NCBI RefSeq assembly: GCF_015831345.1
Contig: NZ_JADWYS010000001.1
Location: forward strand, 2,632,618-2,696,617
DNA: 64,000 bases
Reading direction: 5' to 3'
Origin: Caenimonas aquaedulcis
GTDB lineage: Bacteria; Pseudomonadota; Gammaproteobacteria; Burkholderiales; Burkholderiaceae_C
Position numbers and translations under genes: made by a program. The notes under the pieces were generated by a model. It was given only the letters and a program-made list of their open reading frames with translations, did no database searches and was not told the origin of the DNA. Position 1 is the first letter of the stretch. Each line of letters begins with the position of its first letter. Positions 1-64,000 of the stretch are shown here, one piece after another.

Positions 1-1216
1 GCATGGGGGCGACTTCGCCCCTGCGGTCGTGCGCGGCGTGGTGCAGCACCAGGCGTTCCAGCGCCGCGTGCGAATCGCGCGGGTAGGTTTCCACGCCTTC
101 GTCGGCAAGTTCGGCAAAGCAAGGCAGGTCGCTCGCGATCACGAGGCTGCCGCGGGTGCGCGCCTCGACCAGAGGCAAGCCGAAACCTTCCGCGAGTGAC
201 GGAAACACCAGGGCGCGGCAATTCGCGTAGGCGAAGTCGACTTCTGCGTCGGTGGCATCGAAGAGCGCGAGGAGCCGCCTGCCCTGCTCGGGATGCTGGC
301 GCACGCGCGCGATCAGCGCCTCGCACTCGGCGCTGGCGCGCCCGATGAGGAGAAGCCGAGCCGGTTCGCCGCGCGCCCACAAGCGTTCGAAGACTTCGAG
401 CAGGAAGCCGTAATTCTTCTTGGGCTCGAAGGAGCCGATCGCCGCGAAGGTGGGTCCGCCGCGCGTGAAGGCCTCGAGTTCGTCGCGCGGCCTGCGGCCC
501 GCTGCCGGCGTGCGCACCGGATCGCTGCCGAGGCGGAAGTGGCCCGTGGGCGGCAAGGCCATTGCCGTTTCGCGTGCGAAGAGGTGAAGATCGTCTTCGG
601 TCGCGCGGGAAATGCACACGACCGCATCGGACAGCGGCAGCATGCGCTGCAGCCACAACCTGAAAATCGGCGGCACCAGCTTGTGCGTGAAGTCGGGATG
701 GCGCAGCGGAATGAGGTCGTACATCAGCAACACGACGCGGGCACCCTGCGCGCGCGCCTTCGCCGCGGCGATCCACACGGGGTAGTTCCACGAGGCATCG
801 AACAGCAGCAGGACGTCGCCGGGGGAGAACGCAACAGCGGGTTCCGTGCGGCTCAGCACATCGAAGGTCTTGCGGCTGGTGGTGGCCCAGATGAAGCGCA
901 GCAGGCGCCAGGGCAGCACGTGCAAGGCGATCAGTACGAGCCGCCGGAAGAACGCACCCGTGATCCAGCGAAAGAGACGCGCCGCCGGCGCATCCGCACA
1001 GGCGTCCGCACGATGGATGGTCGCCGCGAGCGCATCCGGCGCCATCTCGCGAAACCCCTGGGTGTGGAAGGACACCGTCCGGAAATCGATCCCTTCGACA
1101 GCGCAGAGGCTGCGCAGTTCTTCCTCGAGCCGCCGCACCGTGCGGGTGATGCCGACCGCCACACGCTGTGTGCGCGTGTAGCTCACATCCATGAACACGC
1201 GCGGCGCCGCGCTCAT
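1..1216 (-). CDS. GT4-family glycosyltransferase (3' end outside window)
   Basis: The visible ~405 residues read as a GT-B-fold group 4 glycosyltransferase, which would transfer a sugar from a nucleotide-sugar to a surface-glycan precursor at the cytoplasmic face. The C-terminal Rossmann domain opens with GSFEPKKNYGFLLE (~residue 262), followed by LLLIGRAS and the donor-site E-x7-E block EGFGLPLVE (~residue 344). The C-terminus runs off the left edge. The ATG at 1216 sits in an ATGA overlap with the stop of the gene before it, so it is the last visible gene of a coupled four-gene glycan-assembly run. The sugar and acceptor cannot be told from sequence. Confidence 0.87.
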   Translation of the reverse strand, partial: MSAAPRVFMDVSYTRTQRVAVGITRTVRRLEEELRSLCAVEGIDFRTVSFHTQGFREMAPDALAATIHRADACADAPAARLFRWITGAFFRRLVLIALHVLPWRLLRFIWATTSRKTFDVLSRTEPAVAFSPGDVLLLFDASWNYPVWIAAAKARAQGARVVLLMYDLIPLRHPDFTHKLVPPIFRLWLQRMLPLSDAVVCISRATEDDLHLFARETAMALPPTGHFRLGSDPVRTPAAGRRPRDELEAFTRGGPTFAAIGSFEPKKNYGFLLEVFERLWARGEPARLLLIGRASAECEALIARVRQHPEQGRRLLALFDATDAEVDFAYANCRALVFPSLAEGFGLPLVEARTRGSLVIASDLPCFAELADEGVETYPRDSHAALERLVLHHAAHDRRGEVAPM

Positions 1217-2397
1217 ATGGTGCGCTCCCAGGGCAGGCCCGAGCGGCCCTGGACCTGGTTGCAATCGATCTTGAAGCCCGGCGCGAGCACCTCGTCGATG
1301 CGGCCGAGGTCCACCGAGTTCAGTGCGCGGTAGTACTTGTAGAACACACGGCCATCATCGAGCACGTACAGCTTGAAGTCGGAGCCGGGGTAGCCCCGCA
1401 CCGCGCCTTGCGGAATCCGCAGGCTGACTGTCTCGTTGGGCGGGAAAATGCGCGGACAGGTGCGCTCGAGCTTGGCGAAGACCTCTTCGGCGCGCGGAAG
1501 CAGTACGGGCGCATCCTTTGAACGCTCGCTGGCGCGACGCGCGAGGGTGCAAAGCCAGAAGCCGTGGATGCCTGCGCGGCCGGCGGCCTCGTCGGCGAGC
1601 TTGCTCGAGGCCATGCCCGCCAGGCCGGTGGAGCGCATGAGGCGGCACTTTCCGGCGTCCTCGAGCGACAGCCCCTGCCTCGCCAGCAGCCCGTCGATGG
1701 CGAGGCCCAGCTGCGGATCGAGCCGGTCCCCTTCCTGGCCGCCGGGCACCGTCGGGAAGATCACCTTCAGCGGGCCAGGCGCGGCGATCAGTGCCTGGGT
1801 GCGCAGGCCTTCCTTGGACTTGTCGGCCAGGCCGGGTTGCGTGGAGATGTTGACCCAGCGCGATTGCGGATGGAACCGCGGGGCGATGAGCGAATACGAG
1901 ATGCTGGACAGCGTCACATAGGTGGCCGGCTGCGCGGCGACGTCGGCCGGTACCTCCACCGGGAATGGCTCGCCCTCGCCCCACACCACGTGGCCCCAAT
2001 ACCGCCAGGGGCTCACTTCGTGGATCACGAACACCTGGCAGAGCACCATGCCGGCCGCGAGCGTGAGGCGAAAGCTTCGGCTGAGCGGAATCAGCTGGAG
2101 CATGCCGATGCACAGCGGTCCCGCGATGAGGAGGAAGGGAATGAAATACCGGCCGTTGCCCGTGGTGGTGAGCCAGGGCACGAACGCGACCGCCGTGAAG
2201 GCGAGCAGCACGAGCGGCGCGGATTTCCTGCGTTGCTCGCCGCGCGCGAGCACCAACCACATCAGCGCAAGCAGGATCAGGAACACGAAGCGGAAATCCG
2301 GCGCGATGATTTCCACGTACACCGCACCGTCGGGCGAGGCCATCGCGATGGGCCTCAGGATGGCATCGCGCCAGGTGTCGGGCAGGAATCGGATCAT
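1213..2397 (-). CDS. C-terminal half of a split GT-C membrane glycosyltransferase
   Basis: The 394-residue product starts MIRFLPDTWRDAILRP, which looks like the middle of a GT39/PMT-like GT-C protein rather than a natural N-terminus. Several hydrophobic helices follow in the first ~150 residues (FLILLALMWLVLA, LVLLAFTAVAFVPWL, FIPFLLIAGPLCIGML), then a large soluble, probably periplasmic, tail of ~240 residues. The ATG overlaps the stop of the preceding N-terminal half by ATGA; a -1 shift at that junction would join both parts into one ~670-residue protein, the usual size for this class. It is either a natural two-subunit enzyme or a frameshifted gene. Confidence 0.72.
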   Translation of the reverse strand: MIRFLPDTWRDAILRPIAMASPDGAVYVEIIAPDFRFVFLILLALMWLVLARGEQRRKSAPLVLLAFTAVAFVPWLTTTGNGRYFIPFLLIAGPLCIGMLQLIPLSRSFRLTLAAGMVLCQVFVIHEVSPWRYWGHVVWGEGEPFPVEVPADVAAQPATYVTLSSISYSLIAPRFHPQSRWVNISTQPGLADKSKEGLRTQALIAAPGPLKVIFPTVPGGQEGDRLDPQLGLAIDGLLARQGLSLEDAGKCRLMRSTGLAGMASSKLADEAAGRAGIHGFWLCTLARRASERSKDAPVLLPRAEEVFAKLERTCPRIFPPNETVSLRIPQGAVRGYPGSDFKLYVLDDGRVFYKYYRALNSVDLGRIDEVLAPGFKIDCNQVQGRSGLPWERTI

Positions 2398-3224
2398 GGT
2401 TGGCGCCAGCCGGTCCAGGCGCGCAGCCCCTCGAACCAGTAGTCATAGAAGGGATAGACCGGATCGCCGTACCACGTCCACAGCAACCAGCCCCAGTATC
2501 CGTAGAACACGAGGAAACCCACGAGCGTAGCCACGCACCCCCACACCACATGCGCGCCGCGCTCGGGCCATGAGCGGCCGTGCAGCACCCACAGCAGGGG
2601 CATGAGGATCGCGAGCGGGCCGTTGCTCAATTTAAAGGCTACGGAGGCCCCCGCGAAGAGCCCGGACAACAGCGGTAAGCGCGCAGGCGCCAGGACGCTG
2701 CCGGTGGGCGCAGCAGAGGGCTCCATCGCCAGCGCGATGGCCCACACGAGCGGGATCGACGCCATCACGTCGTTGGCCGTGGAATCGAACAGCGACAGCA
2801 CGACGCCGGTGAGGAACGCCAGGGCGACACCCAGCACACGCATGGCCACGCCATACCAGCTCGCTTCGGCAACGCAGCGCCGCGCCAGCATCCAGAGCGG
2901 TGGTACCGCCGCCAGGTTGATGGACGCGAGCACGGCGCCCGCCCAGGTTCCCGGCATGCCCGTCTGAAAGAGCTTGTAGAACGGCCAGTAAAGGTAGGGG
3001 TACTGGAACGACTGGTACGACGCCGCGAGGAAGTCGCGGTCGAAGCGCGGATGCTCGGCGATCCAGCCCAGATAGATGTGGTGGTTGAGCGCATCCCACG
3101 ACAGGCCGATGCCGCCGAGCGACACAGGGATCGCCACGAAAAGCGCCCAGGCGATGCACAGGATCGCCGCGAGTTCGAGGCGTGCGGAAGGAGGCGGGAA
3201 GTTGCGCAGGCGCTGCATGGTCAT
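2394..3224 (-). CDS. N-terminal half of a split GT-C membrane glycosyltransferase
   Basis: The 276-residue product is almost wholly membrane-embedded. After the first helix (ILCIAWALFVAIPVSL) it has GLSWDALNHHIYLGW, the acidic first-loop motif expected in GT-C enzymes that use polyprenyl-phosphate sugars. It ends abruptly at WFEGLRAWTGWRQP just where family members continue with a segment like the start of the next gene. The start chosen is the ATG at 3224, which overlaps the GT2 stop (ATGA) and gives MTMQRLRNF. The in-frame stretch upstream of it is antisense-quality Arg/Ala-rich sequence overlapping the GT2 gene. Likely role: adding a lipid-linked sugar to a periplasmic acceptor. Confidence 0.72.
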   Translation of the reverse strand: MTMQRLRNFPPPSARLELAAILCIAWALFVAIPVSLGGIGLSWDALNHHIYLGWIAEHPRFDRDFLAASYQSFQYPYLYWPFYKLFQTGMPGTWAGAVLASINLAAVPPLWMLARRCVAEASWYGVAMRVLGVALAFLTGVVLSLFDSTANDVMASIPLVWAIALAMEPSAAPTGSVLAPARLPLLSGLFAGASVAFKLSNGPLAILMPLLWVLHGRSWPERGAHVVWGCVATLVGFLVFYGYWGWLLWTWYGDPVYPFYDYWFEGLRAWTGWRQP

Positions 3225-4390
3225 TCCACGCGTGCGGAACGCCAGCAGAAGTGCAGGGCCCCGGCGAAGAAGGAGCCGATGGTGGCCTGCATGCCGGTGG
3301 CCATCAGCGTGACCGCGGGGATGGCGGATCGCATGGTCTCGAGCGGATCGAGCGGGCCGAACCCGCTGCGTCCCCAATCGAACGTGAGCCACAGGGACCA
3401 GACCAGGCCCGCGAGGAAGACCGAGAGGCCGAGCAGCAGGCCGTTCTCGATCGTGAAGGAGGAGCCCCAGCGGGTCATCCAAGGCGGCTCGGCCACCAGC
3501 CCCGCGAGCACTGCGATCCACTTGGTGAGGACGGCAAACAGGATGAACTGGACGCCCAGGATGGTCGCCCCTCCGAGGTACAGCAAGGTGTGGATGCCCA
3601 GGGGGATGGGTCCCACCTGTGGGCCCGCGAGGCCCAACAGCAGGCCGGACAGCCCCGCGACGAGGAGCGCGATGCCGGGGTAGAGAAACAGCCATCGCGG
3701 GCAGAACAGCAGCAGGAAGCGCAGGTGACGCCATCCGTCGCGCCAGGTGCGCAGGTGCGGCGGCCGGCCGCGGCCGTCGCGCCGCAACGCGGTGGGGACT
3801 TCCTCGATGCGCAGGCCCGCCAGTGCCGCCTTGGCGATCAGTTCGCTGGCGAATTCCATCCCGGTCGTGATGAGGCCCAACTGCTGCACGGACTCGCGCG
3901 AGAAGCCGCGCAAGCCGCAATGGAAGTCTCCGATGTGCGTGCGAAAGAAGAGTCGTCCGATGAAACTGAGCACGGGGTTGCCGAGATAGCGATGCAGGAA
4001 GGGCATCGCGCCCTGCGCGATGCCGCCCTGGAAACGGTTGCCCATCACGACGTGCGCGCCGCCGCGCAGTTGCTCCACGAATCCGCCGAGACGCGAGAAG
4101 TCGTAGCTGTCGTCCGCATCGCCCATGATGACGAAGCGGCCCCTTGCACTGGCGATGCCGGCTTGCAGCGCCGCGCCGTAACCGCGCTGCGGCACCCGTA
4201 CGACACGGGCGCCGGCCGCTTCGGCGATCTCCACGGAACCGTCGGTGGATCCGTTGTCGGCCACGAGGACCTCGCCGCGAATACCCGAACCCTGGATGAA
4301 GTCGCGCGCGGCGCGCACGCATGAGCCCAAGGTCCTCGCCTCGTTCAGGCATGGCATGAGGACAGTCAGTTCGCAGGTGGTATCGGTCAT
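3221..4390 (-). CDS. GT2 polyprenyl-phosphate sugar transferase (DPM1-like)
   Basis: The 389-residue protein opens with ELTVLMPCLNEARTLGSCV and carries the nucleotide-binding NGSTDGS and the acidic GDADDSYDF (DxD-like) motifs of family 2 glycosyltransferases. Catalytic domain ~residues 8-225 is followed by about four hydrophobic helices (FPYLG-like segments from ~230 on), as in dolichyl/undecaprenyl-phosphate glycosyltransferases with a membrane anchor. It probably makes the lipid-linked sugar donor used by the GT-C protein encoded immediately after it; the two genes overlap by ATGA. First gene of the coupled run, lying just after the pilin terminator. Confidence 0.86.
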   Translation of the reverse strand: MTDTTCELTVLMPCLNEARTLGSCVRAARDFIQGSGIRGEVLVADNGSTDGSVEIAEAAGARVVRVPQRGYGAALQAGIASARGRFVIMGDADDSYDFSRLGGFVEQLRGGAHVVMGNRFQGGIAQGAMPFLHRYLGNPVLSFIGRLFFRTHIGDFHCGLRGFSRESVQQLGLITTGMEFASELIAKAALAGLRIEEVPTALRRDGRGRPPHLRTWRDGWRHLRFLLLFCPRWLFLYPGIALLVAGLSGLLLGLAGPQVGPIPLGIHTLLYLGGATILGVQFILFAVLTKWIAVLAGLVAEPPWMTRWGSSFTIENGLLLGLSVFLAGLVWSLWLTFDWGRSGFGPLDPLETMRSAIPAVTLMATGMQATIGSFFAGALHFCWRSARVE

Positions 4391-4427
4391 TGGCAGCAGG
4401 AGCGGCTCGATTATCGGTGCACCAAAG

Positions 4428-4455
4428 AAAACGAGCGGCCTGGGCCGCTCGTTTT
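4428..4455 (-). terminator. Rho-independent terminator after the pilin gene
   Basis: Perfect 13-bp stem (4428-4440 with 4443-4455, GC-rich core) with a minimal loop, followed on the minus strand by a T-rich run. It lies 40 bp after the pilin stop and before the GT2 start, so it should isolate pilin transcription from the glycan genes. Confidence 0.85.
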
Positions 4456-4494
4456 GCGTTTTCTAGAGAATCACCGGCTGCATGCCGGGGATCA

Positions 4495-5088
<594 letters not shown>

Positions 5089-5101
5089 CTACAGGGACAC
5101 T

Positions 5102-5125
5102 TCCGGCGACATTTTTGTCGCCGGA
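5102..5125 (-). other. Hairpin after the ATPase gene
   Basis: A 9-bp perfect stem (5102-5110 with 5117-5125) encloses an A/T loop just past the stop of the GspE-like gene. There is no T-run after it on the minus strand, so it may protect the mRNA 3' end or act as a weak or Rho-assisted terminator. Confidence 0.5.
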
Positions 5126-5132
5126 GCGAACA

Positions 5133-7547
5133 CTATTTGATGCAGACGGACCGTACCTGCTTCAGGTCCGTCATCCCCATCATGATCTTTTCCATGCCGT
5201 CCATCTTCAGGGTGCGCATGCCGCCTTCCACCGCCGACGCGAACAGCTCCGCCACCCGGGCGCGTTCCTGGATCAGGCGCTTGGTGGGGTCGTCCGCGAC
5301 GAGCAGTTCGTGCAGGCCGATCCGGCCCTTGTAGCCTGTCTTGTTGCACTTGTCGCAGCCGTTGGCCTTGTAGAACTTCAGCCGGCCGTCCTGCCCATAG
5401 AGCTTGACCCAGTTCTCGTAGAGCTTCTTCGCCTCGCCTGCATAGTCCGCCTTCCAGGCGGCGGAGTGCCGCAATTCCTCGGCATATTCGGTGACGAACA
5501 ACTTGACCTCGTCGGCATCGGGGAAGTACTCCGTCTTGCAGTCGCAAAGCTTCTTGGCCAGGCGCTGCGCGAGGATGCCGAGCAGGGCGTCCGCAAAGTT
5601 GAACGGGTCCATGCCCATGTCCAGCAGGCGGATGATGGATTCCGGCGCCGAGTTCGTGTGCAGCGTGGAGAAGACGAGGTGGCCCGTGAGCGAAGCCTCC
5701 ACGCCCATGGACACTGTTTCCTTGTCGCGCGATTCGCCGACCATGATGATGTCGGGATCGGCGCGCAGGAAAGCCCGCATCACCAACGCGAAGTCGATGC
5801 CCGCCTTCTTGTTGATCTGCACCTGGCGAAGGCCCTTCTGCGTGATTTCGACCGGGTCCTCCGCCGTCCAGATCTTGGTGTCCGGCGTGTTGAGGAACTT
5901 CAGGATGGAATGCAGCGTGGTCGTCTTGCCCGAACCCGTCGGCCCGCAGACATAGAACAGGCCATAGGGCTTGCTCACCGTCTTTTCGAGCCGCTCCTTG
6001 TTGTGCGGGGTGAGTCCCAGCTTCTCCAGCGGAATCGGCTCGCCCGCGGCGAGGATACGCATGACCACGTCCTCGACGCCGCCGGCGGAGGGGATGGTCG
6101 CGACGCGCAGCTCGATGTCCAGCGGTCCGAACTTCTTGAACTTGATCTTTCCGTCCTGGGGCTTGCGCTTCTCGGAGATGTCGAGGTCGCACATGATCTT
6201 CAGGCGCGTGACCATCGCCTGCCGGAAATGCGCCGGCACCTCGATGTAGGGCTGCAGGCTGCCGTCGATGCGAAAGCGGATGCCCGTCTTGGCCTTGCCC
6301 GGCAGGGGCTCGACGTGGATGTCCGACACCTTCATGTTGTAGGCATCGACGATGACCTTGTTCACGAACTTCACCAGTTCGTTGTCGGCGGCCGCGGAGT
6401 CACCGAAGTCCTCGGAGCCCTCGTCGTCCACCGGCGCGCTGAGGTCGGCCAGCAGCTCGTCGATCGACGCGCCTTCCTCGCCGCCCGCGCCGTAGATCTG
6501 CGCGAGCGTTTCCTCGAACTCGGTTTGGGTGGTGACGCGATAGGTGAACTTCGACAGGCGGGAGAACACCTGCGGCACGATGCGCGAACCCCTGGTCGCC
6601 TCCGGGTCCAGGCACATCACCACGAGGCCCTCAGGCGATTCCTCCAGCGGGATCCAGCCCTGCTCCTGCAGGAATTCGCGCTTGAGGCTCCCGTGCAACT
6701 GCTCCGACCGGATGCGGCCCGCGTTGAAGGGCTCGTAGGGCATGCCGAAAAACTTCGCGAGCGAAGGCCCGATCTGGGCGGGCCGGATCGAGAAGCTCGC
6801 CATCAGCACATGCTCGACGGGCTTGGCTTCCTCGCGGGCCTGCTGGATGCAGTGCGCGAGTTCGTCCGCCGTCATGACGCCGGCAGAAACCAGCCCGTCG
6901 TACTTGGTGGCGCGGCGGCGCTGGCCTTCCTCGGCCTTCTGCATGCGCTGGCGGATCGCGGTGGCGAGGGTCTTGCACAGCTGTGTCGCGCCTTCGACCT
7001 CGAGATCACCGAACGGCTGGTCGCTCTTGTTGTTGATCACCTGCAGCACGCCGTGCAGGGTCTCGCCATCGAGGATGGGAACGATCATGAGCTGCTTGGT
7101 GCGGTATCCCGAGCGGCGGTCGATCTCCTTGGCAGTCGCGAAGCTGAGCGCCGGGTCGATGCGCTTGAGCGCCTCCTCGTCGTAGACGTCGGCGATGTTC
7201 AGCATGCGCTTGCTGAAGGCGCAGTAACCCGCGAGGCTTTGCGCGCTGATCGGCAGCTTCAGTTCCTTGCTGCTGTTCAGGCCCGTCTTGAGTTTGGAGA
7301 CGATCGCGGTGCGGTCTTCGTTCACCGCGTAGAGCGTCAGGCGGTCGGCGTTGAACAGCTTGCAGATGTCCGGGCTCGCGTCCAGGATGATCTGGTCGAT
7401 GTTCTCCGTCTCGTGGATCTTGGTGGTGACGACCTGCAGCTGCTTGTAGAACAGCGCCTCGAACGACACGCCGCGCTTTTCCGGCGGCAGCATCTGCGAG
7501 TCGTAGAACGCCTGCGAGTCCTTTTCCGGTTTCAATACCGCATTCAT
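5133..7547 (-). CDS. GAF-GspE/PilB-type secretion ATPase
   Basis: The 804-residue protein has three parts: a GAF-like sensor (~30-210), an MshEN/T2SSE N-terminal domain (~225-370), and a GspE/PilB ATPase (~390-790). The ATPase shows Walker A GPTGSGKTTT (~537), the Asp box FLRADPDIIMVG, the His box STLHTN and two Cys pairs, CDC and CDKC, as a zinc site. Such ATPases power type II secretion or pilus assembly at the inner membrane. The usual GEIRD motif is GESRD here and the first Cys pair is CxC instead of CxxC, with ~60 residues between the pairs. The GAF domain suggests allosteric control by a small molecule, plausibly the cyclic nucleotide handled by its operon partners. Start overlaps the MBL stop (ATGA); last gene of the operon. 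Confidence 0.87.
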   Translation of the reverse strand: MNAVLKPEKDSQAFYDSQMLPPEKRGVSFEALFYKQLQVVTTKIHETENIDQIILDASPDICKLFNADRLTLYAVNEDRTAIVSKLKTGLNSSKELKLPISAQSLAGYCAFSKRMLNIADVYDEEALKRIDPALSFATAKEIDRRSGYRTKQLMIVPILDGETLHGVLQVINNKSDQPFGDLEVEGATQLCKTLATAIRQRMQKAEEGQRRRATKYDGLVSAGVMTADELAHCIQQAREEAKPVEHVLMASFSIRPAQIGPSLAKFFGMPYEPFNAGRIRSEQLHGSLKREFLQEQGWIPLEESPEGLVVMCLDPEATRGSRIVPQVFSRLSKFTYRVTTQTEFEETLAQIYGAGGEEGASIDELLADLSAPVDDEGSEDFGDSAAADNELVKFVNKVIVDAYNMKVSDIHVEPLPGKAKTGIRFRIDGSLQPYIEVPAHFRQAMVTRLKIMCDLDISEKRKPQDGKIKFKKFGPLDIELRVATIPSAGGVEDVVMRILAAGEPIPLEKLGLTPHNKERLEKTVSKPYGLFYVCGPTGSGKTTTLHSILKFLNTPDTKIWTAEDPVEITQKGLRQVQINKKAGIDFALVMRAFLRADPDIIMVGESRDKETVSMGVEASLTGHLVFSTLHTNSAPESIIRLLDMGMDPFNFADALLGILAQRLAKKLCDCKTEYFPDADEVKLFVTEYAEELRHSAAWKADYAGEAKKLYENWVKLYGQDGRLKFYKANGCDKCNKTGYKGRIGLHELLVADDPTKRLIQERARVAELFASAVEGGMRTLKMDGMEKIMMGMTDLKQVRSVCIK

Positions 7548-8335
7548 AGGTCGAACTCCTGCCCCGCCCGAAGCCAGCGGATGTCATGTGTCACGTTGGG
7601 GCCGAAAGGCTGCGTCTGGTCGAACTTCTGGATCTCCGCCATGATCAGCTCGGTCTCCGCCGGCTTGGTGTGCGTGATGTAGATCGGGAAGGACTTGGTC
7701 TTGTCGATGCAATCCAGCTCCTCGGCCAGCGCATGCGGCGACAGGTGCAGGCTGCGCTTGGCGAGGTCCTTTTCGCGGTTGCTGAACGCCGTCTCGATGA
7801 TGAGCGCCGCGACGTTCATTTGGTTGACGCGGCGCCAGAACGCCGGATTGCGCTCCGTATCGCCGCTGAAAATCCAGCAGCCCTTGCCCGAGGTCACCGC
7901 GTAGCCCACCGCCGGCACCGTGTGCACTGCGGGCAGCACCTCGATGCGCTTGCCGGTGATGTCCAGGGTCTGTCCGACCTGGATCTCGTGGAAGGTGATG
8001 AAGGGCTTCTCGGGCGTGGGAATGCGGCTGAAGTCGGGCCAGATGACGTTGTTGAAGACGTGGCTCTTGAGCGCCGCGATCGTGCCGGCCAGCGCGTGGA
8101 TCTGTACAGGCTTGGTGAGCGTCGAGGCGATCGCGTCGATCATGAGCGGCAGGGCCGCCACGTGGTCCAGGTGGGAGTGCGTGAGCAGCACGTGGTCCAC
8201 CTGCCGCATTTCCTCGAGCGTGAGGTCGCCCACGCCGGTGCCTGCATCGACGAGCACGTCGGCGTCGATCAGGAAGGACGTCGTGCGGCAGTCCTTCGCG
8301 ATCGCGCCAGAGCAACCCAGCACCCGCACCTTCAT
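7544..8335 (-). CDS. Metallo-beta-lactamase-fold hydrolase, class II cyclic-nucleotide phosphodiesterase-like
   Basis: The 263-residue protein has the metal motif HSHLDH (~residue 73), a distal FSGDTE with the bridging Asp, and C-terminal YITHTKP. Length and the AALPLMIDAI segment after the metal motif resemble class II 3',5'-cyclic nucleotide phosphodiesterases (PDE1/CpdP type); RNase Z-like enzymes are the main alternative. Its gene lies 12 bp after that of a class III cyclase and overlaps the ATPase gene by 4 bp, which favours breakdown of the cyclase product. That assignment is inferred from family resemblance plus context. Confidence 0.75.
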   Translation of the reverse strand: MKVRVLGCSGAIAKDCRTTSFLIDADVLVDAGTGVGDLTLEEMRQVDHVLLTHSHLDHVAALPLMIDAIASTLTKPVQIHALAGTIAALKSHVFNNVIWPDFSRIPTPEKPFITFHEIQVGQTLDITGKRIEVLPAVHTVPAVGYAVTSGKGCWIFSGDTERNPAFWRRVNQMNVAALIIETAFSNREKDLAKRSLHLSPHALAEELDCIDKTKSFPIYITHTKPAETELIMAEIQKFDQTQPFGPNVTHDIRWLRAGQEFDL

Positions 8336-8347
8336 TCGACAAGGTTC

Positions 8348-10606
8348 CTATTTGGTCTCGAAATTGGTCGCCCCGTCCCACTCCGGGTCGAAGGGGAGCA
8401 ATCTCATCGAGGCTACACGCTCGCTGTACAGTTCGTAAAGGTATTTTTTTGCATTCATCCGCTGCAGGTTCAGCAGAAGAAGGTCGCACTGGTCCCAGTC
8501 CTGCGCGCGGTAGGCCTTGAGCAGCGCCGCCCAGGTTTTCAGCTCGTCGCTGTGGGCCTTGTCCAGCCGGTCGGCGGGCGCCAGCGGCCAGAAAATGGCC
8601 ACGGCCTGCTCCTTGCCTTTCACCCGGACCCGATCGAGCTCCTGCCAGGCGAACTGCGGCGCGATTTTGCGGGTGGTTTCGCTCACCACTATGTCCACGC
8701 CGTAGGCCTTGGACAGTCCCTCCAGCCGGGAGCCGAGGTTGACCGAGTCGCCGATCACGGTATAGGCCCGGCGGATGTCCGATCCCATGTCCCCCACGCA
8801 CATCGTCCCGGTGTTCAGCCCGATCCCGATGCCGATCTCGGGCATCCCCTTGGCGCGGTGCTCCTCGTTGATCTTGCGCACCGCGTTGGCCATTTCCATG
8901 GCGGTCTTCACGGCCAGGTGCGCGTGCTCGGCGGTCTCCACCGGTGCGCCCCAGAACGCCATGACGCAGTCGCCCATGTACTTGTCGATGGTGCCCCGGT
9001 TGCCGCGGATGATGTCGGTGAGGCGGTTGAAGACGGCGTTGAGCAGTTCCTGGAGCTGGGTCGGCTCCATGGTCTCCGACATCTTGGTGAAGCCGCGCAT
9101 GTCGCAGAACATCACCGTCAGTTCCTTGTTGGTGGCCTTCATCGAATAGGCCTCGGGGTCCTTGACCATCTCGTCGACCAGTTCGGGCGGGACATAGGTG
9201 CCGAACAGGTTTGCAAGTTCGCGCTTGCTTCGGCTTTCCACGAAGTAGCCGTAACTCATGTTGAGGGCGAAAGCCGTCAGGCACATCACCAGCGTGGTCG
9301 CGAGCGGCAGCACCCAGCCCTTGCCCAGATAGAGGTAGAAGTTCAGGCCGACCACCAGGCCGATCACCACGACGCTCAGGAGCACGGCACGGGTGGCGGT
9401 GAGCAGGGGAAGCCCGATCGCCAGGACCAGGCCGGCGAGGAGGACCACCGTCACGTCGTAGCCGATGGCGTAGTCCGGCTTGAAGAGGATCTTGCCGTCG
9501 AGGAAGCCGGCGATGACGTTGGCGTGCGTTTCGACGCCGGGGTAGGTGCCCCCCACCGGGGTCACGCGCAAGTCCTGCAGGCCCGGCGCGGTAGTGCCCA
9601 CGAGGACGATCCGGTCTTTCAGGGTGCCGGGCTGCAGGCGGTGGGCCACGAGATCGGACGCCGAAACGTAGCGGAAGCTGCCGGCTTGCGGGCCGCCGGG
9701 ACCGCGGAAAGGGACCAGCGTGGCGACCCGATGGTCGACGGGAATGCCCAGCACCTTGTCCGCCGCGACGTTCAACCGGATGTTTTCGAGGCTCTGGTAG
9801 TCCCGCCCGACCAGGCGCGAGTCGTCGCGCGGGAATCCCGGCTCCACCTTCGGCAGGCCCAGCAGCGCACGGAACATCGCGAGCGACAGGGACTCGTAGT
9901 AGGCGCCCTTGTATTCGGCCACGAGCGGGATGGATCGCACCACCCCGTCCTCTTCGATGATCGGGTTGAAGAAGCCCGCCAGCGGCGCGGCGCGGGCGAT
10001 CTGCTCGATGTTGCTTCCGTAGCCGTTGTAGCCGATGAAAGTGATGGGGCGCCCGCGCAGCGCGTCCTTGGTCATCACGGGCGCGGGCAGGACGCCGTTG
10101 GTGCGGCCATCGCGGTCGCTCGTGAAGTAATAACCCAGGACGACCGGCTTTTTCTCGATGGCCTTGGCGAAGAGCGCGTCGTAGTCGAGCGACGCCTGCA
10201 TCTGGTTGACGCGCTCGCCGAACCCGGCCTGGTCCTTCAATTCCCCCTGCGCGAGTTGCCGCAGCCGCTTCAGTCCGGAGCTTTCGTCGGCCTCGGCGAA
10301 CACGATGTCGAAGCCCACGAGCGCGACCTGCTGGCGGTCGAACAGGTCCTGGACCATCTCCGCGACGCGGTTGCGGCTCCAGGGCCAGCGGCCAACCTCA
10401 GCCAGGCTCTTCTCGTCGATGTCGACGATGACGATGCGTTCGTCGGCCTTGTTCGACAGCGTCGCGCGGATGCGCGCGTCGTAGATGATGTCGTCGAGGC
10501 GCTGCAGGAAGCCGATCGGCACCAGGCCGATGGCATGCACGAGCGCGAACACCAGCGGGATCAGCGTCACCGCGATGCGTGGCCAGTGTTTCCAGAGCAA
10601 GCCCAT
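8348..10606 (-). CDS. CHASE2-class III adenylate/guanylate cyclase
   Basis: The 752-residue membrane protein has an N-terminal anchor, a periplasmic CHASE2 sensor (~35-345, with DERIVIVDIDEKSLAEVGRW), three closely spaced helices (~385-450) and a cytoplasmic cyclase domain (~490-670). Catalytic signs: FCDMRGFT (first metal Asp), IDKYMGDCVMAFWG (base-reading Lys and second metal Asp) and YTVIGDSVNLGSRLEG (transition-state Asn and Arg). Lys plus Thr at the base-selecting positions matches class IIIb adenylate cyclases, so cAMP is the likely product. A ~70-residue tail follows. It sits 51 bp after the FHA gene and just before the phosphodiesterase-like gene. A second CHASE2 protein, the kinase, is in the same operon. 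Confidence 0.89.
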   Translation of the reverse strand: MGLLWKHWPRIAVTLIPLVFALVHAIGLVPIGFLQRLDDIIYDARIRATLSNKADERIVIVDIDEKSLAEVGRWPWSRNRVAEMVQDLFDRQQVALVGFDIVFAEADESSGLKRLRQLAQGELKDQAGFGERVNQMQASLDYDALFAKAIEKKPVVLGYYFTSDRDGRTNGVLPAPVMTKDALRGRPITFIGYNGYGSNIEQIARAAPLAGFFNPIIEEDGVVRSIPLVAEYKGAYYESLSLAMFRALLGLPKVEPGFPRDDSRLVGRDYQSLENIRLNVAADKVLGIPVDHRVATLVPFRGPGGPQAGSFRYVSASDLVAHRLQPGTLKDRIVLVGTTAPGLQDLRVTPVGGTYPGVETHANVIAGFLDGKILFKPDYAIGYDVTVVLLAGLVLAIGLPLLTATRAVLLSVVVIGLVVGLNFYLYLGKGWVLPLATTLVMCLTAFALNMSYGYFVESRSKRELANLFGTYVPPELVDEMVKDPEAYSMKATNKELTVMFCDMRGFTKMSETMEPTQLQELLNAVFNRLTDIIRGNRGTIDKYMGDCVMAFWGAPVETAEHAHLAVKTAMEMANAVRKINEEHRAKGMPEIGIGIGLNTGTMCVGDMGSDIRRAYTVIGDSVNLGSRLEGLSKAYGVDIVVSETTRKIAPQFAWQELDRVRVKGKEQAVAIFWPLAPADRLDKAHSDELKTWAALLKAYRAQDWDQCDLLLLNLQRMNAKKYLYELYSERVASMRLLPFDPEWDGATNFETK

Positions 10607-10657
10607 CAGGCCCTACCTCGCTGGTGGTGATGCGGGGCGCGCTGGGCGCCGGCGCGA

Positions 10658-11347
10658 TCAGGGCTGCACAAACTGCATCTGCGTGCCGGCCAGTTCCAGC
10701 AGGTCACCGTTCTTGAGGGTGACCGGCTCCGCGCCGATGGCCGCGCCGTTGAGCGTGGGCTTGTTGGCGCCTTCGACGTGCGCCACCACGAACCCGTGGG
10801 GCCGCTTGGTGATGGCCGCCACCGCGACACCCGGCTTGCCGATGGTGGTGACGACCTTGACGAGGGGCACTTCGCGCCCCGCGGCGGCGCCCGAGAGCAC
10901 CTTGATCGCCGCGTTGATGTGCCCGAGGTCGCTCGCCTGGGCAGCGCCGCTGGATGCGGGAGCTGCCTGGGCGCCGGCCGCGGCGGGCGCCGCCGGACCG
11001 GGCATCGGCGGGACCATGCCCGCCTTGATGATCATCGTCTTCTCGAAGGTGGGGCCGGCGACTTCGTTGATGTACTTGATCTTGTACTTGCCGATTTCCA
11101 CCGTGTCGTTATTTTGCAACAGCTGCTTCTTCACGGCCTTGCCGTTGACATAGGTGCCGTTGGTGCTGTTCAGGTCCTCGAGATAGACCTCGTTACCGCT
11201 CATCTGCAGGACCGCGTGTTCGCCGCTGACGGCCAGGTTGTCGATCACGATGTCGTTGTACGGCCGGCGCCCCAGAGAGGTCCGGTCCTTGGTCAACTGC
11301 ACTTCCTTGATGACAACACCGTCGATCGAAACGATCATTTTCGGCAT
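10658..11347 (-). CDS. Double-FHA phosphothreonine-binding protein
   Basis: The 229-residue protein has a full N-terminal FHA domain (~20-95) with TSLGRRPYNDIVID, VSGEHAVL and LEDLNSTNGTYVNG, the phosphothreonine-binding Arg, Ser and His/Asn set. A Pro/Ala-rich linker follows (~115-145), then a second, degenerate FHA-like domain (~155-229) where GKPGVAVAAI replaces the Gly-Arg loop but TLNG remains. It would read phosphothreonine made by the kinase two genes upstream, acting as a cytoplasmic adaptor. A GGAGTG ribosome site precedes the ATG. Domain 2 may have lost phosphopeptide binding. Confidence 0.88.
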   Translation of the reverse strand: MPKMIVSIDGVVIKEVQLTKDRTSLGRRPYNDIVIDNLAVSGEHAVLQMSGNEVYLEDLNSTNGTYVNGKAVKKQLLQNNDTVEIGKYKIKYINEVAGPTFEKTMIIKAGMVPPMPGPAAPAAAGAQAAPASSGAAQASDLGHINAAIKVLSGAAAGREVPLVKVVTTIGKPGVAVAAITKRPHGFVVAHVEGANKPTLNGAAIGAEPVTLKNGDLLELAGTQMQFVQP

Positions 11348-11396
11348 GGTCCACTCCTGTCTTTAAGACTCGTTATTCGGGAACTAGTACCAAAGG

Positions 11397-12182
11397 CTAT
11401 TTTCCCAGCATTCTGGAAATCAGGCCCCGCTTTTTGGACGCGAGACTCGCCTGCGCCACGAAAACCGAGATGTTGTCGCGCCCGCCGTTCGCATTCGCCG
11501 CATCGATCAATTGAGCGGCTTTCTGCTCCAGCGTCGCGTCTCCAGCCAGGATTTTCGCGATCCCCTCATCATCCACCATGTCGGACAGACCGTCCGAGCA
11601 CATCATGTAGATATCGCCCGGTTCGACCCTGTGCTCGTTGACTTCAAGCAACACTGCGTCTTCCACGCCGAGGGCGCGGGTGACCAGATTCTTGTTGCTG
11701 GAAGTCGCCGCCTGCTCCGGCGTGATCAGCCCGGCGTCCATCTGCTCCTGCAGCAGCGAGTGGTCCTTGGTGACCTGGGTGATCTCGTTGCCCCGTAACC
11801 GGTAGCAGCGCGAGTCCCCGATGTGCCCGATCAGCACGCGCCCGTCCTGGAAGACGCCGACGACCAGCGTCGTGCCCATGCCGCTGTAGTGCGGATTCGA
11901 ATTGGCGGCATTGAAGATGGAGCGGTTCGCGTTGTCGACGCAGATCTCCATCGCGCGGCGCACTTCACGGGTGTTGGCGTGGCGCCCCGCCTGCGACAGC
12001 CAGCGCCCCAGTTCCGACTTGATGAACGTGGTGGCCATGCCGCTGGCGATCTCGCCGGCGTTGTAGCCACCCATGCCGTCGGCCAGGATGCCGAGGCGCA
12101 CCGGTTCGTCGAAGGTGACGGAATCCTCGTTGTTCTCGCGCGCAAGGCCCGGATCGGTGCGGATGCAAAACTCGTAGTTCAT
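11397..12182 (-). CDS. PP2C-family Ser/Thr phosphatase (Stp1-like)
   Basis: The 261-residue protein starts MNYEFCIRTDPGLARENNED and shows PP2C metal motifs: RENNEDS, LGILADGMGGYNAGE, HIGDSRCYR, MCSDGLSD and GGRDNISV. It would remove phosphate from Ser/Thr targets, most plausibly those of the kinase encoded 10 bp upstream. The start at 12182 is chosen because family alignment begins there; an upstream in-frame extension is low-complexity Arg/Pro sequence overlapping the kinase gene. The C-terminus is short and basic (KKRGLISRMLGK). Confidence 0.9.
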   Translation of the reverse strand: MNYEFCIRTDPGLARENNEDSVTFDEPVRLGILADGMGGYNAGEIASGMATTFIKSELGRWLSQAGRHANTREVRRAMEICVDNANRSIFNAANSNPHYSGMGTTLVVGVFQDGRVLIGHIGDSRCYRLRGNEITQVTKDHSLLQEQMDAGLITPEQAATSSNKNLVTRALGVEDAVLLEVNEHRVEPGDIYMMCSDGLSDMVDDEGIAKILAGDATLEQKAAQLIDAANANGGRDNISVFVAQASLASKKRGLISRMLGK

Positions 12183-12192
12183 AGGTTGCCGG

Positions 12193-15012
12193 TCAGGACT
12201 CGCCGGATCCGCCAGTTCCTGGCTTGCGGAACACGTCGGTCTTGGCAAAGGCGGCGTCTCCTCCGTCATTTTTGTGCGTCGGATCATAGCCCGGCGGCGA
12301 CGCCGCGGGGGGCGGCATCCCGACCACCGTGGCTTCGAACACCGGCGCGGCGTCCGCGGAAGGGTGCGCGCCGGTGGCAAACGCCACCGTCTTGTCCGCG
12401 TTGGCGACGTTGACCTCGTCGTCGGGGCGCATGACGACGCCGGGGGGCGTGGCGGGACCGGTTCTCGCCGCGGGCGCGGGCATCGGCGCACCGGACAACT
12501 CCGCCAGCACCGAACGCAGGTCGCCGGCGAACTGGTCGCCGTCCTGGTAGCGGGTCTCGGGGCGCTTGCTCAGGGACAGGGCGACGATGTTGGCCAGCCG
12601 CTCGCTGATGTCCTTGCGCACGATGCGGATGTCCGGCGCTTCCTCGTTGGCGATCTTGTACATCAGCTCCGCCATCGAGTCGCCGCGGAAGGGCAGCACG
12701 CCGGTGAGCATCTGGAACAGCATGACGCCGAGCGAGTAGAGGTCCGAGCGGCCGTCCACCTTCTTGCCGGCGATCTGCTCGGGCGACATGAAGCTCGGCG
12801 TGCCCAGCACGAGGCCCGTCTTCGTCTTGCTGGAGTCCGTGATGCGCGCGATGCCGAAGTCGGTCACCTTGACGGTGTCGCTGTCGAACTCGTACATGAT
12901 GTTCGCGGGCTTGATGTCCCGGTGCACCACGTTCTGCTTGTGCGCGTAGCCGAGCGCCTCGGCCACGCGCGCGACGATCGACACGACCTTGGCGGCGGGC
13001 AGCAGCTGACCGTCCTTGCAGAAATCGACCAGGTCCTTGCCCTTGAGGAATTCCATGGCGATGTAGGCGAGGTCATGCTCCTCGCCCGCATCGAAGATGG
13101 TGACGATGTTCTGGTGCTGCAGGCGGCCGGCGGTCTCCGCCTCGCGAAAGAAGCGCTCGCGCGCATCGGCGAGTTCCTCGCCCTCGAATTCCTGCGACAG
13201 CGCCATCGTCTTGATCGCGACGACGCGGCCGATCTTCGGGTCCTTGCCGAGGTACACCACGCCCATCGCGCCCTTGCCGAGCTCCTTCTCTACCTGGTAG
13301 CGGCCCAGCATGGGTTTTTCCACGCCGCCGCCATCCAGCAGCATCGTGCCGCCCGGGTGCGCCCCGCCGCCGCCGAGGATGACGGTTTCGGACAGGTTCT
13401 TCGCGCGATTGAGCTTGGCGTCCAGGCCCTTGTAGCCTTTGTCCAGGGTGGCCATGTATTCGTAGACCGCCTGCACCTTGTTGAACTGCCGCTTGCGCTC
13501 GAAATCGAGCGCCAGGTTGCCCAGGTTGTCCATCAGCGCGTCGCTGTGCGGCACGCGGCGGAAACGGTCGAATGCGGCGTCCAGCTGGCCCTGTCCCTGC
13601 ATCGCGAGGCCCATCATGCGATTGGTCTCGGCCGACTCTTCATCGGACTTGAGCTTGCCGGCCTCGGTGACGAGGAAGCGCTTGGTCGTGAGCGCGAGGT
13701 GCCCGATCACGAGCAGCGTGGCCGGGAACACGAGCTGCAGCCAGGTCGACGCGCCGGCTAGCAGGCCGAACTCCGCGGCCAGCAGCGCGACGAAGAGCAC
13801 CGCGGTGACCATGCCCGCCAGCCCCGCGCTCAGGCGCGGCAGGCCGCCGATGACGTAGGCGGCCACCAGCAGCAACGCCCCCAGCGCAGCCCAGCCGCCC
13901 CAGGCCGGCTGCACGATGAAGTGCTCGCTGAGGATGCTGGAAGTGGTGTGGGCGATCATTTCCACCGGCGTGACGGCGGGCGTTCCGGGCACAGCGAATT
14001 GCGAGCCCACCCCCGCGGCCGTGGCGCCGATGAGCACGATCTTGCCGGTGTATTTGCTAGCCGGGATCTTGCCGTTCAGCACGTCGTAGAAGGAGTCGAT
14101 CGCGAACGGCGGCTTGCCGTCGCGACCCTTGTAGAACTGCGGGAACATGACCGCCGCTTCGTCCGTCTTGACTCGCAGCTTGCCGATCTGCACGGAATCG
14201 CCTGCATTCAGGCGAATGTCTGATGTCGTGAGGTTCAGGCTCTTGAGCGCGGCGAGCAGGCTCATCGAAGGCACCGCGTTCCCGTCGTAATTCACGAGCA
14301 GGGGCTCCGTGCGCACAGCGCCGTCCTTGTCGTTGAGCTGGTTGAGGTGGCCAATCCCAGCCGCCGCATTCGCAATGATGTCGATCGGCTGCTGAGTGGC
14401 CATGGCGGGGACGGAGAATCCCCCGGTGTCCTTGACGCTGCTCTTCAACGCTGCGGCAGGCAGCCCCTTGTCTACTTTGCCTTGTGCCTCGCCTAGCTGG
14501 AAGAAGGACGGAATCACCACGTTGCCCGCCTTGGCCATGCTGGCGGCGAGTTTGGCATCGGTGTCCAGCGTGGCTTCGGCTTCCGCGACGACCTTGTGCA
14601 GGTTGTCCACCAGCGCATTGCCGCCCGTGCTTCCTTCCGGCCCGAGCGCTTCCTTGAGCTTGCGGATGAACACGAGGCCGCGGTCCGTCTGGGGCTCGAA
14701 GAAGAACACCGTGTTGACGATGGTCTTGGCCTTGGCGGCGGCGAGCTTGTCGATGAGCTGCGCGTGGATGTCGCGCGACCAGGGCCAGCGTCCGATGTTC
14801 GCGATGCTCTGGTCGTCGATGGCGATGATCGCGATGCGGTCGGAGGGCTGCCGTCCGCTGCTGGTGCTCGCGTAATCGTAGAAGCGGCGCTCCATCGTGC
14901 CGATGGTGTCGGTGCCGAGGTTCAGCAACACCACGGCCGCCACGACGAGGACGCCCATGAACCAGTCCGCGCGCCAGAAACGGCCACGTTTTGCCGAAGA
15001 AGATGTGCTCAC
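12193..15012 (-). CDS. CHASE2-domain transmembrane Ser/Thr protein kinase
   Basis: The 939-residue protein has a basic N-terminus, one anchor helix, a periplasmic CHASE2 domain (~35-360, with SDRIAIIAIDDQSIANIGRW), three helices (~370-440), a ~110-residue helical linker, and a Hanks-type kinase domain (~567-840). Kinase motifs: GKGAMGVVYLG loop, VAIK lysine, VVHRDIKPAN catalytic loop (~694), TDFGIA, and GTPSFMSPEQ activation segment. A Pro/Ala-rich cytoplasmic tail ends it, which is unusual since most bacterial kinases place the kinase N-terminal and the sensor outside at the C-terminus. First gene of the six-gene operon; phosphatase and FHA reader follow. Confidence 0.92.
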   Translation of the reverse strand: MSTSSSAKRGRFWRADWFMGVLVVAAVVLLNLGTDTIGTMERRFYDYASTSSGRQPSDRIAIIAIDDQSIANIGRWPWSRDIHAQLIDKLAAAKAKTIVNTVFFFEPQTDRGLVFIRKLKEALGPEGSTGGNALVDNLHKVVAEAEATLDTDAKLAASMAKAGNVVIPSFFQLGEAQGKVDKGLPAAALKSSVKDTGGFSVPAMATQQPIDIIANAAAGIGHLNQLNDKDGAVRTEPLLVNYDGNAVPSMSLLAALKSLNLTTSDIRLNAGDSVQIGKLRVKTDEAAVMFPQFYKGRDGKPPFAIDSFYDVLNGKIPASKYTGKIVLIGATAAGVGSQFAVPGTPAVTPVEMIAHTTSSILSEHFIVQPAWGGWAALGALLLVAAYVIGGLPRLSAGLAGMVTAVLFVALLAAEFGLLAGASTWLQLVFPATLLVIGHLALTTKRFLVTEAGKLKSDEESAETNRMMGLAMQGQGQLDAAFDRFRRVPHSDALMDNLGNLALDFERKRQFNKVQAVYEYMATLDKGYKGLDAKLNRAKNLSETVILGGGGAHPGGTMLLDGGGVEKPMLGRYQVEKELGKGAMGVVYLGKDPKIGRVVAIKTMALSQEFEGEELADARERFFREAETAGRLQHQNIVTIFDAGEEHDLAYIAMEFLKGKDLVDFCKDGQLLPAAKVVSIVARVAEALGYAHKQNVVHRDIKPANIMYEFDSDTVKVTDFGIARITDSSKTKTGLVLGTPSFMSPEQIAGKKVDGRSDLYSLGVMLFQMLTGVLPFRGDSMAELMYKIANEEAPDIRIVRKDISERLANIVALSLSKRPETRYQDGDQFAGDLRSVLAELSGAPMPAPAARTGPATPPGVVMRPDDEVNVANADKTVAFATGAHPSADAAPVFEATVVGMPPPAASPPGYDPTHKNDGGDAAFAKTDVFRKPGTGGSGES

Positions 15013-15181
15013 TTGCCCGCCCCTCGTGCGAAGAACTGATCGACACCGCGGACAACCACGGCATTACCAACACCCGACGCCACGAAGGGTGCAGGCCTCC
15101 GGTGGGACGTTAACAGACGCAACAGCGACGGACAAGGGACTTTGTCACGTCGCTACTACGTTTTGTTGCATTTGTGCACGG

Positions 15182-15205
15182 GGCATTCGCGCCCCGCGAA
15201 ATGCC
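15182..15205 (-). terminator. Hairpin after terC, possible terminator
   Basis: Inverted repeat (15182-15191 with 15195-15205, one bulged base) directly after the terC stop on the minus strand. No clear T-run follows, so its role as terminator is tentative. The rest of the 197-bp gap (15013-15209) must hold the promoter of the kinase operon; I could not single one out. Confidence 0.4.
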
Positions 15206-15209
15206 GGCT

Positions 15210-15899
15210 TCAAGCCTCTTGCGTCTTGTGCGCGCGCGCCTGCAGCGCTTTGCCCACACCGACCACGAAGACGGCGCCTGCGGCGGCCGCCACATAGTGC
15301 AGCCAGGGGTTCGCATGCGCGAAGTCCGACAGCACCACGTCGCTCGCGATCGTCTCGCCACCGACCCAGCCGATGAGGCCCGCGCCGAGCACCACGATGA
15401 TGGGGAAGCGCTCCATCAGCTTGACCATAAGGGTCGCGCCGAAGATCACCAGCGGAATGCTGATCGCCAGGCCCAGGATGAGCAGCACGGTGCTGCCTTT
15501 GGCTGCCGCAGCCACGGCGATGACGTTGTCCAGGCTCATCACCAGGTCGGCGATCAGGATGGTCCGGATCGCGGCGCCGAGGCTGCCGTATTCCTTGACT
15601 TCGCCGTCATCCTCACCGTCCTCTTCGGACAGCAGCTGGATGCCGATCCAGAGCAGCAGTAAGCCGCCGACGACCTGCAGGTAGGGCAGTGAAAGCAGCT
15701 TGGCGGCCACCACGGTCAGGATGATCCGCAGGACCACGGCAGCGCCGGAGCCGAACAGGATGGCCTTCTTTTGCTGCTGCGGGGGCAGGGAGCGTGCCGC
15801 CAGGGCAATCACGACGGCGTTGTCGCCGGAGAGGATGATGTTGATCCAGATGATCTTCAACAGCCCGATCCAGAACTCGGGACTCTGCAGCAGTTCCAT
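15210..15899 (-). CDS. TerC-family integral membrane protein
   Basis: The 229-residue protein has about seven hydrophobic helices and the family's paired acidic motifs: ILSGDNAVVIALA near residue 23 and ADLVMSLDNVIAVAA near 118. An acidic cytoplasmic stretch (LLSEEDGEDDGEVKEYG) lies between helices 3 and 4. TerC/YjbE-type proteins are linked to metal (mainly manganese) efflux or metalation of secreted proteins; substrate is not shown here. The gene follows sucD but is isolated from it by a terminator. No manganese riboswitch-like fold was recognised in the short leader. Confidence 0.86.
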   Translation of the reverse strand: MELLQSPEFWIGLLKIIWINIILSGDNAVVIALAARSLPPQQQKKAILFGSGAAVVLRIILTVVAAKLLSLPYLQVVGGLLLLWIGIQLLSEEDGEDDGEVKEYGSLGAAIRTILIADLVMSLDNVIAVAAAAKGSTVLLILGLAISIPLVIFGATLMVKLMERFPIIVVLGAGLIGWVGGETIASDVVLSDFAHANPWLHYVAAAAGAVFVVGVGKALQARAHKTQEA

Positions 15900-15930
15900 G
15901 CTTGTCTCTCCAGCGCGTTGTTAGGCATGA

Positions 15931-15964
15931 AAAGCGCCCCAGAACGGTGGTCGTGGGGCGCTTT
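15931..15964 (-). terminator. Terminator between sucD and terC
   Basis: Perfect 10-bp GC-rich stem (15931-15940 with 15955-15964) with a 14-nt loop, followed by T residues on the minus strand and a T-rich stretch on the plus strand too. It lies 58 bp after the sucD stop and should end the sucCD transcript. Confidence 0.82.
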
Positions 15965-16021
15965 CTTTTCTTCAACGCGCAGTGTAAGCGCGTCGGGCTG
16001 CAGTCAGGTTCGTAATTCTGC

Positions 16022-16915
16022 TTACAGCAACGCCTTCAGCAGCTTGGCCATCTCCGACGGGTTGCGCGTGACCTTGAAGCCGCACTCTTCCATGATGGCG
16101 AGCTTGGCGTCGGCGGTATCGGCGCCGCCGGAGATCAGCGCGCCGGCGTGGCCCATCCGCTTGCCCGGAGGCGCCGTGACGCCTGCGATGAAGCCGACGA
16201 TCGGCTTTTTCATGTGGTCCTTGCACCAGCGGGCGGCGTCCGCCTCGTCGGGGCCGCCGATCTCGCCGATCATGATGACGGCGTCCGTTTCCGGATCGTC
16301 GTTGAAGGCCTTCATCACGTCGATGTGCTTCAGGCCGTTGATCGGGTCGCCGCCGATGCCCACGGCGCTGGACTGGCCCAGGCCGATTTCGGTGAGCTGC
16401 GCCACGGCTTCGTAGGTGAGCGTGCCCGAACGGGACACGACACCGATGCGGCCCTTGCGGTGGATGTGGCCCGGCATGATGCCGATCTTGATTTCGTCCG
16501 GCGTGATGAGCCCCGGGCAGTTGGGGCCGAGCAGCAGCGTCTTCTTGCCGCCCGCGGCTTCCTTGGCCTTCATCCGGTTGCGCACCTCGAGCATGTCCTT
16601 CACGGGAATGCCTTCGGTGATGCAGATGGCCATGTCGAGGTCGGCCTCGACAGCTTCCCAGATCGCGGCTGCCGCGCCCGCCGGGGGCACGTAGATCACC
16701 GACACGTTGGCGCCGGTCTGGTTCTTCGCGTCCTTGACGGAGGCGAAGATCGGGATGTCGAAAATCTTCTCGCCGGCCTTCTTCGGGTTCACGCCCGCGA
16801 CGAAGCAGTTCTTGCCGTTGGCGTATTCCTGGCACTTCTCGGTGTGGAACTGGCCGGTCTTGCCGGTGATGCCCTGGGTGATGACGCGCGTGTCTTTGTT
16901 GATGTAGATCGACAT
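16022..16915 (-). CDS. sucD: Succinyl-CoA synthetase (ADP-forming), alpha subunit
   Basis: The 297-residue subunit starts MSIYINKDTRVITQGITGKTG, the CoA-binding Rossmann domain, and has YVPPAGAA, GPNCPGLI and the phosphohistidine loop GVTAPPGKRMGHAGALIS. With SucB/SucC beta it converts succinyl-CoA, ADP and phosphate to succinate, CoA and ATP in the TCA cycle. Length is normal. It follows sucC by 10 bp, the standard beta-alpha order. Confidence 0.97.
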   Translation of the reverse strand: MSIYINKDTRVITQGITGKTGQFHTEKCQEYANGKNCFVAGVNPKKAGEKIFDIPIFASVKDAKNQTGANVSVIYVPPAGAAAAIWEAVEADLDMAICITEGIPVKDMLEVRNRMKAKEAAGGKKTLLLGPNCPGLITPDEIKIGIMPGHIHRKGRIGVVSRSGTLTYEAVAQLTEIGLGQSSAVGIGGDPINGLKHIDVMKAFNDDPETDAVIMIGEIGGPDEADAARWCKDHMKKPIVGFIAGVTAPPGKRMGHAGALISGGADTADAKLAIMEECGFKVTRNPSEMAKLLKALL

Positions 16916-16925
16916 CTTGTTTTCC

Positions 16926-18095
<1,170 letters not shown>

Positions 18096-18253
18096 GAGGT
18101 CTCTCTCGAGGAACGTGGGGGAATCGGCCCGGCGGCACCGCGGCCGCGCCGGGTGCGCGGCCTGCAGGAAGCGGTCTTCAACTGTATCATGGTGCAATGC
18201 ACCAATCTGCGGCGTGCCTTACAGTGGCGCGAGCAGTTCCAACAGGACAAAAG

Positions 18254-19174
18254 ATGCCCAAGGTCTTTATCGATGGCGAAGCCGGCACGACCGGCCTTCA
18301 GATCCGCGAACGGCTGGCCAACATGCCGCAGGTCGAAGTCGTGAGCATCGCGCCGGAGCTGCGAAAGGACCCGGCCGCCAAGCGCGCGCTGATGACCGGC
18401 GTGGACATGGTCATCCTGTGCCTGCACGACGACGCCGCGCGCGAAACCGTCGCGGTGATCGACGGGATCGAGCGCGAAACCGGCCGCAGCCCCCGCGTGA
18501 TCGACGCGTCGACCGCCCACCGCACCGCCGAGGGCTGGGTCTTCGGCTTCCCTGAACTCGCCCCCGGCCAGCGCGAGGCCGTCGCGGCCGCGCGCCGCGT
18601 GAGCAACCCGGGCTGCTATTCCACCGGCGCGATCGCGCTGGTGCGGCCCCTGGTCGATGCGGGCATCATCCCGCGCGACTTCCCGCTGTACCTGCCGGCC
18701 GTCAGCGGCTACTCCGGCGGCGGGCGCAGCATGATCGAGGCCTACGAGAGCGGCGACGCCCCGGCCTTCCAGATCTACGGGCTGAACTTCAAGCACAAGC
18801 ACCTGCCGGAAATCGTGAAGTACACCGGCCTCACCCGCCGCCCGATCTTCGTGCCGGCGGTCGGCAACTTCCGCCAGGGCATGCTGGTGCAGCTGGCGCT
18901 CCACCTGGATATGCTCCCGGGCAAGCCGGATCCGAAGGACCTGGAATCCGCGCTCGCCAGGCACTATGCCGGCAGCGAATGGGTGAGCGTGCAGCCGCCC
19001 ACGGAAGACGGCCGCATCGACGCCCTGGCGCTCAACGACACCAACAAGATGGAGTTGCGCGTGTACGGCAGCGAGGAACAGCGCCAGGCCGTGCTGGTCG
19101 CGCGCCTGGACAACCTCGGCAAGGGCGCGAGCGGCGCCGCCGTGCAGAACCTCAGGCTGATGCTCGGGCTGTGA
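18254..19174 (+). CDS. argC: N-acetyl-gamma-glutamyl-phosphate reductase, short form
   Basis: The 306-residue enzyme starts [17 protein letters not shown] (NADP-binding) and has the active-site Cys in [13 protein letters not shown] (~residue 116) and the catalytic-loop HKHLPEI. At ~306 residues with GEAGTTG it is the shorter 'uncommon' type of AGPR, not the ~345-residue type. It reduces N-acetylglutamyl phosphate to the semialdehyde in arginine synthesis. Start at 18254 has AGGA upstream; the open frame extends 19 codons up without support. It stands alone, divergent from sucC, and its 3' end overlaps the convergent TPR gene by 23 bp. Confidence 0.94.
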
Positions 19175-22100
19175 GGTCCGAGCGCACCCGCGCCAGCACC
19201 GACGTCCAATCGCCCTCGGTGGGCTGACGGTAGAGCCGCGCGGTCGGATACCACGGCGAATCCTCGCGCTCCAGCATCCAGCGCCAGTCCGGTGCGTACG
19301 CCTCCAGCACCCACACAGGCCGGCCCAGTGCGCCCGCCAGATGCGCGAACACGGTGTCCACCGTGACCACCAGGTCCAGCGCGCTCGCGAGCGCGGCAGT
19401 CTCCGCAAAAGTGCCGATCTCTTCGTCGAAGCGGCGCAGCTGCGTCCACTGCGCGAGCGCCTGCGCATCGCTTTCGCGCACCTGCGGCTGCAGGCTGATG
19501 AACTCGCATCCGGCCGCCTCCAGGGCGCGGAACGCCTGCAACGGGATCGAACGGTGGTGGTCGTTGTTGTACGACGCGTTGCCGGACCAGGACACCCCGA
19601 CCTTGAGCAGGCCGCGGCCGTCGTCCAGGCGTTCGCGCCATTCCCGCACGCGCGCTTCGTCGGCGGTGACATAGGGAACCGCCGCGGGCAGGTTGGCGAG
19701 CGTGATGCCCAGCACGTGCGGCAGGCTCATCAGCGGGCACACGAAGTCGAAGGCCGGAATCTCCTGGCCGTCGTGCACCACCCGGCAGTTGGGCGCGAGG
19801 CCCGATGCCAGCGCGGCCAGTGACGGCGGGACGCGAAGCAGCACCGACTTCGCGCGGGCGGCCACGAGCGGCACGAAGCGAAGGAACTGGATCGCGTCGC
19901 CGAGCCCTTGCTCCGACAGCAGCAGGATCGAGCGCGCGGAGAGGTCTTCACCGCCTGTCCACCACGGCCGCCCGAACTGCGGCGGCCGGCCCTTGCGGCC
20001 TTGCGCGGCGGCATGCCAGCGCGATTCGTAGTGCGCCCACCCGGCGGCATAGTCGCCCAGCAGCAGGCTCCCCATCGCGCGGTTCCAGTGCAGGTCGGCG
20101 TCGCCGGGATGCAGCGCGAGGCCCTCGTCCGCGCAGGCGATCGCCTCGGGAATGCGCACCATCGCGGTCAGCACGACACCACGCACGATGAGCGTCTCGC
20201 GGTCCCCCGGACGCAGGCGCAGCGCTTCGTCGATTCGCTGCAGCGCCTCGTCGTGGCGCCCGAGTCGCGACAGTGCAGTCGCGCAAGGCACGAGGGTTTC
20301 CGGGGCGGGGCCGGCCAGGGCCAACGCCCGCTCGAACGATTGCAAGGCCTCGCGAGCCCGCCCGAGGTCCATCAGCACATTGCCCCGCCCCGACCAGGCA
20401 GCGGCGTTGCCGGGTTCGCGCGTGAGCACGGACTCGACCAGTTCCAAGGCTTGCGCATTGCGCTTCAGTGCGTGACATGCTTGCGCCACCACCAGGTCCG
20501 CGCCGCTGTCCTGCCGCAAGGCCTGCAGGCGCGTCGCCCAGGCCAGCATCTCGTCGTAGCGCGCTGCGCCGTGCAGCAACTTCGCCGCTTCCTCCATCGG
20601 CTCGGCGAAGTCGGCCTTGGATCGCACGGCCGATTCGAAAGATGCCACCGCATCGTCGACGCGGCCCATGTGCGCTTGCGCGCGGCCCAGCAGGAAGTGC
20701 GCATCGTGCGCGAACCCCTGCTCCGGATGCGGCAACGCCAGGGCCTGCGCGAGCTGGTGCGATGCCGCTGACGCATCGCCCTGCTCCAGCAGCACGAAGC
20801 CGAAGTTCAGCCGCGCGAGCGGGTCCCTCGGGTCCTGTGCGGCGGCCTGTCGATAGCACTCGCGCGCTTCGTCCAATTTCCATTCGCCGAGCGCCGCGTT
20901 GCCGCGCGCGATCCAGTCGACCTGCGGCACGGATGCGGGATTTGCACCGTCCAGGGACTGCAGGTCGCGCGCAACCCGCAGCAGCACGGGCGCCCAGTCG
21001 CCCGCGACTTGCTGGCGATACAGGCGCGCGGTGGGATACCAGGGCGAATCGTCACGCTCCAGCATCCAGCGCCAATCGGGGCAGAACGGCAGCAGAATCC
21101 ACACCGGACGGCCCAGGGCGCCGGCCAGGTGCGCCACGCTGGTGTCGACCGTCACCACCAGGTCGAGCGCGGCGACCAGGGCCGCGGAGTCGGCGAAGTC
21201 GTTCACCGAACCGTCCACGCTCACCAGATGCGGCCAGCCGCGCAGCGCCTCGCGATCGGATTCGCGCATCTGCACCTGCAGGTTGACGAATTCGCACGCC
21301 GGGACCGCGATCGAGCGGAAGGCCGAAAGCGCAATCGACCGGTTGTGGTCGTTGCTGTGGCCGGGGTTGCCGGACCACACCACGCCGACCTTCTTGCGTC
21401 CGCTGCCATCGCCCAGTTTTCGGCGCCACGCTTCGACGCGTTGCGGGTCCGCCGTGAGGTAGGGCACCTGCGCGGGCAAAGTGGCGAGGGTGGTCCCCAG
21501 CCAGTGCGGCAGGCTCATCAACGGGCACTGGAAATCGAAGGGCGGCAGGACGCCTTCGGCCGGCAGGACCTTGATGTTGGGCGCGATGCCGCGCAACAGC
21601 GGCTCAAGCGGCGCGGGCACGTGCAGCCATACGGCCCTGGCGCGCGCAGCGACGGCCGGGAGGAAGCGCGCGAACTGGATCGTGTCGCCGAAGCCCTGCT
21701 CGGCGTACACCAGCAAAGTCCTGCCTTCCAGGTCCTCTCCTGCCCAACGCGGTTGCTGCGACGGCAGCTGGACGGCCTTGCGCCGCATCACGCTGCTGCG
21801 CCAACGCCATTCGTGTTCCGTCCAGCCGGCGTCCAGTTCGCCGAGCAGCAGCAAGGCGACGCCGAGGTTCCAGTGCAGGTCCGCGTCGGCGGGTTGCAGC
21901 CCGAGCCCGTGGCGCGCCATCTCCACCGCCTCGCGCACGCGCAACTGCTCGATCAGGATACCGACGCCGGCGCGCAAGGCGCCTGCATGGTCGGCTTGCA
22001 GTTCAAGGGCCTTGCGCACTTCGTCCAGCGCTTCGGCGGGGCGGCCCAGGCGCAGCAACGCGCCCGCCGCATGCACGAAACCATCGGGTGTCGGGCCCAC

Positions 22101-22730
22101 GAGGGCCAGCACCTCCCGGAACGCGGCCAGCGCTTCCTCGCCGCGTCCGAGCTTGAGGTAGATGTGGCCGCGCCCGCGGATCGCATCCGCGGCTCGCGGA
22201 CTCCCCGCCACGACCCCGTCGAGGATTTCAAGCGCCTCCTCGCTGCGCCCCGCGAAGTGCATCTCCTGCGCGATCAGCGTCGACGCCGCCGGCGACGGCT
22301 GCGCCGCCGCCAGCCGCTGCGCCCACTCCAGCGCCTCGGGGTAGCGCTGCGCCGCATGCAGCAGGTGCACCGCCTCTTCCATCGCCGGCGCGAAGCCGGG
22401 TTTCGCGGCGACGGCTGCTTCGAAATGCGCCAGCGCGGCGGCGTCGTCGCCCAGCAGCCGGCTCGCGCGGCCGAGCAGGAAGCGCAGGTCGTGCAGGAAG
22501 TTGTCGCCCTCGCCGCGCAGCGCCAGCGATTGCGTGAGGAGTTCGGCTGCGCCGCGCGCGTCGCCCTGTTCGAGCAGGGCGGCACCGCGAGCCAGCCGGC
22601 GGCCGGCCTCGGAGAGTTCACCGCCGGCATCCGGACCGTCCGATGGCAGCGGCGCTGCACGCCTCGCAGGATCGGCGCCGGAAGCATGGGCCAGGCGTCG
22701 CTCGAGCCAGCCTTGGAGGCGGGACAACAT
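19152..22730 (-). CDS. Giant protein with two tandem TPR-glycosyltransferase modules
   Basis: The 1192-residue protein is an internal duplication: module 1 (~1-610) and module 2 (~611-1192) each have TPR repeats followed by a GT-B-like domain related to heptosyltransferase (GT9)/OGT-like proteins. Matching pieces: [21 protein letters not shown] vs [21 protein letters not shown] is seen in both; likewise [15 protein letters not shown] vs [33 protein letters not shown] vs [18 protein letters not shown], and both end [13 protein letters not shown]. Such TPR-GT proteins are thought to glycosylate proteins or surface polymers. No signal peptide. It lies 3 bp before the end of a small gene of unknown function and overlaps argC at its 3' end. 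Confidence 0.85.
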
Positions 22731-22733
22731 GCG

Positions 22734-23027
22734 CTACAGCCGGATCGTGAGCCAGTCGGTCAGCTCGGTAAGGTAGGCCTCGTCGCAGCCGCCGTCCTTG
22801 AGCGCCCAGAGGAAGGCGTTCGCGAGCTTGGACTTCTTGTAGAAATTGAGCGGTTCGCGCGCGCGGAACTCGCGCACGCGCAAATCGGCGCGGATCAGGA
22901 TTTTCTCGGCCCGGACCGCGAACTTCGCCTCTCGCTTGCGGGCGGACCCGCTCAGCTCGGCGAGGATGAATTGGGCCAGTTCCTTGCCGAAGCGCTCCGC
23001 CTCAGCGGTGGCGAACCATTTGAACAT
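22734..23027 (-). CDS. Small conserved-looking protein of unknown function
   Basis: The 97-residue product (MFKWFATAEAERFGKELAQ...) is charged, with alternating helix-forming stretches and no signal peptide or membrane segment. I do not recognise the family. It lies between recX (32 bp upstream) and the double TPR-glycosyltransferase (3 bp downstream), all on the minus strand, so it may be read through from recAX. Amino acid composition is like a real protein, unlike the Arg/Ala-rich antisense frames here. Confidence 0.7.
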   Translation of the reverse strand: MFKWFATAEAERFGKELAQFILAELSGSARKREAKFAVRAEKILIRADLRVREFRAREPLNFYKKSKLANAFLWALKDGGCDEAYLTELTDWLTIRL

Positions 23028-23059
23028 CGTGGAGTGGGACGAAAGGACGGGAGCTCACT

Positions 23060-23515
23060 TTACCCCACGTCCTCCATCCCGCCGAGGACCCGGCGCACCG
23101 TGTCGCCGTCGAAGCCGCGAGCCGCGAGGAACCGGGCCTGCCGCCCGCGCTCCGATGCATCGGCGGGCAATTCGTCGAACTTGCGGCGCCACACCTCGCG
23201 CGCGCGCTGCAACTCGGTCGCGCGCAGCGCCGCCACGGATTCGGCCACGAGGTCCGCGTCCAGCCCCTTGCCCTGCAACTCGATGCGGATGCGCGCCGCG
23301 CCGAGCTTGCCCGCACGCCGGTGCACCAGCGACTCGGCCACGCGCCGGTGATCGATGAAGCCCTTGGCCTGCAGGTCATCCAGCACGCGGCGCAGCTGGC
23401 CCGGCTCTTCCTCGTGGCCCGCAAGCTTGCGCTCGAGCTCCGGGCGCGAATACTCGCGGCCGGAGAGCAGGCGCAGCGCACGGCCCTTGAGCGACAGCGG
23501 GGGCGCGCCGCGCAA
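23060..23515 (-). CDS. recX: RecA regulatory protein
   Basis: The 151-residue protein has the RecX three-helix repeats: LLSGREYSRPELERKL at the N-terminus, FIDHRRVAESLVHRRAGKLGAARIRIELQGKGLD in the middle and RQARFLAARGFDGDTVRRVL at the end (quoted in pieces). RecX binds and trims RecA filaments. The gene begins 5 bp after the recA stop, so it is co-transcribed and SOS-induced with recA. Confidence 0.94.
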   Translation of the reverse strand: MRGAPPLSLKGRALRLLSGREYSRPELERKLAGHEEEPGQLRRVLDDLQAKGFIDHRRVAESLVHRRAGKLGAARIRIELQGKGLDADLVAESVAALRATELQRAREVWRRKFDELPADASERGRQARFLAARGFDGDTVRRVLGGMEDVG

Positions 23516-23520
23516 GGCGA

Positions 23521-24573
23521 TTACTCCGCTTCGGCGTCCGCCGGCAGCAGCGGGATGCCCAGGGAGTCGCGCACCTTGTTCTCGATCTCGCGGGCGAGCT
23601 CGGGGTTCTCGCGCAGGAACTCGCGCGCATTGTCGCGGCCCTGGCCGATTTTCTCGCCGTTGTAGGCGTACCAGGCGCCGGACTTCTCCAGGACGTGGGC
23701 GGTGACGCCCATGTCGATGATCTCGCCGTGGCGGCTGATGCCCTCGCCGAAGAGGATGTCGAATTCCGCCGTCTTGAACGGGGGCGCGACCTTGTTCTTC
23801 ACGACCTTGACCTTGGTCTCGTTGCCGATGGACTCCTCGCCCTTCTTGATCGTGCCGGTGCGGCGGATGTCCAGGCGCACGGAGGCGTAGAACTTCAGCG
23901 CGTTGCCGCCGGTGGTGGTTTCGGGCGAGCCGAACATCACGCCGATCTTCATGCGGATCTGGTTGATGAAGATGACCATGCAGTTGGTCTTCTTGATCGT
24001 GGCGGTGAGCTTGCGCAGGGCCTGGCTCATCAGGCGCGCCTGCAGGCCGGGAAGCGAATCGCCCATCTCGCCTTCGATTTCGGCCTTGGGCGTGAGCGCC
24101 GCGACCGAGTCGATGACGATCAGGTCCACGGCGCCCGAGCGCACGAGGCTGTCGCAGATCTCGAGCGCCTGCTCGCCGGTGTCGGGCTGGCTGATGAGCA
24201 GGTCCGACAGGTTGACACCGAGCTTCTGCGCATACTGCACGTCCAGCGCGTGCTCCGCGTCGATGAAGGCGCAGGTGCCGGCCTGGCGCTGCATCTCGGC
24301 GATGACCTGCAGCGTGAGCGTGGTCTTGCCGGAGGACTCCGGGCCGTAGATCTCGATCACGCGGCCGCGCGGCAGGCCGCCGACGCCCAGCGCGATGTCC
24401 AGGCCCAGCGAGCCGGTGGAGACCACCTGGATGTCCTCCAGCTTCTCGCCTTCGCCGAGCCGCATGATGGTGCCCTTGCCGAACTGCTTGTCGATCTGGG
24501 CCAGGGCGGCCTGCAGGGCCTTGGTCTTTTCGCTGTCGGCTGCGATGCGGGTGCCTTTGACTTGAGCGTCCAT
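23521..24573 (-). CDS. recA: Recombinase RecA
   Basis: The 350-residue protein has Walker [11 protein letters not shown], the DNA loops [17 protein letters not shown] and [21 protein letters not shown], and an acidic C-terminus ([12 protein letters not shown]). It forms filaments on single-stranded DNA for homologous recombination and triggers LexA self-cleavage. The start MDAQVKG at 24573 has AAGGAG just upstream. A LexA-type operator lies 57-76 bp upstream of the ATG. Confidence 0.98.
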
Positions 24574-24629
24574 GGAATCTCCTTGTGGATCAATAGGTTA
24601 GGTGCGTCGATCCAGTGGGTGTAATCACA

Positions 24630-24649
24630 GGCTGGATGCTTGACCAGTA
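24630..24649 (-). promoter_or_regulatory. LexA (SOS) box upstream of recA
   Basis: On the minus strand TACTGG-TCAAGCAT-CCAGCC is a CTGG-N8-CCAG palindrome that keeps the CTG-N10-CAG frame of LexA boxes, including the TACTG lead and the AGCAT core as in the E. coli recA box. Distance to the recA ATG (57-76 bp) fits. Confidence 0.75.
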
Positions 24650-24740
24650 CTCTAACGCGACAGGTCGGCAGAAGTAAACGGATTTTTTCGTCAGTTTGCC
24701 TTACGATCTAACTGTGACGGAAATCACATCGAACCCAGCC

Positions 24741-25226
24741 ATGGACGGCAGTTGGCGGCTCACCCACCTGGGCCGGCTGCTGGGCCATGCCGGACGCCGC
24801 TTCGACCAGCGCGTGCTCAACCTCATGGCCGACAACGTCGAAGTCCCGCTCGCGCTCGCCAACCTCGCCGCGCGTGCGCAGGTGAGCGCGGCGCACATCC
24901 ACGTCACCCGGCACCTCGCGCTGGAAGGCTCGCGGCTCACCGACCTCGCCCAGAGCGCCGGCATCAGCAAGCAGGCGATGGGCGACCTCGTGGACCAGTG
25001 CGAAGCCTGGGGCCTCGTCACGCGCGAGCCCGACCCCGTGGATGCGCGCGCGCGGCGCGTGTGCTTCACCCCCACCGGCCTCGCCTGGCTCGGCGCCTTT
25101 CGCGACGCGGTCGCGCAGGCCGAGGCGGAGTTCCGCGCGGAGGTCGGCGACGAGGTTGCCGCGGTGGTCGCGATCGGGCTGGAAGCGTATGCCGGCGCGT
25201 GGAGCACGACGCCTTCGCAGCGATAG
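24741..25226 (+). CDS. MarR-family transcriptional regulator
   Basis: About 161 residues with a winged-helix core: the helix-turn-helix spans LTDLAQSAGISKQAMGDLVDQCE and the wing GLVTREPDPVDARARRVCFT carries the typical D-x-R-R. N-terminal helices (WRLTHLGRLLGHAGRRFDQ) would form the dimer interface. Start is uncertain: I chose the ATG at 24741; in-frame GTG (24714) and TTG (24696) lie upstream, and none has a clear ribosome site. It is divergent from recA, with the LexA box between them. Ligand and target genes are unknown. Confidence 0.82.
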   Translation: MDGSWRLTHLGRLLGHAGRRFDQRVLNLMADNVEVPLALANLAARAQVSAAHIHVTRHLALEGSRLTDLAQSAGISKQAMGDLVDQCEAWGLVTREPDPVDARARRVCFTPTGLAWLGAFRDAVAQAEAEFRAEVGDEVAAVVAIGLEAYAGAWSTTPSQR

Positions 25227-25266
25227 TGCGCGCCTACAATCATCCGGATAACAGCAGGAGACACCC

Positions 25267-25937
<671 letters not shown>

Positions 25938-25941
<4 letters not shown>

Positions 25942-27377
25942 AGATTTTCCAGCGCGAGCAGCGCTCCCTTTTCGGCGAGATCCTCGACTGGATGCTCACG
26001 CCGCTGCTGCTGCTGTGGCCTGTGAGCCTCGCGCTCACCTGGCTCGTGGCCCAGAGCATCGCGGGCAAGCCCTTCGACCGCGCGCTGGAGTTCAACGTGC
26101 AGGCGCTCGCGCAGCTCGTCACGGTGCAGAGCCAGCGCGTCGTGTTCAACCTGCCGCAACCGGCGCGGGAACTGCTGCGCGCGGACGACTCCGACCTCGT
26201 CTACTACCAGGTGCTCGGGCCCGGCGGCGAATTCCTCTCGGGCGAACGCGACTTCCCGCATCCGCCCGAGGAGGAAACACCCGTGCCGGGCGAAACGCGG
26301 TTGCGCGACGAGGAGATGCGCGGCCTCGACGTGCGTGTGGCTTACACCTGGGTCCGCCTGGAACTGCCCGGCGCGCCGGTGTCGCTGGTGCAGGTGGCGG
26401 AGACGCGCGAGAAGCGCTCCGTGCTCGCCACGGAGATCATCAAGGGCGTGATGCTGCCGCAGTTCGTCATCCTGCCGATGGCGGTGCTGCTCGTGTGGCT
26501 CGCGCTCGTGCGCGGCATCAAGCCCCTGTCGCAGCTGGAGGAGCGCATCCGCGCCCGCAAGCCCGACGACCTGAGCCCGCTGGACGACAAGACCGTGCCG
26601 CTCGAGGTGGCGCCGCTCGTGTCGTCGGTGAACGACCTGCTCACGCGCCTGAAGGATTCGATCGCGACGCAGAAGCGTTTCCTCGCGGACGCCGCACACC
26701 AGCTGAAAACGCCGCTCGCGGGCCTGCGCATGCAGGCCGACCTCGCGCAGCGCGAGCAGTTCAACGCCGAGGAGCTCAAGCAGTCGCTCAAGCAGATCGG
26801 CCGGTCCAGCATCCGCGCGACGCACACCGTCAACCAGCTCCTGGCGCTGGCGCGCGCGGAGAGCAGCGGCCAGTCGATCGCGCGGCAGCCCTGCGACCTC
26901 GCGGCGCTCACCATGGAGACCGTGCGCGATTTCCTGCCCCGCGCGCTGGAGCGCCATATCGACCTCGGCTACGACGGCGCGCAGCCGGGTGCGCCGGGCG
27001 CGACGCTGCAGGGCAACCCGACGCTGCTCAAGGAGTTGATCCGCAACCTGATCGACAACGCCATCGCCTACACGCCCTCCGACGCGCAGCACCCCGGCGT
27101 GGTGACGGCCCGCGTGCTGGCCGACCCGTACGGCCAGGTGCTCGTGCTGCAGGTGGAAGACTCGGGCCCCGGCATTCCCGCGAGCGAGCGGGAGCTGGTG
27201 CTGCAGCCCTTCTACCGCTCGCTGGGCACCAACGTCGACGGCTCGGGCCTGGGCCTGCCCATCGTGCTGGAAATCGCGCGTCAGCACGCGGCGACCCTCG
27301 AACTCGAAGATGCGCACCCGGGGGTCACGCCACCGGGGACGCGCGTCAATGTTCGGTTCGTGCTGTCACCAGCGTAG
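25938..27377 (+). CDS. Sensor histidine kinase (TctE/QseC-like)
   Basis: The 479-residue membrane kinase starts at a GTG overlapping the regulator stop. Two helices (LLLLWPVSLALTWLVA; VILPMAVLLVWLALV ~ residues 175-190) bracket a ~130-residue periplasmic 2CSK_N-type sensor. Then come a short linker, HisKA with FLADAAHQLKTPLAGL, and HATPase with NLIDNAIAYTP and VEDSGPGIP. TctE-type sensors often respond to tricarboxylates and control tctCBA; a tctBA pair lies ~10 kb away in this window, but a link is only a guess. Confidence 0.91.
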
Positions 27378-27422
27378 TGGCACGCAGCAATCAATGCCGA
27401 CTTGGCCGGACGCAGAATCCGA

Positions 27423-28070
27423 CTATGCCTTGTACACGTTCAACTGCAGCCGCTCGCGCTCGATCGCCCGGGCAACGCCCGGCAAGGCGGCCACGCGCTG
27501 CACCAGTGCCCATAGCGCCGGATAGCCTTGCGGGTCGTAGCCGGCGAAGCCGCCCCAGCGCAGCAGCGTGAGCGCGTACGCATCCAACGGGCCGAAGCGC
27601 TCGCCGCCGAGGAAGCCCGCGCCCGCCTGCACCGCCATCGCCTCGAGCTCGGCCAGCATGCCGCCGTACAGCTTCGCGCCATGGGTCTTCACCGCCGCCT
27701 GCGCCTGCGCGTCGTCGCTGAATTTGTGGGGCATGAACACGTGCGTGAACGTGGGATGCACGGTGTTGTTCATCCACGCCAGCGTCTCGAGCACGCGGGT
27801 GCGCGCGAGCGGGTCGCGCGGCAGGAAGCCGGCGTCCGGAAACTTCTGGTCGAGGTGATTCACGATCGCCACGATCTGCGTGATCACCTGGTCGCCGTCC
27901 ACCAGCACCGGCACCTGGCCGCGCGGGTTGATCGCCTTGTACTCGGGCGTGAGGTTCTCGCCCTTGTGCAGCTTCACCAGCGCCGGTTCGAAGTCGGCGC
28001 CGGCGGTTTCCAGCAGGGTGTGCGGGACGAACGAACACGCGCCGGGCGCGAAGTACAGCTTGAGCGTCAT
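27423..28070 (-). CDS. Glutathione S-transferase family protein
   Basis: The 215-residue protein has a thioredoxin-like N-terminal domain starting MTLKLYFAPGACSFVPH, with the Cys/Ser pair at residues 11-12 typical of beta-class bacterial GSTs, the NPRGQVPVL cis-Pro and DGDQVITQ gamma-glutamyl-binding motif, and an all-helical C-terminal domain. It would conjugate or reduce electrophiles with glutathione; the substrate is unknown. GGAG lies just upstream of the ATG. Tail-to-tail with the histidine kinase gene. Confidence 0.9.
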   Translation of the reverse strand: MTLKLYFAPGACSFVPHTLLETAGADFEPALVKLHKGENLTPEYKAINPRGQVPVLVDGDQVITQIVAIVNHLDQKFPDAGFLPRDPLARTRVLETLAWMNNTVHPTFTHVFMPHKFSDDAQAQAAVKTHGAKLYGGMLAELEAMAVQAGAGFLGGERFGPLDAYALTLLRWGGFAGYDPQGYPALWALVQRVAALPGVARAIERERLQLNVYKA

Positions 28071-28090
28071 GGGGGTCTCCTTGTGGGGGT

Positions 28091-28741
28091 TCAGCGGCAG
28101 GCGCGCAGGGTCCGGGAGCCCAGCGCGGTCTTCAGGTCGTCCAGGCGGGGGCGCAGGCTGTCGTCCACGGCCGGCAGGCGCAGCACCTGGCCGCGCACTT
28201 CTTCGCGTTCCAGCACCACCTTGGCGGTGCGCACGCCGCGGCTCGCCAGCGCTTCGAGCTGCTGCTTCGCCGCGGCTTCCGTCGGATAGCCGCCCAGCGA
28301 CAGGCCGGGCTCGAGCGACGGGTTGATCAGGGACTCGAAGGAGATGCCCAGCTGGCGAAGCTCGGCCTTCTTGCGGCTCACGTTCTCGGCGCTCGGGTAT
28401 TTGCCCATGTAGACGATCCAGCGCGGGGGCTCCACCCCGCCCTCGAAGGCCCAGGAGCCCGCGGGCCAGCCGTCCATCGCGAGCTTCAGGCTCGCCGTCT
28501 GCGTGTCGTCGAAGAGGCCTGCCTGCAGGCACTCGGGCGCGCGTGCCAGGGTGGATGCCTCGATCCGCTTGGCCTCGTCGCTCGCGACCAGGCGAATTGC
28601 CTGCGGCCGCAGCTGCTGCTCCACGCGATGCGGCTCGGATTGCTGCGCGGGCGCGATGCCCCAGGGCGCGAGCAGGTTCTGCGACCAGGCGTAGTAGCCC
28701 GCGTTGGCGAGCAGGAGCGCGAGCACGACGAGGCGCAGCAT
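28091..28741 (-). CDS. Membrane-anchored SPOR-like protein
   Basis: The 216-residue protein has an N-terminal hydrophobic anchor (LRLVVLALLLANAGYYAW) and a C-terminal SPOR-like repeat region (WIVYMGKYPSAENVSRKKAEL ... LSLGGYPTEAAAKQQLEAL), quoted as short pieces. SPOR domains bind denuded septal peptidoglycan. Its ATG is 3 bp after the birA stop; in related bacteria a coaX gene often sits between birA and this protein, but not here. Fold call is from motif spacing and context. Confidence 0.72.
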   Translation of the reverse strand: MLRLVVLALLLANAGYYAWSQNLLAPWGIAPAQQSEPHRVEQQLRPQAIRLVASDEAKRIEASTLARAPECLQAGLFDDTQTASLKLAMDGWPAGSWAFEGGVEPPRWIVYMGKYPSAENVSRKKAELRQLGISFESLINPSLEPGLSLGGYPTEAAAKQQLEALASRGVRTAKVVLEREEVRGQVLRLPAVDDSLRPRLDDLKTALGSRTLRACR

Positions 28742-28744
28742 GAG

Positions 28745-29521
28745 TCAGGCGCCGGGGCCGCTGCCGGCCGCGCGGACGCTCACGTCGGAACTGGTCACTG
28801 TCTTCATGCCGCCGGAAGTATGCACGAGCAGCGCGCCCGTCTCGCAGGCTCCATGCGCGGTGCCTGCCGTGCCGTCGCTCAGCACCACCGGCCGGTCGCG
28901 CAGGGCATCCCGGGCATTGAAGCGCGCCTGGAACGGTGCGAAGCCGAAGGTCTCGAAGGCGAGCACCGTCCGCACGAGCGGCACCGCGATCCGCATGAGC
29001 GCCTCCGGGGCGGTCGCGTCCGGCCAGACCTCCTGCAGCCAGGCCGGCGGCGTGGACAGCCCGGCGGCCTCCCGCGGCTCGATGTTGATGCCCACGCCGA
29101 CGACGGCATAGCGCCGCGCGTCGCGCCCGTCGCCGAAGCTGGCCGTCTCGATCAGGATGCCGGCGAGCTTGCGGTCCGAGAGCCACAGGTCGTTGGGCCA
29201 TTTGAGCCGGATGGACGGATGCAGGCTCTCGGCGAGGCTCGCCCCCACGGCGAGCGACAGGCCCGACCAGTCGGAGGGCGCCAGGGGGAAGCCGAAGGAG
29301 CAGGTCAGCGAGGCCCCCGCGCTGCTGGACCAGTCCCGGCCCAGCCGGCCCCGCCCGGCGGTCTGCTGTTCAGCCACGAGCAGCACGGGCTCCAGCTGCC
29401 CGGCGCGGGCCCGGCGCATGAGCTCGGTATTGGTCGAGCCGATCTCGGGAAGGACCTCGACAGTGAAGCCGGGCAGCAGGGGCGCGACCGCCTCCCAGAG
29501 CGCTTCACCCTGCCAGATCAT
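28745..29521 (-). CDS. birA: Biotin--[acetyl-CoA-carboxylase] ligase
   Basis: The 258-residue enzyme has the catalytic core of biotin-protein ligase: STNTELM, the biotin/AMP loop QQTAGRGRLGRDW, LKWPNDLW with KLAGILIE, and VGVGINIE. It activates biotin as biotinyl-AMP and loads it on carboxylase carrier domains. There is no N-terminal DNA-binding domain, so it should not act as a biotin-operon repressor. Start at 29521 overlaps the SET-gene stop (TAATG); the longer open frame upstream overlaps the SET gene and lacks support. Confidence 0.94.
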   Translation of the reverse strand: MIWQGEALWEAVAPLLPGFTVEVLPEIGSTNTELMRRARAGQLEPVLLVAEQQTAGRGRLGRDWSSSAGASLTCSFGFPLAPSDWSGLSLAVGASLAESLHPSIRLKWPNDLWLSDRKLAGILIETASFGDGRDARRYAVVGVGINIEPREAAGLSTPPAWLQEVWPDATAPEALMRIAVPLVRTVLAFETFGFAPFQARFNARDALRDRPVVLSDGTAGTAHGACETGALLVHTSGGMKTVTSSDVSVRAAGSGPGA

Positions 29522-30045
29522 TACCTGCGCTTGGGCGCAAGCAGGGTGCCGCGGCAGTTGCGCGAGCCGCACCAGCAGGGGTACTCGGCCTTCAGCTTGG
29601 GCGTGTAGCGCTCGTCGATGATGAGGCCGTAGTCATAGTTGAGCTCCTCGCCCGCGCGGATGTTGCGCAGGGCCTTGATGAAGACCCGGCCGTCCTCCTC
29701 GTCCGCCTCGCAGTTCGGGTCGCAGGAGTGGTTGATCCAGCGCGACGAATTACCGCCGACCTTGGCGTCGATGACCCGCTTTTCGTCCACATGGAAGTAA
29801 AAGGTATGGTTCGGGTCCTTGGGGTCGTGCGGGTGGCGGCGCTGGGCGGCCTTCCAGGTGATGATTTCGCCCACATATTCGATGATGGTTTCGCCCTCGG
29901 CGATATCCTGCACGGCGAACACCCCCTTGCCGTGTACCCCGGAACGCCTCACCTGGATCCGGCGGGAGCCGGCTTTTTTGTCCGCTGCGGAGGCTGCCGG
30001 GCCGGCCGCCTCGGTAACCCTGCCATTGACCGCTTTTTCTGACAT
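29521..30045 (-). CDS. SET-domain protein lysine methyltransferase
   Basis: The 174-residue protein is essentially one SET domain (~38-150) with a post-SET Cys cluster. Motifs: RRSGVHGKGVFA (SAM-binding GxG), RWINHSCDPNC (the NHS pseudoknot), GEELNYDYG and CWCGSRNCRGTL. These are the motifs of eukaryotic histone lysine methyltransferases, found in some bacteria. It would move a methyl group from SAM to a lysine of an unknown protein. Start MSEKAVNG at 30045 with AACAGG upstream; a longer frame starts in the repeat tract. Divergent from the SWIB-tailed topoisomerase gene, 134 bp away. Confidence 0.92.
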   Translation of the reverse strand: MSEKAVNGRVTEAAGPAASAADKKAGSRRIQVRRSGVHGKGVFAVQDIAEGETIIEYVGEIITWKAAQRRHPHDPKDPNHTFYFHVDEKRVIDAKVGGNSSRWINHSCDPNCEADEEDGRVFIKALRNIRAGEELNYDYGLIIDERYTPKLKAEYPCWCGSRNCRGTLLAPKRR

Positions 30046-30067
30046 GCCGAAAAACCTGTTAATTTGA

Positions 30068-30100
30068 ATATGCACACGTGCGCGTGCGCGTGCGCGCGCG
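30068..30100. repeat. 33-bp alternating purine-pyrimidine (Z-DNA-prone) tract
   Basis: From a30068 to g30100 the bases alternate purine and pyrimidine without a break, mostly CG and CA/TG steps. Such tracts flip to Z-DNA under negative supercoiling. It lies in the divergent promoter region between the SET gene and topB. Confidence 0.85.
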
Positions 30101-30179
30101 AGAGAAGCGTTCGATTGTAAGGACGCGGGGAACCTTCCGAGGCCTCCGCGTCACAGAAAAGATTGATAGAAGAGCATCC

Positions 30180-33125
30180 ATGCCCAAGACCCTCGTCATC
30201 GCCGAGAAGCCTTCCGTCGCGCAGGACATCGTCCGCGCGCTGACGCCCGTGGCCGGCAAATTCGACAAGCACGACGAATACTTCGAGAGCGAGAACTACG
30301 TCGTCACGAGCGCCGTCGGCCACCTCGTGGAGATCCAGGCGCCCGAGGAGTTCGACGTGAAGCGCGGCAAGTGGAGCTTCGCGCACCTGCCCGTGATCCC
30401 GCCGTACTTCGATTTGAAGCCCGTGGACAAGACCAAGTCGCGGCTGAACGCGGTGGTCAAGCTCGCCAAGCGCAAGGACATCGGGGACCTGGTCAACGCC
30501 TGCGACGCGGGCCGCGAGGGTGAGCTCATCTTCCGCCTGATCGAGCAGTTCGCGGGCGGCGCCAAGCCCCTGGGCAAGCCCGTGCGGCGCCTGTGGCTGC
30601 AGTCCATGACGCCGCAGGCCATCCGCGAAGGCTTCGACGCCCTGCGCAGCGACAAGCAGATGGCGGGCCTGGCCGACGCCGCGCGCTCGCGGTCCGAGGC
30701 CGACTGGCTCGTGGGCATCAACGGCACGCGCGCCATGACGGCCTTCAATTCGCGCGACGGCGGCTTCTTCCTCACGACCGTGGGCCGCGTGCAGACGCCG
30801 ACGCTGGCCGTGGTGGTCGAGCGCGAGGAGCAGATCCGCAAGTTCGTCAGCCGCGACTACTGGGAAATCCACGCGACCTTCCTGGCCGAGGCGGGCGAGT
30901 ACACCGCCAAGTGGATCGACACGAAGTGGAAGAAGAACGCCGACGACGCCGAGCTGAAGGCCGACCGCGTCTGGTCCCAGCGCGAAGCGCAGGAGATCGC
31001 CGATGCGGTGCGCGGCAAGGCCGCGAGCGTCACCGAGGAATCGAAGCCGACGACGCAGGCATCGCCGATGCTCTTCGACCTCACTTCCCTGCAGCGCGAG
31101 GCGAACGGCCGCTTCGGCTATTCGGCCAAGACCACGCTCTCGATCGCGCAGAGCCTCTACGAACGCCACAAGGCGCTCACCTACCCGCGTACCGATTCGC
31201 GCCACCTGCCCGAGGACTACGTGGCCGTGGTGAAGAACACCATGGGCACGCTCGCCGACAGCGGCATGAAGCACCTTGCCCCCTTCGCGAAGCAGGCGAT
31301 CGACGGCAACTACGTCAAGCCGACCAAGCGCATCTTCGACAACGCCAAGGTGTCGGACCACTTCGCGATCATCCCCACGCTGCAGGCGCCCAGCGGGCTG
31401 TCGGACGCGGAGCAGCGCGTGTACGACCTCGTCGTGCGGCGCTTCCTCTCGGTCTTCTTCCCGAGCGCGGAATACCTCGTCACCACGCGCATCACGCAAT
31501 CGGTGGGCCACAGCTTCAAGACCGACGGCAAGGTGCTGGTCAAGCCGGGCTGGCTCGCGATCTGGGGCAAGGAAGCCGACGTGGAAGGCGAGGAGAACAG
31601 CAAGACGCTCGTCGCGGTGAAGCCGGGCGAGATGGTGCGCGCGGAAGTCGTCGAGCCCAAGGGCCTGAAGACGCGCCCGCCCGCACGCTACTCGGAAGCG
31701 ACGCTGCTGGGCGCGATGGAAGGCGCGGGCAAGCTCGTGGACGACGACGAGCTGCGCGAGGCGATGCAGGAGAAGGGCCTGGGCACGCCCGCGACGCGCG
31801 CCGCGACGATCGAGGGCCTCATCAACGAGAAGTACATGTTCCGCGAGGGCCGCGAGCTGATCCCGACGGCCAAGGCCTTCCAGCTCATGACGCTGCTGCG
31901 CGGCCTGGGCGTGGAGGAGCTCTCCAAGCCCGAGCTCACCGGCGAGTGGGAATACAAGCTCGCGCAGATGGAACACGGCAAGCTCTCGCGCGAGGAATTC
32001 ATGCGCGAGATCGGCGAGATGACGAAGCACATCGTCAAGAAGGCCAAGGAATACGACCGCGACACGGTGCCGGGCGACTACGCCACGCTCAAGACGCCGT
32101 GCCCCAATTGCGGCGGCATCGTGCGCGAGAACTACCGCCGCTTCACCTGCGTCGGCAAGAGCGGCACGGGCGAGGACGCCTGCGGCTTCTCCTTCGGCAA
32201 GACGCCGGCGGGCCGCACCTTCAGCGCCGAGGAAGTCGAGCAGCTGCTGCGCGACAAGCACATCGGCCCGCTGGACGGCTTCCGCTCCAAGGCGGGCTGG
32301 CCCTTCACCTCCGAGATCATCCTCAAGTACAACGAGGAGGAAAAGAACTGGAAGCTGGAGTTCGACTTCGGCAACGAGCAGGACCCGGCCGAGACGGGCG
32401 AGATCATCGACTTCAGCGCGCAGCAACCGCTGGGCCCGTGCCCGAAGTGCGGCGGGCGTGTCTTCGAGTTCGGCAAGAACTACGTCTGCGAGAAGTCCGT
32501 GCCCACCCCGCAACAGGCGGTGCCGACCTGCGACTTCAAGACGGGCCAGGTGATCCTTCAGCAGCCGGTGGAACGTTCGCAGATGGAGAAGCTGCTCTCC
32601 ACCGGCAAGACCGACCTGCTCGACAAGTTCGTCTCCATGCGCACGCGCCGCGCGTTCAAGGCCTTCCTCGTGTGGAACAAGGAAGAGGGCAAGGTGACCT
32701 TCGAATTCGCGCCCTCGAAATTCCCGCCGCGCAAGACGGCCGCGGGCAAGACGCCGGTGGCGCGCGAACCCGCCGCGAAGTACGCCGCGGGCAAGACGGC
32801 AGCGAAGAAGGCCCCGGCGGCGAAGAAATCTCCGGCCGCCAAGAAGGCAGCGCCGGCGAAGAAGACGGCGGCACCCAAGGCGCCTCGCAAGACCGGCGCC
32901 GGCCTCAAGCCCAGCGCCGAACTCGCCGCGGTGATCGGCGCCGACAACGTCGCGCGCACGGAAGTGATCAAGAAGCTGTGGGACTACATCAAGGCGAACG
33001 GGTTGCAGGACGCCACCAACAAACGCGCGATCAACGCGGACGCGAAGCTGCTGCCCGTCTTCGGCAAGCCGCAGGTGACGATGTTCGAGCTGGCCGGCAT
33101 TGTCGGCAAGCACCTGACTGCATAG
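30180..33125 (+). CDS. topB: DNA topoisomerase III with H1-like tail and SWIB domain
   Basis: The 981-residue protein has a TOPRIM domain (~1-150; VIAEKPSVAQDI, DAGREGEL) and a type IA core with the active-site Tyr in LTYPRTDSRHLPED (~residue 336). Cys-rich pieces follow (CPNCGG ~640; CPKCGG ~756), then a Lys/Ala-rich histone-H1-like stretch (~853-905) and a C-terminal SWIB domain (~907-981; LKPSAELAAVIG, KKLWDYIKANGLQD, INADAKLLPVFG). It relaxes or decatenates DNA by single-strand passage. Start at 30180 fits family alignment; an upstream in-frame stretch reads through the repeat tract. The tail should add nonspecific DNA or nucleoprotein binding. Confidence 0.94.
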   Translation: MPKTLVIAEKPSVAQDIVRALTPVAGKFDKHDEYFESENYVVTSAVGHLVEIQAPEEFDVKRGKWSFAHLPVIPPYFDLKPVDKTKSRLNAVVKLAKRKDIGDLVNACDAGREGELIFRLIEQFAGGAKPLGKPVRRLWLQSMTPQAIREGFDALRSDKQMAGLADAARSRSEADWLVGINGTRAMTAFNSRDGGFFLTTVGRVQTPTLAVVVEREEQIRKFVSRDYWEIHATFLAEAGEYTAKWIDTKWKKNADDAELKADRVWSQREAQEIADAVRGKAASVTEESKPTTQASPMLFDLTSLQREANGRFGYSAKTTLSIAQSLYERHKALTYPRTDSRHLPEDYVAVVKNTMGTLADSGMKHLAPFAKQAIDGNYVKPTKRIFDNAKVSDHFAIIPTLQAPSGLSDAEQRVYDLVVRRFLSVFFPSAEYLVTTRITQSVGHSFKTDGKVLVKPGWLAIWGKEADVEGEENSKTLVAVKPGEMVRAEVVEPKGLKTRPPARYSEATLLGAMEGAGKLVDDDELREAMQEKGLGTPATRAATIEGLINEKYMFREGRELIPTAKAFQLMTLLRGLGVEELSKPELTGEWEYKLAQMEHGKLSREEFMREIGEMTKHIVKKAKEYDRDTVPGDYATLKTPCPNCGGIVRENYRRFTCVGKSGTGEDACGFSFGKTPAGRTFSAEEVEQLLRDKHIGPLDGFRSKAGWPFTSEIILKYNEEEKNWKLEFDFGNEQDPAETGEIIDFSAQQPLGPCPKCGGRVFEFGKNYVCEKSVPTPQQAVPTCDFKTGQVILQQPVERSQMEKLLSTGKTDLLDKFVSMRTRRAFKAFLVWNKEEGKVTFEFAPSKFPPRKTAAGKTPVAREPAAKYAAGKTAAKKAPAAKKSPAAKKAAPAKKTAAPKAPRKTGAGLKPSAELAAVIGADNVARTEVIKKLWDYIKANGLQDATNKRAINADAKLLPVFGKPQVTMFELAGIVGKHLTA

Positions 33126-33134
33126 GGCGCGGCC

Positions 33135-33542
33135 ATGCCATCGGCGCAGACCCTGGAACGATTCATCGCGCGGGTCGAATCCAACGCGCACGTCGAGGCG
33201 ATCGAGGAGTTCTACACCGCGTCCGCCACGATGCAGGAGAACTTCGAGCCGCCGCGCGTGGGCCGCGATGCGCTCATGACGCATGAAGCGAAGGCCCTCG
33301 CCCGGGCGGCGTCCGTCACGTCGGAATGCGTGCGCCCGGTCTTCGTGAACGGTGACCGTGTCGTCATCCGCTGGATCTTCGTCTTCACCTGGAAAGACGG
33401 CACGCAGGGCCGCATCGAGGAACTCGCGTACCAGCGCTGGGAGGGCGAGAAGATTTCGCAGGAGCAGTTCTTCTACGACCCGAAGCAGTTCAGGCCGGCT
33501 GCGGCACCCGCCGCAGCTCGTGCAGGCTCGACCACAGGATGA
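33135..33542 (+). CDS. NTF2-like (SnoaL-type) small protein
   Basis: The 135-residue protein fits a nuclear-transport-factor-2-like cone fold: helical N-terminus (LERFIARVESNAHVEAIEEFYTAS), then RVGRDALMTHE and strands VFVNGDRVVIRWIFVFTW and IEELAYQRWEGEKISQEQFFYDP (quoted in part). Such proteins are isomerases, hydrolases or ligand binders; function here is unknown. It starts 9 bp after topB. Its last 53 bp overlap the convergent MFS gene. Confidence 0.78.
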   Translation: MPSAQTLERFIARVESNAHVEAIEEFYTASATMQENFEPPRVGRDALMTHEAKALARAASVTSECVRPVFVNGDRVVIRWIFVFTWKDGTQGRIEELAYQRWEGEKISQEQFFYDPKQFRPAAAPAAARAGSTTG

Positions 33543-34707
33543 CCACGAACTGAAGCACGAAGCCCGCGAACGCCAGCAGCAGGCACGCGGGCTCTCCCCA
33601 TGCGGCGCCGACGATGCCGCCGAGCAACGCACCGACGGGGCGTGAGCCCGCATTCACGGTGAGGAACACCGAGGACACGCGCCCCAGCATCGCCCCGGGC
33701 GTGATGCTCTGGCGCAGTGTCGTGCTGGTGATGGTCCAGATGATGGGCCCGGCGCCGAAGAGGAAGAATGCGCTGCCTGCGAGCCAGCCCGACGGCACGA
33801 CGAGCGTCGCGGCCATCGCGCCCGCCGCGAACACCGACGTCGCGGGGCCGAACTGGATCGCGCGGCCGAAGGCCATCGCACCGACGATGCGCGGTGCCAG
33901 CAGGGCGCCCACGACCATGCCCGCGCCGTAACAGCCCATGGTGACACCGACGGCCTGCGCGCTTAGCCCCAGTGCGCGGACCGCATAGGGCACGTATGCG
34001 GCCTGCAGCACGAACCACGAGATATTCCACGCAAGGCCGCACAGCAGTATCGGCCGCAGGTAGGGCTGGCGCCACACGAAGCGCGCGCCGTCCTGGACTT
34101 CCAGCCACGGGTGGCGCGCGGCGCCGCGCTCGCGCACCGGTTCGCGCAGGCGCCAGAGAAGCAGGACGGCCGATGTGGACAGCAGCATCGCCAGCACGAA
34201 CGCCATGGACGCCCCGGCCCACGCGACGAGCGCCCCCGCCAGCGCGGGGCCGCCCGCGTAGGCGGCGCTGCGCGCGAGCTCCAGGCGCCCGTTGGCGCGC
34301 GCGAGCATGTCGCGGGGCACCAGCGAGGGAACGAGCGCCGGCGCGGCCACGCTGAAGCCCACCGTGCCCACGGCGCCCAGGAAGCCGAGGATGGCGAGGC
34401 CCGCGATCGAGAGCTGCCCCGACATCACCATCGCCAGCAGGCCGAGCAGCGAGACGGCGCGCAGCGTCTCCGCCAGCATCATCAGGCGCTGGCGCGACAT
34501 GCGGTCCGCCAGCAGCCCGAGCGGGATCGACAGCAGCAGGAAGGGCATCGTCTGCACCGCGGCCAGCGTGCCGATCTCGCCGGGGCCGGCGCCGAGCGCC
34601 AGCACGGCGACGAGCGGCACCGCGGCCAGGCTCAATTGCTCCGCGGATTGCGCGGCGAGGTTGGACCAGGCGAGGGAGAGAAAGGGGCGGGGCAGGACGG
34701 CGGACAT
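33490..34707 (-). CDS. MFS transporter (EntS/MFS_3-like exporter)
   Basis: The 405-residue protein has about 12 hydrophobic helices and the loop 2-3 signature GLLADRMSRQRLMM. The pattern (NLAAQSAEQLSLAAVPL at the N-terminus, many Ala/Gly helices) resembles the MFS_3 group that includes enterobactin and drug exporters. Substrate unknown. The ATG at 34707 (MSAVLPRPFLSLAWSN) is chosen because the 45-codon upstream extension is not membrane-like. Convergent with the NTF2-like gene, divergent from the PEBP gene. Confidence 0.85.
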   Translation of the reverse strand: MSAVLPRPFLSLAWSNLAAQSAEQLSLAAVPLVAVLALGAGPGEIGTLAAVQTMPFLLLSIPLGLLADRMSRQRLMMLAETLRAVSLLGLLAMVMSGQLSIAGLAILGFLGAVGTVGFSVAAPALVPSLVPRDMLARANGRLELARSAAYAGGPALAGALVAWAGASMAFVLAMLLSTSAVLLLWRLREPVRERGAARHPWLEVQDGARFVWRQPYLRPILLCGLAWNISWFVLQAAYVPYAVRALGLSAQAVGVTMGCYGAGMVVGALLAPRIVGAMAFGRAIQFGPATSVFAAGAMAATLVVPSGWLAGSAFFLFGAGPIIWTITSTTLRQSITPGAMLGRVSSVFLTVNAGSRPVGALLGGIVGAAWGEPACLLLAFAGFVLQFVVILWSSLHELRRVPQPA

Positions 34708-34862
34708 GCAGGCGGGTTCCTTGGAGCAGGCGTCATGATGCGCGTGCCGCCCGGTTGGCGCTGGCCGTTTCCGGACAGGCCATTCGCAGGGCGTGCGCGA
34801 CTGGCAAATCGTGCCGATCCGTAGCATCATCCGCTCCCTCACTTCAACTCGAGGAGACGCGC

Positions 34863-35423
34863 ATGAACAAGACCCTCGCCGCCGCCGCCCTGCTGGGCGC
34901 CTCGGCCCTCGCGCAGGCCGCCGGCTTCGCGCTGACCAGCCCGGACGTCAAGGCCGGGGCGATGATGGACAGGAAATTCGAGTTCAACGGCTTCGGCTGC
35001 GCGGGCGAGAACAAGTCGCCCGCGCTCAAGTGGACCGGCGCACCGAAGGACACCAAGAGCTTCGCCGTCACCATGTACGACCCCGACGCGCCCACGGGCT
35101 CGGGCTGGTGGCACTGGTCCGTCGTGAACATCCCCGCCGCGACCACCGAGCTACCGGCCAATGCCGGCGCGGCCGGCGGCGCGAACCTGCCCAAGGGCGC
35201 GACGCAGGTGAAGAGCGATTACGGCAGCGCGGCCTGGGGCGGCGCCTGCCCGCCAGAGGGCGACAAGCCGCACCGCTACGTCTTCACCGTGTTCGCCCTC
35301 AAGACCGACAAGCTGGACATCCCCGCCGACGCGAGCCCGGCGCTCGCGGGCTTCATGGTGAACGCCAACACGATCGCCAAGGCGAGCTTCACGGCGAAGT
35401 ACGGCCGGGCGAAATCGAAGTGA
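34863..35423 (+). CDS. YbhB/YbcL-type PEBP-family protein, secreted
   Basis: The 186-residue precursor has a short signal peptide (MNKTLAAAALLGASALAQAA) and a PEBP fold with FGCAGENKSPALKW, MYDPDAPTGSGWWHW, GACPPEGDKPHRYVF and the ligand-pocket His residues. Bacterial PEBP/Raf-kinase-inhibitor-like proteins bind anions or phosphorylated ligands; their role is poorly known. CGAGGAGACG precedes the ATG. It is followed by the desaturase gene after 7 bp. Confidence 0.9.
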   Translation: MNKTLAAAALLGASALAQAAGFALTSPDVKAGAMMDRKFEFNGFGCAGENKSPALKWTGAPKDTKSFAVTMYDPDAPTGSGWWHWSVVNIPAATTELPANAGAAGGANLPKGATQVKSDYGSAAWGGACPPEGDKPHRYVFTVFALKTDKLDIPADASPALAGFMVNANTIAKASFTAKYGRAKSK

Positions 35424-35430
35424 CACACGG

Positions 35431-36378
<948 letters not shown>

Positions 36379-36379
36379 G

Positions 36380-36637
36380 ATGAGGCAACTGCCTTCCACG
36401 GTCAGAGACGCGCTTGCCGGCTTCTACGCGCGCCAGGACCTGCCGGGCGACGGCGGCAGCACGGCCGACCGCTGGGCCATTGCCCCGGCGTGCGTCCGTA
36501 TCACGCTGCCCAACTTCGCATGGCGGGCGAAGGCGCTGCCCGTCCATGACCTGCACCACCTGCTGACGGGCTATGAATGCTCGCCTTGGATGACGATGCC
36601 GTTCGCCGCCCTGGCGCCTACCCTGGCTCTCGCATGA
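36380..36637 (+). CDS. Truncated COQ4-like protein
   Basis: The 85-residue product carries LPVHDLHHLLTGY, resembling the HDxxH zinc-site motif of COQ4-like proteins, where a Glu is expected 12 residues after the second His. Here the sequence turns into PWMTMPFAALAPTLALA and stops, so the metal-site Glu and the rest of the domain are missing. It looks like a gene shortened by a deletion, yet its stop overlaps the next ATG (ATGA) and its start is 1 bp past the desaturase stop, so it may still serve translational coupling. Family call rests on one motif. Confidence 0.55.
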   Translation: MRQLPSTVRDALAGFYARQDLPGDGGSTADRWAIAPACVRITLPNFAWRAKALPVHDLHHLLTGYECSPWMTMPFAALAPTLALA

Positions 36638-37641
36638 CCGGGACGCCGACCGAGGACACCGGCGTCGCCACGACCCGCAAGACCTTGCCGTTTTCGAAGG
36701 CGTGGCCCATCGCGGCGGGCGCCTTGGCAGGCGTCGCGTTGCGGCTGATCTTTCTCGGCAAGGCGGGCCAGGCCTACGCGCCGATGATGGCCGCGTTCAT
36801 CTACTGCGCGCCGATCCTGGTCGGCGCCGTGACCGTGTACGTGGCGGAGCGGGTTGCGCGCCGCAGCTGGGGCTACTACGTGTGGTCGGCTTTCCTCGCC
36901 AACTGCTTCTTCGTCCTCGGCACCTTGATGATCATGGTCGAGGGCCTGATATGCGCCGCGGTCATCATCCCGGTCTTCGCCGCCTTCGGAGCGCTGGGCG
37001 GGCTGGCGATGGGGCTGGTGTGCCGATTGACCCACTGGCCGAAGCAGACGCTCTACGTCGCGTGGGCGGTGCCGCTGCTCCTGGGCGCCCTGGAAACGCA
37101 GATCCCCCTGGCCGAACGCGTTCGCTCCGTCGAACAGACGCGGTTGATCGCGGCACCGCCCGAGCGCGTCTGGGCCGAGATCCAGACGGCTCGAGACATC
37201 CAGCCTTCGGAAGTCGAGGACGCGTGGTTCTTCCGTATCGGCGTGCCGCTGCCTCGCGCCGGCACGTCCCGCCTCGCCGGTGGGGAGCGCGTGCGCACAC
37301 TGAGCCTGGGCAAGGAAGTGCACTTCGACCAGGTGGTGACGGATTGGGACGAGAACCGCCGCGTCCGGTGGAACCACCGCTATGCGCCGGACTCGTTTCC
37401 TCCCTACGCGCTGGATGAACACGTCGTGCTGGGCGGCCGCTACTTCGACATCACCAGCACGGAGTACCGCCTCCAACCGAAGGGCTCCGCGACCGAGCTG
37501 TCGGTGCGCATGGACTACCGAGTGAGCACGCCATTCAACTGGTACGCCGATCCCGTCGCCGGGGTGCTCCTGCGGAACTTCGAGGGCGTCTTGCTGAAGT
37601 TTTATGCAAGGCGCAGCGAAGCACTTCACCTGCACCCATAA
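36634..37641 (+). CDS. Membrane protein with C-terminal SRPBCC/polyketide-cyclase-like domain
   Basis: The 335-residue protein has about five hydrophobic helices in residues ~15-175 (FIYCAPILVGAVTVYVAERV, GYYVWSAFLANCFFVLGTLM, AAVIIPVFAAFGALGGLAMGL). A soluble ~150-residue C-terminal domain starts VEQTRLIAAPPERVWAEI, the opening of SRPBCC/START-like lipid- or ligand-binding folds. It may bind or move a hydrophobic molecule; the desaturase upstream suggests a lipid. No known function recognised. ATG overlaps the truncated COQ4-like gene. Confidence 0.75.
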   Translation: MTGTPTEDTGVATTRKTLPFSKAWPIAAGALAGVALRLIFLGKAGQAYAPMMAAFIYCAPILVGAVTVYVAERVARRSWGYYVWSAFLANCFFVLGTLMIMVEGLICAAVIIPVFAAFGALGGLAMGLVCRLTHWPKQTLYVAWAVPLLLGALETQIPLAERVRSVEQTRLIAAPPERVWAEIQTARDIQPSEVEDAWFFRIGVPLPRAGTSRLAGGERVRTLSLGKEVHFDQVVTDWDENRRVRWNHRYAPDSFPPYALDEHVVLGGRYFDITSTEYRLQPKGSATELSVRMDYRVSTPFNWYADPVAGVLLRNFEGVLLKFYARRSEALHLHP

Positions 37642-37644
37642 AAA

Positions 37645-37664
37645 AGGGCCGCTTGCGCGGCCCT
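37645..37664 (-). terminator. Rho-independent terminator of tctBA
   Basis: Perfect 8-bp stem (37645-37652 with 37657-37664) with a 4-nt loop, followed on the minus strand by six T residues. It lies 36 bp after the tctA stop. The T-run overlaps the stop region of the convergent plus-strand gene. Confidence 0.88.
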
Positions 37665-37699
37665 CCGAAGCAGCCCGTTCCCGGGCCCGCAAGGACTGA

Positions 37700-39235
37700 T
37701 CAGGAATCGGCGGGGATGATGTCGCCGGGCGGGTGCGCGTCGGGAATCGGCTTGCGCTTGCGCGCCTCCATGTAGAACGCCACCACCTGCCACACGATAA
37801 AGATCGCGATCAGCGCCATCAGCGAACCGCTGATCGGCCGCTGCACGAACACGCCGAAGCTGCCGCGCGACAGGAGCATGGCGCGCCGGAAGTTTTCCTC
37901 CAGCATGGGGCCCAGGATGAAGCCGAGCATCAGCGGCGCCGGGTCGAGTTCCAGCCGCACGAACATGTAGCCCACGAAGCCGAAGGCGGCGGTGATGAAC
38001 ACGTCGTCCAGGTTGTTGTTGACGCTATACGTGCCGATGCAGCAGAAGAACAGGATGGAGGGGAACAGCACGGCGTACGGAATCTTGAACACCGACAGCC
38101 AGTAGCGCACCAGCGGCACGTTGAGCGTGATCAGGAACACGTTGCCGACCCACATGGACGCGACCAGGCCCCAGAAGAGGTCCGGGTGGCCGGCGATCAT
38201 GTTCGGGCCGGGCTGGATGCCCTTGATGATGAAGGCCGCCATCATCAGCGCCATCACCGCGTTCTCGGGGATGCCGATGCTCATGAGCGGGATGAAGCTG
38301 GTGCGCGCCGCGGCTTCGTCGGCGGCGGCCTGGCCGGCCACGCCTTCGATGCAACCGGTGCCGATCTCGTGCTTGTACTTGCTCACCTTCTTGTCGATGG
38401 CGTAGGCCGCGAACTGCGCGATCGTCGGGCCGCCGCCGGGCAGGATGCCCAGGAAGGAGCCGACCATGCCGCCTCGCAGCGCGCTCGGGATGATGCGCTT
38501 GAATTCCGGCCAGGTCGGCATGAGCTTGATCTTGCCGTTGAAGGGCGTGCGCTCGTTCTTCTCGTCGAGGTTCTTGGTGATTTCGGCGATGCCGAAGCAG
38601 CCGAGCGCGATGCTCACCAGGCCGATGCCATCCGCGAGGAAGGGCATGTCCATGGTGAAGCGCTGCATGCCGCTGTTGACGTCGGTGCCGATCTGCCCGA
38701 GCAGCACGCCGATCAGGCACATCGCGAGGCCGTTGAGCAGGCTGCCCGTGGTGACGAAGCTCACGCACACGAAGCCCACCAGCATCAGCGCGCAGTAGTC
38801 CGCGGGGCCGAAGAGGAAGGCGACCTCGCCCAGGGCGGGCGCGAAGAACGACAGCACCACGATGGCGATCGTGCCGCCGATGAAGCTCGAGACGCCCGCG
38901 GTGAAGAGCGCGAGCCCTGTCTGCCCCTTGAGCGTCATCTGGTAGCCGTCTATGCAGGCCACGATGCTGCTCGCGTGGGGGATCTTCATCGTGATCGCGC
39001 TCACGCTGTCGCCGTACTGGGCGCCGTAGTAGATGCCGGCCAGCATGATGAGCGCGCCACCCGTGGGGATGGAGTAGGTGAGCGGCAGCAGGATGCTGAT
39101 CGTCGCGAGCGGGCCGAGGCCCGGCAGCAGGCCCACGAGCGTGCCCACCGTGCACCCGATGGCGCAGTACATCAGGTTCTGCCAGGTCAGCGCGTGCTCG
39201 AAACCGAACGCGAGGTTGTGAAGGACGTCCATCAT
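37700..39235 (-). CDS. tctA: Tripartite tricarboxylate transporter, large membrane subunit
   Basis: The 511-residue protein has ~11 helices and the TctA motifs GTLVGLLPGLGPLATISILLP near the N-terminus and GILPGGGPTIAQFAAYA near residue 260, the two related pore loops, plus AIYYGAQYGDSVSAI-like and GIPENAVMALM. It imports a tricarboxylate or other organic acid with a periplasmic TctC binding protein. Start at 39235 (MMDVLHNL) lies 2 bp after tctB. No tctC is adjacent. Confidence 0.94.
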   Translation of the reverse strand: MMDVLHNLAFGFEHALTWQNLMYCAIGCTVGTLVGLLPGLGPLATISILLPLTYSIPTGGALIMLAGIYYGAQYGDSVSAITMKIPHASSIVACIDGYQMTLKGQTGLALFTAGVSSFIGGTIAIVVLSFFAPALGEVAFLFGPADYCALMLVGFVCVSFVTTGSLLNGLAMCLIGVLLGQIGTDVNSGMQRFTMDMPFLADGIGLVSIALGCFGIAEITKNLDEKNERTPFNGKIKLMPTWPEFKRIIPSALRGGMVGSFLGILPGGGPTIAQFAAYAIDKKVSKYKHEIGTGCIEGVAGQAAADEAAARTSFIPLMSIGIPENAVMALMMAAFIIKGIQPGPNMIAGHPDLFWGLVASMWVGNVFLITLNVPLVRYWLSVFKIPYAVLFPSILFFCCIGTYSVNNNLDDVFITAAFGFVGYMFVRLELDPAPLMLGFILGPMLEENFRRAMLLSRGSFGVFVQRPISGSLMALIAIFIVWQVVAFYMEARKRKPIPDAHPPGDIIPADS

Positions 39236-39237
39236 GA

Positions 39238-39663
39238 TCAGTACAGAGGTAGGTTGAAGCCGAGGAGTTTCACGAACGCCAGCGCGATGAGGCACAGCCC
39301 GGTCGCGATCGCGATGTTGCGCTTGATCGAATACTTCGCCGTGCCCGCGAAGGAGGCGATGAACACCAGCACGATGATCCCGGCCGTCATGTTCACGAAG
39401 TGCGAGACGAGCGCGAAGCCGCACAGGCTGCCGAGGATGATGGAGATATTCTTCGGGTTGAAGCCCATCGGCACGTGCTCGACGAAGCGCGAGCGGATGA
39501 TGGTCGCGACCGCGATCACCATCAGCAGCGACGCCATCATGAGCGGGAAGAGCCCGGGGCCGGCGCGGCTGAAATCCCCGAGGGGATAGCGCAGCGACGG
39601 CAAGCCGAAGAGCAGGGCGATCGCCGCGAGGAACAGGCCCCTGACGAGATTGCGGTCATTCAT
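39238..39663 (-). CDS. tctB: Tripartite tricarboxylate transporter, small membrane subunit
   Basis: The 141-residue protein has four helices (LFLAAIALLFGLPSL; FPLMMASLLMVIAVATII; SIILGSLCGFALVSHFV; IAIATGLCLIALAFVKLLG) and the G-P-G-FP motif AGPGLFPLM typical of TctB. It partners TctA. The 154-bp region upstream (39664-39817) follows the hybrid kinase stop and must hold the tctBA promoter; I recognised no clear element in it. Confidence 0.9.
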   Translation of the reverse strand: MNDRNLVRGLFLAAIALLFGLPSLRYPLGDFSRAGPGLFPLMMASLLMVIAVATIIRSRFVEHVPMGFNPKNISIILGSLCGFALVSHFVNMTAGIIVLVFIASFAGTAKYSIKRNIAIATGLCLIALAFVKLLGFNLPLY

Positions 39664-39817
39664 GGGAAGTCACACAGGTTGAGGACGGGAAGGCGGGCCT
39701 CGATCCGCAAGGACCGGAGGGCTGCCGAATTTTCCTGTCCGCAGCCTGACCGGAGCCCGACGCCTGCGATGAGAGAAAGTACGTAGGGCGCGGCGGTTGA
39801 GCTGCGCGCCCCGGTCG

Positions 39818-42800
39818 TCAACCCCAGTGCGCCAGGGTCTCCCGCGTCTCGTTCCACAGCTCGCGCAGCTTGGCGACGCGCAGGGCTGCGTCTTCGGGCA
39901 GTGCGTCGCGGGACGCGGACTCGAGCGCATCCGCATGCTGCTGGATGGCCTTCGCGCCGATGTTGCTCGCGCCGCCCTTGAGTGCGTGGGCTGCGCGCGC
40001 CAGCGCGGCGGCGTCCGCCGCGGCGATGGCGGCATCCATCGCGTCGAGGCGCGGCGGCGTGTCGGCAAGGAACAGGCCGATCACCTCGCGCGTCATCGTC
40101 TGCTCCTCGTCGTCGAACTCCTTGAATTCCTCCAGCCGGCTGAAATCCATCAGCGGGGATTCCGTCGCGGCCGGCGCGGCGGGCGCCATCGGCGAGGATG
40201 CGGGTGCCGCGGCACGCGCGCCCTGCGCGACCCAGCGTTCCAGCGCCTGCGCGAGCGCGGCCACGTGCAGCGGCTTCGTGAGGTAGTCGTCCATGCCTGC
40301 TTCCCTGCAACGCTCGCGGTCCTCGGCCGATGCGGCCGCCGTGAGCGCGATGATCGGCGGTGCCGCGGCGCCCCACGCGGCCTGGATCTGCCGCGTCGCC
40401 TGCAGGCCGTCGACCTCGGGCATGTTGACGTCCATCAGCACCGCGCCGATCGCATGGCCTTGCGCCACCGCGTGGGCCACGGCCTCCACCGCTTCGCGCC
40501 CGTCGGTCGCGGTGAGGATGTCGTAGCCGAGCTTCGCGAGCATGGCGCACGCGACCTTGAGATTCACCGCGTTGTCGTCCGCGACGAGCACCGTGACGTG
40601 CTTGCGCGCATCCACCACGGCCGGGGCCGGGCGCGCCTGGCCGCCCGCCTGCGGCAGGGCGCAGCGCACCATCGTCTCGAACAGCTGGTTCTGCCGCGCG
40701 GGCTTGAGCAGCCGCGCCGCGAAGAGCTGCGCGCTCTCGTCGGCCGCGGGCATGAAGCCGGAACTGAGCAGCACGACGGGCACGCCGCGAAGTGCTTCGA
40801 CGGACTTGACCGCCCGCGCGAACGCGACGCCGTCCATCTCCGGCATGTGCATGTCCGTGATGACGATGTCGGGCACGAAGTCCCCACGCCGCAGCCGCTC
40901 CATCGCCTGCGCGCCCGAGTCCGCGCTCGCCACCTCGATGCCCCACAGTTGCAGTTGCCGCGTGAGCACGCGCACGTTGGTGGCGTGGTCGTCCACCACG
41001 AGCACGCGCTTGCCCGAGAGCAGTCCCGCATCCGCAACCGCCAGTCCCGGCGCGGGTTCGGTGACCGGCGCCGCGACGGTGAACCAGAAGGTCGAACCCT
41101 TGCCCAGTTCGCTTTCCACGCCGAGCTCGCCGCCCATCAGGTCGACGAGGCGCTTGCAGATGGCGAGGCCCAGGCCGGTGCCACCGTACTTGCGCGTCGT
41201 GGAGGCGTCGACCTGCGTGAAGGCCTCGAAGAGCGAGCCCACGCGCTGCGGCGGGATGCCGATGCCGGTGTCCGTCACGCGGAACTCCAGCACGCAATTG
41301 CCCCGGCCGTCGTCGGCCGCGCGCCGGCGCACGTGCACTGCGACTTCGCCCGAGGGCGTGAACTTCACCGCGTTGTTGATGAGGTTGATGAGCACCTGCC
41401 GCAGCCGCGTCACGTCGCCCTTGATCGCCTGGGGCACCGCATGCTCGCCCTCGTCGGCGACGTCGATGATCAGCTCCAGGCCCTTCTCCCGCGCGCGCGG
41501 CGCGGCGATGTCGCAGGCTTCCTCCACGGCGTTGCGCACGCTCACGGGTTCGATCTCCAGCTCGAGCTTGCCCGACTCGATCTTGGAGAAGTCGAGTACG
41601 TCGTTGATGACGGCCAGCAGCTGGTCGCTGGAGAGCCGGATGGTCTGCAGGTAATCGCGCTGCTCGGCGTCCAGGTGCGTCTCCGCCAGCAGCGTGCTCA
41701 TGCCGACCACGCCGTTCAGCGGTGTGCGGATCTCGTGGCTCATGGTCGCGAGGAAGGCGGCTTTCGCGCGCGCGGCCGCGAGCGCTTCTTCGCGCGACGC
41801 CGCGAGCTGTTCCGTGCGCCGCTCCACGCGCGCCTCCAGCGTTTCGTTGGCTTCCTGCAGCGCCTGCGCATCGGCCTTCACCTGCTCGCGATACGCGGCC
41901 AGCTGCTCCGCGCTGTCGTGCAGCACGCGCGAGAGCGCATGCACTTCCGCGATGCGGGTGCGGTCGTCGATCACGGGCACTTCGCCGCGCCCGAGCTGCC
42001 CCGCGGCCGTGCTCAGGCCGCGCAGCCGGCCGCCGATGCCGCGCGCGACGCCGAAGGCCGCCGCCGCCGTCAGCACCACCAGCGCGCCCATCAGCATCAG
42101 GGACAGGCGCCAGGCGCGCCGGATCTCGCCCGTGAAGTCGCTGTCCGGCGCGGCCACCACCAGGGTCCAGTGCAGGCCCAGCGATTCCCCGAAGGGTTGC
42201 GTGACCATGATGAGCGAATCGCCCTCCATCGGGAGCCGCTGCAGGCCCGCGCCGCCGCCCACCGAGTCGGCGCTGCGCCGGGCCCAGTCCGCCTGCAGCG
42301 CCTGGAAGCCGCGGCGGATGACGGCGTTGGCGCTGTCGGTGGGCCCGCGCCGCACCAGCTTGCCGCCCGATTCGCGGAAGAGCGCGTCGCCGGCCGAGCC
42401 CGCCACCAGCAGGCCGGCTTCGTCGACCACGAAGGCGGCGCCGTGCGCGCTGATGGTCTGCGTCTGCAGCAGGTCCGCGAGCTGCTGGAGGTAGAGGTCC
42501 ACGCCGAAGACGCCGGCGACGCCGCCTTCGTTGTCGTAGACCGGCTGCGAGAGCGTGACGAACAGCTGCGGCTTGCCCGGCACGCCCTGCACGCGCGAGA
42601 ACACACGGCCCTTGGCCTGGACCGCCCCGAAATACCAGGGGGTGGTGCGCGGTTCGTAGTTGGCGATCTCGCTCGGTTGCGGACGGCTGCGGTCGCCGGG
42701 GCGGGCGGCCAGGTAGGCACGCCGCCCGGTGCCGCCGGCATCGCGGATGCGGACCTCGGCCATGGAGCGGCGGCTCTCCACGCCGAAGTACTCGCCGCGC

Positions 42801-43155
42801 TGGTTGCCGAAGTACATCGCGGGCACGTGGGTGGACTGGCGCGTGAGCGCGAAGGCCATGGCTTCGAAGGCCGTGGGATCGGCCAGCAGCTGCTGCGCCC
42901 GTGTGCGCTCCGTCGCGTCCAGGCTTTCCGGGAAGAGCCCGTTCAGCGCGTCGTGCGCCTGGCGCATGTGCGTCTCGGTCCCGGCCTGCACCCGCGACGC
43001 CACGTTGAAGAGGATCTTGCCCGCGAGATCCTCGGCGGCCTGCGTGCTGCCGCGCGCCATGACCCAGGCGACCAGCAGCGCGGGCACCAGCGCCAGCAGC
43101 AGGAGCGCCACGCTGAGGATCTGCCTCAGCGAGAACATCCGCTTGCCGGGCGGCA

Positions 43156-43156
<1 letters not shown>
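39818..43156 (-). CDS. Hybrid sensor histidine kinase (dCACHE-HAMP-HisKA-HATPase-REC-REC-Hpt)
   Basis: The 1112-residue protein has an N-terminal helix, a periplasmic double-CACHE sensor (~35-345), a second helix and HAMP, a coiled coil, HisKA with the phospho-His in [15 protein letters not shown] (~470), HATPase with [11 protein letters not shown] and [10 protein letters not shown], two receiver domains (Asp in [14 protein letters not shown] ~765; [12 protein letters not shown] ~905) and a C-terminal Hpt with [12 protein letters not shown] (~1057). It is a full phosphorelay in one chain. Its ATG overlaps the stop of the response-regulator gene (TGATG), so the two work together. Confidence 0.94.
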
Positions 43157-44274
<1,118 letters not shown>

Positions 44275-44328
44275 TGGACGATCCTCTTGGTGACGCGCAA
44301 TCTTACATGCGGCGCGCCGCGCCGCGGC

Positions 44329-45600
44329 TCACGCGCCGGCCTGCGCTTCCAGGTAATCGCAGGTGAGGTGCGCCAGGGCGCGCACGCCGATGAGGAGGCC
44401 CTGCTCATCCGCGAAGAAGCGCGGCGAATGGTTGGAATAGGTCTTGGACGGGTCGATCCCCCGCGGCGTGACGCCGACGAAGAAAAAGAGCCCCGGGATC
44501 ACCTGCTGGAAGAACGAGAAGTCCTCCGCGCCGGTCACCTTGTTCACCAGCTCGAGCTTGCCGGGGCCCGCGACGCGCTGCAGCGTCGGCACCATCGCGG
44601 CGGTGAGCGCGGGGTCGTTCACGGTGACGGGGTAGTTCTTGTTGATGCAGACGGTGCAGCCGGCGCGCGAGCCGCGCGAGACCGATTCGGCCAGCGTCGT
44701 CACGCGCTCGTGGATCTCGTCGCGCATGTCTTCCGCGAAGGTGCGGATGGTGCCGCGCATCTCGACCTCGTTGGGGATGATGTTGTCGCGGTTGCCGCCG
44801 CGGATCATGCCCACCGTCACCACCGCCGGCTCGCGCGTGATGTCCGTGCCGCGGCTCACCACGGTCTGCAGGCCCAGCACCACCTGCGCGGCGGTCACGA
44901 TGGGGTCCACGCCGAGCCACGGCGCGGCGCCGTGCGTCTGCTTGCCGTGCACCTTGATGCTGAAGCGGTCCGAGCTCGCCATCGTCGGGCCGGGGCGATA
45001 GCCCACCATGCCGACGTTGAGGCGCGAGGTCACGTGCAGCCCGAAGATGGCCCTGGGCACGGGCTTTTCCAGCGCGCCCTCCTGGATCATCAGCTTCGCG
45101 CCGCCTTCTTCGCCCTCGGGCGGCATTTCCTCCGCGGGCTGGAAGATGAACTTCACGGTGCCGCGCAACTGCGCGCGCAGGCCGGCCAGCACCTGCGCGA
45201 CGCCCATGAGGATGGCGACGTGGCAGTCGTGGCCGCAGGCATGCATCACGCCGACCTGCTCGCCGTTCCATTCCGCGCGCGCCTTCGAGGCGAAGGGCAC
45301 GTCGACTTCCTCGGTCACCGGCAGCCCGTCCATGTCGGCGCGAAGCGCCACCACCGGACCGGGCAGCGCGCCCTTCAGCAGGCCCACGACGCCGGTAAAG
45401 GCGACGCCCGTGCGCACTTCGTCGAGGCCCAGCTGCTTCAGGTGGTCGGCGATGACGCCGGCGGTGCGGAACTCGCGGTTGCCGAGCTCGGGGTTCTGGT
45501 GCAGGTCGCGCCGCCACGCGATCACCTGCGCTTCGAGCGCCCCGGCGGCGGTGTCGATGGCCTCGGCCAGTGAACTGGGGATCACGTCGCGTGCAGACAT
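44329..45600 (-). CDS. M20D amidohydrolase (HipO/IAA-amino-acid hydrolase type)
   Basis: The 423-residue enzyme has WRRDLHQNPELGNREF at the N-terminus, MHACGHDCHVAILMG (metal Cys/His) and FIFQPAEEMPPEGEEGG, the signature of the M20D hippurate-hydrolase-like family. It would release an acyl group from an N-acyl amino acid or similar amide; substrate unknown. No signal peptide. The ATG at 45600 has GGAG upstream. The upstream ~640 bp hold a repeat region rather than a gene. Confidence 0.92.
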   Translation of the reverse strand: MSARDVIPSSLAEAIDTAAGALEAQVIAWRRDLHQNPELGNREFRTAGVIADHLKQLGLDEVRTGVAFTGVVGLLKGALPGPVVALRADMDGLPVTEEVDVPFASKARAEWNGEQVGVMHACGHDCHVAILMGVAQVLAGLRAQLRGTVKFIFQPAEEMPPEGEEGGAKLMIQEGALEKPVPRAIFGLHVTSRLNVGMVGYRPGPTMASSDRFSIKVHGKQTHGAAPWLGVDPIVTAAQVVLGLQTVVSRGTDITREPAVVTVGMIRGGNRDNIIPNEVEMRGTIRTFAEDMRDEIHERVTTLAESVSRGSRAGCTVCINKNYPVTVNDPALTAAMVPTLQRVAGPGKLELVNKVTGAEDFSFFQQVIPGLFFFVGVTPRGIDPSKTYSNHSPRFFADEQGLLIGVRALAHLTCDYLEAQAGA

Positions 45601-45721
45601 CTTCGCAACTCCGGTGTGTGGCTTGAATTCGTCATTACAGCACCTCCGTGCGTTTGCTGGAACTCCACCAGAGTCATCCGGACTTGGTCGATCCGGGAGC
45701 AGACCGGGCGACGACCGGGTG

Positions 45722-45918
45722 CTCGCGAAGGAAGGCGCACCGTCCGCGGCCCTACTTCGAGGCCGCTGCGCGGCTTCCCTCCCCGCTCCGCCGCCCGGGA
45801 CCCGATTTCGAACCTGCGTCAGCCGCACAAGGCGGCCGCGCGGTCCGAAATCGAATCCCTTTTCGCGGCTCGCACTCGGCTCTTCACAAGGGCCGCGGCC
45901 GGTGCGCCTTCCTTCGAG
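45722..45918 (+). repeat. Palindromic repeat element, unit A
   Basis: 197-bp unit with near-perfect terminal inverted repeats (45722-45742 and 45900-45918, 2-nt indel) that continue inward: CCGCGG occurs in both outer arms and an inner arm pair GATTTCGAACC / GGTCCGAAATC pairs with one mismatch. Its reverse complement aligns over its whole length with unit B at roughly 85-90% identity by eye. Confidence 0.88.
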
Positions 45919-46013
45919 TCCACCAGCCGGGCATGCCTTTGCTACAGCGCGCACGCCGACATCGGGCCTTTGCGAGGAAGTTGCAGTGACAGACCGAACA
46001 CGCGAATGATGGG

Positions 46014-46212
46014 CTCGCGGAGGAAGGCGCACCGGCCATGGCCCTTGTGAAGAGCCGAAGGCGAGCCGCGAAAAGGGGTCTGATTTTCAACCGCGCGGCC
46101 GCCTTGTGCGGCTGACGCAGGTTGAAAATCAGGCCCCGGGCGGCGGAGCCCAGAGGGAAGCCGCGCAGCGGCCTCGAGGTAGGGCCATGGACGGTGCGCC
46201 TTCCTCCGCGAG
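46014..46212 (-). repeat. Palindromic repeat element, unit B
   Basis: 199-bp unit, inverted relative to unit A, with a perfect 21-bp terminal inverted repeat (46014-46034 with 46192-46212). Outer arms carry CCATGG on both sides where unit A has CCGCGG on both sides; the inner pair GATTTTCAACC / GGTTGAAAATC is perfect. Paired changes between units point to selection for the folded form. Confidence 0.88.
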
Positions 46213-46241
46213 GGTGCGATCTTCGCAAGCGGATGACGTCG

Positions 46242-46910
46242 CTACCGGTGCAGGTGCAGCACCGGCCAGTGCCTCTCGATCGCGATCCCGGCAAGGCGCG
46301 CATCCGGGTCCACCGCGACGGGCTGATTCACGGCCTCCAGAAGCGGCAGGTCGTTGATCGAGTCGCTGTAGGCCGTGCTGTCGAAATCGGCGAGTTTCTG
46401 GCCGCGTTCCGCGAGCCATGCGTGCAGCCGCTGCACCTTGCCCGCGCGCATGTTGAGTGTGCCGGTGGTGCGGCCGGTGAAGCGGCCCGACGCGACCGCG
46501 TTCTCCGTGGCGAGCAGGTGCCCGATGCCGAAATGCGCCGCGGTGAGTTCGGTGAGGTAGCGGCTGGTGGCGGTGGTCATCAGCATCAGGTCGCCGGCGC
46601 TGCGGTGCTGGTCGACCAGTTCCATCGCCGCGGGCGGGATGCGCGGGACGACCTGCTCTTGCAGGAACTCGCGCCGCAGGCCGTCCCATTCAGCCGGCGA
46701 GCGGCCTTCCAGCGTGCCCGCGTAGAAGTCCGCGAATTCCTGCGCGCCCACCGTCCCAGCCTTGTACCGCGCCTCCATGTCGGCGTTGCGCGCGCCGAAG
46801 CTCCCGCGATCGAGCAGCCCGCGCGCGATCAGGAAATCGCACCACAGCACGTCGCTGTCGCCCGACAGCAGCGTGTGGTCGAGGTCGAACAGTGCGAGCC
46901 GGGGCTTCAC
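46242..46910 (-). CDS. HAD-IB family phosphatase (SerB-like)
   Basis: The 222-residue enzyme has motif I FDLDHTLL, motif II MLMTTATSR, a Lys region and motif III AYSDSINDLPLL, as in the HAD-IB group of small phosphomonoesterases. It would remove phosphate from a small metabolite; no substrate can be assigned. The start is a GTG at 46910 overlapping the ALDH stop (GTGA). Last gene of the seven-gene operon, ending just before unit B of the repeats. Confidence 0.88.
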   Translation of the reverse strand: MKPRLALFDLDHTLLSGDSDVLWCDFLIARGLLDRGSFGARNADMEARYKAGTVGAQEFADFYAGTLEGRSPAEWDGLRREFLQEQVVPRIPPAAMELVDQHRSAGDLMLMTTATSRYLTELTAAHFGIGHLLATENAVASGRFTGRTTGTLNMRAGKVQRLHAWLAERGQKLADFDSTAYSDSINDLPLLEAVNQPVAVDPDARLAGIAIERHWPVLHLHR

Positions 46911-48280
46911 GGCTTGCGCAGGTGCCAGGCGCGCGGACGCGTGAAGGCCTCAATGCCGTAGGTGGAGAGCGTGAGGCCGATGCCGGAGTCGCCGAAGCCG
47001 CTCCAGGGCAGCCGCGGGCTCACGCGGTCGCAGCAGTTCCAGTAGAGGCTGCCCGCGTTCACGTGCGAGAGGATCCGGTGCGCACGTGCGCCGTCGGGCG
47101 TGTACACCCCCGCGGTGAGTCCGTAGCGCGTGTCGTTCATGAGCTTCACGGCCTCCTGGTCCCCCGACACCTTCTGGATGCCGATGACGGGGCCGAAGCT
47201 CTCCTCCTTCATCAGCTCCATGTCGTGGTTGACCTGGCTGAACACGGTGGCCGCGTAGCCGTTGCCCGGCCCCGGCAGGCGGTGGCCGCCGGTGTGGAGC
47301 ACCGCGCCCTTGGCCTTCGCGTCGGCGACCTGCGCGTCGAGCACGTCGAGCTGCGGCGCGCGCGTGATCGCGCCGATGTAGGTGTCCTCGTTCATCGGGT
47401 CGCCGGCCTTGAAGCCCTTCACCGTCTCGACGAACGCGGCGACGAACGCATCGTGGATTTTCTCGTGCACGTAGATGCGCTCGACCGAGCAGCAGCTCTG
47501 CCCGGTGTTGTACATCGCCCCGTCGGCGAGCGACTCGGCCGCGGCCCTCGGGTCGGCGTCGTCGCACACATAGGTCGGGTCCTTGCCCCCGAGCTCGAGC
47601 TGCAGCTTCATGAAGCGCGAGCCCACCGCCTTCGCGATGCGTGCGCCGGTGGCGTAGGAGCCGGTGAAAAAGAGCCCGTCGATCTTCTGCTCGAGCAAGG
47701 CCGCGCCGACCTCCCCGCCGCCCACGAGCGTGGCGAAGATTTCGGCGGGCACGCCGGCTTCGCGCAGCAGGCGCTCGATCTCCAGCCCGGTGAGCGTCGC
47801 GTATTCGGACGGCTTGTACAGCACCGCATTGCCCGTGAGCAGCGCGGGAACGATCACGTTGCAGCCGACGAACCACGGGTAGTTCCACGCGGAGATGTTG
47901 CCGATGACGCCCAGCGGCACATGCTCGATGCGCTCCTGCATGCCGCCTTCGTCGAACACGGTTTCGCTGGCGGTCACCGGCTCGACCATGCCGACGAAGA
48001 AGTCCAGGCGCCCGAGCAGGCCGTTCAACTCGTTGCGCGACATCTTGATCGGCTTGCCGGTCTCGCGCGTCATCGTGGTGGCGAGCGCCTCGAGGTCGCG
48101 GACGACGCCCTCGCGGAAGCGCTCGATGCAGGCCTTGCGTTCGGCGATCGGGCGCGCGGCCCAGGCGGGTTGGGCGGCGCGCGCGCGCCGCGCCTTGGCC
48201 GCAACGGACGCGGCATCGTCGGCCGGGACTTCGCTGATGCGCTCGCCCGTGGCAGGGTTGGTGATGGTGAGGGTGTTCAT
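46907..48280 (-). CDS. NAD(P)-dependent aldehyde dehydrogenase
   Basis: The 457-residue enzyme has the ALDH signatures NYPWFVGCNVIVPALLTGN, LELGGKDP (general base Glu) and NTGQSCCSVERIYV with the nucleophilic Cys, and the C-terminal SGFGDSGIG. It oxidises an aldehyde to an acid. In this operon it would follow the Fe-alcohol dehydrogenase and act on a gamma-glutamyl aminoaldehyde, as PuuC does in putrescine breakdown. ATG at 48280 overlaps the hydrolase stop (ATGA). It is shorter than PuuC (~495), so closer to other ALDH classes. Confidence 0.92.
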   Translation of the reverse strand: MNTLTITNPATGERISEVPADDAASVAAKARRARAAQPAWAARPIAERKACIERFREGVVRDLEALATTMTRETGKPIKMSRNELNGLLGRLDFFVGMVEPVTASETVFDEGGMQERIEHVPLGVIGNISAWNYPWFVGCNVIVPALLTGNAVLYKPSEYATLTGLEIERLLREAGVPAEIFATLVGGGEVGAALLEQKIDGLFFTGSYATGARIAKAVGSRFMKLQLELGGKDPTYVCDDADPRAAAESLADGAMYNTGQSCCSVERIYVHEKIHDAFVAAFVETVKGFKAGDPMNEDTYIGAITRAPQLDVLDAQVADAKAKGAVLHTGGHRLPGPGNGYAATVFSQVNHDMELMKEESFGPVIGIQKVSGDQEAVKLMNDTRYGLTAGVYTPDGARAHRILSHVNAGSLYWNCCDRVSPRLPWSGFGDSGIGLTLSTYGIEAFTRPRAWHLRKP

Positions 48281-49068
48281 GGGGTGGGGTCCTGCCGCAC
48301 GGCCGCGGCCGCGGAGAGAAAATCCTGGAGCAGCGCGGCGTCGTCGATGGTGTCGGAGTCCGCGCGATGGAATTCGGGGTGCCACTGCACCGCCGCGAGG
48401 TAGGGCCGGGCGGCGTCGGTGCGGCGGATGGCTTCGATGATGCCGTCTTCGTGGCTCACCGCCTCCACCGCGAAGCCCGCGGCGAGATCCTTGATCGCCT
48501 GGTGGTGGATGCTGTTGACCTTCACGCGCCGGCCCTCGGGATAGAGCGCTGCCAGGCGCGATCCCGGCGCGATCTCCACGCCATGGAAATTGTTGTCGTA
48601 GACGGTGGCGTCGCGGTGGCGCAGCGCGTGGGGCAGCTGCGTCTCGATGTCCTGGTAGAGCGTGCCGCCATACGCGACATTGATCAGCTGCAGGCCGCGG
48701 CACACGCCGAAGACCGGCTTGCCCTGGCGCTCGAATGCGGCGACGAGGTCGATCTCATACTCATCGCGGATCTTGTCGCCGGCCCATTTCTCCTGCAGCG
48801 GCTGCTCGCCATAGCTGAGGGGCGAGACGTCCGCGCCGCCATGCAGCACCAGCCCGTCCAGCCACTGCGCGTAGTGGTCCAGCGTGACGTCGCCGCGCTG
48901 CGTCGCGCCGGTGGGGCTGGGGATCATCACCGCCAGCGCGCCCGTGGACATCACCCAGTGCGCGATCGACTGCTCCACGTACTGCAGGGTCTTGCCCGTG
49001 AACAGCGCGCGCGTCGGGTCGGCATGCATGAAGCACGCCGAGATCCCGATCTTCAGCCGATGGGTCAC
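48277..49068 (-). CDS. Class I glutamine-amidotransferase-like gamma-glutamyl hydrolase (PuuD-like)
   Basis: The 263-residue enzyme has the nucleophile elbow FGVCRGLQLINVAYGG, then VNSIHHQAI, and the catalytic AVQWHPEF, all typical of peptidase C26/PuuD proteins that cut gamma-glutamyl amides such as gamma-Glu-GABA. It would release glutamate and the oxidised amino acid at the end of a gamma-glutamylated route. Start GTG at 49068 overlaps the ADH stop (GTGA). The pairing with a GS-like ligase in the same operon is the strongest clue to its role. Confidence 0.9.
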   Translation of the reverse strand: MTHRLKIGISACFMHADPTRALFTGKTLQYVEQSIAHWVMSTGALAVMIPSPTGATQRGDVTLDHYAQWLDGLVLHGGADVSPLSYGEQPLQEKWAGDKIRDEYEIDLVAAFERQGKPVFGVCRGLQLINVAYGGTLYQDIETQLPHALRHRDATVYDNNFHGVEIAPGSRLAALYPEGRRVKVNSIHHQAIKDLAAGFAVEAVSHEDGIIEAIRRTDAARPYLAAVQWHPEFHRADSDTIDDAALLQDFLSAAAAVRQDPTP

Positions 49069-50198
49069 ATGGCACCTTCGAACAGCCGCGTGAAATCCTC
49101 CGCCGTGACGGGCCGCGGATTCGTCTGGTGGCACATGTCCGCCGTCGCGATTTCCACGAGGCGCGGCAGGTGCTCGCGCTTCACCCCATGCGCCGACAGC
49201 TTGCCGGAGATGCCGATCCGCGCCTTGAGCGCGCGCAGCCAGGGCACGAAGTTCTCGCCGCCGCCCTGCACCTTGCACACGTGCGCGAGCTCGTCGAACT
49301 TCTCCTTCGCCGATTCGTAGTTCCATTCCATCACGGTGTCGATCATCAGCGCGTTGGCGAGGCCATGGTGCAGGTCGCACACGGCGCCGAGCGCGTGCGC
49401 GCAGGAGTGCACGGCGCCGAGGTCCTTCTGGAAAGCGATTGCGCCCATCATGGACGCCATCATCATGTCGCTGCGGGCCTGCAGGTTGGACGGCTGGTTC
49501 ACCGCCGTCTCGAGTGCCGCGGCGGCGATGCGCGTGCCTTCCAGCGCGATGCCGTCGCACAGCGGGTGGTAGGCGGGCGAGAGGTAGCTCTCGATGTTGT
49601 GCGTGAGCGCGTCCATGCCCGTGGCGGCCGTGACGTGCGGCGGCAGCGCGAGCGTGAGCTCCGGGTCGGCGAACACCACTTTCGCGAGGATCTTCGGGCT
49701 GAACACGACGCGCTTCAGGTGCGTGTCGTTCTCGCTGACGACCGACGAGCGGCCGACTTCCGAGCCCGTGCCGGACGTCGTGGGCAGCGCGACGAAATAC
49801 GGCAGCGGCTTGTCGATGGGGCGCACCTTCGGGTGGTCCCACACGTATTCGAGGATGTCGCCTTCGTGCGTCGCGGCCACGCCCACGACCTTGGCGACGT
49901 CCAGCGCCGCGCCGCCGCCGAAGCCGATGACGCAGTCGGCGCGATGCGCCTTGTACGCCGCCGCCCCGTCCATCACCTGGCTGCATGTGGGGTTGCCGAA
50001 GACGCCGCCGAAGACGGCGACATCGAGCCCGTCCAGGTGCGACTTGAACTCGGCAAGCACGGGCAGCTGCGCGAGCGCCTTGTCGGTGACGATGAGCGGG
50101 CGCTTCAGCCCCTGCGACTTGAGATGCGCCGCCACTTCCTTGCGCGCGCCGGCGCCGAAGCGGATGGAGGTGGGAAAGGAAAAGCCGGAAATGGTCAT
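49065..50198 (-). CDS. Iron-type (group III) alcohol dehydrogenase
   Basis: The 377-residue enzyme has the NAD loop GFGGGAALDVAK, LPTTSGTGSEVG and the metal ligands in TGMDALTHNIESYLSP (Asp, His), CAHALGAVCDLHHGLANAL (two His). It interconverts an alcohol and an aldehyde. In this operon it stands where PuuB amine oxidase is in the putrescine pathway, which suggests that the gamma-glutamylated substrate has a free hydroxyl group. Overlaps GNAT and hydrolase genes by 4 bp on each side. Confidence 0.92.
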   Translation of the reverse strand: MTISGFSFPTSIRFGAGARKEVAAHLKSQGLKRPLIVTDKALAQLPVLAEFKSHLDGLDVAVFGGVFGNPTCSQVMDGAAAYKAHRADCVIGFGGGAALDVAKVVGVAATHEGDILEYVWDHPKVRPIDKPLPYFVALPTTSGTGSEVGRSSVVSENDTHLKRVVFSPKILAKVVFADPELTLALPPHVTAATGMDALTHNIESYLSPAYHPLCDGIALEGTRIAAAALETAVNQPSNLQARSDMMMASMMGAIAFQKDLGAVHSCAHALGAVCDLHHGLANALMIDTVMEWNYESAKEKFDELAHVCKVQGGGENFVPWLRALKARIGISGKLSAHGVKREHLPRLVEIATADMCHQTNPRPVTAEDFTRLFEGAM

Positions 50199-50698
50199 GA
50201 TGCAGTGAGGTCCAGGTACATGTGATTCTTGTCGAACGGCCGGCCGTCGACCTTGATCGCGCGCGGTTCGATGCCGAAGGAGCGAAAGCCCGCGGCTTCA
50301 TAGAGTCGGGTGGCGGCGGCGTTGCCCTCGGTGACGGTGAGCACCAGCAATTCGAGGCCGGCGTCGCGCGCGTGCGCGAGCAGCGCGTCCACGAGCCCGC
50401 GGCCCACGCCGGCGCCCGCGTTTTCCGGCGCGACGTACATGCCGACGACCGTGGCCTTGTGGCGCGCCTTCTCGCGCGTCTCGCGCTCGAGGCCCACCAT
50501 GCCGCACAGCTGCGCGCCCTCGCAGGCCCCCCAGAACATCGTGTTGTCGGCGGCGAGGCGCGCGCGCGACTTCTCGACGGGCTGCTTGTCCTCTTCACCG
50601 AAGCTGGAGGTGAAAGCCTGCGGGGACTCCTTGAGCGCGCGCAGGCGCAGCGCGCGGTACGCCTGCGCGTCGTCGGGGCCGAGGCGGCGGATCTGCAT
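50195..50698 (-). CDS. GNAT-family N-acetyltransferase
   Basis: The 167-residue protein has the acetyl-CoA site VVGMYVAPENAGAGVGRGLVDALLAHA (read in pieces) and the C-terminal NAAATRLYEAAGFRSFG. N-terminal RRLGPDDAQAYRALRLRAL is typical of RimJ-like GNATs. It would acetylate an amine; its role in the operon is unclear, perhaps detoxifying the amine substrate. 4 bp after the M20 peptidase stop; stop overlaps the ADH ATG. Confidence 0.9.
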   Translation of the reverse strand: MQIRRLGPDDAQAYRALRLRALKESPQAFTSSFGEEDKQPVEKSRARLAADNTMFWGACEGAQLCGMVGLERETREKARHKATVVGMYVAPENAGAGVGRGLVDALLAHARDAGLELLVLTVTEGNAAATRLYEAAGFRSFGIEPRAIKVDGRPFDKNHMYLDLTAS

Positions 50699-50702
50699 CG
50701 GG

Positions 50703-51992
50703 CTAGGGCCGCGTGAGCCGGTAGATGAACAGGGCCGCGCGGATCGCGCCGCGTTCGATGGAGGCGATCTCCAGGTCTTCGTCGTCGGTGTGCGAGCCGT
50801 TGCCCGACGCGCCCAGGCCGTCGATGCCCGTCGTATAGGGCGCCGCGAACTGCACGTCGCCCGCGCCGCGCATGGACGGGTCCAGCGTGCCGATGGGCCC
50901 GAGGCCCGCGTCCGCGCTGGTCTTCGAATAGGCCTCGATCAAGCGCGCACCCGCTTCGGTGGGAGGCATGGGCGGATAGCCGTCGCGAAACGAGAGCGTC
51001 GCGCTCGTGCCGGGCAGCGACGCCGCCACGATTTCGCGCATGCGGCGCTTCACGCGCTCGCCCTGTTCGGGCGTGAGGTAGCGCAGGTCGCCGCGCGCCT
51101 GGAAGTCGCGGGCGATGACGTTGGTCTTGCCGAACGCGGTACCGCTCGCCGTGTCGTCCGAGTATGCGACGTCGGTGCCGCCCAGTACCACGCCCACGTT
51201 GAACGTGAGGCTCGGTTCGATCAGCTGGTCCCGGAAGGCGTTGAGGATGCGCGTGCCCTCGTAGATCGCGCCGTAGCCGGCGCCGGGCGTGAACACACCG
51301 GCCGAGTGGCCGGGCTTGCCCTTCACGTGCAGCGTCCAGCCGCCCGAGGAACGGCGCGAGATGCTCGCGTAACCCATGCCGCCCTGGCGCGCCGCGCCTT
51401 CGAATGACAGCGCGTAGTCGCTGCGTTTGGCCATCGCGATCAGGTCCGCACGGCCGATCTCGCGTGGCGAGCCGGTGCGCTCCTCGTCGCCGGTGAAGAT
51501 CACCTCGATGCGCGCCGTGTCCAGCGCGCCCACCGCCTTGAGCGCGCGCAGCGCCTCGATGACGATGACGTCGCCGCCCTTCATGTCGTTCACGCCCTGG
51601 CCGCGCACGCGGTCGCCGCGGCGCTCCCACAGGGCGACGGCGCTGTCCTTCTCGAACACGGTGTCCATGTGGCCCATGAGCATCACGCGCTTGCCCTGCC
51701 CGCCGTCGTGGGAGGCGATGAGGTGGCCACCGCGCTTCATCTCGGGCGGCATCTCGGCCCAGCGGGTCTTGAAGCCCAGCGCGTCGAACTCGGCGCGGAA
51801 GACGCGGCCTACTTCGCGCACGCCCTCTGCGTTGAGCGTGCCGCTGTTGATGCGCACCGCCTTCTCCAGCAGCTCGAGCGCTTGCGGCGTGCGCTGCTTC
51901 ACCGCGGCCACGATCCGCTGCTCGGTGTCGCTCAGCTGGGCGTGCGCCGCGCCGGCCAGGGCCAGCAGGCAGGTGAGGGCGATGCGTTTCAA
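50703..51992 (-). CDS. Secreted M20 peptidase, glutamate carboxypeptidase-like
   Basis: The 429-residue precursor has a signal peptide (MKRIALTCLLALAGAAHA) and the M20A/CPG2 metal motifs LMGHMDTVF, GVNDMKGGDV and FTGDEERTGSP, with a dimerisation lid and C-terminal SHTDDEDLE. Carboxypeptidase G2-like enzymes release C-terminal glutamate from N-acyl substrates in the periplasm. Its place in a gamma-glutamyl operon suggests that it supplies or recycles glutamate or frees an amine conjugate outside. 16 bp after the GS-like gene. Confidence 0.9.
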   Translation of the reverse strand: MKRIALTCLLALAGAAHAQLSDTEQRIVAAVKQRTPQALELLEKAVRINSGTLNAEGVREVGRVFRAEFDALGFKTRWAEMPPEMKRGGHLIASHDGGQGKRVMLMGHMDTVFEKDSAVALWERRGDRVRGQGVNDMKGGDVIVIEALRALKAVGALDTARIEVIFTGDEERTGSPREIGRADLIAMAKRSDYALSFEGAARQGGMGYASISRRSSGGWTLHVKGKPGHSAGVFTPGAGYGAIYEGTRILNAFRDQLIEPSLTFNVGVVLGGTDVAYSDDTASGTAFGKTNVIARDFQARGDLRYLTPEQGERVKRRMREIVAASLPGTSATLSFRDGYPPMPPTEAGARLIEAYSKTSADAGLGPIGTLDPSMRGAGDVQFAAPYTTGIDGLGASGNGSHTDDEDLEIASIERGAIRAALFIYRLTRP

Positions 51993-52008
51993 GCTCGTCT
52001 CCGGCGGT

Positions 52009-53370
52009 TCAGATGATCTCGAAGTAGCGCTTCAGCTCCCAGTCGGTGACGCCGTCGAGCCATTGGCGCCACTCCCATTCGCGCGTGGCGGCGAAGTGGT
52101 CGACGAAGGTGTCGCCGAGCATTTCGCGCGCGATCTTCGAGTTCTTGAAGTTGCGCGTCGTCTCGATCAGCGTGCGCGGTGCGCGCGGGATGTTCTCCGC
52201 GCCCTGGTTGGTGCCCGTGATCGGCGGCGCGGTGAGCTTCAGGCCCTTCTCCACGCCGTAGATGCCCGCGGCGATCACCGCGGCCATGGCGAGGTACGGG
52301 TTCACGTCGGCGCCGGGGCAGCGCGTCTCCAGCCGCGTGGACTTCACGCCGCCCGCGATCACGCGGAAGCTCGCCGTGCGGTTGTCGATGCCCCAGGTCG
52401 GCTTGACGGGCGCCCAGAAGCCGTCGACGAGCCGCTTGTAGCTGTTGATGGTCGGCCAGAACATCGGCGCGAATTCCATCAGGCACAGCACCTGGCCCGC
52501 GAGGTAGCTCTCGAAGAGCTTGCTCATCTTGCGCGGGCTCTTCGCATCGTAGAACTGGTTGGCCTTGCCGTCCGACAGGCTCTGGTGGATGTGGCCGCTG
52601 CAACCCGGCAGGTGCTGGTTCCACTTCGCCATGAAGCTCGGCATGATGCCGAAGCGCGTGCCGATCTCCTTCGCGCCGGTCTTGAAGAGGATGGCCCGAT
52701 CCGCCTGCAGCAGCGCCTCGCTGAAGCCGAGCGCCGCTTCGTAGACGCCGGGCCCCGTTTCGGTGTGCAGCCCTTCGATCGGCACGTTGAAGGCGAGCAT
52801 CTCGTCCATCAGCGCGTTGAAGAATTCGCGGTTCTGGTTCACGCGCAGTAGGGAGTAACCGAACATGCCCGGGGTGAGCGTCTCGGGCCCCACGCCCTTC
52901 TTGTCGGCCCAGCTTTGCGGTGTCTCGCGGAAGTTGAACCACTCGTACTCCATGCCCGTCATGACCTGGAAGCCGAGCTTCTCCGCGCGTTTCAACACGC
53001 GCTTGAGCGTCTGGCGCGGGCACACCTCGTAGGGGGATCCGTCGGCGTTGATGAATTCGCCGAGGAAGAAATCGATGCCGCCGTCCCAGGGCACGTTGCG
53101 GTGCGTGTCCAGGTCCAGCCGCGCGAGCGCGTCCGGAAAGCCGTGCTGCCAGCCGGTGACGGTGGCATTGTCGTAGCAGTTGTCGCTGGAGTCCCAGCCG
53201 AAGACAACGTCGCAGAAGCCGAAGCCCGAGTCCGCGGCGCCCTCGAACTTGTCCTTGTGCAGGTACTTGCCCCGAAGGATGCCGTCGATGTCGCTGCAGG
53301 CGACCTTGACTTTGCTGGCGCCGGATTTGCGGATCTTCGCCAGGGCGGGGTGGGTTTTGCTCGTGGCCAT
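52009..53370 (-). CDS. Glutamine-synthetase-like gamma-glutamyl amine ligase (PuuA/IpuC/GlnA4 type)
   Basis: The 453-residue protein has the GS beta-grasp N-terminal region (KVACSDIDGILRGKYLHKDKF) and catalytic motifs GMEYEWF, GPGVYEAAL, GCSGHIHQSL, NRTASFRVIAGG and ETRCPGADVNPYLAMAA. Divergent N-terminus and length match ligases that join glutamate to amines rather than ammonia. No Tyr adenylylation motif as in GlnA. It would start the pathway by gamma-glutamylating an amine, with ATP. First gene of the operon; a hairpin repeat lies just upstream. Confidence 0.9.
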   Translation of the reverse strand: MATSKTHPALAKIRKSGASKVKVACSDIDGILRGKYLHKDKFEGAADSGFGFCDVVFGWDSSDNCYDNATVTGWQHGFPDALARLDLDTHRNVPWDGGIDFFLGEFINADGSPYEVCPRQTLKRVLKRAEKLGFQVMTGMEYEWFNFRETPQSWADKKGVGPETLTPGMFGYSLLRVNQNREFFNALMDEMLAFNVPIEGLHTETGPGVYEAALGFSEALLQADRAILFKTGAKEIGTRFGIMPSFMAKWNQHLPGCSGHIHQSLSDGKANQFYDAKSPRKMSKLFESYLAGQVLCLMEFAPMFWPTINSYKRLVDGFWAPVKPTWGIDNRTASFRVIAGGVKSTRLETRCPGADVNPYLAMAAVIAAGIYGVEKGLKLTAPPITGTNQGAENIPRAPRTLIETTRNFKNSKIAREMLGDTFVDHFAATREWEWRQWLDGVTDWELKRYFEII

Positions 53371-53391
53371 TGTTTGTTGCTCTTCCTGTGT

Positions 53392-53532
53392 ATTTTCGAA
53401 CGCAGAGGACGCAGAGTTTTCGCAGAGGGCGCAGAGAAATTCAAGGAGCCGAACTCAAGACATTCTCTTGTGAACTTCTCTGGTATTCCTCTGCGTCCTC
53501 TGCGAAACCTCTGCGTTCTCTGCGTTCAAAAT
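53392..53532. repeat. Long inverted repeat built of GCAGAGGAC-type heptads
   Basis: Arms 53392-53440 and 53485-53532 are reverse complements over ~48 bp with one indel and four differences, two of which keep G-U pairing. Each arm is a series of CGCAGAG units; the 44-nt loop is 53441-53484. It lies between the phnW stop and the GS-like gene start, so it may end phnW transcription or process the mRNA. Similar CGCAGAG-rich hairpins occur between genes in many proteobacteria. Confidence 0.85.
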
Positions 53533-53552
53533 TTCCTCGCGCATCCACCCAC

Positions 53553-54671
53553 TCAAATCGCAGGCTCGCCCGACGCAATTCCCATGTCTTCCAACGCCAG
53601 GGCTACCGCCGCGACCGCCTGCTCCATCTCGTTCGGGCCGATGGCGCCGATACAGCCTACGCGAAAAGTTTCGACCTGTGTGAGCTTGCCGGGATACAGG
53701 ATGAATCCGCGCTGGCGCGCCGACGCATAGAAAGTCTTGAAGTCGTAGCGCGCATCGCCCGGCGCGTTGAACGTGACGATGATCGGCGCCTGGATCGCCG
53801 GGTCCAGGAAGGGGATGAAACCCAGGCGCGACATGCCATGGATGAGCGTCTGGTAGTTCTGCGTGTAGCGCGCCAGGCGCGCCGGCTGGCCGCCTTCCGC
53901 CTCGAACTGCGCGATCGCCTCGGCCAGCGCCACCACCACGTGCGTGGGCGGCGTGAAGCGCCACTGGCCCGTCTTTTCCATATAGACGTACTGGTCGTGC
54001 AGGTCCATCGCGAGCGACTGGCTGCGGCCCGCGCAGGCGTCCAGCACCGCCTTGCGGATGAAGACGAAGCCCATGCCCGGCACGCCTTCCAGGCACTTGC
54101 CGCTGGCCGCGATCAGCGCGTCGAAGCGCGTCTCGCGCGCATCGATGGGCAGCGCCGCGAAGGAACTCATCGCGTCCACGATCAGGCCCTTGCCGTGCTG
54201 CGCGCAGACGTCCGCCACCTCCTGCAGCGGGTTCCAGACGCCCGCGCCCGTTTCGCAATGGATGAGCACGACGTGCGTGATGGTCTTGTCCGCCGCGAGC
54301 TTGTCGGCCAGCGCGGCGGGCGACACCTGGGACGCCTCGTCGAATCCCATCACCGTGCAGGTGCGGCCCATGAGCGTGGTGAGCTTCGCCGCGCGCTTGC
54401 AGTACGCGCCGTTGTCCAGCACCAGCACGTGGCCGTCGCGCGGCACCAGCGTCGCGACCGCCGCCTCGACACTGAAGGTGCCGCTGCCCTGCAGGGGCAC
54501 GACGACGTGCGTGTCCTCGCCGTGGATGATCCTGAGCAGGCTGCGCCGCACGCGCGCCGTGACGTCGTTGAAGTCGCTGTCCCACGAGCCCCAGTCGCGC
54601 AGCATCGCCAGCTTGGTGCGCAGCGTCGTGGTGAGCGGTCCGGGGGTGAGGAGGATTTTGTCGCGATCCAT
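53553..54671 (-). CDS. phnW: 2-aminoethylphosphonate--pyruvate transaminase
   Basis: The 372-residue class V PLP aminotransferase starts [20 protein letters not shown] and has [23 protein letters not shown] and the PLP lysine in [14 protein letters not shown]. It transfers the amino group of AEP to pyruvate, giving phosphonoacetaldehyde and alanine. Start at 54671 is preceded by GGAGA. It follows the importer genes in one minus-strand operon; PhnY and PhnA that use its product are on the divergent plus-strand side. Confidence 0.96.
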
Positions 54672-54688
54672 GTCGTGTCTCCGTAGTT

Positions 54689-56407
54689 CTATCGATCCGT
54701 CGTGCGCCATGCCTGGGTGCGGCGGTTCACCCACCAAGCCAGCGCCATGAAAAGCAAAGTCGCGACGGCCGACGCCGCCCCGATCAGCACCGCCATCGCG
54801 GCGGCGGCGCCGATCTCGCCGGCTTCGTCGAGGTTGAGGATCGCGATCGACGCCACCTTGGTCTCGGGCGAATAGAGGAACACCACCGCCGAGATCGTCG
54901 TCATGGCGTTGATGAAGAAGTAGCGGGCGATGTCCACGAGCGCCGGTGTGCAGATCGGCAGCGTCACCCGCCAGAAGGTCTTGAAGAACGGGACCTTGAG
55001 CGACGCGCTGACCGCCTCGAATTCGCTGTCGAGCGATTTCAGCGCCGTCACGGCCGTCAGGTGTCCCGTCGTATAAAAGTGCACGATGGTGCACAGCGTG
55101 AGCAGCGCGAGCGTGTGGTACAGGCCGTTGAGCGGATTCTTCGGCTCGTTGAAGAAGAAGATGTAGCCCAGCCCGAGCACCAGCCCCGGCACCGCCATCG
55201 GCAGCATCGCGAGCAGCTTGACGATGCCGCGCAGGCCCGGCGCGCCCTGCGTCTTTTCCATGAGGTACGCGCCGCAGAACACGAGCGCCGTGCCGAACAC
55301 CGCGGTGCCCGCCGCCATCTTCAGGCTGTTGACGAAGCCCTCGCCGACTTCCGCGTCCACCAGGCCCATGACGTAATGACGCAGGCTGGGGCTGAGGTTG
55401 TAGGGCCAGAAGCTCGCGAAGGACGCGAAGATCGCCATGCCCAGCATCGCGAGCACGAGGAAGGCGATGAACGAGCAGTAGAGCGTCATGGCGGCGTCGT
55501 ACCTGGCCGAGCGCTTGGGCCGGTAAGGCACGGCGCGGGCCGTGAGCATCGCGGTCTGGCGGCGGCTCACGTAGCCGTCCACCGCGAAGGTGACGATGGC
55601 CGGCGCGAGCAGCAGGATCGCCACCACGGCGCCCTTGGAAAAATCCTGCTGGCCGATGACGAGCTTGAAGACGTCCGTGGCCAGCACGTTGAAGCTGCCG
55701 CCGATCACCTTGGGGATGCCGAAGTCGGTGATGACCAGCGTGAAGGTGACGAGCGCGGCCGAGATGAGCCCGTATTTCGCCCCGGGCAGCGTGATGGTGA
55801 AGAACTTGCGCGCGGCGCTCGTGCCCATCGCATCCGCCGCCTCGTACAGGCGCGCGTCCGACAGGCTGAGCGCCGTGACGAGGATCATCAGCGCATGCGG
55901 AAACACCGCGAAGCACTCGGCGATGACGATGCCCGGCGCGCCGTAGATTTCGCGCCAGCCGAGCTGCACGATCCAGGCTTTCAGCACGCCCTGGTTGCCG
56001 AACCAGTAGATGAGCGAGATCGCCGACAGCAGCGACGGCGCGAGAAGGGGGATGAGCGTGATGCCGCGAAAGAGCGGCTTGAGCGGCATGCAGGAGCGCG
56101 CAAGCGCGTAGGCGAAGCCGAAGGCGAGCGGCACCGCGATCATCGTGACCACCGACGACACCCACAGGCTGTTCCACAGGCTGCCGAGCAGCGACGGCGT
56201 CTTGGCGTATTCGACGAAGTTGGCGAGCGCCACGAATTCGCCGTCCTTGCCCTGCAGCGCCTGCACGAGGATGGTGAGCAGCGGCAGCGCGAGGAACGCG
56301 ACGAGCGCGAGCGCCACAAGGAACAGCGCGACGTGCGCGACGCGATCGGTCCAGTGGGACGTTTGCTTCACGGGCGCGGTGTTGACCGCTGGCAGCACGG
56401 CGGACAT
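54689..56407 (-). CDS. phnU: AEP ABC transporter, fused double permease
   Basis: The 572-residue protein has ~12 helices and two ABC-permease halves, each with an EAA-like cytoplasmic loop ([21 protein letters not shown] ~residue 185 and [22 protein letters not shown] ~ residue 460, given approximately). One fused chain replaces separate PhnU and PhnV, like FbpB-type permeases. It works with PhnT and PhnS; gaps to phnT and phnW are 13 and 17 bp. Confidence 0.9.
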
Positions 56408-56420
56408 CGGGGTCGAATCC

Positions 56421-57485
56421 CTAGAAGACCTTGATGCGCTCGGGCAGCAGCTTCAGCTTGAGCGGCGAGCCCTCCCGCAGCGACTGCTCGGACAGGTAGT
56501 TGAGCGAGAGGTACACCGTGAGCTTGTTCGCATCCAGCGCAGGCGAAGCCACGCGCACGTGGCAGTAGGAGCCGAGGAACTCGATCTTCTCGATGTTCGC
56601 GTCGAAGACGTGCGGGTCGCCGTCGGCGATGGGCCGCGCGAGCACGTCCTCGGGCCGCAGGTACACGCGCGCTTCGCGGTCTTCCCCGTCGCACGGGATG
56701 CTCAGGCTGCCGAAGCGCAGTTCGCCGCGCGCGACCTTCGCGGGCAGCACGTTCACCTTGCCCACGAAGTCCGCGACGAAAGGCGAGGCCGGTTCGCGGT
56801 AGATGTCCAGCGGCGTGCCGACCTGCTCGATCACGCCGTGGTTCATCACCACGATGCGGTCGGCCACCGACAGCGCCTCTTCCTGGTCGTGCGTGACCAT
56901 GATCGTCGTCACGCCCACCTTCTGCTGGAGCGCGCGGATCTCCTGGCGCAGGCGCACGCGCTCCAGCGCGTCCAGCGCGGAGAGCGGCTCGTCGAGCAGC
57001 AGCAATCCCGGCGAAGTCGCGAGCGCGCGCGCCAGCGCGATGCGCTGCTGCTGCCCGCCGGACAGCTGCGCGGGGTACTTGCCTTCGCTGCCCGGCAGGC
57101 CCACGAGCTTCACGAGTTCCGTCACGCGCTTGCGGATGTCGGCGCGCGGCGTCTTGCGGTTGACGAGGCCGTAGGCCACGTTGTCCGCGACGCTCAGGTT
57201 GGGAAAGAGCGCGTAGCTCTGGAAGACGATGCCGTAGTCGCGCTGCGCGGGCGGCAGCCGCGAGATGTCGCGCCCGCCCTGCCACACCTCGCCGGAGGTC
57301 TGCACCTCCAGGCCCGCGATGATGCGCAGGAGCGTGGTCTTGCCGCAGCCCGACGGGCCCAGGAAGCAGACGAACTCGCCCCGGCGGATGTCCAGGTTGA
57401 TGTCGTTCAGCGCGGTGAAGGCGCCGAACTCCTTGCGCACGTGGCGCAGTTCCAGAAATGCCGCCGGCGCCACCGCGCTCGTCAC
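56421..57485 (-). CDS. phnT: AEP ABC transporter, ATP-binding protein
   Basis: The 354-residue ATPase has Walker A GPSGCGKTTL, Q-loop VFQSYALFPN, signature LSGGQQQRIALARAL, Walker B LLLLDEPLSALD and the switch His TIMVTHDQ. A C-terminal TOBE-like regulatory domain follows (~240-354; VYLRPEDVLARP). Start is a GTG at 57485 overlapping the phnS stop (GTGA). It powers uptake of AEP. Confidence 0.93.
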   Translation of the reverse strand: MTSAVAPAAFLELRHVRKEFGAFTALNDINLDIRRGEFVCFLGPSGCGKTTLLRIIAGLEVQTSGEVWQGGRDISRLPPAQRDYGIVFQSYALFPNLSVADNVAYGLVNRKTPRADIRKRVTELVKLVGLPGSEGKYPAQLSGGQQQRIALARALATSPGLLLLDEPLSALDALERVRLRQEIRALQQKVGVTTIMVTHDQEEALSVADRIVVMNHGVIEQVGTPLDIYREPASPFVADFVGKVNVLPAKVARGELRFGSLSIPCDGEDREARVYLRPEDVLARPIADGDPHVFDANIEKIEFLGSYCHVRVASPALDANKLTVYLSLNYLSEQSLREGSPLKLKLLPERIKVF

Positions 57486-58522
57486 TTCTTCGGTTCGCTC
57501 TTGGCGTCGTAGCGCTTGTTCCATTCGGCGAGGATCCGCTCGCGGTTGTCCGCCGCCCAGTTGAAGTCCATCTTCACCAGGCGTGCCTCGTAGTCCTTCG
57601 GCACGTTGGCCAGCGGCGGCGCGAGGCCCGGCTGCGCGGTGATCGCGAAGTTCTTGCCGTACAGCATCATCGCGTCCTTGCTGGAAGCCCAGTCCGCGAG
57701 CTTCTTCGCGGCGGCCAGGTGCTTGGTGCCCTTGTGGATGCCGAAGGCCTCCAGGTCCCAGCCGAGGCCCTCCTTCGGGAACACGAGGTCGATGGGCGCG
57801 CCCTTGGCCTTGTTGCTGTTGCCGCGGTATTCGAAGGAGATGCCCATCACGTACTCGCCGGCCGCCGCCATGTTGCAGGGCTTGGAGCCCGAGTGCGTGT
57901 ACTGCGCCATGTTCTCGTGCAGCGCGTCCATGTACTTCCAGCCGCCGCCCTTGCCGTTGTCGTCGCCGAAGAGCGTGAGCCAGGCGGTGACGTCGAAGTA
58001 GCCGGTGCCGCTGGACGCGGGGTTGGGCATCACGATCTGGCCCTTGTAGACCGGCTTGGTGAGGTCTTTCCAGGTCTCCGGCTTGGGAATGTTCTTCTTG
58101 CCCGCTTCCACGGTGTTGAAGCAGATGGTGGCACCCCACACGTCCATGCCGAACCAGGCCGGCACCTTCTTCTTGTCGCGGTACTGGCTCATGATGCCGT
58201 CGAGGTTGAGCGGCGCGTACGGCTCGAGCATGCCCTGCTTGTCCAGGAGGGCGAGGCTGGAGGCGGCCACGCCCATCACCACGTCGGCCTGCGGGTTGGC
58301 CTTCTCGGCGAGCAGCTTGGCGGTGATGACACCGGTGGAGTCGCGCACCCACTTGATCTCGATGTCCGGGTAGGACTTGTTGAAGCCCTCCTGGTAGGCC
58401 TTGATCTGGTCGGTCTCCAGCGCGGTGTAGACGAGCAGCTGGGTCTTCTGGGCGAAGGCGCCCGCGCTGGCCGCGGCGAGCGCCGCCAGCAGGAAAGGCT
58501 TGATGACGAGAGACGCGCGCAT
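57482..58522 (-). CDS. phnS: AEP ABC transporter, periplasmic substrate-binding protein
   Basis: The 346-residue precursor has a signal peptide (MRASLVIKPFLLAALAAASAGAFA) read in two pieces and an iron(III)/AEP-type binding-protein fold: LLVYTALETDQIKAYQEGF, PNPASSGTGYFDVTAW and FEYRGNSNKAKGAPIDL. Member of the family 1 solute-binding proteins next to phnTUW. First gene of the minus-strand operon; it is preceded by a GACAA-n3-TTGTC palindrome that may be an operator. Confidence 0.93.
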   Translation of the reverse strand: MRASLVIKPFLLAALAAASAGAFAQKTQLLVYTALETDQIKAYQEGFNKSYPDIEIKWVRDSTGVITAKLLAEKANPQADVVMGVAASSLALLDKQGMLEPYAPLNLDGIMSQYRDKKKVPAWFGMDVWGATICFNTVEAGKKNIPKPETWKDLTKPVYKGQIVMPNPASSGTGYFDVTAWLTLFGDDNGKGGGWKYMDALHENMAQYTHSGSKPCNMAAAGEYVMGISFEYRGNSNKAKGAPIDLVFPKEGLGWDLEAFGIHKGTKHLAAAKKLADWASSKDAMMLYGKNFAITAQPGLAPPLANVPKDYEARLVKMDFNWAADNRERILAEWNKRYDAKSEPKK

Positions 58523-58581
58523 GAAGAACTCCTCTAGGACAAAAAGGTTTCGATACTGCGGACCACCGGTGACGGCGCGAT

Positions 58582-58594
58582 GACAACACTTGTC
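58582..58594. promoter_or_regulatory. Putative PhnR operator before phnS
   Basis: Perfect dyad GACAA-cac-TTGTC, 60 bp before the phnS ATG in the divergent intergenic region. It shares the TTGTC/GACAA half-site with the second dyad near the regulator gene. GntR/FCD regulators bind short dyads of this kind. Confidence 0.45.
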
Positions 58595-58668
58595 CCGTCC
58601 CCGCCTCGCGCTCGGCCTTGAAAATTCATTTGACGCCGCACCGCAGAGGTTGTCAATTGTTTTTTGCA

Positions 58669-58682
58669 GATTGTTGACAATC
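58669..58682. promoter_or_regulatory. Putative autoregulatory operator before the GntR gene
   Basis: Perfect dyad GATTGT-tg-ACAATC, 27 bp before the regulator start at 58709; a further TTGTC half-site lies at ~58650. The position over the likely promoter fits autorepression. Confidence 0.45.
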
Positions 58683-58708
58683 CACCGGATGCTGCTCTAA
58701 TGCGGGGC

Positions 58709-60652
<1,944 letters not shown>

Positions 60653-60653
<1 letters not shown>

Positions 60654-62110
60654 TGGACCGCGCCGCGCAATTCATCCGTGACCGCGGCCTGGATGCGATG
60701 CGCATCGCGGGCCGGAAGGTCGGCGCCGGCCGGGACCGCGCGATCGACGTCTTCAACCCGTACACCAACGAGCGCATCGGCACCGTGCCGAAGGCGACGC
60801 TGGAAGAAGTGCGCCAGGCGTTCGAGACCGCGCACGCGTTCCGGCCCACGCTCACGCGCTACGAACGCGCGGCGATCCTCCACAAGGCCGCCGCGCTGGT
60901 GCGCGAACGGCTCGACGACATCGCAGGCCTCATCACGGCCGAAGCGGGCCTGTGCCTGAAGGACTCGATCTACGAGGCGGGCCGCGTGAGCGACGTGCTG
61001 CTCTTCGGCGCGAACGAGGTGCTCAAGGACGACGGCCAGATCTTCAGCTGCGACCTGACGCCGCACGGCAAGAAGCGGCGCGTGTACACGCAGCGCTCGC
61101 CACTGCTCGGCGTGATCACCGCGATCACACCGTTCAACCACCCGATGAACCAGGTGGCGCACAAGGTGGTGCCCAGTGTCGCGACCAATAACCGCATGGT
61201 GCTCAAGCCCTCCGAGAAGGTGCCCTTCTCGGCCATCTTCTTCGCGGACCTGCTCTACGAAGCCGGCCTGCCGCCGGAGATGCTGCACGTCGTCACCGGC
61301 GATCCGCGCGAGATCGCCGACGAGCTCATCACGAACGAGCACGTCGACCTCGTGACCTTCACGGGCGGCGTGTCCATCGGCAAGTACATTGCGCGGACCG
61401 CCGGCTACCGCCGCGTGGTGCTGGAGCTGGGCGGCAACGACCCGATCATCGTGATGGAGGACGCCGACATCGACGAGGCCTCCACGCTCGCGACGCAGGG
61501 CTCCTACAAGAATTCCGGCCAGCGCTGCACGGCGGTCAAGCGGATGCTCGTGCACGAGTCCGTCGCGGCACGCTTCACCGAGCAGGTGGTGGAGAAGACG
61601 CGCGCGTGGAAATTCGGCGACCCGCTGGACAAGGGCAACGACATGGGCACCGTGATCGACGCGGCCGCGGCGGAGCTGTTCCAGTCGCGCGTCAACGATG
61701 CCGTGTCGCAAGGGGCGCGGCTGCTCGCGGGCAACCAGCGCGACGGCGCGCTCTATTCGCCCACCGTGCTCGCAGACGTGCGGCCGGAAATGACCGTGGT
61801 GCGAGAGGAAACCTTCGGGCCCGTCTCGCCGATCATCCGCTTCAAGTCGATCGACGAAGCCATCGCGATTTCCAACGGCACGGCCTATGGCCTGTCGAGC
61901 TCCGTGTGCACCAACCGGCTGGACTACATCACGCGCTTCGTGAGCGAGCTGCAAGTGGGCAGCGTGAACGTGCGCGAGGTACCGGGCTACCGGCTGGAGC
62001 TCACGCCCTTCGGCGGCATCAAGGACTCGGGCCTGGGCTACAAGGAAGGCGTGCAGGAGGCGATGAAGAGCTTCACCAACCTCAAGACCTATTCGCTGCC
62101 ATGGGCTTGA
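60653..62110 (+). CDS. phnY: Phosphonoacetaldehyde dehydrogenase
   Basis: The 485-residue ALDH has VTAITPFNHPMNQVAHKV-type coenzyme-binding sequence, LELGGNDP (Glu) and NSGQRCTAVKR (nucleophilic Cys), and EETFGPVSPII. In this locus it turns PhnW-made phosphonoacetaldehyde into phosphonoacetate for PhnA. The ATG at 60653 overlaps the phnA stop; the longer open frame upstream is a shadow of phnA. The 3' end overlaps the HD gene by 10 bp. Confidence 0.94.
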
Positions 62111-62664
62111 GCGTTTCCGATATCGAGCGGCTGTTCGCCGAACGCGGCGGCGAACAGTATTCGGGCGAAGGCGTCACGCAACTCGAGCACGCGCTGCAAT
62201 GCGCGCTGCAGGCGCAGGACGAAGGCGCGAGCGACGAACTCGTCACGGCGGCCCTGCTGCACGACTTCGGCCACCTGCTGCACGACATGGGCGAGACGCC
62301 GACCCTCCGCGGCATGGACGACATCCACCAGTACCGCGCACTGCCCTTCCTGCGCGGTCTCTTTGGCGACGCCGTGCTGGAGCCGGTGAGGCTGCACGTG
62401 GACGCCAAGCGCTACCTGTGCCGCACGCGCCCGGAGTACTTCGCCGCGCTCTCCGAGGATTCGAAGCGCTCGCTGGCGCTGCAAGGCGGCATCTTCGACG
62501 ACGCACAGGCGCAGGCCTTCATCGCGCAGCCCGGCGCCGCCGATGCGGTGCGGCTTCGCGTGTGGGACGACCTCGCGAAGACTCCCGGCCTGGCGACGCC
62601 GCCGCTCGCGCACTTCCTCGACCGCGCACGGCGCTGCGCGAAGGCCGCGCGCGAGCCCGCATGA
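62101..62664 (+). CDS. PhnZ-like HD-domain oxygenase-family protein
   Basis: The 187-residue protein has YSGEGVTQLEHALQCALQA, then LHDFGHLLHDMG and a C-terminal His/Asp segment (HVDAKRYL, WDDLAKTP), as in HD proteins of phosphonate operons and the di-iron oxygenase PhnZ. PhnZ splits 2-amino-1-hydroxyethylphosphonate to glycine and phosphate after PhnY* hydroxylates AEP. No 2-oxoglutarate oxygenase (PhnY*) gene is seen here, so its substrate may come from elsewhere or differ. Overlaps phnY by 10 bp and the DMT gene by ATGA. Confidence 0.86.
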   Translation: MGLSVSDIERLFAERGGEQYSGEGVTQLEHALQCALQAQDEGASDELVTAALLHDFGHLLHDMGETPTLRGMDDIHQYRALPFLRGLFGDAVLEPVRLHVDAKRYLCRTRPEYFAALSEDSKRSLALQGGIFDDAQAQAFIAQPGAADAVRLRVWDDLAKTPGLATPPLAHFLDRARRCAKAAREPA

Positions 62665-63506
62665 GCCTCACCTGGCCCATCGTGGCCGCGGTGCTGGTCG
62701 GCGCGATGCTGCACGCCAGCTGGAACGCCCTCGTGAAGTCCAGCACCGACAAGGCGCTGGACACGGCGGTGATCCATCTCGTGGGCTCGCTCGTCGCATT
62801 GCCGCTCCTCGCGGTCGTCGGCGTCCCGGCACGCGAGTCCTGGCCGTACATCCTCGCCTCCACCGTCATCCACATCGGCTACTACATCGCGCTCACCGGC
62901 GCGTACAAGCACGGCGACCTCGGGCTCACCTATCCGCTCATGCGCGGCACGGCGCCGCTGCTCGTGGCGCTGTCCGCCACGGCGACGCTCGGCGAAACGC
63001 TCTCCCCCATGGCGTGGGCGGGTGTGCTGGGCGTGAGCTGCGGCGTGCTCGCGCTGGGGCTGTCCCGTCACGCATTCGATTCGCCGCGCGCCGTCGGCTT
63101 CGCGCTTGCCAACGCGGTGGTGATCGCGATCTACACCGTCGTCGATGCCCACGGCGCGCGCGCCAGCGGCGACGCGATCCAGTACGTGGTCATGCTGTTC
63201 GTGCTGGACGGCTGGCCCTTCGGCTTTCTCGTGCTGTGGCGCCGCGGCATGGCCGCGGCCTGGCCCTACGCCCGCGCGCGCGCGCCGGTGGCCGTGCTGG
63301 GCGCGCTCGCATCGCTGGGCTCCTACGGCATCGCGCTGTGGGCGATGACACGCGCGCCCGTCGCCACCGTTGCCGCGCTGCGCGAAACGTCGGTGCTGTT
63401 CGCGGCGCTGCTGGGCGTGTGGTTCCTGAAAGAGACCTTCAACCTGCGCCGCGCCTTCGGCACCGCCGCGATCGTGGCCGGGGTGATGGCGCTTCGCATG
63501 GGTTGA
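62661..63506 (+). CDS. DMT/EamA-type permease of the phosphonate operon
   Basis: The 281-residue protein has ~10 helices in two EamA halves, starting MSLTWPIVAAVLVGAMLHASWNAL and with YPLMRGTAPLLVALSA and VAALRETSVLFAALLG. Membrane proteins of this kind recur in phosphonate-degradation operons; it may export a product or import a phosphonate. Substrate not known. Coupled to the HD gene by ATGA. Confidence 0.88.
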   Translation: MSLTWPIVAAVLVGAMLHASWNALVKSSTDKALDTAVIHLVGSLVALPLLAVVGVPARESWPYILASTVIHIGYYIALTGAYKHGDLGLTYPLMRGTAPLLVALSATATLGETLSPMAWAGVLGVSCGVLALGLSRHAFDSPRAVGFALANAVVIAIYTVVDAHGARASGDAIQYVVMLFVLDGWPFGFLVLWRRGMAAAWPYARARAPVAVLGALASLGSYGIALWAMTRAPVATVAALRETSVLFAALLGVWFLKETFNLRRAFGTAAIVAGVMALRMG

Positions 63507-63527
63507 CGCAACGCGAAGGAGACGAGG

Positions 63528-64000
63528 ATGCAACTTCCAGCGCAGGCACAGGTCGTGATCGTCGGCGGCGGCATCGCAGGCTGCTCGACCGCCTATCACC
63601 TCGCGAAGCTCGGGCGCACCGATGTGCTGCTGCTGGAGCAGGGCAAGCTCACCGGCGGCACCACCTGGCACGCCGCCGGCCTCGTCGGCCAGATGCGGCC
63701 CAACCGCAACATGACGCAGATGAGCAAGTACGGCATCGAGCTCTATTCCACGCTCGAGGCGGAGACCGGGCTGGCCACCGGCTGGAAGCAATGCGGGAGC
63801 GTGAACGTCGCGAAGACGCCCGAGCGCATGCAGGTGCTGCGCAAGCAGCTCGCCATGGCGCGCAGCTTCGGCGTGGAATGCCACGAGATTTCCCCGCGCG
63901 AAGCCGGGGAGCGCTACCCGGTGATGCGCACCGACGACCTTCAGGGCGCGCTGTGGCTGCCGGGCGACGGCAAGGCGAACCCGGCCGACCTGTGCATGTC
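63528..64000 (+). CDS. FAD-dependent oxidoreductase, dimethylglycine/sarcosine dehydrogenase-like (partial)
   Basis: Only the first ~157 residues lie in the window. They show the FAD-binding VVIVGGGIAGCSTAYHLAKLG and the covalent-flavin-type TTWHAAGLVGQMRPN segment typical of DMGDH/SDH-like proteins, which usually continue into a GcvT domain. AAGGAG and a GAGG lie before the ATG at 63528. It would oxidise an N-methyl amine or amino acid, perhaps a product of phosphonate breakdown such as an N-methylated AEP or glycine; this is inference. 21 bp after the DMT gene, so in the same operon. Confidence 0.87.
   Translation, partial: MQLPAQAQVVIVGGGIAGCSTAYHLAKLGRTDVLLLEQGKLTGGTTWHAAGLVGQMRPNRNMTQMSKYGIELYSTLEAETGLATGWKQCGSVNVAKTPERMQVLRKQLAMARSFGVECHEISPREAGERYPVMRTDDLQGALWLPGDGKANPADLCM

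Follow-up and report, generated by a model that had tools for sequence, protein, structure and literature searches.

How should a gene cluster be read in which two envelope sensors, a Ser/Thr phosphorylation set and cyclic nucleotide enzymes are encoded beside a pilus-type ATPase, and to what signal would such an ATPase respond? In the window, a 64,000-nucleotide stretch of the Caenimonas aquaedulcis genome, six consecutive genes lie on the minus strand with gaps of 10, 49, 51, 12 and −4 bp, according to open reading frames and their translations. They encode a CHASE2-Ser/Thr kinase (15012–12193; 939 aa from a GTG start, CHASE2 at 24–384 and kinase domain at 572–822), a PP2C (Stp1-type) protein phosphatase (12182–11397; 261 aa), an FHA protein (11347–10658; 229 aa, canonical FHA domain at 23–86), a CHASE2-class III adenylyl cyclase (10606–8348; 752 aa, CHASE2 at 23–393 and cyclase at 493–668), an MBL-fold class II-like phosphodiesterase with a putative cyclic nucleotide substrate (8335–7544; 263 aa), and an ATPase referred to here as GAF-PilB (7547–5133), in which a GAF domain (approximately 40–205) and a degenerate MshEN-like N1 domain (267–356) precede the GspE/PilB ATPase (387–798). 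All the assigned Pfam domains score above gathering, namely CHASE2 in both sensors, Pkinase, PP2C_2, FHA and Guanylate_cyc, as well as Lactamase_B_2 and PDEase_II in the MBL protein and GAF, MshEN and T2SSE in the motor; the coordinates, gaps and domains that the initial annotation gave for a six-gene candidate operon are thus borne out. The pilin that it placed beside the ATPase is also a real one by Pfam (Pilin, N_methyl), encoded on the minus strand (4968–4495; 157 aa from ATG) 164 bp past the end of GAF-PilB. A 12-pair inverted repeat with A/T ends after the pilin (4428–4455) is the longest of 10, where shuffles expect 9.7, so that it is a weak terminator candidate. A promoter scan of the cluster gave 1 site against 1.5 expected by chance, and an Rfam scan gave no match. 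On the other side, a TerC-family membrane protein (15210–15899, minus; Pfam) is a frequent upstream neighbour, found at 55 of 125 loci whose upstream sequence extends for 8 kb or more.

The GAF half of the motor is present in 92 of 200 genomes, and in 46 of 109 genera, of a sample of the order Burkholderiales, where 4 of 93 GAF places gave no full motor. Neighbours were counted at 73 of the 89 loci with a called motor, leaving out 16 with less than 8 kb upstream. At these 73 loci the gene seen most often with the motor is MBL (67) rather than the cyclase, a point absent from the initial annotation; PP2C and FHA (62), the cyclase (46) and the kinase (45) follow. All five upstream genes occur at 41 of the 73, and in 33 of 80 named relatives; 32 of these 33 belong to the 53 relatives whose upstream sequence extends for 8 kb or more. 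Conserved order across Burkholderiales had been proposed as a check, and the order is identical in 148/148 loci holding two or more of the genes, which rules out a chance neighbourhood.

Gene decay is likewise ruled out, since the checked active-site positions are invariant among the open reading frames long enough for scoring, shorter ones having been dropped by a length filter. In the kinase, the GxGxxG, VAIK, HRD, DFG and TP..E positions are kept in 85/85 relatives of at least 700 aa. The phosphatase exceeds the NCBIfam Stp1 cut-off (249.3 vs 230 bits) and retains its metal Asp and Gly positions in 125/125, and the FHA protein retains R27, S41 and H44 in 130/130. Thr104, in an EKTM motif after the FHA domain, is present in 115/128 and is a candidate phospho-switch. 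These invariant residues support the predicted set of a writer, an eraser and a reader of Ser/Thr phosphorylation. Genes for a kinase, a PP2C phosphatase and an FHA protein also stand together in the threonine phosphorylation pathway of type VI secretion (PpkA/PppA/Fha). A cassette of that kind is rejected here on an FHA score far below the TagH (TIGR03354) cut-off (39.6 vs 120.25), and type VI secretion genes were not noticed among the neighbours inspected.

Class III adenylyl cyclases are marked by two metal Asp residues, a base pair of Lys and Thr/Asp, and Asn/Arg. The corresponding D502, D546, K542, T616, N623 and R627 are found in 95/95 relatives of at least 600 aa, so that the nucleotide maker of the initial annotation is upheld as a predicted cyclase whose Lys/Thr pair is that of class III enzymes acting on ATP. 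In genomes with GAF-PilB but without a detected adjacent cyclase, a class III cyclase is retained in 27/27 and 19/19 (46 tested), in contrast to 29/57 genomes without GAF-PilB (p 1.1e-6); counted by genus, the figures are 17/17 and 24/44 (p 4.7e-4). The MBL protein keeps HxHxDH, H138, D159 and H222 in 129/129. It exceeds the Pfam PDEase_II (PF02112) cut-off (48.3 vs 23.7 bits, spanning residues 44–135 only), and its profile finds yeast cAMP phosphodiesterase PDE1 as the best solved match. An MBL gene is paired with a CHASE2 cyclase in genomes without GAF-PilB, too; at three loci (L212, L215 and L216) a cyclase-MBL pair, overlapping or 13 bp apart, stands without motor, kinase, PP2C or FHA. The PDE1 match and these pairs support the MBL protein as a probable nucleotide breaker.

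Walker A, Asp and His boxes and a tetracysteine zinc motif are characteristic of GspE/PilB ATPases. In GAF-PilB, which matches T2SSE with 374 bits (Pfam), the three boxes are kept in 165/165 sequences, and each of the four Cys is missing from no more than one or two of the 165 (163 or 164 retained). It falls below the type IVa PilB (TIGR02538) equivalog cut-off (459.9 vs 675.65 bits), whereas the genome's canonical PilB reaches 809 bits with this model. This canonical PilB adjoins a PilC/GspF-family gene and PilT is also present, and GAF-PilB as the only PilB of the genome is therefore ruled out. An ATPase encoded at C1:1958453 in the genome is PilB kin. Of 51 motor-bearing genomes tested, 47 have another PilB-like match that reaches E 1e-150, and in 21 of the 51 such a match lies above the PilB cut-off; no other PilB-like match reaches this E-value in G015, G146, G183 and G063. 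The c-di-GMP motif of MshEN is RLGxx(LVI)(LVI)xxG... (PMC5013675, in the text available). Its start (RLGxx..G) occurs in 0/166 GAF-PilB sequences, which rules out a c-di-GMP motor of the MshE kind; the best partial matches cover 4–7 of 11 positions, a little more than in shuffled sequence, whose range is 4–7 as well.

The domain in front of the motor was compared with solved structures. The window GAF finds Anabaena CyaB2 best (E 8.8e-23; top single domain 56.1 bits), with 4mcw (32.3 bits) and PDE10A (25.4 bits) as runners-up. A profile of 29 GAF sequences also places CyaB2 first with 131.7 bits, which is the sum over its two GAFs; per domain the lead is modest (CyaB2 GAFb 72.4, 4mcw 63.8 and PDE10A 59.8 bits), and 18 of the top 19 chains are CyaB2 or PDE2/5/6/10. 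CyaB2 GAFb contacts cAMP through R291, T293, I308, D356 and N359 (PMC4411481, as far as its available text goes). The equivalents in GAF-PilB are R69 (161/163), T71 (159/163), V/I/L86 (159/163; Phe/Tyr in 8 far relatives), D143 (165/165) and T/S146 (165/165), by which the Asn is replaced. These contact residues are retained in 19/19 loci that lost the cyclase and MBL. Identity to the window differs little between these 19 loci and 29 with both genes (GAF 71 vs 75%, ATPase 85 vs 88%), and thus there is no sign of GAF decay. Of the NKFDE motif, N and F are invariant while K, D and E vary. In the predicted motor structure (mean pLDDT 71, pTM 0.38), from which only the GAF part was considered, much of the ATPase is poorly modelled (stretches below 50 pLDDT between 454 and 646). 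Foldseek and VIA-align recover a GAF fold in this model without singling out cAMP binders, and the fold ranking favours PtsP-type GAFs. On sequence grounds, the motor GAF is placed in the cyclic-nucleotide GAF group, as the cAMP-capable GAF of the initial annotation implied, with cAMP as its presumed ligand.

Pilins downstream of the motor are found in relatives, too. A pilin on the motor strand lies within 4 kb at 38/72 order-sample and 35/52 named loci; in the order sample 47 pilins were found downstream in 281 kb and 0 upstream in 665 kb, and at the named loci 47 downstream in 203 kb and 0 upstream in 425 kb. Basal relatives carry a wider module, which the earlier annotation had not noticed, in which a cNMP-binding/rhodanese gene is inserted ahead of the motor and a GAF-HD-GYP gene follows the motor. 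The cNMP-binding gene stands between MBL and motor at 23 loci, and an FGE..R pocket is present in 22/22 distinct sequences. In the C. aquaedulcis genome, searches gave only partial matches for the cNMP-rhodanese protein, no match for GAF-HD-GYP, and CRP-like cNMP-domain matches elsewhere.

It had been proposed that the two sensors, sharing one CHASE2 fold, respond to a single cue. CHASE2 is indeed present in both, but the two regions are only 24% identical to each other, and each is at least as similar (25 and 27%) to a third CHASE2 protein encoded in the genome, so that the single-cue step does not follow; the 24% identity also rules out a recent duplication of one sensor. Coupled input to the kinase and cyclase is still likely, since the two genes change together on the tree (same-way changes 10.2, opposite 0.0 of 16 independent pairs; median p 0.002). 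At the 62 order-sample loci with PP2C and FHA, both are present in 42, neither in 16, the kinase only in 3 and the cyclase only in 1; the pair is mostly kept or lost jointly while the intervening PP2C and FHA genes stay.

The favoured reading, to which we give somewhat better than even credence, is a signalling module that places an additional, dedicated pilus-extension motor under the direct control of cAMP. The CHASE2 cyclase would sense an envelope cue and make cAMP, which the MBL enzyme encoded beside it would break down. Binding of cAMP to the N-terminal GAF would switch the PilB-type ATPase, which would then assemble (or prime) pili from the adjoining pilin alongside the canonical PilB. 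A parallel phosphorylation arm of CHASE2 kinase, PP2C and FHA protein would most likely switch the last of these at Thr104 and so tune the motor or its docking. What we infer in this reading is which ligand is bound, in which direction it acts, what the kinase targets and what the cue is. The gene order, intact active sites, co-occurrence and kinship of the GAF with cyclic-nucleotide-binding GAFs are observed. A fuller version, somewhat doubtful as a whole, would have an allosteric, cAMP-gated pilus-extension motor that has a cyclase and a breaker of its own and receives phosphorylation as a second input. The CHASE2 sensor of this input would be coupled in evolution to the cyclase, the two envelope sensors would form one coincidence switch on a surface pilus, and in basal relatives the cNMP-binding/rhodanese and GAF-HD-GYP proteins would be a link to c-di-GMP.

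The GAF might instead bind cGMP or another nucleotide or metabolite, with cAMP acting via CRP-type regulators and the motor merely co-regulated. The incomplete NKFDE motif, the modest lead of CyaB2 over PDE2/5/6, which are cGMP binders, and the fold ranking of the model point this way, as do binding of cGMP as well as cAMP by isolated CyaB2 GAFb (PMC4411481, in its available part), the separate cNMP-binding protein of basal operons and the CRP-like proteins of the genome itself. Yet both sequence searches rank CyaB2 first, its contact residues are kept in nearly all motors, the cyclase carries the Lys/Thr pair that marks an adenylyl cyclase and the MBL gene accompanies the motor at most loci, and this alternative is considered unlikely.

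It is rather less probable still that the phosphorylation arm, serving another target, and the cAMP-motor arm are independent neighbours joined by co-transcription only. Stripped loci, with TerC-MBL-motor alone among the scored genes at 5 order-sample loci and the three bare cyclase-MBL pairs, the divergence of the CHASE2 regions and 8 named loci that retain the kinase without the cyclase would fit such independence, against which stands the joint fate of kinase and cyclase, two genes apart, while PP2C and FHA stay. It seems quite improbable that the MBL protein is a hydrolase of another kind, RNase Z-like for instance, which is linked to the motor for reasons unrelated to the cyclase. RNase Z models of NCBIfam do outscore the cyclic nucleotide-degrading phosphodiesterase model (NF041851; 33.7 vs a cut-off of 400 bits), all being far below cut-off, 22 of the 73 order-sample loci have MBL without a local cyclase, and 5 control genomes have it without any class III cyclase. 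Against this stand the PDEase_II and PDE1 matches, the pairs without the remaining genes, joint change of cyclase and MBL (same-way 6.3 vs opposite 0.2 of 16 pairs; median p 0.03) and enrichment of MBL alongside class III cyclases (p 0.012).

The favoured cAMP-controlled motor has partial counterparts, described here from the available text of the cited papers. MshE and c-di-GMP-binding PilB likewise join an N-terminal second-messenger domain to a GspE/PilB-type extension ATPase (PMC5013675), whereas in GAF-PilB the MshEN-like domain is without the c-di-GMP motif and a cyclic-nucleotide-type GAF stands in front. TfpB of Acinetobacter baylyi likewise accompanies a canonical PilB as a second PilB-like motor of distinct phylogeny (PMC8213720, PMC11656802), but GAF-PilB scores 379.1 against a cut-off of 850 with the TfpB model (NF053534; 584 positions), and the word GAF is absent from the portion of the TfpB paper searched (PMC8213720). 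In Anabaena CyaB2 (PMC4411481) and Leptospira Lcd1 (PMC6416229) cAMP is read by a GAF that controls the attached enzyme, the output being a cyclase or diguanylate cyclase there and a pilus motor here. Type IV pili are regulated by an adenylyl cyclase and cAMP in the Pseudomonas Chp-CyaB-cAMP-Vfr system too (PMC11656802), although via transcription through Vfr, while in the present cluster the motor is the predicted reader and a kinase arm is attached. In the review text available (PMC11656802), c-di-GMP is the messenger that acts on PilB-type motors directly, and pili come under cAMP by way of transcription. A search of the available literature found no description of this gene cluster or of any GAF-bearing PilB.

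GAF-PilB is a common yet unnamed motor. If the model is true, a GAF-fused motor encoded with a cyclase and a breaker would let cAMP act directly and fast on a surface machine. The cluster is also a case in which cAMP signalling and Ser/Thr phosphorylation appear to belong to a single module. Such a motor could also explain extra PilB paralogs in Burkholderiales, such as the three noted in Ramlibacter tataouinensis (PMC3164672, in the text available), and the conserved gene set suggests that in some bacteria cAMP itself turns a pilus on or off.

The operon is read on the minus strand and encodes CHASE2-kinase (15012-12193), PP2C (12182-11397), FHA (11347-10658), CHASE2-cyclase (10606-8348), an MBL-fold protein (MBL, 8335-7544) and the GAF-PilB motor (7547-5133). 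The open reading frames, with the domains of all six products backed by Pfam and NCBIfam, are separated from kinase to motor by 10, 49, 51, 12 and -4 bp, matching exactly the six consecutive minus-strand genes and gaps described in the initial annotation. A gene for a TerC membrane protein (15210-15899, minus strand) lies 197 bp upstream, and a pilin gene (4968-4495) starts 164 bp beyond GAF-PilB. The pilin may be glycosylated; a family 2 glycosyltransferase gene (3221-4390, minus strand) comes next after it, and at one related locus (L007:13393-15105, plus strand) the gene behind the pilin encodes a PglL-type protein glycosylation ligase.

Relatives of the motor were collected as 80 named loci, the best 80 of 589, and from 200 evenly sampled Burkholderiales genomes. 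Among these best 80, a Ramlibacter MAG supplies the closest named relative (91% identity). The complete set of five upstream genes was seen at 33 loci. Many contigs stop early; of the 53 loci reaching 8 kb or more upstream, 32 have the complete set. The GAF half of the motor occurs in 92/200 genomes and 46/109 genera of the order sample. A CHASE2 cyclase is encoded no more than 8 kb upstream, in the motor's orientation, at 53 of 93 places. Upon profile scoring of open reading frames in the 73 order-sample loci that extend 8 kb or more upstream, the MBL gene is the tightest partner (67 loci), followed by PP2C and FHA (62 each), cyclase (46), kinase (45), TerC (20) and a cyclic-nucleotide-binding/rhodanese gene (9), all five upstream genes being present in 41. 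In these loci PP2C and FHA are inseparable, and the kinase is absent wherever they are absent. Five order-sample loci have, among the genes scored, only TerC, MBL and motor; TerC is a common upstream neighbour retained even in this minimal form, and a universal stress protein gene sits between TerC and MBL at L181. Gene order, whose conservation was proposed earlier as a check, is identical in all 148 loci having at least two of the genes. Beyond the order the motor is seldom found and has diverged: a sample of 274 genomes from the class has it in eight, not counting the genome of the window, at 28-33% identity. At one such locus (L207) a CHASE2 cyclase lies end to end with the motor, at another (L209) a cyclase and a GAF-HD-GYP gene lie within about 8 kb of it, and at six of the eight none of the profiled partners was seen.

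A single cue acting through the shared CHASE2 domain had been suggested for kinase and cyclase. The domain alone says little, because the two CHASE2 regions are only 24% identical and each resembles a third such protein in the genome about as closely; the part of the suggestion that gains support is joint input, from co-change of the two genes. Changes were compared over 16 independent pairs on a FastTree of the motor (125 rows). Cyclase and kinase changed alike in 10.2 of the pairs and contrary to each other in 0.0 (median p 0.002), as against 6.3 and 0.2 for cyclase and MBL (p 0.03) and 2.5 and 0.5 for cyclase and PP2C (median p 0.5). A single block deletion is ruled out as the cause, since PP2C and FHA, encoded between kinase and cyclase, often remain where both are gone (16/62 loci). 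Exceptions to the coupling are eight named loci with kinase and without cyclase (L007, L010, L026, L033, L035, L036, L039 and L040). The third CHASE2 protein (L003, G000:C1:3590652-3591632) likewise ends in a cyclase-like domain, and its substrate or activity may differ from that of the operon cyclase because the stretch equivalent to the Lys-bearing one reads differently.

Judging from sequence, the enzymes are intact at the positions checked, with ORFs below a length limit excluded: the metal Asp, Lys542/Thr616 and Asn/Arg of the cyclase (95/95), the kinase motifs (85/85), the metal sites of PP2C (125/125, the neighbouring Arg being Lys in five), Arg, Ser and His of FHA (130/130), HxHxDH and partner residues of MBL (129/129), and Walker A, Asp box and His box of the motor (165/165). 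An EKTM motif follows the FHA domain, and its Thr, retained in 115/128, is plausibly a phospho-switch by analogy with OdhI and GarA, FHA proteins having a switch of this kind.

Against solved structures, the GAF domain of the motor matches Anabaena cyclase CyaB2 first (8.8e-23 over two domains), the best single domains being CyaB2 (56.1 bits), 4mcw (32.3) and PDE10A (25.4). A profile of 29 relatives also finds CyaB2 first, at 131.7 bits with its two GAF domains added together, and CyaB2 or PDE2/5/6/10 make up 18 of the first 19 chains; per-domain scores lie closer together than summed ones (CyaB2 GAFb 72.4, 4mcw 63.8, PDE10A 59.8, CyaB2 GAFa 57.1, PDE2A GAF-B 52.6 bits). By this ranking and these scores the domain belongs with the cyclic-nucleotide GAFs, and cAMP is its likeliest ligand, though not the sole possible one. 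The cAMP contacts listed for CyaB2 GAFb, Arg291, Thr293, Ile308, Asp356 and Asn359 (PMC4411481), align in the structure search with R69, T71, L86, D143 and S146 of the motor, and these positions are kept across the family (R 161/163, T 159/163, V/I/L 159/163, D 165/165, T/S 165/165), including 19/19 loci having lost cyclase and MBL. The eight relatives from beyond the order all retain R, T, D and S/T but have Phe or Tyr at position 86. Points against this reading are the NKFDE motif, in which N and F are invariant but K, D and E are not, the presence of the Arg, Asp and Thr positions in 4mcw as well, and a fold comparison in which PtsP GAF domains rank above cAMP binders. The c-di-GMP motif was found in none of 166 MshEN-like domains behind the GAF.

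Among solved structures, the MBL profile matches yeast PDE1 best (6.4e-13, followed by 5.8e-11); PDE1 is a cyclic-nucleotide phosphodiesterase of class II. Pfam PDEase_II scores above gathering. MBL is present in 20/57 genomes without GAF-PilB, and 11 control loci without the motor were profile-scored (10 with MBL, one with cyclase only). At L212, L215 and L216 the CHASE2 cyclase and MBL genes overlap or have 13 bp between them, and the rest of the signalling set is absent. At L217 (G049) the complete kinase-PP2C-FHA-cyclase-MBL row precedes a pilin gene; there is no motor gene, and the cyclase match is shortened. L219, L220 and L221 have PP2C-FHA-MBL without cyclase, and a pilin is nearby in 6/11 controls. 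Class III cyclases, the class searched, occur in 15/20 control genomes with MBL vs 14/37 without (p 0.012), five having MBL without one. Pairing with cyclase where the motor is absent lends independent support to a putative cyclic-nucleotide substrate of MBL.

At least one class III cyclase is found in 27/27 examined GAF-PilB genomes without a detected adjacent CHASE2 cyclase, and in 19/19 named relatives having lost cyclase and MBL, in whose genomes MBL was found in 0/18. The corresponding figure for genomes without GAF-PilB is 29/57 (p 1.1e-6 by genome and 4.7e-4 by genus, uncorrected for kinship and genome size).

The module can be wider. In basal relatives, the cyclic-nucleotide-binding/rhodanese gene lies between MBL and motor in 23/23 loci possessing it (for example L071:8787-9935, L068:8830-9912, L075:7418-8506 and L065:3362-4507), and the phosphate-binding FGE..R pocket is retained in 22/22 distinct sequences; both domains are common to the 120 database relatives listed. 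The genome of the window gave only partial matches to this protein and no match to the GAF-HD-GYP protein, whose gene is directly 3' of the motor in 66/83 order-sample and 13/65 named loci (L071:12321-13919 and equivalents). Its GAF resembles that of PDE5, a hint that cyclic nucleotides may control the breakdown of c-di-GMP. A pilin follows on the motor's strand within 4 kb in 38/72 order-sample and 35/52 named loci; on both strands, pilins number 47 in 281 kb downstream vs 0 in 665 kb upstream (order sample) and 47 in 203 kb vs 0 in 425 kb (named loci).

GAF-PilB is an extra motor in the genome of the window, which has a canonical PilB (809 bits vs a cut-off of 676) adjoining a PilC/GspF-family gene, and which also has a PilT, a further PilB-like ATPase at C1:1958453 and an ATPase adjoining a GspD secretin. 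In four genomes of one genus (G015, G146, G183 and G063; loci L181, L186, L189 and L177) the GAF motor may be the main extension ATPase, since no PilB match reaches E 1e-150.

In the sections available of the sources cited, direct messenger control of PilB-type motors is by c-di-GMP (PMC5013675; PMC11656802), and the effect of cAMP on pili is presented as transcriptional (PMC11656802). A literature search, with most subscription journals outside its scope, found neither this operon nor a PilB with a GAF domain described. The data are compatible with a module in which synthesis, breakdown and sensing of cAMP would all take place at a pilus motor of its own, and to which a Ser/Thr phosphorylation arm would be coupled, with ligand, activity and phenotype presumed.
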